From assembly GCA_946803715.1 (NCBI GenBank), contig CAMPET010000038.1, positions 3,814 to 49,315 on the forward strand: 45,502 nt of DNA. The letters run 5' to 3'. Position 1 is the stretch's first letter. Each line of letters begins with the position of its first letter. Made by a program: the position numbers and the translations under genes. Below are positions 1-45,502 of the stretch, piece by piece. A model generated the notes under the pieces. That model worked only from the letters and a program-made list of their open reading frames with translations. It had not been told where the DNA came from and ran no database searches. The stretch is from Beroe ovata. Lineage: Eukaryota > Ctenophora > Nuda > Beroida > Beroidae.

Positions 1-26
1 CACACACACACACACACACACACACA
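1..26. repeat. CA microsatellite
   Basis: Pure CA dinucleotide run at the window edge. Similar CA/GT tracts recur at about 2109-2222, 3521-3565, 22891-23031, 24506-24619 and 39377-39424, so this is a CA-rich genome. Open frames inside these tracts are not genes. Confidence 0.95.
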
Positions 27-396
27 GGAAGAATCACGCTTTACGTAGCTATAAAAACTCGCTACACGGAAGGCAGCGATAGCTTGTTACGTCGTCAGTA
101 CCTATAATAGTGCATAAGTAGCTTACAAGACCTACCTACAAACCCATGGTGTATACAATGTATCAATGGTACTCAATATATTTCTCGTATCATACGTTCT
201 CGTATCATACGTTGCCCTGACAACGACCAATGCAGTAATTCCCACACACCCCACAGTGATCACACGATCGAATACATCCGAATGAAGATAAAACGCAAAA
301 AGCTGCTAGCAGACATTAAAACAAACATATAGGTGTAATAATACGCAAACAGACAAACAAACAGAGAAGAAAATTCGAACCAATGCAATGACAAAC

Positions 397-3300
397 CTTG
401 TTCCACAACGCATTTATCTCAGCATCAGTCGGAGTACGCTGCAAGTTGATAGGAACATCAGCTGAACACTCATCCTGTTCATCTTTGTTCTTCGTAGGAT
501 GACAGTATTGTCGCGTGAAGACAGCTTCACCTGAAATACATTGAACATGCGTCAACTGTCAGGTGCTTGTTCAGAGACAATCGGCGCCAATTTAGACGCA
601 ATCGGGGAGGATTTGTACGCTGATCATTACAACTTGGTTAATTAACCTTCTGAGGAAATGTCGAACTGGTCTATTTCCATTGTTTCATCATCCAGAGCAC
701 TGACACTGTCCCAACGCACCTGCAGATATTGAACCAGTGACGTCATAGGAACAAGAATGTGACAAACATTTCCCTACCCGGCACTGTTATTATGACGAGC
801 TATACCTGCTTGCGTTTAGCGCTGGGTGTCCTCTTGATTACGCTCTTGAGTTGTGTGGTGGGTGTGGTATCTCCCGCTGCCACGCCCTTCTCACGTGACT
901 GTTCAGAATGTTGTCGTTCTGACCATGCAGTTGTCCGAGCAGTAGCTGCTGCTACCTTCACAGCTTCAACCTTATCACACAGGGTTATTTAGGATCGAAC
1001 AGTTGTGATATATAGCTAGGTAAATCAACTCATATATCAATAATTATTGAATGGGTGGCATGAACTGGACGTTGAAAAAAACTGACATTGTTAATGTCTG
1101 ACACTTGATGAATCATCAGTGATGAATCATCAACTGATACAGCAATATCAAACTAAACATCAGTAAACACTTGCCACTACTTACCGGATTGGGAGCGTAT
1201 ATGAAGCTCTCTCCCTCTGATGATTGGATAGAGTAATTAGGAGATGATATGTGTTGTGACAGGGGATCAGCAGCTGTCTGACACGACTTCTTACTCCACT
1301 CATTCTGTCAAGGGTTTGTATAAGTCTCGGGACTCGTGATCGTGGCAAGTGTGATATGTAGGGGGTCAGGATCAATCTATCACATACCTTGTTACTACTG
1401 GCCGTATCATTGTGTGGAGTGTGGTTGGTATCAGTCCGTACACCGTCACTCTTACCACCTTCCCTCCTCATCTCATCATCACTCCTCACATCACTCCTAA
1501 CATCACTCCTCACATCACTTGTCTCATTCCTCCTAACATCACTCCTCACATCGCTCCTCACATCACTCCTCACATCACTTGTCTCATTCCTCCTCACATC
1601 ACTTCTGTCATTCCTCGCGGCGGCAACTTGCTCAGCCCGTGACCCGGGAAAGTCCGTCTTCACAGCATCCGACCCGGCCGATGAGACACGTGATCCAGGT
1701 GCTACCACGTGACCACCGGCCCCACGTGTGATGGAATCTCGTCTATGTTGGGAGATGAGGAGTACGTGACCCTGATCGTCAGGGCTGCCAAAGTAGTTAG
1801 CTGCCCGACTCCTGACGTTCTCTGCTTGAAGGAGCTGCACGCTGTTCTTCTGTGGAACTAACTTCGTCCTGGAATGAAAGACACGTGTGTCGGGATGAAC
1901 GTGCATGAAACACGTGGTATATTTCGTCAGGATATTGCAACAGCTGTATTGCGTACTGCGTAGTAGAAAGTATGGTGTATAATATTGTGAGATAATATAA
2001 TGACAACCAGATTACTCATTAGTGATATTGGGGTGTGCATATCACTGTTGTTTGAAACAGATAAGAATCTGCTATGTATTCGGGTAAGGCATTCATGTGA
2101 ACACATACGTCAATACATGCACACGCACACTTACACAGACACACACGAATACACACAGGCACACATACATATTACATACACATACACACACACAAACACA
2201 CGCACACACACGCACACACACTGCACGTGTCTTGCACTTGACAAGCAACGAATACAGAGAGTATAATATCGAGTATAATACGTACAAGTCAGAATATGAC
2301 TCTGTGTGTTTGTCGGGACTGCCTGACTTCAGTGATGAACTGAACTCCGGACCGTCGATACCTGAATGAATCAGTCATGAATGAATGGGGGGGAGGACCA
2401 GTTGTCACATTCAATCATGGTGAATGTTGACTGTTGAGTGATAAGTTTTAAAGGAATGAATGATGAATGATCATGTCTAAGGCAAGCACCGTGGTCGGTG
2501 ATCACAGCCTGAGATGCGGTCAAGACCGGAGGAATTAATTCAAAGATATCAACTTCAAACTTTTTAAGCTATGATTGTAATTAATAAATGTGGTTTGATC
2601 AGTGTCTTGTTTGACCACTCGTTTTAATTCACTCATGACAATGAATCACATATTCGATTAATCTACAAAGTCTATGGTGGTTTCCAAAATGTAACTATTC
2701 ATTGTATCCATATATTTTCTAGATCACAGGCATACATACCGACTCGCTCAGACAAAACACGCACACACATATGCATGCTTGCCCTTAACATGGCTTATAG
2801 TCGATCAAAGCACCACGACGCCGAAATTCAACCACTGTAATTGAAATTCACAATTCTCTATATATCCGTGCTTAACACATTTAATAACACTGGAAATTTT
2901 AAAATTTGCCGATCAAAAGATATGTTTCCCAATATCGCAATCAGTATATCGGTTGCAGCTATGACATTTTCAAATGATTTAACAAATTTCGTATTGAAAA
3001 GTACTCTGATATCAAGCAACTTCTCGAGTGGTGAAACAAGTAGTGAATACCATGGAGCGGAGTTATTGTACAGTTTGAGTGCTAGAACTTACTTGGCGAA
3101 TCCTCCAAACTCTCGCAGTCGGATACCTCCAGTTGGTCAAATTTAGTGAGGTCAATCTGAACCCTGATCCGGTCTGGGTCCTCATCTTCCTCACCTGATG
3201 GAAGCGTGTGATAATCTCACGCGTGACAAGATGATCTCACGCGTGATATGTCAGGTGGTGCGTTATGTGACGTGTAACGGTATCGCAAATAGCAGGAGAT

Positions 3301-5310
3301 TTCTTGAAGACAGTTGCCATGGAAATTATCATGACGAAATGTGAGTTCACAATTGCCGCCATTGAAAGACTTGTGTTGAATAGGACAATAGATCAGTGTT
3401 TGTATGTGTACAGTGATTTATTATTTTTATCTGAAAAAAGAAAATAACATGTCACGTAAGAGGAAGATCGCAAGCAGCGCGGGGGTGAGCCAAGTTAATT
3501 CTGCACGCTCTTCAACTCTCTATCACACACACACACACANACACACACACACACACACACACACAATCATACACACTCAGAGAGACATTGGTAACTTTAC
3601 AGTTGTACATAACTATTTTATCTTGAGATACAGATAGATGGGAATAGTGTGAGGAAAACAGTGAGCTGAATCTATAATAGTACTCACAGTTATTGTTGTT
3701 GTTAGATAAAATCTCATCATTTTCCAAACTATCCCTCAGTGGATCCCGCTCTAGTGAGTCCTCGCTGAGAGAGAAACGGTCACACGAGTTATGTTGCTGT
3801 CGTGGAGTCATGAGAAGTTGCATCACCATGGTTACGAAATCAAATAGTCTGGAAAATTACTGTGAACAACATTATCCTACCTGTCTTTGGGGGACGAAGC
3901 CACTTCATTCCTACTGAAGTTGTTCCTTATCTCCGTTGCCAGCATTTCTCTCTTGGGGACGTTGGTCACAATTGTGGGTGTGTCAAATCGCTGATCAGAG
4001 TAATTTCTGTCAGGGACATGCCTATCCGGGACGGTTTTGTCCACATTATTCCTGTCCGAATTGCTTCTGTCCAGCATCCTTGCTACCACCATGCTCTCGG
4101 CATTTCTCTCCATCCCTCTTTCAGCATTCCTGTCCATCCCTCTGTCCGTATTTCTGTCCGTATTTCTGTCCATCCCTCTGTCCGACTGTCCGACTGACGA
4201 GTCTCCTTTGATAACTTCTGCTCGAGGTGGAGTAGAGTTAGAGAAGGACACAACATTCTTCATGTATGTAGGTGAAGTGTAGGAACTTATCGGGGTGTAC
4301 GTTGTCGTCGATGGGTTGGAACTCTCCCCATAGGTTCTCAGACTCCTGAGAGAAACACAGGCGTTTAAGAAACAAAATTCAGGAGCCTTGCTTTTCACAT
4401 ATCGAATAACTATCATGTGAGGCAGTTTTCCATAGTTTACCCTCCAAGTGCGTGTCCCCTGAGATTGGACAGAACCTCGTCAACAGTTGGGGATCGGTAC
4501 ACATGTCTTCCCCCTCTTCCAGTACTTCCTTGTGAACCTGTAACAAGAAGTTTATAGTGAGACTCGAGTGAAGAGAGCTAAAAAGTGATTAAGAATCCAT
4601 CCCCATGAAAAAATTATTACCGTTGAGCTACTACTCTGCGCATGATAATATGAATTATCATCCCAATGGAATGATCCCTTTCAACCCTCAACATTTACCA
4701 AGAGAAGAAGTTGAATTTATCCGGCTCACGGGAGCCTTGCTTCGTTTGTTTAGTTCCTTGTTGAGGGCAGCTTTGTAAGCATTGGTCGCGTCTTGCTGCC
4801 GTCTCCGTCTCGAGTTTAGCGCGTCTTCTCTCCGCTTCTGTTCATTCCGCTCGTGGATGCGCTGACGCTCCTCAAATTGCCTGCGGAGTAAGCGAGATAT
4901 CACTCACAACTATCCGACATCACAGCAGAGCTATCCTCATCTAGAGGTCCTCACTTCAAACGAGACCTGGTCTTCCTCCGTTTCTGTTTGTCGTTATCCG
5001 TGGAGAGGAGGACTTGCAACGTGCTCGCATCCACCCTGCACTGACTCTCACCCCTCACCTCCATCCTACACTCCGCCACACTGGGGCCGTGTGGTCTCAC
5101 CTCACGAGGGGGGTGGTCCCCCCGGAAATACTCCCCTCTAAATTCACCCCCTCGGAGCGGATCGGACCGCCTCTTCCGCCGGCGGTGCGACTCCTCACCA
5201 CCTACAGCAACACTCGGCGAGGAGTAGGCAAGTGAGGGTTGCCACACGGTTACAGTCATTGCTCCTACAGGAACTAGAGAGTACCATTTGTTACACACGG
5301 TGATGTGCAT
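397..5310 (-). CDS. Multi-exon gene for basic, disordered/coiled-coil protein with Arg-acid repeats and PP1-docking motif (partial model)
   Basis: I do not recognise the family. Exons in transcript order: up to 5310-4955, 4880-4699, 4537-4441, 4345-3881, 3764-3688, 3194-3093, about 1821-1388, 970-806, 719-647 and 530-397. Each has GT and AG borders and every junction keeps one frame. The first acceptor or start and the last exon are not resolved; the gene may run off the left edge. The start of exon 7 was chosen because it is the acceptor that keeps the frame. The product begins with an Arg-rich region, then a charged helix (QFEERQRIHERNEQKRRED), a Ser/Thr-rich stretch, degenerate DRN/DRG repeats (4345-3881), an acidic patch (CEEDEDPDR), SDVR repeats (1821-1388), and a segment with SVIK followed by KQVRW, which resemble SILK and RVxF motifs that dock protein phosphatase 1. 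The last exon ends in TPTDAEINALWNK. A centrosomal or cytoskeletal scaffold is a guess from composition only. Confidence 0.65.
647..970 (-). CDS. Two exons carrying SILK-like and RVxF-like PP1 docking motifs
   Basis: Exon 970-806 ends in KSVIKRTPSAKRKQ and joins exon 719-647, which starts VRWDSVSALDDE. Across the junction the protein reads KQVRW, matching the [RK]-x-[VI]-x-[FW] PP1 docking consensus. SVIK, ten residues upstream, resembles a SILK motif. Phases are 0 to 0, then phase 1 into the last exon (530-397). The acceptor of the first exon (GATAAG) has a poor pyrimidine tract, so its 5-prime edge is uncertain. PP1 binding is inferred from motifs only. Confidence 0.55.
1388..1821 (-). CDS. 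Exon with tandem SDVR peptide repeats
   Basis: This exon of the leftmost gene encodes a degenerate array of SDVR tetrapeptides interrupted by RRNET. It arises from 12-15 bp repeats of CATCACTCCT type on the plus strand (about 1460-1600). The donor after AACAAG at 1388 is good (GTATGT). The acceptor (CAAGCAG, exon start 1821) is inferred from frame; the nicer-looking CAG ending at 1869 would put a stop in frame. Plus-strand open frames here (LLTSLLTSLL) are mirror images of the repeat. Confidence 0.55.
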
Positions 5311-6083
5311 GGTATCCTGGTAACTAACTGGTTGTCATGGTAACTCAGAGTGGTGGTGCGACATGATTACACCTACACAGTATACACTGATGGATAATAG
5401 TAGCAGTGCTCAATGAGTTGTCGTCATGGTTACCATGAGACCATTATTCAGATCTAATTTACCACAACATTTGTGATCCCACAATCCGCAAACTGAATAA
5501 TCCTTTATTTGAAAACATCGGCAGATCTATGGGTATTATAGGCATAATAGCCGACATAAAACAGTGTTTCCACAGATGTTACCTATGTAGCTAGCGGCTA
5601 GAACGCTAATTACTAAGCCGAGCTAGCCCGAAGGAAAACAAAACTGTAAAAGTGACAGATCATTTTCATCAGGGAAAATACCTACTATATAATCTAGTAG
5701 GTCCTCCTATAAGCGATATGTAATTGCAACACGGCGTTCCAAATTCTACATCACACACACAGAATTCGCTGCAGCATTCACACTGCCTGTCACAGGGAAA
5801 TCAGGGCTGGGAGGGGAAAGAAGCTGAGAAGGGAAGAGCGCCGAATGCCTATATGGGTAACGGCTGGTTGTAGGATTGCATTCTTTCTCATCGCTACACT
5901 ATAATAACTGTTTACATACAGCCTGGCGATGAACAAGCACAAAGGAACACGTAGAAATGATGCACAAACTTCAACAGAGTAGATAATTCGTGTACAGGTC
6001 ATTATAGGCAATGGACTAGCGTTATTGCTCAGCAAACACACGCATAAGACGACCGTTTAGAGTAATCGACAAATGATGTATGA
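5311..6083. other. Non-coding interval
   Basis: AT-rich sequence with no convincing exon on either strand. If the leftmost gene starts at 5310, its promoter lies here, but I see no diagnostic motif. Confidence 0.5.
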
Positions 6084-6790
6084 GTCCGGACCTCTTTCAC
6101 GAAACTTTTACTCAAATTTGAAGATCTCAATTTAAGTGCGCACTTAAATTAAGTACGAGAAATTTTGTCCTTCACGATACATTTCAACCCGGGTGGATGT
6201 TGCACTCAACTGGAAAGTTGGGTTTCACGAACACCCCAAATTACCGCACTTAACTTGCACGTGATCGAGGTAACGCAGACCATGTGACATAAACACCGAC
6301 CAATCAGAAAGATTGGTAGTCAGATAGCAGTTGTTTGTAATTAATGATATGAGATAGCTTGTACTTAAGTCTCGTTCATGAATGCACCTCATTTCGTAAA
6401 GTACGGATTTCACCGGCCGCAACATGAAATATGACACCAATTTCGGTTTAAGTGCGGTTTAAGTGCAAGTTAAGAGCCCTTTCGAGGGCACTTATCTTTT
6501 TGCTCATTTAAGTGCGAACTTAAGTAATTTTTTGGAGATAAGTGCAGCGTAAACTTCATCACGCTGCCCTAACGCACCAAATTAGGACACTCACGCAGAG
6601 TTAAGTGCAGCTTGAGTGTGAGAGAAGGAGTTGCACTTAAATATTTCGAGTCGCACTTAAGTGCAAGGAAATAAGCAAAAACTTGTACTTAAGTTCCCTT
6701 TCGTGAAAACGATTTTCTTCCACGTACTCAAATTTTGACTTAAGTAATTTCTAAGTGCATTAGATAACGTTCGTGAAAGAGGTCCCGGAC
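6084..6790. mobile_element. MITE-like element with terminal inverted repeats and many TTAAGTGC motifs
   Basis: The left end GTCCGGACCTCTTTCACGAA (6084-6103) matches the reverse complement of the right end (6770-6790) over 20 bases with one extra C. The interior holds about a dozen copies of TTAAGTGC or its complement in both orientations, including a perfect 22-bp palindrome at 6129-6150 centred on AAGTGCGCACTT. There is no coding capacity. This is the layout of a non-autonomous DNA transposon with sub-terminal transposase-binding repeats. I see no clear target-site duplication, so the superfamily is undetermined. Confidence 0.75.
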
Positions 6791-8263
6791 AATAGTGATT
6801 ATCCATACTGCTCGTGCTGTATTTGTCGTGGAGTAATTCAGGACTGTGGTGCCGGGTAACGTGTGTATACTTCATAGATGATATCACGTGATAGGCCACT
6901 GAACAACTATTGGAAGAATCGAAGTATTGAAGTAGCAATATACAGCAGACTACAGAAAGGAACTAATACCACGCGGGAAAGAAGGGAATTATCGAAGGAC
7001 AGTAGTGTAATTTGATGAATGAACTTTTTAACCATCTTGGGTTCACCATATTAAGTTTCAATTAAGTATTTCTATGATCTGATTGTCTTTTCATTAACAA
7101 AATTACAAGCCTACCGACTATAACATACGTCATACATACATGAAAACAAAGACTCTGACCACCAGTTATTGTTATCCCTAACAACCAAAATCATTTCAAC
7201 GATAATGAATACTGATTGAAAATAATAAAACTGGTTGACTGCATTTGATTATTATTACACAGCATTATCAACTTGAATGTCATCAAATAGAAGTAGGTAG
7301 GGATAATGGAGTAGTAACAAAAATGAACAGAAAATGAAAACAATTATGATGACTTGAACGAACGCTACTGGATAAAATGAAGAAGAGCGAGAGAATTGTG
7401 CTCGACAAGAAGTACAACTTGTGCTTGACAGGAATGGGGACAGGTAGCTGACAAGACACAAGTAGAAACACCTCTCCTTGACATTCTCCACAACAACTCG
7501 CTCACAACACTCAGTCGAGTAGGGCTGAGAGCAGCTACTACAGGGCATTTTCAATGTACAGTGTAAACATTGTGATAACCAAGGTCAAATTCATCCGTTT
7601 TCATCAAGTGTCTATTGTTGTTTCATGCACATCAATCACTGCTTACTGCTTAGCTGTCGACAATTATTGTCTAATATCAGTACATTACACATACACACTC
7701 CACTAGCATTGGAAGAAGAGGTCGAAGTTGCTGATTATTACTATGAGAGCCAGGGGGCAGAGGGCATGGTACAACTCACACCATGATCATTTGCATTTGA
7801 ACTAGTAATTTAAATTTTGGTTGATGAATATCAAATGCACTGAGAGCAATGACATGACATTGTTGTAATAAGATATGTTGGACATTGGACATTGACTAAT
7901 CAGCTCACATTTGAATGGTGCTATGGCATCACACAAAATGCACTCTAGGATACTAGATATACTGTGATAGCCGTGGCTGAAAGTATATTGCTCAATACTC
8001 ATATCAGGGAGCAGTGAAAATATCATGATCAGTCAACGGACAGCCATCAAGCCTACATACAAGGCATCATCAGAAAAATGAAATGCATGGCCACAGAATT
8101 TCCAATGCATATGAACCTATACTTCATGAAAAGATATATCTCAGAAAAGAAAGATTCTTTTGAGACATCAATCTGCAAGACTTTTCTCCAACTCTGTACT
8201 TGAACACCAACAAGATCACTTTAGGTAAACATTGTGAACCTATGTTAATCCAAATTCACTTAC
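6791..8263. other. Non-coding interval
   Basis: AT-rich with no supported gene. One minus frame at 7255-7554 encodes a short Cys-rich peptide with a hydrophobic segment, but nothing corroborates it. Confidence 0.45.
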
Positions 8264-8408
8264 TTTCTTCTTTTCTTGTTCTCTATACATAACTTCTTGG
8301 TCCTCTCATTTATTTGATGCCTTTGATGTTGAAGTTCAGTCACGGCAAGTTCTTTGTATTTCTGTGAGTATCCATTGTTCTGGTTAAATCGAAGCATAGC
8401 ATCCCATT
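8264..8408 (-). CDS. Orphan exon candidate, charged helical segment
   Basis: The minus strand has acceptor TGCATTTTAG, then 145 nt open in one frame, then donor AAGAAA|GTAAGT. The peptide begins WDAMLRFNQNN and continues with KYKELAVTELQHQRHQ and a Lys/Arg-rich end. The phase is 1 in, 2 out. It loosely resembles the helical part of splicing factor SPF27/BCAS2, but similarity by eye is too weak to name it. A second candidate upstream (8982-9105) does not join in frame. Confidence 0.45.
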
Positions 8409-8981
8409 CTAAAATGCAATTGATGTTAAGCTTCCTCCTANGTTATTTAATCTATTTCGCATTCACTAATTTATTAACAATTTACTAGAGGGAATCATGC
8501 GGTAATGGTTACTGTCCTTGTTAAATTTTCTCTATCCGTATTATATTTGTTTTTACAAATTTTACAGTGATCATTACCTAATGTTTTCTTCTAGAGTTGT
8601 ATATTTAAGTTTGTTAGAATTTTTCACTTTTTCATTTTTGTTTTATATCTTTTGGGCAGATCTGTCATTATGGCATAAGCTGTGTTGATCTACCTAAATC
8701 ATGTGGGAGTAAATATTTACAAGTGACAATGTATAATTTACTTTTACATGATTTGAATCTTTTGAAATAAAAAAAAACCAATAAGAAATGAGAAATGCAG
8801 ATCATTATTATTATGTACCACTTCCAAATAATACCATTCTGTAGACTCTATCTTAACAAAAATTGACTGCTTTGATGAGTGCACAGCTGCTATCTCAGAA
8901 GTATTAGAAGAGAGATTAACCATTTATCCACTTTGATGAGTTTTAAGTCGTTAAAAGAATTCATATAGGTTTAGAAGTTAC

Positions 8982-9105
8982 CATTCGCCAGGGTGCAAAG
9001 TATTAGAGTTGAGAGCTAGACCTTGCTTATTGATGATAGTCCTAAGTCCTGTAGCTTTCTGTAGGGTCTGTGTAATCTGGGCCAAGCTTTTATAAATGCG
9101 AGGCA
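8982..9105 (-). CDS. Orphan exon candidate
   Basis: The minus strand has acceptor CTGCCTAG at 9106 and 124 nt open, encoding PRIYKSLAQITQTLQKATG and then a segment ending LHPGEW, with donor TG|GTAACT. If the donor is not used, a TAA follows directly, so it could be a terminal exon. Joining it to 8408-8264 shifts the frame to a stop. Either an exon between them is missing from my model or the two are unrelated. Confidence 0.35.
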
Positions 9106-9842
9106 CTAGGCAGCTCAGACGAAATTATAAGAGAGGCAACTGAGACAATATTTCCACATTTCAATATTGTGCTTCAAATTTCACACAACATGAAACAATA
9201 ATAAATAATAAATGAAATAAATAAAATTGAAAATGAACATAATAAATGAAATAAATAAAATAAATGCTTTAATACAAGAGCTATAACATCTAACCATCAC
9301 AACCCTGAGTTTTTACAGAGGTGTATGGTTATTCTGCGAACATATAAATGAATAAATAATAAAAGATATTTTGATGAACATCAACTGTCAACACTGGTTA
9401 CAATATATTCCCTATGATAAATTGAACATTAACATAATTAACAAGTCTGAAGTCTTTTTTGCGAAGCATACGGAAAATTTGTAACATTGAGTGAAGCAGT
9501 GCAAGTGCAGTGGCGCGGCGCCGGTTTTCAAATCAATATAAAAACCGCGGCACGGCCGTCTTTGCCGCGCGCGGCGTCTTTGCAAGGACGTGTCTGTTTT
9601 TGTCAAATTATACTGTTCCCGCGCTGCGTGACCCAAATACTCCGCGCGTCTCCGTCTTGTGCACAATTACAAGTTGCGCGCCCCTGTTCTACTCAGTGAA
9701 CTGAAAAGTCGTAGAAAGGACCGGACCACGGAGACAGGGGCGTCCGGGATCTGAGCCGAAGTCTAGTTACTCTACCTATCTTTCCAATGTTAATTCTGAA
9801 TGCTACATGCTCTATATTCTGAAGCTCATTGTCTGGCGATGC
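9106..9842. other. Non-coding interval with GC-rich repeat debris
   Basis: An AT-rich stretch with AATAAA-type repeats (9190-9260) is followed by a GC-rich patch at about 9485-9680. The patch holds inverted GGCGCCGGTTTT / AAAACCGCGG sequence, which looks like a worn palindromic mobile element. Short open frames on both strands here are symmetric products of that palindrome. Confidence 0.45.
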
Positions 9843-9967
9843 TTGTCAGATGTTACCTGACCTGTTTCTCGCGCACGCGCGCCTTCATCGAAGGCCTTCA
9901 TGTTTCGGCCTTCGATGAAGGCGCGCGCGCCGCGCGCGAGAAACTGAGGTCAGATAAAATCTGACAA
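9843..9967. mobile_element. Palindromic MITE with 9-bp target duplication
   Basis: This is a 125-bp near-perfect hairpin. The left arm runs TTGTCAGATGTTACCTGACC to CTTCATCGAAGGCC, and the right arm is its reverse complement, ending CAGATAAAATCTGACAA. TGGCGATGC is directly repeated on both sides (9834-9842 and 9968-9976), a clean insertion footprint. A 9-bp duplication suits a Mutator-like transposase, but that is inference. A degenerate relative lies at 31160-31321. Confidence 0.85.
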
Positions 9968-9976
9968 TGGCGATGC

Positions 9977-10393
9977 TACTGCTAGACCGCTGATGCATGA
10001 AGCCGCGAAGCAAAACGAAATTCTCGACAGCAGACAGGGTCTATCATCGATCGATGCAATGAAGTCTCTGATCAAATTCAATTTTAAAAAAAGTGCAGTG
10101 AAGTTACATTCAACATTGCATTGCATTTGCAGTTAGTATCAGTATGAGTAAGTCAAAGTGTAACACTAACTGAGTTACAAAGAATTAGCGAATTCTGACG
10201 ATCAAAACTTTTTAACTTCAAACTTCAACTTTAGTACTACTACTAGTAGTACTAGAAGTACTATAGCTGCTCTTGCAGTGAAGTTATACTTCGCTTGCAG
10301 TTACTGCGTTATGGTTATGTCATTGTCCAAATGTCCAAATATTAACTTGCTTAAGTTTTAGTTAGCTAAACTTGAACTAAAACTTTTTAGACT
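9977..10393. other. Mannosidase downstream region
   Basis: Non-coding AT-rich DNA lying 3-prime of the mannosidase stop, with repeated GCAGTGAAGTTA motifs (10093, 10276) and a near-palindromic AGTACTACTACTAGTAGTACT. I could not identify a convincing poly(A) signal. Confidence 0.4.
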
Positions 10394-13300
10394 TTAGTAA
10401 AGACTAAAATGATGCTCTGTTGAGTTGACATTATCGTCGTTTTCTTTGAATATCAATTCAAATGTTCTGATCTGGAAAGGATGGAGGGTAACTTTGTTTG
10501 CGTTTCCGTCTCCATCGTCTGTGTCACGCACGTCCTTTATATCCCTATCACCGGCTAGCCCCAATTCCTGTTCGGAGAAGCAGCATAAAACTAAATTGTG
10601 AACAAAACCTAATTGATCAAGAAAACTCGACAGAACCCACAATGCCTTTAAGGCTAAGAGTAGTTGATCGAGGGCCAAGGCATTCGAATAGAGCAGGCTA
10701 GAAATACATTCTTATTTCAATTGTATTACCTGATGGTGAGCTAGATCTCGTCCCTTGAATAGCGATGCTAAGTTCACAACTATGTCACCACTCCCAACCT
10801 CGCTACTCTCCAGCGTGTTTTCCAGTCGGACCAGCAGAGCGGTACTGTTGATTCTCTGTAGAGTGAGGAGGTTGAGGTATGGGTGGTTGGGGCCGGTGTA
10901 GTGGTAGTTGGTGGGATCCACGGGTATCCCTGCCCCTCCACTAAACGCCAGCGTGGGAGGGTAGAACACGTCTAGACCAATGTCTCGGTGGATGTGCCGA
11001 GACACTTTGTCACTGTAGAAAAGATAGTGCTTCCCCCGAGCTATGAGACCTCGTCCGTCAGCTGTCTCATTGAGCGGCTCTGCCACACCCCTCCTATCGT
11101 CCTTTAGGATACGCCGGTGAACCATGAACTCTAGTTGTCCATCATGTAGACTGGCAGCACCCTGACTCCGATCAGTGAGCACGGTGAGTTGCATGTTGCT
11201 CCCTGCTGTGTCCTCTATCCTAGCCCTGGTGTTGACCGGATAGTAGTTCCCTGCTATCGGTGACGTCACATTCAACTCCCACGTGGGCTGGTAGTTCAGC
11301 ACTCTCGTCACCATCTCCCGTCCGTTACTGTCCGTGAAGAATGTCTTGTTGGTATTCAGATCTGTCTCGTACCGGGTTATTATCTCTCGGCCATAGTCTA
11401 CCGGTATGGGACCAACTGTCCATTCCACTTCGATATACATCTTGTTGTTGTAAATCCTGGTAACCTGAAAAGCAAACAGTGTTAATTCAGCATTCATCCT
11501 TTCACGCATAGTTAAAGAACAGCTATTATTTAGGCTAAATTTAGTTCGAATTGAAACAAAAAGTGGCACTCAGTAATCAGTAAGTTTCATCAGCATGATA
11601 TGATATAGCACAATGAAATTCTTTGAGACGACTATAACCTACATCATTGAAATTGGCATAGGACTACCACTTTGTTATTTACACAGACTGGGGGTACAAT
11701 TCAACTTTAATATCACTAATTTGACCCTCATCTACGGATGTCTTTTTGAACTCTCTGGTCCTTATTCCTTATCGAATCAGTTCGTATCTTCTCGGCAATA
11801 TTTTTCACGAGACTATGTTCTGCATCCAGACTGCACTGTTTGAGCAGGCTTTCTGAGTTAGAGTCCAAGATGCACGTGGAGTCGAAATTCAGCCACTCTG
11901 AAAAGTCGGAAAGATGTTGGAACGGGAGTTTGCTCTGCTGATCCTTCACACTGATAGCCGCTCCCTTCTCAATGAGAACTTTAGCTGCATGGATGTTTCT
12001 ATGTTGTACAGCAGCAAAGAGGGGAGTTTGACCAGACTGATTGACAATTTCCACATCTGCACCGTGCGATATCAGCAGTTCTAACAACTCAATCGTCTGG
12101 ACCGATTCTGTGGTAATATGGAGGATAGGCTGACCCTCGTGCACAGCATTGGGATCAGCTCCGTTATCCAGGAGCAAGGAGCAAGCCTCCACCTTGCTCT
12201 TCACGGTATTCTCACTGTCCACTAGGATCTTCTTCAGGAGATCAGTAGCCTCGTCATCCTGCAACTTGATGTCCACACTGAGCAACCACCTCGCACACTT
12301 GAGATTGTTGTGCAGAAACGCGAGGTAAGTTAGACTGGGAGTAGTGCTCTGGTGGGACAGGATGTCCATGATATTGGCCTTGTCCTCGTGCATGAGCAGC
12401 ATAATGTAGTCTGCCCTCCCCAGTATGGCGCAGTAGTGAAGCGGCATGTACCCGTTCTTGTTGATCAGACTGAGACTAGCACCGTAGTAAGCCAGCACTT
12501 CTGCAATGTCTATCTGAGTGTCTGGGGTTCCAGCCCGGGAACTGCAAAGGTAGTGCATGGGTGTGTCCAGAGCAAGGTCCACTGCGTTCACATTGCTGCC
12601 ATGGTTAATCAGTACCTGTGCAGTGGCCACATCGTATACATAATGGAGAGGTGTGGCACCTTGATCATCTTTAACTGTCACCGACACTCCCATATCGAGC
12701 AACACCTCAATGATGGGTATTGCACCGAACTTAGCAGCCACGTGCATACATGTCATCCCCTCGAAACACCTAGTTTTGGAGGTCGATAACTCGTTCACCT
12801 TGTACTTGTGCTCCAGTACCACTTTGTTGAGAAGGTCCATGTCCCCTCCCAGGACAGAAATTGTACTGTGTCGGATAAACTGGTAATGACCTGTGATGAA
12901 CTCCCTGAACTTGTCGTTGTTCATCGTCTCCAGTACTGACTTGTTGTACACGTTACGAGTGAAAATATCAGCGCCCCACTCAATGAACAGCTTGCACATC
13001 TGTCGGTCACACCTCTCGGCAGCAATGAAGAACGGGGTCTTCCCCTTCACATTCTTTATCTCAAACTGAGCCTTCTTCTCGAGTAGGTACAGAGCAATGT
13101 GGAAGAAGCCACACTTGGTGGCAAGATGAAGTCCAGTGTTGCCCGAATTAGAGTCCTGGGAGTCAATGAACTCCGCTGACTCATCGTAGAAACGGAGCAA
13201 CTTCTTCACAGTCAGCAGATCACCAGCTTTTACCCGCTTATGATACACTTTCTGCAGAAAGAGCTGGGATCCTGGGAAAAGTTGGTAGAGAAAGTTGTGT

Positions 13301-16300
13301 CCCGGTTTTAGGGTACGGTTCTTGGTCAGCGACTCGAAATAGATATCGTACTTGTCCTCGTAATCGTCAGAGCATATCTCCGATATCTCGTTCTCGGGTA
13401 AACTGAGCAGTTCCCGCGCCGTGGGGAGCTTGGGGTCGCGGAAACCGCTGAAATCCTCGATAAATTTGTCCTCGGTTTTGTCATACAGAACAATTCTCCG
13501 TGTTGGACTGATTGTCTCCTTTATTTTGGAGGTGTAGAATGCAGCATTTGTCAAGCTCAGGTTGATGTATTGAGAGTCAATGAGGTTGGATATAACAATG
13601 GGTCTCTTGATGGGCTCACTCACAAACCTCTGTCTCAGCCGGTATGCAATCACAGCATGCACTCTCAGTTTCTCAGCCTCGGCATCTTGCACCCAAACTT
13701 TTAGTTTAGTGACGTCATACGTGCTCTCCAGCCGTTCCTGCTCCTTCTTCAAAACTTCCACTTTCAGATGGAGCTCCTTCTTTTGACGGGACTCATTGGC
13801 ACTCATGCTAATCTTACTCATTTCTTCCAACTCTTTATTATTTACGATCAGCTTCTCCTGTAGAGTGCTCAACCGTTTTACCACTTTCTCAGCCTGCCTG
13901 AACAATAGTGCCTTGTTGAAAATGCATGCCAGATACGCACACATTGCCTGATTGTCTGCCATGACTAGATCCTCGCTGTCAAAATCAGATTTCACTCTGA
14001 GGATATTACAGAGCGCCTCCAGGGCCAAGTTGACACTCCACTTATCGTTTAGCATGATATCAGGGGTGAAAATGTCACCGTACACACTGTTCACCAGGGT
14101 CAACAACACTCGTGTGTCCTTCAGATCACTCAACGAGGAGAAAAACCCGACCACGCCCTTACCCTCACTGATACACGTGATGTACTTGTTCACCAAGTCA
14201 ACGCACGTGCTGGACGGTTTCAGTTTAGATCGCCACGTGGAGCGCCGTTCCTCCTCGCTCAGCCTCTCCTCCTCCATGTCTGCGTCCGACTTGGAGAAGA
14301 GTCCCCGGGTTTTGGATGTGGTGGCTGATGCTCCGGGTTTCTCGGTGTCGAAAACAGGGTTAAAAGGGACGTTTAGCAAGAGGTTGGTATCCTCTGTATA
14401 GGCTAGTGTGTACTCGAATATGCGGAACAAGTCAGATTTAACCAGGTGCCATAGCAACCACTCTGTTTCGTCATATGCACCTCTACCAAGGGCAGGGGAC
14501 TCGCAGTAAAATGCGTTCTGGAGAATTCCAGCGTCTTTCAGCTCGTCGAGAATCCAGTCCACACGGGTGACTTGTTGGGCAGATGAGAGGTTGTCCCACG
14601 ACCCCAGTTTCTTGATGTCGACCCCAACGAGCACATCCACAAACACCTTCATGTTCTTCCCTCGAAACAAATCCACAAACACGTTCTTCATCTGGATGTC
14701 ACGGGAAGCAAGACGGAAATTCGTCCAGATTGTGTACGCTTTTTTCCTAGTCAACATGACTCAGCCCTAGCTGAAGAAAGACGTATCCATATTGAAAATG
14801 AGTAACTCAAACTGTTGTCCAGGTTTGGTGCCAAAAGTAAAATGTGTTGTGGAATTTCATTTAGCATCGTACGTAGAGATCGAAAGCGAAAGTATTAAAC
14901 GACGAGGATTGAATCATTGGAGAGTGAAGGGGCTAAATCAGACCACTACTACAGTGCCATACAATCAACAGTCGCGGCTACTCAAAACATGATAAACATA
15001 TCGCACACTGGACTGATTCTTTAACAAAATGTAGGCATTGTATCTACAATAGAAGCTAGCAGTAACAAAGTATGCATGGTAAGCAAGTACAGGGACATGT
15101 AATCCGCACGTGTGAGTTTTACTTATGAAGCTCAAACACCATGTGAACACACTGAAGCAGCAACTGAGCTATATATCATCGCTCTGTGGCGAATTTTAAT
15201 AAATACTCCGGTTTTATTAACAGCTCGTGATCAGGTCGCTACCCTTTTTCCGCACTATTCGGAACAAAGAGGCTCGAAATCTCGCTGTGTAATCACACCG
15301 CACGCTATGAGGTCAGCCTTTGGCGGTCAACAACAGCATGCCGCATGAATAAGTGAACGTGCGCGCGTGTGTGTCGCACGAGTACTCAGCAATCAGCAAC
15401 ACGCAGGTGCCCTGCTTTTGGTCAAGTGGTGGTCAAAACAAGGGTTAATAAGGCCGGTACAAGCGGGTATCAATCGTCAGATGTGTTTTATTGGTCAATT
15501 GTGTGAACAGGATATGACCGTGAGGTAAGACTATGAGGTCAAAATACGCGAAAGTCTTCGATAAGAGCGATTGCAAACTTTCTTTGAAAACTGATGATTG
15601 AATCTCTCAATCAATCGTTAAAAAGTGAAATATATCCGTCAGTGGCCTAACATTTCTCCAGATGACCTAAACGCATGCATTCCAAACAGCAATCAACTAC
15701 ATTGGTGTGGTGAGAAGCAACACAGCATAATATTCAGGTCACAAGCAGATATGGGATTAACATTGTGTGACATGATTGGAATTAACTAACCTGTGTGATC
15801 CACTCTTTGAAGGTTTGCCATATTTCTGTGATCTGATCACCAGGTATGAAATCCGTGAGAACTGGATCTCCTAAATCGTCAGCCTTGTCGTTCATTGGAC
15901 GGAATATGTACGCTCCTGCGAATGTGATAAATCTTAATTCCTCAAATCCAACACGGATTAAATCTCGCATTTCACATTTGATCCCTATTTGATCCATGTC
16001 ATTTATTTCCCCCGGAGTCCCATCATCACAATCACCTGAAGGTTGAGAGTCAGCATCATTCCCAGTGCTCGATGCATACTCCATGAACCTCTGTGTTAAC
16101 GAGTTGGAAACCCCACTAAGACCAGCTAGCTTATTCTCTATCCGAACCATGGCCCCCGTATCGTAGTCAAAGTACACCCGGTACACTTTGGAATCGACGA
16201 ACAGTGGTTCACCCCGCTTCACGGGCACACTACGGAGAGGTGGCTTGGTCTGGATTAGACTCAGCTCGATAACGTAACTGTTCCAGCCCAGGGGAGGGAG

Positions 16301-19181
16301 GGAAGCGAGGAACACCGCCTCGAGAGGTAGAGCGGCAGAGTTCAGGTCACGTGTCCGGGGACTGACTCGGACCATCTCCATGTGGAGATATCGCCCACTC
16401 CGTGACTCCAGGATACGGTAGTGGGGGTGGGCAAGGGGAATCCTAATATATTCCTGTCGGGGCACAACCCTGCGAAAAGAGGGGGGGATGAGGGGGTGCA
16501 TGTCAGATTGCAAAAATTTCCCCAACACAAACAAGAGATCCAACTTATTCATCCCGATATATGCACGTCTCTTACCTGGAATTATAAATGACGAGGTTGA
16601 AGGAGGAGTTCCCATCTGCCATGACGTCACAAACACTCTCGTTGAGATATCGGCAGGAGGAGAACTTGGCAGCGTGCCCAGTTGCTTGTTGGAGAGCCGA
16701 GTTGATGAGATTCTCACACTCAGTGTGCCCGGCTGCAAGTCTTCTCGCGTAGTCGTTTGCCACGTGCTACATAGGATTACGTGATCATACCGGGAATTGT
16801 CATCTCTCAGTGAAAGCACACATCATATACCTCGCATGATTCCCACCTGTTTGCTGGTCCCACTGACAGCATCATGGTGTTGGGCCACGCCCATAGCGAG
16901 TCTCAGCAGCTGGGAGCTGTACTTGCCAGGGACAAGTGCCTCCAACTGTTTACATGTCTGCAACACCCCGTTACAAGTCCTCACGTAACCCTTCAATGTG
17001 GGTCTGGAGGTAAAGTAACCGGTCCAGTAGGCCTGGGGACCGTCAGCGTAGGGGAACAAGTCGTCAGTCTTATTCTGCATGGTTCCAATCCCTTTCAGAA
17101 CTGCGTCCATATAACGTGTTGGGGTCGAGTAAATCATTTTGAAACCATTCTCAGTTGAGTTAGCGTTCACATAGTCCATCAGGATATCAAGATTCTTGAA
17201 GTATTTCCTTGCGTTTTGGTAGCAGAAATCTCCGCCCATTGTCAACATTATGTTACCACTCCTGTAGTGCGATGCCTGCAGTGGAGAACATTGTGATCGT
17301 TCAGCAGGAGCAACACTAGCACGTAATTTGAAATGTAGCGCGATCACGTCAATAAAATACACTATGGGTGTAACTAGTGAAACCAGTATGGTGTAACTAG
17401 TGTAAGCAGTATGGTTAATGGTTACGGAGCAACATCCCCCAGTACTGGAACCTGGTTGCTAAGATACCGCACAAACTCCCTGCTCCTCTCCACAGCATTG
17501 AACTCTGGGGACTGTCTGTTGGCTACTATCGGGGAATCAGCGCACGTGGTATCGAAACAGAAACCGGGCGGTGCCCAGTACATGTCCCACATGACGTGAG
17601 TGAAGATTGGTAATCCCTCGTCCTCCTTGCTTGCCCACCACTGGAACTCCAAACTGAAATTGAAGTGATGTTGGGCGCGCGGCTCATGTGCTAACCTGTT
17701 CGTTTAGATAATCTACGAAGTCCTCCACCCGACTTGGAATGTTGTACTCGGGAGATTGTTTGTTTTCCACCATCGGCTGGGCTATGCCTCTACGGTCAAA
17801 GTCGAAGCCGGGAGGCGCGTTATAGTGACGGTACAACACCCCAGTAAATATGTTATTATCTCCCAATGCCCAGTTATACTCTAGACTGAAACGGAGTTAT
17901 TCACTGCAGTATGGGCTCTGTATGGGATCAATCATTATAACCGTAAGGAAAGAAGAGAATGAACAATGTCATACTTCTTGTCTTGTTTCCTCTTATCGTA
18001 ATCCTGATAGTGCATTCTGGCGAAGAAGAGTCCCTTGAGCCCCATCTGGGCACTGAGGTCAGCGTGTGCTGAGCTGTGGCCGAATGGATCAATCTGCCAG
18101 GCTACAGTTGGGGCGATGTTTATCTTCCCATCTTCCTCATCCTCCAACCCAGCTCCTACCTGACGAATAGAATAACAATAGTAGAGAAATCAAAAGTCGG
18201 GAAATAATCCCGGTGACGAGGTATAATCTTATAGCAATACGTCATCTCCAACTCACCTCTCGACGGAGCCATCTTAGCCCTTCCGACATCTGATCGATGG
18301 TGGCTGCGTAGTGGACTGACGCCTCGTCGTTCATACAGTAGCCAGCGTTGATAAACTCAAACTGTTTCCTCTTGATGAGGGTCCGGACCTTGCTCCGGGT
18401 AGACTCGCTCTGCTCCTCCCACCATCTCTTGAAAAATGCTATCTCCACGTAGATGAAAGTTTTCTTGGGATCCGCCATCAACTCCTCGATCACTGTGTCG
18501 ATAATGTACTGAACCTGTGCGGAGATAAAAATATCATGGAATCGTCGACTTGTATTGTCTTGCGCAAACATACAGGGGAGTCTCAACCGGGGTCTTAATA
18601 TGATTGCGGGATTGGGGTAAAAATCACCCTGCACTCGCGCGCATGTGTAACTCACCCCTCCCTTGTAAATATCCTCCCTAGATCCGTAGTAGTACTGGTC
18701 CACTGTTTTGAGCCAGCCCACGTCATCATGTGTATGGGGGACCACGTGAACTGTCACCAGACCACCCTGGTGCGGGCCTGCGGGCTCCCTGCGGGAAATG
18801 GGATGTCCGTGTTAGGGAACCAGGTTCTGCAGGGAGAACTACGCTAGTACGCTAAGTGTCTGGGAATCCTTAAAGTTAAAGCGCTCAAAGTCTTGCTAGT
18901 GCGTAATGCGTATTACAAGGAAAATTTCTTTTAACCATTCCCTGATGTCAATGATATACCCCGTTACCCCGTTAACTCCATAGACCATTAAAATTTGTTG
19001 AGGGAGCCACTATATAACCCAATTAGGCGGTGTACACGGCTAGTGTTGTCATTGTCAGGGAACCGCGCGTGTGAACCTACTCAGGTGGGAGAGGGAATGC
19101 GTGGTTTAAGTCCAGATCATCCTCGTACGAATAGGAACAGGAGGCAAGACAGAGCAATACAACAGAATGTAAAAATATCAT
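10394..19181 (-). CDS. MAN2B1-like: Lysosomal alpha-mannosidase (GH38), complete gene with alternative exons
   Basis: The enzyme trims alpha-linked mannose from N-glycans in the lysosome. CDS exons in transcript order: 19181-19081, 18788-18656, 18514-18257, 18159-17975, then 17885-17696 or 17653-17452, then 17275-16847, 16766-16576, 16469-15791, 11464-10730 and 10567-10394. All borders are GT..AG and all phases fit. The product is 1024 or 1028 residues (human is 1011). A signal peptide starts [16 protein letters not shown]38 landmarks are HTHDD (52-56), nucleophile Asp188 in IDPFGHS, TMGGDF with Asp305, and [10 protein letters not shown] (421-430). The C-terminal half has [35 protein letters not shown] and [12 protein letters not shown], all typical of the lysosomal clade. 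N-glycosylation sequons are frequent. Introns are 42-292 bp except one of 4326 bp that holds another gene. The GTG at 18757 is not the start. Confidence 0.95.
11728..14757 (-). CDS. Intronless tandem CH-like / coiled-coil / ankyrin-repeat protein, nested in a mannosidase intron
   Basis: A single open frame of 1009 codons starts at ATG 14757. Residues about 5-115 and 183-285 each resemble a calponin-homology fold. The second is clearer ([20 protein letters not shown] and later [20 protein letters not shown]), which suggests actin or microtubule binding. Residues about 285-365 form a charged coiled coil. Ankyrin repeats follow at about 537-605, 665-795 and 855-945, with [20 protein letters not shown] and [11 protein letters not shown] cores. 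I do not know a named vertebrate orthologue with this order. The gene lies wholly within the 4326-bp intron (15790-11465) of the mannosidase gene, on the same strand. An ATTAAA (11711-11706, minus) just after the stop could serve for polyadenylation. The lack of introns among intron-rich neighbours suggests retroposition. Confidence 0.9.
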   Translation of the reverse strand: MLTRKKAYTIWTNFRLASRDIQMKNVFVDLFRGKNMKVFVDVLVGVDIKKLGSWDNLSSAQQVTRVDWILDELKDAGILQNAFYCESPALGRGAYDETEWLLWHLVKSDLFRIFEYTLAYTEDTNLLLNVPFNPVFDTEKPGASATTSKTRGLFSKSDADMEEERLSEEERRSTWRSKLKPSSTCVDLVNKYITCISEGKGVVGFFSSLSDLKDTRVLLTLVNSVYGDIFTPDIMLNDKWSVNLALEALCNILRVKSDFDSEDLVMADNQAMCAYLACIFNKALLFRQAEKVVKRLSTLQEKLIVNNKELEEMSKISMSANESRQKKELHLKVEVLKKEQERLESTYDVTKLKVWVQDAEAEKLRVHAVIAYRLRQRFVSEPIKRPIVISNLIDSQYINLSLTNAAFYTSKIKETISPTRRIVLYDKTEDKFIEDFSGFRDPKLPTARELLSLPENEISEICSDDYEDKYDIYFESLTKNRTLKPGHNFLYQLFPGSQLFLQKVYHKRVKAGDLLTVKKLLRFYDESAEFIDSQDSNSGNTGLHLATKCGFFHIALYLLEKKAQFEIKNVKGKTPFFIAAERCDRQMCKLFIEWGADIFTRNVYNKSVLETMNNDKFREFITGHYQFIRHSTISVLGGDMDLLNKVVLEHKYKVNELSTSKTRCFEGMTCMHVAAKFGAIPIIEVLLDMGVSVTVKDDQGATPLHYVYDVATAQVLINHGSNVNAVDLALDTPMHYLCSSRAGTPDTQIDIAEVLAYYGASLSLINKNGYMPLHYCAILGRADYIMLLMHEDKANIMDILSHQSTTPSLTYLAFLHNNLKCARWLLSVDIKLQDDEATDLLKKILVDSENTVKSKVEACSLLLDNGADPNAVHEGQPILHITTESVQTIELLELLISHGADVEIVNQSGQTPLFAAVQHRNIHAAKVLIEKGAAISVKDQQSKLPFQHLSDFSEWLNFDSTCILDSNSESLLKQCSLDAEHSLVKNIAEKIRTDSIRNKDQRVQKDIRR
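14758..15790 (-). other. 5-prime part of the large mannosidase intron; probable promoter region of the nested gene
   Basis: About 1 kb of non-coding DNA lies between the mannosidase donor (15790) and the ATG of the nested gene. It must hold whatever promoter drives the nested gene independently, if it has one. No TATA box or other diagnostic motif is obvious. Confidence 0.35.
17367..17412 (-). repeat. Two-copy 23-bp direct repeat in the intron after exon 5b
   Basis: Two adjacent copies of a 23-bp unit containing GGTGTAACTAGTG differ at two positions. In transcript orientation they lie about 40-85 nt downstream of the exon 5b donor. They contain the palindrome ACTAGT. They could influence the choice between exons 5a and 5b, but that is only a positional inference. 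Confidence 0.6.
17452..17653 (-). CDS. Alternative exon 5b of the mannosidase (cysteine-containing version)
   Basis: This 202-nt exon has acceptor CAATTTCAG|T and a weak donor CAG|GTTCCA, with the same phases as exon 5a (2 in, 0 out). It encodes [49 protein letters not shown] and ending FVRYLSNQ. The C-x4-C pair matches the short disulfide loop (Cys268-Cys273) of the mammalian enzyme, so this is the more canonical version. It has a four-residue insert relative to 5a. Only 42 bp separate it from 5a. Confidence 0.9.
17696..17885 (-). CDS. Alternative exon 5a of the mannosidase (cysteine-free version)
   Basis: This 190-nt exon has acceptor CCGTTTCAG|T and donor CAG|GTTAGC, phase 2 in and 0 out. 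It encodes [27 protein letters not shown], then [18 protein letters not shown] and ending FVDYLNEQ. It aligns along its length with the next exon (17653-17452) and with a single segment of mammalian lysosomal alpha-mannosidase. At the two positions where the other version and mammals have cysteines, this one has Asp and a non-Cys residue. The conserved Tyr before the PP, thought to face the substrate cleft, is kept. Confidence 0.9.
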
Positions 19182-20388
19182 TCTGCGAGTGCGAATCTAA
19201 ACGTGGTGGCTCTATGAAAATCAGACTGATATTTGCATCAACGAGAAAATGAAACGGTTTTTATATACATGACAACATCCTTATCTGCCCAAACCATGTG
19301 ACGGTAAGTTAAATATATCCTAACCTGAGAGTAGTGCAACTTGAAACCAAATTTCATCTTCCCTTTCAGGGGGTAATAGCGTCTCCCACCCAGCTCTTCT
19401 AGATTCATCACCGTTGCAAAATAAAAAAAAATAAAAGTGAGAGTCTTGTTATACGCGGGCTATCACACGTCCATCAGTACCTCCCCATGTCATCCTATTC
19501 AGGGGAATGTTATGATGTGGCGTTTACCACTACATGAAGCAGTTTCATAAGACAGTTTTCAGGAAATCAGTTACACTCTTCTATAGAACAACCTCGACTT
19601 ATCTAGAATTAAATTGTATATCAACTCGATAACGCGAGTCTCTCAATAAAGCAATAAGCTTATCGCATGCAATCAATTTCTAGGGAAAGCTAGTATCTGA
19701 TATTTCCGAGCCACTAAATCTATCTGGGAGGAGTAAAAACAATTAGATCTCCTATAAGATAGACACACAGCTCTGGATATTGAAAAGAAAATTCAGATTC
19801 ATAACTGAATTTCTCATCTCGAGCAGGATGACATTTAGTTTTTTTCTTATCTCAGTTTCTAGTATTACAATTGATGTCAAGTTTAAGTTCTACCATGTCT
19901 AAAAAGTTCACCATACAGCAGCGAATTTGTCGCGCTTAAACGAATATTCATTGCCAATTGCAAGCAGCCATACTATCAATAAGTTACTATTCGCAGTGTT
20001 CGTATTCATAAGATTCAACGTATCTCTAATCTTATCTTCAATCAATCATATAGCGTCAACCGTCAGTGGGTAATCGGTTTATCAAATCTTTGTGGTAAAC
20101 ATGGTCAATATAATTTTCTAAATCTAAAACATTTAAATATGAAATGTTACCTACAATCTCCTTATCTGGTGAAAATTTGGAAAAATTGAACTTGAAGTCA
20201 ATAGATCTCTGACAACACGAAAATCATGATAATGTAAGCGAAATAAATATGAAAAAGCTTCATCGAGTAGTGAAGTATAAACTGATAATTTTAAAGTTTT
20301 GATAAATTGGTATGTCGGTATGTTACTGGTTCATGGTTGAGTCGTGGTATGATATTCCACACTCGACATCCAATGAGATACAATCATA
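19182..20388. other. Intergenic region between mannosidase start and G-alpha stop
   Basis: About 1.2 kb of AT-rich DNA. The two genes are head to tail on the minus strand, so it contains both the mannosidase promoter and the G-alpha 3-prime end. A short minus frame at about 19326-19412 (with RRYYPLKGKMKFGFKL) ends in a GT but has no good acceptor. I do not call it an exon. Confidence 0.45.
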
Positions 20389-23300
20389 TCATAATAGCGA
20401 AGTTCTCTCAAGGTTTTCCATAATGATGGTATCCAGTACCACGTTGAGTACCACCTGAACCATGCTGGTATCAGTAGCAGTGGTGAAATGAGGGTAAACC
20501 ATTTTCTTGCGGTTGTGGTTTCGCGATGTGAACTCGCCCTGAATGTATGCCCCAGCTGCCTCTACATTGTGGTCAGGACCTGCAAGGAAGTCAATAATTG
20601 ATCGGCACAAACTCTCTGGCATATGTACTGGTTGTCACCACACTACATTCCACGCATTCATGGGGAGTGTAATATCCCTAATGAAATTAATAATGAAATG
20701 AAGCATGTGCGCGCGCCGCAAAATTTTCCGACAGACTGCTGAAATTCAAGTTATAACTTTCCGTGAGGCCACAATTTTGGCGCGCGAATGTCATTCAGAA
20801 TTTTATTGCCAAATTTCGCCACGCGCGTCTGTAAAATTTCTCTGGACAATGGACATTTCTCTGGACAATGGATATAACAATATGATTTTCAGTAGACAAT
20901 ATGATTGATTTGTGCTAAGCATTCTGATCTGATCAAGTAAGGAGCATTGAGCAAGGGATCATGTAACAGTAATAGGCTGAACCTCCTATCTGGTATTGGT
21001 ATCGTCGTCAAGACTTAATAACTTCAATCCATTCTAAGTTGTTACTTTAACCTTTCAATCATTAATTTTAGATCACAGAGTGCAACTTTTTTCTTTCCGA
21101 CACTGCTGTTGAATGTACAATATGAGCCGATAGAGTATGAGACTCACTCTACAGCATATAAAGTCATTTCCTGAAAATTTCTTTGACTCTCCTCATATTT
21201 CGGATTTCGGCAATCTCAAAAGCAGAGAAGTATTACCAAATTAGAAAATATAGCCAAATGAATGATTTATCGCCCTTGACGCAACGACGATGCTCATAAA
21301 ACAGTAACGTTCCGTTTTGAGCGAGATATGTGCGTTTGCATATTCGGTGTGGGTCGTGGGAAATACTTGAAAAACGATTCACCAAGCTTTGTGTTATGAT
21401 AGGTGGTGGTAAGGTGTGTCAGCGAAAATACTCACCGCTGTATTCAGGCATGTAGATTCTAAGGTGGCGTTTCGTATACATAACTTTCTCCCGAAACAAA
21501 TCGACTTTGTTCAGGAATAGAATCTGAAATGAACGAGAGTGTAACACATTTTGATGTCTATAATGTATCATGAATGAAAATATTGTGCAGTTTGATACCT
21601 AAAATAGGCATTGTGATGATTATTACTAATGAAAACGTCCTATGTGATTGAGATGGTTTTATATCGGTGATAATCTATCTGAATTCTCGATGAGATTATA
21701 ATAACCAAGTTCCATCCTACATTGGGGAGAGTGTTTTTATATTCCATTTTGTATTCCATGTAATAAACTACTATATTACGATACTAACACCTTTAACCAT
21801 AATAGGAAATGACTTAATGATGATATATAGAAGAAGAGAAGTTTGTGGTAGAACTAGCTAACTAGAGGAAGAAGTTCAAGTTGTGTTTTTAACTCCAGCT
21901 TAACCTAGAGGTTGAGTTGTCTTGTTTGGTTGGACTATGTTACCGAAGTTCTGGTCGTAGTGGAAGTCGTCAGAGGAATTACCAAGAGATCCGATTATCA
22001 GTCTATTGTGGAAGGACAATAGGAAATAATTCCAGTTGTATTCTCAAATCCAACTTGCTCAGAATCAAGTTGACTGACATAATCAAACTTTGTTACCAAA
22101 GTTCTAATCCGAGCTCAAGTCAATTTGTACTGGAGGGTTCGCTGTGCCGGAGTTCCCAAAGATACTGTGGAAGAAGATTGTTCCAAAGAGAGTGTCAAAA
22201 GATATTGTTTGGGCGTAGAACGAAATCATAGTTTGTTTCTGATAGTAACTATATAGGTGATCAAATTCTTGATATTTCTCAGATATTGTGATATAAGTAA
22301 TTTATACATACATTGGTTTGAAATAGTCCCGTGACTGTGAGTAGAGAGTAGCCAGTTATCCAGATAATTCCAACCACTATGCAATATACTATAGATCCGG
22401 ATATATTTCGTTGAATTAAAGTGATTTGTCAATAGAACTCGTATCTTTGAAATTTGAAATACATCCATTATACTTACGTGTTTGATTACTGTACCAGGAT
22501 AGATCTTAAATCAGAGAGGAGCTGCAACGCAACTTGCAGACACCTTGTAAAACACGTCAAAGGGCGTCTTTCTTTACTTAAAAGAACGCGAGTGTGTGTC
22601 TGTGTAATGTGTGTGTGTGTCTGACGTTGTTGGCAAGTGCACCAATATCGATGGTGCCATGTGTATTTTACTCATCGGATTGGTGTAAGCATACGTTTTA
22701 TATCAACCATCCGCACTATACGCGCAGTCAAAATACGATTATTCCTTTTTAAGGAGTGGTGTTATTTTGTGGTTCACTAATACCGCTCCCAGTCTATCTC
22801 TCTATCTCGGTGAAAAACATACACACAATTTATAAATCTCGGGAAAATGAGAAACCTCTAGTCTAGGATTTCAATAAGTTTCACTCACAGACAAACAGAC
22901 AAACAAACAGGCACAGAGACAAACACACACACACACGCACACAGTACACACACGCACACACATACACACGCACACACATACACACGCACACACACACACA
23001 CCAACAAACACACGAGCAAACACACACACACNNNNNNNNNNNNNNNNNNNNNNNNNNNNNNNNNNNNNNNNNNNNNNNNNNNNNNNNNNNNNNNNNNNNN
23101 NNNNNNNNNNNNNNNNNNNNNNNNNNNNNNNNNNNNNNNNNNNNNNNNNNNNNNNNNNNNNNNNNNNNNNNNNNNNNNNNNNNNNNNNNNNNNNNNNNNN
23201 NNNNNNNNNNNNNNNNNNNNNNNNNNNNNNNNNNNNNNNNNNNNNNNNNNNNNNNNNNNNNNNNNNNNNNNNNNNNNNNNNNNNNNNNNNNNNNNNNNNN

Positions 23301-26300
23301 NNNNNNNNNNNNNNNNNNNNNNNNNNNNNNNNNNNNNNNNNNNNNNNNNNNNNNNNNNNNNNNNNNNNNNNNNNNNNNNNNNNNNNNNNNNNNNNNNNNN
23401 NNNNNNNNNNNNNNNNNNNNNNNNNNNNNNNNNNNNNNNNNNNNNNNNNNNNNNNNNNNNNNNNNNNNNNNNNNNNNNNNNNNNNNNNNNNNNNNNNNNN
23501 NNNNNNNNNNNNNNNNNNNNNNNNNNNNNNNNNNNNNNNNNNNNNNNNNNNNNNNNNNNNNNNNNNNNNNNNNNNNNNNNNNNNNNNNNNNNNNNNNNNN
23601 NNNNNNNNNNNNNNNNNNNNNNNNNNNNNNNNNNNNNNNNNNNNNNNNNNNNNNNNNNNNNNNNNNNNNNNNNNNNNNNAATAACTGTATAAGTAAACAC
23701 TACACCATAGAACTTACCATAGAAGTGTTGATGAAGAATTTGTTGTTACAAATTGCTTGAAACAGAGTTAACGATTCCTCTAACCGGTTCTGAAGGTCAT
23801 CGAGTGTGAGAAGCTTGATGAAATGTTTTTGAAAGTTCAAATTTGTAGTAGATTAAGGAATTAATATAGCTAAGGGAAGCTGACTATAGAAGAACTATAT
23901 AGAACTGACTATAGAAGAACTTACCGTAGTGCAATCTTCAAAGAGAGTCATATCATACCCACTCAGTGCAGCAACAAATAGAACCGCCTTGACGTCATCA
24001 AAACACTGACAATAGTATCAGCTTATATGTGAATTGGGAATAATATTTGGGAATCTGGTTATCATATTGTGAAGTTCACAATATGATAATCTATGTAATA
24101 TATGTGGGAGTTGTAGAAAAAACAAATGCTATCAGGAATCAGGTGTTATTATACATGTACAGCTGAATACTGATACGTGATGGATCCATATTATTGGAAT
24201 GCTGCTTGCACAGCCTGTTGCCTGTATTCCTGGACTCAACTTGTCCAAGTGTAGTGTCATTGCAGGCAGTGCGTTAATAAGTGTTTTTACAATTACTGTA
24301 AACACACACACACTCAATTTGTAAACACGATGATGAATCATGCTGCTCTAACCTGTATCCACTTTCTTCGCTCTGATCTCTGACCCCCAACATCGTAAAT
24401 CCTGGGGGTTGAGAGTATGAGAGTGTGCAGATCTATCAATCAAATTACTTGGTCGGTCCGACAATCATCTCTGTCTACAGCTGATATCAACATCAAGCTA
24501 CTCATAGGTACATACTACATACACACATACATACACACATACACACATAAATACACACATATATACACACATAAAAACACACACACACACAAACACAGTA
24601 CACACACACACACACACATATGCATTATAGTGGTGTCAGCAAGTTGTGACGAATGAGTACCTATTCGTCACACAGCCCTGTTCTGACGTACCTACTGGTG
24701 TCAGCAAATTCTATCACAAGCATGCATTCCTACGTCACAGTTATGCATAGGTGGTGTCAGCGAGTTGTGACGAATGAGTACCTATTCGTCACACAGCACT
24801 GTTCTGACGTAGGTACTGGTGTCAGCAAATTCCGTCGCAAGCATGCATTCCTACGGCACAATTATGCATGAATGGTGTCAGCAAGTTGTGACGAATGAGT
24901 ATCCATTCGTCACAAGGGCACGTAGACAGGGGGAGCCAGGGGGCCCGCGGCCCCCCTCAGAAACTTGGATCTCTGATGAATGAAGAACTTCATCCTTTCG
25001 AACAGAACTCAACCTCTGGCTACTGGGAGCTGCGCCCTCAGACCCCTATTCCACTTTATGGGTGAATACGAAGACCCTTGAAACTGATCAATATATTACT
25101 TTTTGACGCTAGCTGTATAAACTCAACTCACTTCTCTCGTCGCGGCTACGTGCCGTGGTGCCAGAGAGACACATATAACTCTCTACATTTATCGGGCTAC
25201 AATTTGGGGAATTCACCGCCCGCCGACGTATCCACTTTCTACAAATTTGGGTTTATTTGACGGATTCAAATCATGATATTGGATAGCCGAGCATTATATG
25301 AACAATGCCCCTTTAGCAGCTGCTGCATTGTAGTTATGGTGTATAACAGTGCACGGTGTCCATCGTGTAACAGAGCAGATTACTTGAGTCACAGGAATAC
25401 AGGAATACAATATCATGTATAACACGAGTGAATGAGTAATAACAGGAAACAGGATTACAGTATCATGTATAACACGAGTGAAGGATTAATAACAGGAAAC
25501 AGGACGAGAAGTAAGGATTTTACCAGGATTACAGTATCATGTATTACGGGCGTAAAGGAGTAACAACAGGAAACAGGATACAGGATTACAGTAGCATGTA
25601 TAACACGAGTGAAGGAGTAATTACAGGAAACAGGACGAGAAGTAAGGATTTTACCAACCTGTACGATACCTCCTCCACCTGGATGTGAGTCTCAATTATA
25701 CCCGTTGTTCTCACTCGAGACCGTAACACATCGTTTATGTTGGGCACGTAGTCTTTGAGTAGAATACGATGCATGTTTTCGAAGAAACTGAAATTTATTA
25801 CTCACGCTAAATGTTGAATGTCTGACATGAAAGTTTCCCATGTTACAGTGTAACATTGTGACCCGACAATGACCTAAACTCCTTCATTTCTCTCACAAAA
25901 ACGGGATCAAATGAGCGTTCGCTCTCTCTCACCCCAAATCCAGAACAAACCAACCCGACAATTATACCGGTTTAAGTGAGATTTTACATAGTATCGGGTA
26001 TGTAGTACCGTAACTTCCAGACAATTATACGTCACATACTAAGCAGTTACTTACTAAGCAGCAACTTACTTAGTAGTTACTTACTAAGCAGCTGAATCAT
26101 TGAGCTGGTACTCGAAACTCTTATCAAAACTCCGTCTCACTCCTGCATCTTTCCACAGCTCCTTCAGAGCGAGGGACAACTCGGGGAGGAGCTCGGTAGT
26201 CCCGGGTACAAACACCTCGGAGCGGGAGAGGAGGACCTCTGCGTGACCCGCGTTACGGTGATCTTCCAACATGATGCGGAGCTGACCCATGCCGTTCAGG

Positions 26301-27039
26301 ACAACTTTCATTGAGGAGATCAAGTTGTCGCACACTGTCAACTGGAGATTATGACAAGGTTACCTACAGGGTAAGTGGAGTTGGTAACTACAGGTTTGCG
26401 GTAATTACAGGATTAGTGGTAAGAGGGTCAGGAAGAGTGCAAAGTTTTAACAATTAAGATTTCCTTTTCTATATCGTCCTTGATATCCTATCTATAACAT
26501 ATAGGCATTGATTTACCTTATAACTCTGGAGCTCTTTCTGTGAAAATCCATTACTGTGAATAATTTTCATTTGTTTCACTAGCGTGCTCTTTCCCGATTC
26601 GCCAGCTCCTGCAAATACATTGTGAAATGTGAAATATGTGGATACTGAATTACACAACATCCACGCCGGAGAAAAAGCTCATCCTATGGGCGCAAGCTGT
26701 TAAAACTCGTAGCTGAGATGCTCGATTCACAGTTGGACTTCATCTCAATATCTCATGACATAGTACAATTATGATCCCCATGGTAACCAAAACATCACAC
26801 AAATTCAGGTTTGTATCGGGAGGGAATAATGAGGCAGGTGTTATCATTGACCACTACTAAGAAACATTATTGCAATCTTCACCATGACGACAGCTGTCAA
26901 TAGCGATAACAACACATTTACCCAATAGTAGGAGTTTGATGATGTTTTCACAAGCTTTGGCATCTTGGAGAAGTTTCTTGTCGATGAGCTCACTTCGTTC
27001 CTTGGCCGACTTGTCCTCCACACTCGGGAAACATCCCAT
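20389..27039 (-). CDS. Heterotrimeric G-protein alpha subunit, complete 9-exon gene
   Basis: Exons: 27039-26922, 26608-26517, 26341-26085, 25787-25659, 24401-24353, 24005-23925, 23789-23718, 21523-21436 and 20579-20389. All have GT..AG borders and every phase fits, giving 358 residues, the normal size. The N-terminus MGCFPS predicts myristoylation at Gly2 and palmitoylation at Cys3, as in the Gi/o group. The GTPase motifs are intact: P-loop GAGESGKS (40-47), switch I SRVRTTG with catalytic Arg180, switch [14 protein letters not shown] with Gln206, NKVD (271-274), and TTAT (328-331) in place of the usual TCAT. The C-terminus is ENLERTSLL. Thr occupies the -4 position where Gi/o proteins have the pertussis-toxin cysteine, so it should be toxin-insensitive. 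The last residues choose the receptor and match none of the Gs, Gi, Gq or G12 tails that I know. It couples GPCRs to effectors at the plasma membrane. The class is unassigned. Confidence 0.95.
21524..23717 (-). other. G-alpha intron 7 with repeat debris and assembly gap
   Basis: This 2.2-kb intron contains a weak internal duplication at about 21917-22210 (two stretches each reading AAGTTCT..., ending in CTGTGGAAG or ATTGTGGAAG type sequence), a CA-rich tract and an N gap. The plus frame across the duplication looks like repeat, not a gene. Confidence 0.6.
23032..23679. other. Assembly gap (648 N)
   Basis: A run of N follows directly on a CA/CACG microsatellite (22891-23031). The true length is unknown, and the gap lies inside a G-alpha intron, so no coding sequence of that gene is lost. 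Confidence 0.99.
24506..25060. mobile_element. Composite element: CA tract, three 121-bp tandem units and a GC-rich conserved tail
   Basis: Three tandem units start near 24629, 24750 and 24870. Each contains the imperfect palindrome GTGACGAATGAGTA..ATTCGTCAC and GCATGCATTCCTACG. A tail follows, with GGGGGAGCCAGGGGGCCCGC and then a conserved stretch reaching AACTCAACCTCTGG. The same units and tail occur in reverse orientation at 44537-45060. It lies in intron 4 of the G-alpha gene. Elements with central tandem repeats and no coding capacity recall non-autonomous Helitron-type or pearl elements, but the class is not proven. Confidence 0.7.
25380..25660. repeat. Minisatellite next to the G-alpha exon 4 donor
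   Basis: Roughly four irregular copies of a unit of about 60-120 bp contain TACAGTATCATGTATAACACGAGTGAAGG, with AACAGGAAACAGGACGAGAAGTAAGGATTTTACC in some copies. The last copy runs into the 5-prime splice site of exon 4, so sequence flanking the donor is repeated further down the intron. Confidence 0.8.
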
Positions 27040-27051
27040 GCTTCATCCACA

Positions 27052-27430
27052 CATCCTACTAGACAGGGTGGTATCTTATACTATACAGGGTGGTATCTTA
27101 TACTAGACAGGGTGGTACCTTATGCTATACAGGGTGGTACCTTATACTATACACTAGACAGGGTGGTATCTTATACTAGACAGGGTCGTACCTTATACTA
27201 TACACTATACAGGGTGGTATCTTACACGTTATAGGGTGGTATCTTATACTATACAGGGTGGTTTCTTAGTTCTTACAGGGTGATATCTGGAAGGGTGGTA
27301 TTTTACACAATAATACAAGGTGGTTACTGACACTATACACTATACACTATACAGGGTGGTATCTTACACTATCAGGGTGGTATCTAACACTAATCAGGAT
27401 GGTCTCTTACTTGTCATAGGGTGGTATCTT
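27052..27430. repeat. Minisatellite immediately upstream of the G-alpha start codon
   Basis: About sixteen imperfect copies of a 20-36 bp unit around ACAGGGTGGTATCTTATACT start within about 15 bp of the G-alpha ATG. They therefore occupy the 5-prime leader or proximal promoter. Open frames on the plus strand here are products of the repeat. Confidence 0.85.
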
Positions 27431-27936
27431 AACTTTATCATGTATCATAGTGAGTATGAGGTAGAGAGTGGTATCATGGACGAGCGACTCTATTATTCTA
27501 TAATAGTGGGTGAGTTGAAAGCGGCTGAAGGAGATCCACAAGTGAGAAATTCGTCAACGGATCTGTTACATCAGTATCGCATGATAACTACCGGAGGGAT
27601 AGTTGGGTAGAGGGGGAATCAAGAGACAAATAAGACTAATTATCACTCTCGACCAGTGTTCACTGTTCAGGATAAATTGTCATCGGTTTCGGGGGCTGGC
27701 AATATGTATTATATATCTGAAGTGCTTTCATATATTGAACAAAATTAAACTCGGTTCATCCATGTCTGCAGGGGGTTGGAGCCCCGCGACCATGAACCAG
27801 TTTAGATGCATTTCCTCACTTTACATGGTTTCACATCTGATTAAGAATATAAAACGTATATCACCTTATCCTCAGAACGAGAGCAAAAAAAGTTAAAATT
27901 TCAAATTTTCAGAAAATACATTTTACATGTTATAAA
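27431..27936. other. Upstream G-alpha flank
   Basis: About 500 bp with no clear gene. It lies between the minisatellite and the LINE fragment and may hold the G-alpha promoter. Confidence 0.35.
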
Positions 27937-28364
27937 AGGAAACAGTCACTGGGAACGTCTCAAGTTCTTAGACCTCATGTCAATCCAGAGACGCCGAGAA
28001 AGATACATCATCATCCAGGTATGGAAGATTCTCAAATAGGTCTAGCTCCCAACGATATCCAACTGAAGTCCTGCGAACACGCTCGGCTAGGAACTATAGA
28101 TGCTGTATTCCACCTCTCCCAAGGAAGGCCCCATCTTATGCGGAAACACTCTTCGACAAATCATTCTCAGTGATGGGCCCGAAACTCGGGAACATTCTTC
28201 CCCTCAGCGTCATCTGTACTCCGTCCAAAGAGTCCTTCAAATCCAGATCGACTCCCCACATCTTGAGCACTTATCCAGATCAACCCCCAGTACCCGGGTA
28301 TACATCCCCTAACTCGAACTCGCTACTGGACTGGAGCACAGGTGGTCTACAACAGACGGTCTAG
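27937..28364 (+). mobile_element. Decayed 3-prime end of a non-LTR retrotransposon (LINE ORF2 C-terminus)
   Basis: Three-frame reading gives the characteristic C-terminus of a non-LTR reverse transcriptase. First comes WERLKFLDLMSIQRRRERY followed by VWKIL, then GLAPND in another frame. After that come SFSVMGPKLGNILPLSV, ESFKSRSTPHILSTYPDQPP and NSNSLLDWSTGG. Frameshifts and an in-frame stop after VWKILK show it is dead. The RT core is absent, as expected for a 5-prime-truncated insertion. The pattern suits the CR1/L2-like group. Confidence 0.85.
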
Positions 28365-29784
28365 CTCGGATTTCCGGCAAAATGCTACGAGAGCTAGGGA
28401 AATGAATTTGAACCATATGAATTCCACCCATTACGCTGAACAAAGCTCATATAATATCTAAGGTACTCTACCTATTTAGACACTATTAAGGAAATGTTAA
28501 TATCGCATGTTAGTGCTATGGATATAGAATGGTGGTGGGCGATTCTCAGAGTTATATTCGCCACGCCTGACACTTGACAGTCACGCTGTTGGCTTCGTGT
28601 AATCCAAGGAGTCAAAACTGCATTATTACGTTCGAGTGCTCATTGCAGAGAGTAAGCTTATACATATAATATGAATGTGGTCTTATTGCATACTTGCATG
28701 TCTATCGTAATCATGGTAGGGGGCTTCATTAAAATTTCACACACCTCTAAGGCAGTATTCTTTGAATAACATACATAAAAGTAGTACTGAATTGTACATA
28801 CCTACTAATCCAAGGCCTGATATAATCTAGATCGTCATTGAAGGAAAGTGTACAGAATGCAAAAATATTTCATTACTCCATGACAGCATGTTGAAATTAG
28901 AGTAAATAGGGTGGTTATACTGTTGTAACCGAAGTTGATTGCCTAGTAGTCATCAAAGTTGACACGAGTCGAGTTAAACGTAAATGCACCTACCATCATT
29001 GAACAAAAATGCGCGATATGATATACACTTACAATTTGTACAATATGAAAGGTATAAGAGACAAGGCAGATGTACAACTCTATTCCAATAGGACTGATAA
29101 AGGATACCATTATTAATCATCAACATTTCAGATTGCAGATAAGAGATAAGAAGACACCGCATATGATGTATTGGCATGCATGTTATCAGTGCCAGAATTA
29201 TGAATGTCTCAATATGGATTAGTTATCTATCATTTGATACACACTCACACTCATATAAAAAGTTTCAATGTAGTGATTTGACATTCTAATGAATGTGAGT
29301 GATTGCAGTTAAGGAAATGACCTCAATGTTTAAATAGGTACATAAATTCCCTGGAAATTGAAATTTTAGCCACCTTGTCTTTTTTTCCTGTGGAGAATTT
29401 TGTTGTGCATTTCGTTGGCCTAGCTTGGCTTGAGTCTGGACAAAATCACCCATCAATAATAAGTTACCTATAATGTTCCATTTATTTGAGAAAAACCTGC
29501 AGCACCGAGAAATTCCCATAAACACAATCTGCAAACGAGCCATACTGAAATAGCTAAATAGATAAATAAAATCTTAATCTTATAGCTACAGCACACTAGC
29601 TGGATAGTTGATAGTGGATTCACAAGAGCAAATGCTATTGTCAATAATGTGCTGCAACTGTGAATAATGTTGCACTATTGAATATCAAAATGTATGTCAC
29701 TATGTCACATATTGAACTTTTCGAGATGTGAAAATACGTAGAAGCAATATATATAGACTTTTTGAATAAAATTATCATCATTAA

Positions 29785-29820
29785 CTAGAAAACCCGCCAA
29801 GTGGGCGTGATACACGACTC
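29785..29820 (-). mobile_element. Helitron-like 3-prime terminus
   Basis: Read on the minus strand, a short GC hairpin (CGCCCACTTGGCGGG) is followed by TTTTCTAG and then a T. Helitrons end in a hairpin followed by CTRR and insert before T, and CTAG fits. A near-identical terminus occurs at 32568-32603. The rest of the element is not recognisable. Confidence 0.4.
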
Positions 29821-31159
29821 ATTGGGTGTAATATTGACCAAACAAAGTGCTTCACTGAAAAGGTAAAGAACAGCTCAAGAAAAGTATAACCATTGCTTAA
29901 TGAGCACTTCGGTTTCCCCATAACTGAAAGATAGCAACTTTATGATAGTAGCATCTTCATAAATGAGCTCCAGCTGATCACTCTATCTCGTGCATGCACA
30001 ACTTTTATGCTACTAGTGTCACTTTTGTCTACAAAGTCATGAAAGAGGCCTGTCTACAAAGTCACAAAAGACACAAACAAATACACAACAGAATTTTGTC
30101 TAGCTGTCTGTCTGGGAATAAGTTTGCGAGAATAAGTTTGTGAGAATAAGTTTGTGCCATGTGCAAAACAAAATTCATCTGATCAACAAAACCGAATTAT
30201 AATATAGATCCTTTCAACTTAGTTATTTGACTTAGTTAAGTCAGCAACATCCCAGTCAGCCACATCCAAGTCAGTGGACGTGATATACTACCCATTGAAA
30301 GACACCAGGACGTTACTTTAGAACGACAGTTAAACCTGACCTTTGATCAAAATCCAACGTACTTATTTGAATCAATGATTTTATGAAGGAGCACATGATC
30401 ATAATTCAGCCATTTTTTCGAATAAGCACAGAAAATGGTGCTTGCCTGGTTGTCCCACTTTCGCTTATCGTTTCAATTTGCTTGGCGTATTGTTTTTGAA
30501 AATAATATTGTATTTCACATGAGTGGAAAAGAATGACGGCAGAGTAGAAGCAACAACTGTCAACTCAAGAAAAATTTGACTGTTGTTGGAATCAGAACCT
30601 CCTTGCATTCACTCCATCAAAGAAAACTAAAATGACAAAACCTTATCCAATAATTAATATCTAAGCACCCTCATCAGAAATGAGCTCCTTGTTCACTATT
30701 ACAGTAGTAGCAAGTGTCCATGGCAACGCGCACTTAACTTCAGAATCACCACTTGCATTTCGTGATGGACAACCTGACAGACAGACAAACAAACAACCAA
30801 ATTATGATATAGGCTCAGTTTTTTCATAATGTTTCTTATTTTAAAAACTGAGTGCATTATAATTATATCTCTCTTTTCTGAAATATATCTTTTCATGAAG
30901 TATGAGTGTATTATTTGAATACATATTTCACTTCATTATTGCCTAGATGCATGTTGCCGGATGTTATCTGTCCAATGTTTTCGCGCGCTGTGCCAGTGCA
31001 GATATGTAATTTATTTTAATGAATTTTAGAAATGCGGCCGTTGACCTGGTTTAATTTCCGAGCGTACGCGTAAACGGCCAGGCGCGCGCGGCTTACCGTC
31101 AACATTCGAACTACGTGACACCGCGTGATTTTTTTTATATTTCTGTTAATATAGCTGCA

Positions 31160-31321
31160 TTGCCAGATTTTAAATTTACCTGACTAATCTGTTTCTCGAG
31201 CACGCGCCTTCATTGAAGAAGCCAAAATTTGCTTAATTCGAAGCTTGTTTTGCATCATGTCATTCGCTTCAATAATGGCGCGCGCGCGCACGAAAAGCAG
31301 AGGTCAGATAAAATCTGACAA
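31160..31321. mobile_element. Worn copy of the palindromic MITE at 9843-9967
   Basis: The left end TTGCCAGATTTTA..CTGTTTCTCGAGCACGCGCC and the right end GGCGCGCGCGCG..GAGGTCAGATAAAATCTGACAA match the ends of the 9.8-kb element. The centre differs. No clean target duplication is left, so this copy is older. Confidence 0.7.
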
Positions 31322-32567
31322 TATTTGCATCATTGCAAATTTTTACAATTTTTTCAGAATATTCGCGGAAATAAAATTAAAGGTTTTATAGTATTCTTGT
31401 TTTAATATTGGTCTCTACAAAACTTCCAAATTATTCATGAATCAAGCTCTAGCAAGTGTGCAACACTTTTTTCGCTGCACTGGATTGCTGGCTGGCCTAA
31501 CTTCTATTTATTGATGACATAGCCTATGGAGACCAGGCACTGATAACTAACTTTAACTCAGGATATATTATATCTGACAGTTTGAGTGGCAGACTAATTA
31601 GGCTAGGGAGGGCCTTACATCTGTAGGGTAACTGCTGATAGATTCTTCCCTCTCATAGTCAATCCTTGGATTAGAAATCTATATAATCCATTTTTTGCTA
31701 TGTTTGAAGTACATTTACTCTTACACCTCTATAGATACGACTTTGGATGAAGATATGGATGGGTTTAATATTGGTAATGGGCTAATATGGGGTCACTCAT
31801 AACGCAAGTTCATGTTTTAGAGTGCAAAGATGCAAATAATTGTGATAGGTACTGAAAATACTAAAGAAAAGATGTGAAGATGTCCCATGGTAAAATGTCA
31901 CAATTGAAATTCTTGTTAATAGGGTACCTATTTGTTCCCAATTCTATACATATAGTATATCCAGAACAGATAAGTATCCCATTAACCAGGTGGCACTAAT
32001 TTCTATGATATCTCAGGGTCCTTTCTATAAATATTTCATCAGTTTTGTATTGTTTCAGTATGGATTTTAAAATGACTGCACTCTGTGTGTATAATGGGAT
32101 TATGTGGATCTTGTGATCTGAGCATGGTTGTCTGTAAAATTGTGAAGTCAAGACCATTAGGAAAACTGCGGAATGCAAGATTGTGTCAGTATCCCCTTCC
32201 CCCTCTTAAACGTAAGTAAAAGGACTCAATGTGATCATGATTGAGTTATGATTAGGCAAGTCTTGATAGGTTTTTATAGTTGGTTATTTTTTTGCATATT
32301 GTAGGATATTGGGCAAACCTTAAATTGAGTGCAAAACTGACGAGTTTCACTCTCATGTAGGCATATAGGCACCTAACATCACATATTTCGATAAAGTCAG
32401 AGATATAATTAGCTCTGAAAGGGTTGAATGGTAATGGCCGTTAACTACAGGGAAACACATCCTCTACTTAACCCTCTTAAGTTACCATTTACCAATCAAC
32501 CAATTATTTACCATTTACCAGTCAATAATTCATCAATCAACTATTCTGCTAGTGGATTATGTGTTAA

Positions 32568-32603
32568 CTAGAACGCCCGTCAAGAGGGCGTGGTACACTA
32601 AAT
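32568..32603 (-). mobile_element. Helitron-like 3-prime terminus, second copy
   Basis: The minus strand reads CACGCCCTCTTGACGGGCG, forming a hairpin, then TTCTAG and a host T. It shares the end with 29785-29820, but the adjacent sequence differs. That is expected of non-autonomous elements sharing only terminal signals. Confidence 0.4.
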
Positions 32604-33504
32604 ATCGGATAAGAAGTGAATTATAGAAATTAAAGAGGTGAGCATCAAAATTGATACAACTCAAAACAAAGGAACAACGAAATGAAATTGACATAAACGC
32701 GCGCGCACTTTCAATAAACATGCACGTGCAACTCCTACGTCGCCTAGCAACGCTTATTCCTCCTATATCGCATAGTCGTTTTTCGCAACCCTTTTCCCAA
32801 CTTTGAACCCCGATTGCAAAAAATCTAAGACCTAATTCAAAAATCGGAAATGATGTTCGACAGCGGAATTTATTTTTCTACCTCCTTGCAAAAAATCCCG
32901 ACTCTCCAACTCCATTTGGTCGAGTTATCCGTGGACAGCGGAACCACTTTCCTATAAGATCCCTCACACCAGAAATGGTTGCATGAATGTGTATTAAAAG
33001 CAAGCCAAATGATTTACCCATGTATGAAAAAACCAAATGATATGATTATTAATACCTGGATTATAAATACCTGGGCACCTGTGTTGCTGATACAGTACAA
33101 TTTTGTACTCCATTATTACTCCAGTAATTTGTACTCCAGCATTACTGAAGTCCAGTAAGCTACTTGTGAGTTGTGAGAAATTCTCTGAAAGCTGTGCAAA
33201 TAGAACTCGATGTTCAGATTTCAGTATCAACTACCATGTATGTTAACTTGCATGTGATAAACAACGTGTGAACAGTAAAGTACAAGATACTGATTGCTAA
33301 GGTGTACACCTCTGAAATAGTTTAGTTCGAATATAACTTGTCTCACACGTAGCAGCATACTTGAATCTGTTGCTCTACGTTTTGCATTGTGATTCTAGGT
33401 TATTTCGCGCTTGCATATTCGGTGATATAGTGATAAAACCGTTAAATTATGTCGCTGTTGAACACAGTATACCAATGGGATTTGGGAATCCCATTGAAAC
33501 CTTA

Positions 33505-33670
33505 CTAGCGGGGGCCGGACGCTAGGTCGGCGGACGCTAGGTCGGCGGACGCTAGGTCGGTGGACGCTAGGTCGGCAGCCGCAAACCAGGGTGGACGCTA
33601 GGTCGGGAGACTCCCACAGGGTGGACGCTAGGTCGGGAGATTCCCACAGGGTGGACGCTAGGTCGGGAGA
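33505..33670. repeat. GACGCTAGGTCGG minisatellite, 15-bp then 30-bp units
   Basis: Four 15-bp copies of GGACGCTAGGTCGGC are followed by three 30-bp copies in which the same core is joined to GAGA(C/T)TCCCACAGGGT. The change from 15- to 30-bp period shows a second round of duplication. It is GC-rich in AT-rich surroundings. Confidence 0.9.
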
Positions 33671-34050
33671 TTTGAAGTTCCCTTACGCTGATTAGGTAAC
33701 ATGCATATAGCATATCATACACCGAGAGTAAGGCGAGAATACAAGCGCACTAGGTCGGGAAGCCTAATTAGAACGCTAACATGCAATGGCATACCCCCGG
33801 AATCCCGAACTACGGAATCCCGAACGACGGAACCCCCTTACTAGCACCTATTCCAACTCGTATTGACTGTTGGTGACCTACTATTTCAGTAAACGTATGC
33901 ATGATAAGATTCCTCACACAATTGGTGTCGTATCCATCGTGATCTAATGAACTATCATCCCCGTCTATAGTGTATCGGTTTTAGATAAAAGTATTTTAAA
34001 ACCGCACAATACCTTAGACCACAGAACGGCCGGAGCAATTTTACAAATAA

Positions 34051-35757
34051 ACTACTTCACTTATCAAACTCAAATTAATACAACAACAAAGAACAAGAGA
34101 TGGTGATGCAGAGCTAGGCGAAAGTTTCAAGCTTGATTCCTTGGCTCTGGCTATAGATACAAATACGAAGATGAAGGGTTCCAAGATGAGACGCATCATA
34201 CGAGAATTCACTTTCGATGAACCCTTCACTCCTGCTCGGCCACCAGAGTTATACCCAGACGTCGTGTGTTTCAAATCTGACCAGGGTTTACAAACCTCAT
34301 CTCTGTATTTGTTTCACTTTTCACACATATCTTATATGGTGTAAGGCCGGCATCTCCTATACCATGGCACGAGCTGTGTGTTACCCGGTTACCGCATGTT
34401 ACGATTATGTCCGCAGATGACTCTAGAGCGATACTGGATGTGTGTGCAGAGATGATATCGATAGAGCGGTCAATCGTCAACCAATTCTCTCCGAAAAACT
34501 GCTCCCTCTCCATCAACAAACTAGGTTTGTGAAATTTGAAGTCAGCATGATTTTTATCATACCCTTATCCACTCGCGCAACAAATCCTAAATGTTCGCTG
34601 TTATCAGATCCTATACAAAAGTGTGAAAAGAAGAAGACTACCCTGCCCTTGCCACATTGCGTGCCACAACTGACCACCAATTGTGCCTCCAATGTAAGTG
34701 ACATTGTGCTCCATTGTGAGTGACATAATGATCCCATTGTAAGTGACATTCTGTGCCTGTAGTAAGTTACATTGTCTGTCTTTGACAGTGACATTGTGCG
34801 TCCATTGTAAGTTACAACCCCCACTGAAACTGGAAGTGTATGCACAATTTTAGTTGTATAATATGTCCAGTGTCCACAGTATGTTTCAGTGTGATGCCCA
34901 CTATAAGCTTACAAGCGGCATTGCATGACCATCATGACCAACAACTATTTCCGATAGGAGCTATGACACTACATTCAGATGATCATAGCATGGGTAGCAT
35001 GCTGGATGATGTCATTTTCATGACATCTATTGATCGTAGTCTGCGCTCATATGAGTATGTGTGTGTGTGCCATGTGATGTGTATGTATCTTTCAGCCTAT
35101 TATACTCTTAGCGACTTAGAATGCCTATAGGTGTGCTTGTAAACGCCTAAAGTTTAATCAACTAATTTGAGAAAGTCTTTATGCATCGCGTCCTGTCGCT
35201 CTGTCAGACTTTTCTAAATGAAAATGTAAGTATAACAAATGTTATTAATGAGATGTGTCAAAAACTGTATCATTCACGTTGGCTATAATGAGTGTGCCAG
35301 TCGACTGGATCATGGTAATTCTCGGTAACATGTCATGAAAATGCTCAATGAGATAATTGAAAAAGGGTTGTGAATGACTTTCAATACAAGTTCAAAGTTA
35401 TAACCATGTTGTTGAACCAATGAACCACGTTCATTACCTATTTACATTACCTAATTACATACCTACATCATGCAGGTGACATTTATGTAGGGTTGAAAAC
35501 TAGGCATTCATCTCTGTTACTCAAAACTAACAAAATTCCATCGGATTGTGCTATCTAAACAAATCAGGACATTTTCTCCTAAAATAGCGATCGCATTGTT
35601 GATTTGACAACTCATTAGTCGATGAACTTTCAAAAAACAAGATATTTAACCATTTAATGTGACTCTCTTACACAGTTTGTTACAGAAGAAGACGAAAGGG
35701 AAGGATTATGCAACTCAAGATGAAACGAAAGAACAAGACAGCCTCTTTACTACCAAG
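34051..35757 (+). CDS. Multi-exon gene, unrecognised product (partial model)
   Basis: Exons with matching phases are about 34051-34285, 34417-34524 and 34608-34693. The product includes RRIIREFTFDEPFTPARPPE, SRAILDVCAEMISIERS and CEKKKTTLPLPHCVPQLTTN. It is mixed, with several cysteines, and I do not recognise it. The first exon may begin inside 34051-34140; no start is proven. Further exons are plausible but less certain: a segment ending near 35058 (with DDVIFMTSIDRSLRSYE), an 18-nt microexon at 35208-35225 between a strong acceptor and GTAAGT, and 35686-35757 with donor GTAAGG. The donor after exon 34608-34693 belongs to a repeated array. Confidence 0.5.
34694..34815 (+). repeat. Tandem array of 5-prime splice-site-like sequences
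   Basis: A unit of about 22.5 bp containing CATTGTAAGTGACATT or close variants is repeated. It places GT-donor consensus at 34694 (GTAAGT), 34716 (GTGAGT), 34739 (GTAAGT), 34762 (GTAAGT) and 34807 (GTAAGT). The array starts exactly at the end of exon 34608-34693. Confidence 0.75.
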
Positions 35758-38210
35758 GTAAGGATTTGATTGAAACAGGCGGTACCCATAGTGAGATTCA
35801 GTCTGATTTCAGCTTCGTCAGCCATTATTTCTTGAAATACAATGTTGCCACTTCTTTAAACTATTGAGTAAGTGAAACGCGCGGTGACAATTCAACATAT
35901 CAAATGTGGTATCGTATCTGATCATTTTTTGCGCGCACGTGCGATTGTGCCTTCGCGCGTTGCACGCGTAATAAGAGTATGTTTCGAGCCGATTTGAGCG
36001 TTGTAGGATTTTACCCTACCGTCGGTGCGCGCGATTTTCAATCCGCCAGCAAGGGTAGGGTGAAATCCTACAAATTTGAGCGTGACAAAATTTACCGCGC
36101 TTTTAACCACCAAATCAGTTCCAATTCCTGGTTCGGACTGCAGCTGTTACGATTGATTATGCTAAGTGTTCAAAGAGTACTAGACCCTGATAGTCCCAGT
36201 CTGTAGAAGGTGTTCCTGTTTGGCTAGCGATCCGGATCACGTCGTGACCAAAATGACGACAAAGCTAAGATGTTGGCATCTTACAAATTTCCATAGTCGT
36301 CTCATAAGCTACTGCACCACTTTACCATCATTTCTAGGCGTGTTTTTCTATTGACGAGACTGTTGCCTTAGCAACTACAAGTATGTAACAAATAATCACG
36401 ACTCGTTGAATTCCTTCATCGCATTCTCTGATTGAAACTTACTTCTTACCGGACAATTACTTGATTGCCCTCTGCTTATCATACAACTCATGTATCATTG
36501 CTTATCCTAGTCTATACTTTTCTCTCAGCTTATGAAAGTGTTTATGTAACGTGTTTTTACATTTTCGTCACTCTTTCGTAGATATGATAAGATCAAATTT
36601 TTTTACTCAAATACAGCACATGCCTCATATTCGTACCTATAGAGAGCTTATCTCTGGCCTCATGTAACAGTCCAGGGGGTACATTTGGATTTGGAAATAA
36701 AAACATTTGTAAAACATGCCTCTTCTCGTGCAACTGCAAGGACGTCAGGCTTTTTCTCTTTTGCAAGTTGTAGCATATTTGATTGATTTTACCACCCTAT
36801 TAGTTCGATTGTGCCACACAATTACCGGTGTTTCCACCCTGTGATGACAAAAGTTGCCACTATAGCATTTGCTACTGCTACCTAGCCTTATCGTTGCTAT
36901 GGCAGCTAATGGCAACAGTTTAACGAATCATTCATCTCACTAAATACCCTCGATTGTTTTAAATAGTTTGTGTAGGATGTATGTCACTCTGTCAATCGGA
37001 CCTTTTTCTTCTTTCAATCGTCCGAGGACGTTGAAATAGCACTTTCGGTTACGGCCTTGTGTAAGATAATAAGTCAAGTATCGAATAACAAAACATGAGA
37101 GACTCGATGAAATTAAATAAGAACATGCATCTGCATTTTATGCATTATACAAGGTCCGTGCCTTTGAACTTTTGAACCTCCCGAATCCCAATTTGATACA
37201 TCTTGAAACTCCTTCTTGTAACAGATAATATTGAACTTCATCGATTTTTTGTCCACTTTTCAATCCATATTTCTTGGATAGCTGATTGTTAAATTTTTCT
37301 CTTGCCATTAGCTGACCGCTCGTGACAGCACAAAGAGTCTTCCAACACTATGGCAGAAATGATAGCTGTAACGGGAAGGGTGAGAGAAACACAAGGATAT
37401 TTTTTTGTTAAAATTTCGATTCAATCCATGCGATGCTTGCGTGAAAACAGTCCGGATTATCGTAATAATTAATTATGTTATTGATGGAATTCATTTGGAT
37501 ATAAAGAGCGGCTATATAAGTGCTTATGTTTTGATTTTGCAAAAAACACAACAAAATTTCTCTGCATCGAATGATCATTGACTGTATAAGATTGAGTGCG
37601 ATGAGATATTTTAAAAAGGGCGGCAGTACTATAGCAAAGTATTTCACTCGCTCTCCTACAACTTTACTCTCTTCTACTCTGTCTTGTTACAGAACAAATC
37701 ACTGTGCTTGTTTGCTTGCTATACTTTAGATTGCGCATCTCTACTCACACGAGCAAGAACATAGAACATGGTCCTCAATATATTCATACCCTTGCACCAG
37801 CTTTTTGTCAATACGAAAAGACTGCATGGAGTCACGAGGACTCGTTCACATATCTAATGTACCTATTTATAGGACCCATCTGTTTGTACCAAAGACACGC
37901 CCTCCAAATCTGACGAGAGCTGTGTAACGCGAGAGTATCATTTTTACATGTGGTCGAGCCATGTTTTGTATCTGTGTGTTGAAAAGGTGGAGTTGATCTA
38001 TGCGTGCGTGTGTGTGTATTAATCAACTGACCCACCCACACACCTTACTGTCTCAATATTAGCAAATATGCCTATATATATTGTCCGTCAAGTTCAACTT
38101 GTTGTCTTAAGACAATATCACGCAGTACTATAAGACTCTATATGTTTGTATCTTGCTATGGTTAGTAATCTGTCTAGTGTTCGCGGGAAGTTCACACTTT
38201 GTTTATCATC
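35758..38210. other. Intergenic region
   Basis: No supported exon. A hairpin lies at 36001-36073 within a GC-rich patch (35930-36100); the rest is AT-rich. Confidence 0.45.
36001..36073. repeat. Inverted repeat pair, 20-bp arms
   Basis: TTGTAGGATTTTACCCTACC (36001-36020) and the reverse complement with one mismatch (36054-36073) flank a 33-bp GC-rich loop. It probably belongs to a small palindromic mobile element. Confidence 0.7.
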
Positions 38211-41200
38211 ATGGACTTCAAGCGGGCTGTGAAGCTTGTTATAGATGGTTCTCAACTACGGGTAAGAGCAATATCATGATCATCGTGTAACCCTGTTGAT
38301 GTTGTATAAGTAGTCACAAGTCATTAACCACCCCCACAAATTAACCACTCATGGTTTGTCTGCTGGGTGTCATGGAAAATCCATGAGAATTCGCCACAAT
38401 TGGTCAGCCACCCTTCATTCTTCACCAAGTGGCACTAGCCACCCCCTTCACCATGTTCCCACCCACTAATCAAGCCGCTCTCCTTGAGGAAGAGTAGGTG
38501 GTAACAGCGTTACCACCCACACTTCTTCACTCGGGGTGTCACTCTGACTCGAGCTCGTGCCGAATGACTGTGAAATTAGAGTGAGGTAGCAAGTATAGAA
38601 ATGATGCATTGTCCAGCATCCTGAGTCACGCTCATGTAGAATATGAGTGAGTAGCTTTGATTAATATGTGTGCGCTCACACGATGCAGTCCCAATATGGT
38701 TCACCACAGTAGGTATTCGTGTTCAGCAGTTTCTGTCATTTCATGACATAGTCTCGCCGATAAATTCTACACTTTGATAGCTCTCTTTCCGCGAATATAA
38801 CATTACTATAGTTCCTGTCACTTCCTTGTCGCTGTGTATTGACAAGTTGGGGAGGTGAGCTGCTCGTGCGTCACCTCATACCCTGGGTACCGACCACTCC
38901 TTGTCAGGTGTCTCAAGTAATAGAATATGGTAAGCCGTCAATATCACCGGAAGCTTCAAGCAATCAGACATGCTCACAGTGCTCACACAGAACAAAATAG
39001 ACAATAGTGCAAATCCCACAAAACAGTGTTGCAATGTGGAATGACAGTGCGACAGTCCCTGTCACAATTGTTTTTGGTGTGGCTGTACATTATTTCTGTG
39101 TACAAATGTATAGACCATGTATGTAATACATCATGTCGATGTAGATGCAATGTATAAAGGCCCGGAATGCATCTCTCAAGTGTACGGTACTCGGCTAAGA
39201 CCCCTAACCTCGGATCCCCTGACTGCAAAGTTATTTGCTAGTGGCAGGAAGCTCCTAACTCCTGAGATGGGCAAACTGTCGGACAACTACCAAGTTAAGG
39301 GACCGCACAGTTTCACTCATAGCAAGGTGTTTCCATCGAGGATTTGATATTCTCTCACTGTTTGTGTCCGTGTATGTGCTTTCTGTGTGTGTTTGTGTGT
39401 TTGTGTGTTTGTGTGTGCGTGTGTGATTTGCACAGCGTTGTGCACTGTACTGCAGCGTTGTGAATTAGCGTCTGTGTTGAACTTGAAGCCTTACGCCACA
39501 GGTCAATAAACAGCTACGAATATTCCATCCTATGACACGTTATGACACCATAGAAAATAATGTGATTATTACTACCTACTCTACTCGCAGCACTGTGAAC
39601 GCTTCAATAACTTATTGAATAAGTTTTAAAGTTGACACCATATTGACTGAGAATATTTTCAGAGTTTGAGTTCTGGTCATATGCAAGAGGTCTGTACGAT
39701 AGACAAGTTGAAGGTGGAGATACAGAGACTACACAAGACACTGTCTGAAAAGGAGGATCTCATTCTAGCAACACGGCGTATAGCTGTTGATAAGGTACCC
39801 GCGTATGCCGAGAATCACTGAATAAGACGCTCGCTCGCCGCGGAACCCAACTCAGTGTCATTCTTGAACAGCTTCTCGATCGAAATCCCATTATCTGCCA
39901 AGGCATGCAATTACATATAAGCATTCATCCAACATTTTAATTGTATAATCCAGGAACGCAAACTGAAGGGCGATCTTGTCGAAGTTAGTGAAAAGTACAC
40001 GGAGGTGTGCGCACAGAAAAGTGTGATTGAGGACGAACTAAGCGTTCTCAAAAACAACTCCGTCACCAAAACCGAACACGCCAAGGTTAGGAGAAGGATG
40101 ACGAGTTTCTGCGGTTTCATTTCGTGAATTTTAGGTCTCTTCACTTCTGGCCTCGTAAACAAGCACCGATGATAATTTTGACCCCACAGTTTATATCATC
40201 TGCATGACTCATCCTAGTATTTACCCCCATGCAGTTGTTTGCGCAGTACACAAAGACCGAAGCTCTGGTGTTTGAGCTACAGAACAATCTAGTCAACTGT
40301 GCTGCCACAGTCCCACTAGAGGAATACAGGATGTTACAACGAGAACTTGAGGAGAGCACGGATGAGGTTTTTAGCGAATTATGTCCTTCGTATATCTCCC
40401 TTTTGTCCCTCGTTACGGTTCATTATGACCTCTTTTTTGTCCCTTGTATTATATTTTGTCCATTTCTTATGTCATATGTCATGTTTTGAGTTGGCTCTGA
40501 GATTTGAGATGGTGATTCCCGTGTTGTTGTTAAGGTGCTGCAGTACAAAGAGATAGCTGCGAAGAAGGAAAAGGAACTTGAAGCCGTCATTTTGTCACAA
40601 TCAGATCGAATACAGGCACTTAAGGATGAGGTGAGGGCTGGGAATCTTGACTTCGCATAATGTCCGATAGTTGAGTTTTCTGTATATAAGATGATCGTGA
40701 TTATTATGCTTATGATCATGTTGAATACCTATTCTGTTTTCCCGCTGGTGATAATATAATTAAACTCATTAGTTGAACTAAATTTTCGAATCCATATTTC
40801 TATTTATAGACTTTTGCAGAAGTCAGGATTAAGCTATGCTAATAAAGCTAGTCTTATATAGCTGGTATTTAGTGTGTTGAAAAGTGTACATTTTGCAGCA
40901 CTCAAAGCAGTTAGCCGAGGGACACAACCTTTCCAAGAAAGAGGTTGAGGAACGCGATGAAAAACTGAGGCTGCTAAAAGATCAGATCACTTCAGCCCTC
41001 GATGAGAAATCTATGTGAGAAAAAAACTTTTATAATTCTGGAATAATGCATAAATGAAATGCACGTAATCTGACAGCCTTTATTTTCAATGATAATTTAT
41101 TTTCATTCCCACAAATTGTGAAAAATGCGTTATCCCGTTTTATCAGAGCTCGGCAGGAGCAGTTGAAAGAGCTGTCGAGAGATCTAGAAGCCACGGCCAG

Positions 41201-41935
41201 GGAAAACAGGATTCTCCACAAAAAGCTCCAAGAAATGTCGCTCAAAATGCAGGTACTATATAATATTCCTGATGATGCAGGTTATTGTAGGTTTTCTCAG
41301 CGGGGGGAGACGCATATAATTCAGCATTTTCTAACGTGCTGTCGAATTATTATCACGTGCACACGCTCGAGCTGGGTAGTGTCGAGTGGCAGAATCCTAG
41401 GTGTCACTCGCACGGGTGTAAAGGAATCTCGCAGTATATTCCTAGCACTATGTGCGAGTGTGTGGACAGGTCACGATAGAAAATGTTTCTATAACTATAA
41501 GCAGCAGACTGATCGCAAGAATATTCCCGGACTCTTTTTCCGTCTCTCTCAAAAAAAAACAAAAATGCCACCTAATAATGAGCTGCGGTTTCCCGTTTCG
41601 ATCCTAGTCCCTAGATGGTGCTGTACGCTCACTCAATACTACCAGACACCAATTATCGTATCAATCACGCTAAATTAAGATTTCGCAATTCCTAATAATT
41701 ATATTATCGGCAGAACTGTGAAAACTGTGCAAAGTTGAAGTCTCATCTAAAGTTAATCCAGGATGGTAAACGGCTACCTGTCGACGGAAATCTACTCGGT
41801 TCTATAAAGGTACTTGTTCGTGGACAAAGTTACATTCCAGTAACCATTACAGTTGTTCATGGTTAACAATTATGGTAAAGTGGGGACACTGACTTTGATA
41901 CACCGACATTTCAGGAAAAGGGAAAAGGAAAGTGA
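38211..41935 (+). CDS. Coiled-coil protein gene, complete model of about 293 residues
   Basis: Exons: 38211-38261 (MDFKRAVKLVIDGSQLR), 39663-39794, 39954-40085, 40235-40366, 40535-40630, 40899-41014, 41147-41252, 41714-41809 and 41915-41935 (EKGKGK, stop). All borders are GT..AG and phases fit. Nearly all of the product is charged helix with heptad-like spacing, for example KLKVEIQRLHKTLSEKEDL, RMLQRELEESTDEV and RDLEATARENRILHKKLQEM. One CENC motif lies near the end. Exons 2, 3 and 4 are each exactly 132 nt, and exons 5 and 8 are each 96 nt. An AATAAA follows at 42157-42162. An additional in-frame exon at 39114-39326 is possible. No family is recognised; long coiled coils of this kind are common in centrosome, cilium and Golgi proteins. 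Confidence 0.8.
39114..39326 (+). CDS. Possible optional exon of the coiled-coil gene
   Basis: This 213-nt segment is open and in phase 0 at both ends (acceptor GTATAG, donor AGCAAG|GTGTTT). It encodes RLRPLTSDPLTAKLFASGRK and TPEMGKLSDNYQVKGPHSF. It would fit between exons 1 and 2 without changing frame. The acceptor is poor, so it may be chance or an optional exon. Confidence 0.35.
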
Positions 41936-42156
41936 ACTTTACCTCCTTCGAATGTGTCCATATTACAAGCTGTACATATGAACCAGTCCAGCAAAAGTCC
42001 GGCTCAGCTGAGGATGAAAATGGTTCACAAGGATCATTCACAGTGAACATTGCAGGGGTGAGGGACTGTGATGATTAAAGTGAACTACAGGCGGACTGGA
42101 GTGTCGAGTGAGCAGAGTTGAGAGATAATTTCCATGTAAATTTGTAACATATTGAA

Positions 42157-42162
42157 AATAAA
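42157..42162 (+). terminator. Poly(A) signal AATAAA
   Basis: Canonical AATAAA 222 bp after the stop of the plus-strand coiled-coil gene. A second copy lies near 42324. Confidence 0.55.
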
Positions 42163-42533
42163 CAAAAATCCTTTTCCGCGATGACGTTATACTTATAGTC
42201 TTTGGTAAGAGCCGCAAACTTTCATCCTTTTTGAAAGCAGAATTCAGCCTATAGTGGTAGAGTTACATGATAATGTGACAAAAAATAGGTTGTACTTCGG
42301 TTAAACCACCAATTTGTACAAAAAATAAAGTCAGTAGCAATTATTTCACCTTAACAAAAAATCAAATCAAATATCAGACGTAGGAAACGTCGACCTTCTT
42401 CACTCAAACTCAAAATAGCTTGGAAAGCCAAACTGAATTTAAATCCAGCGCCAGAAATCAGTCATATCCTCAACTTCATTCTGATCCGTCAGTCTAGAAA
42501 AATTCTATCATATTTGAACCTACCAATGATCAG

Positions 42534-43217
42534 TTACTCGGACATATCCATACATTCCTGGATGAAGGCGTTCAGTTTGGCGTCCAATTCAGCGTGTTTG
42601 TCCTCTTTGTGTTTCCTCTCTTGTTCCAAGTTGTGAAGTTCGTTCTTGTTAGCATCGATGATACGGATGTTGCCTTCAATCGCATACTGAAAAAGTGTGA
42701 AATTGGTGAAGCTTGGGAAACACAAACATGTTCACTCCTGTTTATTTCTATGATCATGTATTTCAAATCATACTCATAGCTGTACCTCCATATCCTTCAG
42801 TTTGTTGATTTCCTCCTCGTTCTCCCTCACTACATTCTCCAGTTCATCATCTCGCTGAGCACACGATTCCAGCAGTTCCTTCTTCTCATTTTCACACTGC
42901 GCGTGATCAAGTAATGGAGTTATGATCATATCTAATTATAATGACGAAGGCACAATTTAGGTCAAGTGACTGACATAGCCGTATCAGTAACAACACTATC
43001 AGTGATACAGCTGTCTGCGTCAATACAGTAGATTCAAGATTGACTTTGAGGCAGGATTGATGGTAGAATAGTGGCAAAGATCATATCCCTTCAGCCTTCT
43101 TACCTCTTCAAGTTTTTGCTTGATGTCTTCCACTTGTGCCTCCAGATCTAGTGCTCTTTCGTCTGCTTTTTGGGTCTCTTCCAAGAGCTTCTTGGTAACG
43201 GTCTTTACTCGTTCCAT
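42534..43217 (-). CDS. Small coiled-coil protein, 125 residues, three exons
   Basis: Exons 43217-43104, 42896-42786 and 42686-42534, all phase 0, have donors GTAAGA and GTACAG and acceptors CGCGCAG and TTTTTCAG. The product starts MERVKTVTKKLLEETQKADE. It is an unbroken charged helix with heptads and ends CMDMSE. It superficially resembles tropomyosin but is far too short, and I recognise no family. Its stop faces the stop of the plus-strand coiled-coil gene, 598 bp away. Confidence 0.8.
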
Positions 43218-44340
43218 GGTTATTCGGCAACACTAGAACAGTGGAAAGAATTAAAAAGGAAGATAAACAACTGTGTGACTGCTGAAAAGCGCACAAACTT
43301 AGAACTTAGAAATCAAAGACCAAATATTCAGACGTCTGGATGTGTGAATCAAAATTTGATGATTGCTGGATATTAAATTCCTCTCGTGCCCAAACCAGTG
43401 TGAGATCAGCAAAAACTGCAACACCCAAACGCGGTAAATGAATAAATATCAGCCTCGATGCAGCGAGTAACTGCAGAGTGCAGTCCGTTAACTGTCACAC
43501 AGTGAGAGCTGAGGGAAGCTGTACAATAGGCCGCTGCAGTGTTACACCTCACTATTGCATAGCTCAACACTTAACATCGCCACTAAACCGGAAGACATAA
43601 TCGTTCGCGAGAAACCTAAAAAGAGCGTTGTAAAGTACCCTGTCTTTTGGTAAACATACACACACACTGGCGCATACCAAAGAGTCATGGAATTCCTCGA
43701 GTCACCGCAACGCATATATTATCAACAGGTTTAACATAATGTTTAGGCTAATTAACATTACTTAAGGGTGACGTGGTGAAGAGAAACCTAATACCCTACA
43801 TCGCGGCAAATTTTACACGGATAATGGCAAGGGACAATAGTGAATTACATTGATCATGATCTCAGATCTGGTATAACAGTGTTAGGAACGTGGAGCTGAG
43901 GAAGGAGATCCCACCCTGTTCATCCACCTGAAATTGGATATTGGTATTTGGCACTATCCAAGGAGCCCCAGTCCGACCATAATGTCTCATTATGGACACG
44001 AGGCACTATGCCTCTGTGCTCTGGCAGTCCTAAATTAGAAATCCACCGCTCGCCTCTGGGACCAGTCAATTGGTGGTTAGCTTAACTAGGGTATGGTTTG
44101 ACTGAGGGGTGGGATTATGCAGTAACTAATAGCGTATAAGGGTAGAAACCAAATAAGCAGACTTTCAAGTTTCAATTTAATGCCCGGATTTGAGCGTCGA
44201 ACTTCGGCCCAATGCATTCACAGTGATTCACTATGGCGGATCAGAAGGCTCACCCGGAATTTTATCTCTGAAAAATTTAATTTGACCCTTCTGATCCACA
44301 CGTGGATCACAGGGTTCATCTTAGGTGACCTTCTGATCCA
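43218..44340. other. Upstream region of the small coiled-coil gene
   Basis: No further exon is convincing. Several short GATCC-rich inverted segments from about 44230 onward belong to the mobile-element cluster that follows. Confidence 0.4.
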
Positions 44341-44351
44341 GTGATCCACGT

Positions 44352-44451
44352 AGCGCTTCCCTGGGGTCAAATTGGATTTGAGTGATCCTCCTGATCCACC
44401 TAAGGTGGATCAGGAGGATCACCGAATTTTGACTTGACCACAGAGAAGCGC
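44352..44451. mobile_element. Long hairpin with perfect 20-bp inner arms
   Basis: The inner arms GTGATCCTCCTGATCCACCT (44382-44401) and its exact complement (44403-44422) are separated by one base. The pairing continues imperfectly outward: GCGCTTCCCTGGGGTCAA on the left against the complement of TTGACCACAGAGAAGCGC on the right. The arms are about 49 nt in all. It is probably a foldback or MITE; a transcript would fold into a pre-miRNA-like stem. Confidence 0.8.
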
Positions 44452-44536
44452 CAAAGTAAAGGTTTCAATGTTTTCATCAGTTTCAATCGTCTTTATATTC
44501 TGGTTACACCCAAAGAATGGAAGAGGGGGTCCCCTG

Positions 44537-45060
44537 AAGCCAGAGGTTAAGTTCTATTCAAGGGGGAAAAGTTAATGAAAATTGTCATCAGAGATCCACT
44601 CTTTCCGAGGGGGCCGCGGCCCGCTTGGCTCCCCCAGGCTACGTGCCTGTGTGACGATTGGGTAGTCATTCGTCACAACTTGCTGACACCATTCATGCAC
44701 AACTGTGACGTAGGAATGCATGCTTGCGATGGAATTTGCTGACATCAGTATACAGTACGTCATAACAGGGCTGTGTGACGAATGGGTACTCATTCGTCAC
44801 AAATTGCTGACACCACTCATGCACAACTGTGACGTAGGAATGCATGCTTGCGATGGAATTTGCTGACACCAGTATAAAGTACATCATAACAGAGCTGTGT
44901 GACGAATGGGTACTCATTCGTCACAACTTACTGATACCACTCATGCATAACTATGACGTAAGAACATATGCTTGCGATGGAGTTGGAAAAATTCTATCAG
45001 GGATCTAAGTTTTACGAGGGGGCGCGGCCCCCTTGCCTATCCCCTGAAACGTGCCTGAAT
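44537..45060. mobile_element. Inverted relative of the 24.6-kb composite element
   Basis: The region begins with CCAGAGGTTAAGTTC and a GC-rich GGGGGCCGCGG block. It then holds three tandem units of about 124 bp (starting near 44651, 44775 and 44899) with GTGACGAATGGGTACTCATTCGTCAC and CGTAGGAATGCATGC. It ends with a second GC-rich block near 45020. It is the reverse complement of the layout at 24629-25020, but here the GC-rich block flanks both sides. Confidence 0.75.
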
Positions 45061-45502
45061 GTGACAAGTTTCGGGCCTAAACTGTCACATAGGTACGGTA
45101 CGCGCGCGCGCCGCATCTATTGCTAGTTCTGCGCGTTTTTGAGGGGTCCTTTTTACTTTGCAATGAGGAATGGCTCTCGCGCGCGCCGTTGCTGTAGATG
45201 ATTCCCCAAATTGGAAACAAGATGAGACAAAGTATGATGTGGTCAAATCTGTCAAGAAACAGTGTTAATCGAGTGCCTTATCAGATATAGCGTCACAGCC
45301 CATTCTATCACCCAGCATGGCCATCTTGGGGTCCGTGGGGGCCAAAAAGGGCCCATAAGGCCCAAATTTTGAAATGGCCAAATCGATTCAAAAACACTTC
45401 TAATCACTTTATATTCACTCTAGAAGACATCCTCGCTACTTCTTCAGCCTATTTGGCCATGAAAAACTCTATACAAGCTGCTTCCACTTTCGGGAATTTT
45501 GT
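45061..45502. other. Non-coding right edge
   Basis: Short CG-alternating tracts (45096-45110, 45176-45190) and a GGCC-rich palindromic patch (45330-45365); no gene seen. Confidence 0.4.

Follow-up and report, generated by a model that had tools for sequence, protein, structure and literature searches.

The window, which is the whole stretch of 45,502 nucleotides analysed here (Beroe ovata, assembly GCA_946803715.1, contig CAMPET010000038.1, positions 3,814 to 49,315), belongs to an assembly of 77.8 Mb in 534 contigs. On its minus strand, we found a complete gene for a lysosomal alpha-mannosidase (GH38) that runs from 19181 to 10394 with a reading frame from start to stop. The gene has 12 coding exons, 11 of which would be used in each transcript (Table 1). 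It extends beyond a 4.3-kb intron (15790-11465) to a stop at 10394, a part that the first-pass annotation had missed. Both predicted isoforms, A (with exon 5a) and B (with exon 5b), score over the Pfam cut-offs for Glyco_hydro_38N (236.9 and 237.3 bits), the middle domain (77.0 and 77.1 bits) and 38C (110.0 and 110.1 bits), and a C2 domain falls just below its Pfam cut-off (20 vs 22). The three motifs listed for exon 2, exon 4 and MGGDF in exon 6, together with HHDAVSGT, are present in both isoforms and all lie within shared exons. Judged by its sequence, the gene product is a lysosomal alpha-mannosidase of family GH38. These Pfam scores, like the full-length searches, comparisons and trees below, were obtained with a version of the gene that carries 40 extra downstream residues because the 120-nt intron before exon 9 was read as coding; the alternative segment itself is unaffected, and the alignment to the bovine and jack bean structures was made with residues 1-500 of isoform B, which lie upstream of the extra 40.

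Table 1. Coding exons and selected introns of the alpha-mannosidase gene, in the order of transcription (positions in the window).
Feature	Position	Strand	Content
Exon 1	19081..19181	-	Start codon; hydrophobic N-terminus that resembles a signal peptide by eye
Exon 2	18656..18788	-	HTHDD zinc/catalytic motif
Exon 3	18257..18514	-	
Exon 4	17975..18159	-	Nucleophile motif QIDPFGHS; phase 2 at its end
Exon 5a, 190 nt	17696..17885	-	Alternative segment A; Cys268/Cys273 pair absent
Intron between 5a and 5b, 42 nt	17654..17695	-	GTTAGC...TTTCAG
Exon 5b, 202 nt	17452..17653	-	Alternative segment B, with the Cys pair
Exon 6	16847..17275	-	MGGDF (acid/base) and HHDAVSGT (zinc) motifs
Exon 7	16576..16766	-	
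Exon 8	16036..16469	-	
Exon 9	15791..15915	-	Preceded by a 120-nt in-frame intron, 16035-15916
Intron, 4326 nt	11465..15790	-	Contains a nested ankyrin-repeat gene
Exon 10	10730..11464	-	C-terminal GH38 domain
Exon 11	10394..10567	-	TAA at end

When we searched for related proteins (7975 candidates scored, best 120 of 3927 matches), the top two came from the ctenophores Bolinopsis microptera (64%) and Mnemiopsis leidyi (62%). The same genome holds a second lysosomal-type mannosidase gene, L002, on contig 218. The part of L002 that matches exons 3-6 is about 60% identical and forms one uninterrupted stretch with a single version of the segment and both cysteines, as opposed to the two alternative exons of the present gene. 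The genome also contains L001, which we take to be a MAN2C1-like gene, and L003, presumably a Golgi-type gene, which has no introns in the stretch read. A 17-base motif of the ctenophore spliced leader gave 0 matches, and a 12-base motif gave 20 matches compared with 13 for the reversed control, which says nothing useful as a marker of the phylum.

The two adjacent exons 5a and 5b had been described in the first-pass annotation as alternative versions of one GH38 segment, and we confirmed the coordinates, lengths and phases given there. Each exon begins in phase 2, ends in phase 0 and is bordered by an AG acceptor and a GT donor. Aligned as proteins, they share 30 of 64 residues (47%) with one 4-residue gap, close to the earlier estimate of about 45%; the alignment scores 138, where 1000 shuffles averaged -10 and never exceeded 24. 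Over 63 codons, positions 1, 2 and 3 are 59, 62 and 30% identical. Third positions are thus saturated while positions 1 and 2 are kept, which indicates that the duplication is old and has been constrained as protein. By eye, there is no third copy of the exon in the neighbouring 89-nt and 176-nt introns.

These data bear on the idea that one of the exons is a relic, with a single copy in use and the other a decaying, unspliced duplicate, which we consider quite improbable. The donor of exon 5b (CAG|GTTCCA) looks weak by eye, as might be expected of such a duplicate. Both exons are nevertheless open, with equal phases and AG/GT borders, and a dead copy should have decayed long before third positions became saturated with positions 1 and 2 preserved.

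Either exon alone keeps the reading frame, as had been claimed: transcript A encodes 984 aa and transcript B 988 aa, without internal stops. With splice sites as in Table 1, the protein ends after residue 327, within 5b, if both exons are included, and after residue 234, within exon 6, if both are skipped. The frame logic of the first-pass annotation therefore stands at these sites; however, frame alone does not bar double inclusion. In a scan of other GT/AG choices, we found 55 that leave the frame uninterrupted up to the stop codon; many of these lose much of one exon. In at least two of the 55, the donor of 5a is joined to an acceptor located 7 or 13 nt into 5b, which retains nearly all of both exons and would yield one protein that carries the segment twice. 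Several observations make this outcome extremely improbable. No matched homologue has two adjacent copies of the segment (5a was matched in 112 of 123 homologues and 5b in 98 of 123), and the only two with two matches, P0007 and P0008, have them separated by more than 370 residues, as expected of fused genes. In addition, the acceptors 7 and 13 nt inside 5b would need introns of 49 and 55 nt, which are shorter than the other introns measured.

The regular intron between 5a and 5b is shorter still. At 42 nt, it compares with at least 80 nt for each of the 10 other introns of the gene and at least 70 nt for all of 26 introns of chaperonin genes, whose lengths we estimated from matches. For the chaperonin estimates, we used 32 of 37 matches, omitting five that stood alone in their gene, and introns inside a match are uncounted. 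When GT-AG borders were refitted for the six shortest chaperonin introns, the best fits were 70-87 nt, and one of the six has a second-ranked fit of 49 nt. Adenines from nucleotide 24 onwards in the 42-nt intron lie at positions 24, 25, 27, 30, 35, 36 and 41. In human and other vertebrates, about 50 nt between the 5' splice site and the branch point has been given as a steric limit (PMC5740500, PMC7969005). As the whole intron is 42 nt long, any branch point within it would fall below this limit, which is drawn from vertebrate data. Since the intron is also shorter than the other introns measured, splicing of 5a to 5b is probably blocked sterically, on a threshold taken from vertebrates. The donors of the alternative exons do not look U12-type by eye. 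Competing RNA structure is not apparent in this one species: three intron pairs were no better than shuffles, of which 192, 196 and 38 out of 200 equalled or exceeded the real pairing.

To compare the segment between species, we used the Bolinopsis protein model P0001 and the Mnemiopsis protein model P0002. P0001 has an A-type segment, with 47 of 62 residues identical to A and 32 of 64 to B. P0002 has a B-type segment, with 35 of 66 residues identical to B and 26 of 64 to A. Outside the segment, the two models are 83-85% identical on both sides (133 of 160 residues upstream and 589 of 696 downstream), as compared with 28 of 64 residues (44%) within it, or 29 of 64 on the alignment that served for the scan of pairs. 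This contrast between segment and flanks is the most extreme (-0.40, z -7.0; next -0.25) among 2587 pairs with flank identity above 60%, which were drawn from 123 homologues (122 listed matches and the L002 piece) and are not independent of each other. A second scan of 1198 pairs again ranked P0001/P0002 first. The 64-column block of lowest identity between the two models is offset from the exon borders by a single column, and the residues just outside it are 29/30 and 28/30 identical. Residues 222-296 of isoform A, used as a query, returned P0001 as the sole match among 5 candidates (E up to 10), and residues 200-310 of isoform B matched 6 of 13 candidates with P0002 at the top. These segment types in other species are the strongest evidence for alternative exons that the sequences offer, and they suggest that some ctenophore gene models show just one of the two. 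The first-pass annotation had proposed a search for the pair in related species' genes; the A type is indeed present in Bolinopsis and the B type in Mnemiopsis, one type having been seen in each of these two species. P0001 is named 'isoform X2' by its source, and this label is no more than an indirect hint of a second isoform.

The same comparison adds to both sides of the relic question. Exon 5b is less conserved than its flanks: the B pair (5b and P0002) is 53% identical and its flanks about 67-70%, which indicates that 5b is less constrained, as a relic would be. On the other hand, each of the two exons has its own counterpart in the protein model of another ctenophore.

In a tree of the segment (31 rows, 70 columns), A and P0001 form one clade (98/83), B and P0002 another (96/89). 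In a tree of the flanks (937 columns), P0001 and P0002 are sisters (99/98) and adjoin the window gene (86/89). In AU tests of clades that were picked after the tree was seen, forcing A and B together is 18.3 log units worse and is rejected (p 0.0028), and forcing P0001 and P0002 together on the segment is 18.4 log units worse (p 0.0185, which is moderate and comes from 70 columns). The segment and flank trees thus conflict in the way that alternative exons predict, which places the duplication before the window species separated from Bolinopsis and Mnemiopsis, with both copies surviving. The segment tree places the paralogues between A and B, a single clade of all four alternative segments is not rejected (p 0.239), and the exon duplication may have preceded or followed the duplication into paralogues.

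A pattern of this kind might also arise as an effect of assembly or gene family, with two genes that each carry a single version, or with one fast exon that diverged between species. The existence of L002, a second lysosomal-type gene with one uninterrupted segment, would fit this explanation, as would the fact that P0001 and P0002 come from different species. We nevertheless regard it as very improbable, given that a single contig carries both 5a and 5b, enclosed by the same two exons, and that P0001 and P0002 are sisters in their flanks, as in one-to-one orthologues. A fast exon in one species, moreover, would not cluster P0001 with 5a and P0002 with 5b (AU p 0.0185).

Taken together, these data make it highly likely that 5a and 5b arose long ago by tandem duplication of one exon in this ctenophore gene for lysosomal alpha-mannosidase and are used as a mutually exclusive pair. 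The mutually exclusive use put forward in the first-pass annotation is thereby supported, as orthologues carry one version or the other between similar flanks and the segment and flank trees disagree as predicted. One gene would thus probably make two versions of the enzyme by splicing. In the mechanism that we propose, exon 4 would be spliced to either 5a or 5b, and the chosen exon would then be spliced to exon 6. The 42-nt intron would be too short to accommodate the U1 and U2 snRNPs at once, which would prevent joining of 5a to 5b, and the frameshift followed by decay would serve as a backup barrier against double inclusion. Both transcripts are presumably made, and the resulting A and B enzymes (984 vs 988 aa) would differ solely in one stretch of 64-68 residues.

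Exons that replace one another in splicing are familiar chiefly from channels, muscle and adhesion proteins, and ctenophores are a candidate sister group of all other animals. As a kind, mutually exclusive tandem exons are already well known. In the literature on exons and splicing of alpha-mannosidase, as judged by titles and the beginnings of abstracts and with most subscription journals outside the coverage, we found no prior description of such a pair, in line with what the first-pass annotation had supposed. The proposed swap would affect the catalytic domain of a housekeeping lysosomal hydrolase, and versions of the segment are present in all three ctenophore species compared. MAN2B1, the bovine structure 1O7D and the jack bean structure 6B9O have the same domain order, catalytic residues and fold as the present gene product, and unlike the present gene they have a single version of the segment in the solved chains.

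Pairs of mutually exclusive exons that arose by tandem duplication, such as exons 4a and 4b of OGDH, are described in earlier reports (PMC7969005, PMC5740500, PMC9741552). The present pair resembles the OGDH type in having adjacent homologous exons of equal phase, a frame that is broken by joint inclusion, an old duplication and a distance from 5' splice site to branch point under the steric limit. It differs in that it lies in a lysosomal glycosidase and has an entire spacer of only 42 nt, whereas the intervening intron of OGDH uses distant branch points. In a ctenophore, exon cluster-0 of Mnemiopsis leidyi Mhc2 has been predicted to consist of mutually exclusive exons (PMC3912159); that cluster belongs to a muscle myosin motor, an unrelated gene.

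To place the alternative stretch in the protein, we used the alignment to the solved structures and the AlphaFold predictions for the A-type P0001 and the B-type P0002. The stretch comprises a beta-hairpin followed by an active-site loop and a helix, and both models match GH38 structures and have the same hairpin-loop-helix, with block pLDDT of 75-94 and 74-94. Position 212 of bovine 1o7d_A, which would be Tyr261 by an offset of 49, aligns with Tyr251 of B and corresponds by position to Tyr247 of A, and the equivalent residue is Tyr in 123 of 123 homologues. Y261 is named among the active-site residues in an earlier report (PMC2788387). The claim that the two isoforms differ in the lining of the catalytic cleft is partly supported. 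The segment does hold the Tyr261 equivalent, and residues beside it differ; the tyrosine itself, however, is unchanged in both isoforms.

Another report gives a disulfide between residues 268 and 273 (PMC11898060). At the Cys268/Cys273 columns, both residues are Cys in 119 of 123 homologues, the exceptions being P0001 (D, R), P0016 (S, S), P0008 and P0009. The pair is absent from isoform A (D, G) and present in isoform B. In our alignment, jack bean mannosidase also lacks the Cys268-Cys273 pair, which is therefore not defining for GH38, and loss of the disulfide need not kill the enzyme. A human mutation in the same loop, P263L, is reported to have low activity (PMC11931667). From these sequence features, we infer that isoforms A and B may differ in activity, and the changed loop and lost disulfide in A may tune specificity or stability. 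It is a more speculative and rather unlikely proposal that the isoforms serve different tasks (for example, glycan preference, or pH or protease stability of A) and that the exon is a recurrent splice switch of early animals, with an independent coral version hinted at by Pocillopora. The A and B enzymes would form a natural, directly comparable pair, differing only in a loop that holds an active-site residue and a structural disulfide.

Among the 123 homologous proteins compared, the exon-5 segment (the 64-68-residue stretch encoded in two versions by exons 5a and 5b) also stands out in a coral sequence. In a 60-column window over this segment, the Pocillopora verrucosa protein annotated as 'isoform X1' (P0053) is 67-68% identical to the homologues P0024 and P0029, whereas identity across the remaining catalytic region is 90-93%. 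This contrast in sequence suggests a possible independent alternative exon in corals at the exon-5 segment. In the protein models P0007 (Anopheles melas) and P0008 (Nyssa), the segment is present twice; the copies are far apart, and the double segment in both models probably reflects fusion of adjacent genes. In the homologue alignment, another protein, P0016, has Ser in place of the equivalents of both Cys268 and Cys273 (bovine numbering), the disulfide pair of the segment.

The 4326-nt intron between exons 9 and 10 of the mannosidase gene encloses an ankyrin-repeat ORF on the same strand as its host, and this ORF also has a weak calponin-homology match in Pfam that falls below the cut-off. 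Numerous nested intronic genes have been reported in a ctenophore (PMC8527503).

Positions of the nested ORF and other elements in the window
Feature	Window position	Strand	Details
Ankyrin-repeat ORF	14760-11728	minus	1010 aa, without introns; Pfam Ank
SNORA5 match	44260-44442	minus	Rfam, 33.3 bits (cut-off 30)
Inverted repeat	about 9870-9940		GC-rich, near-perfect; 3' of mannosidase stop; found by eye

The Golgi-type alpha-mannosidase locus of the same genome (L003, contig 69) is open over 1018 codons and is intron-free within the stretch read.
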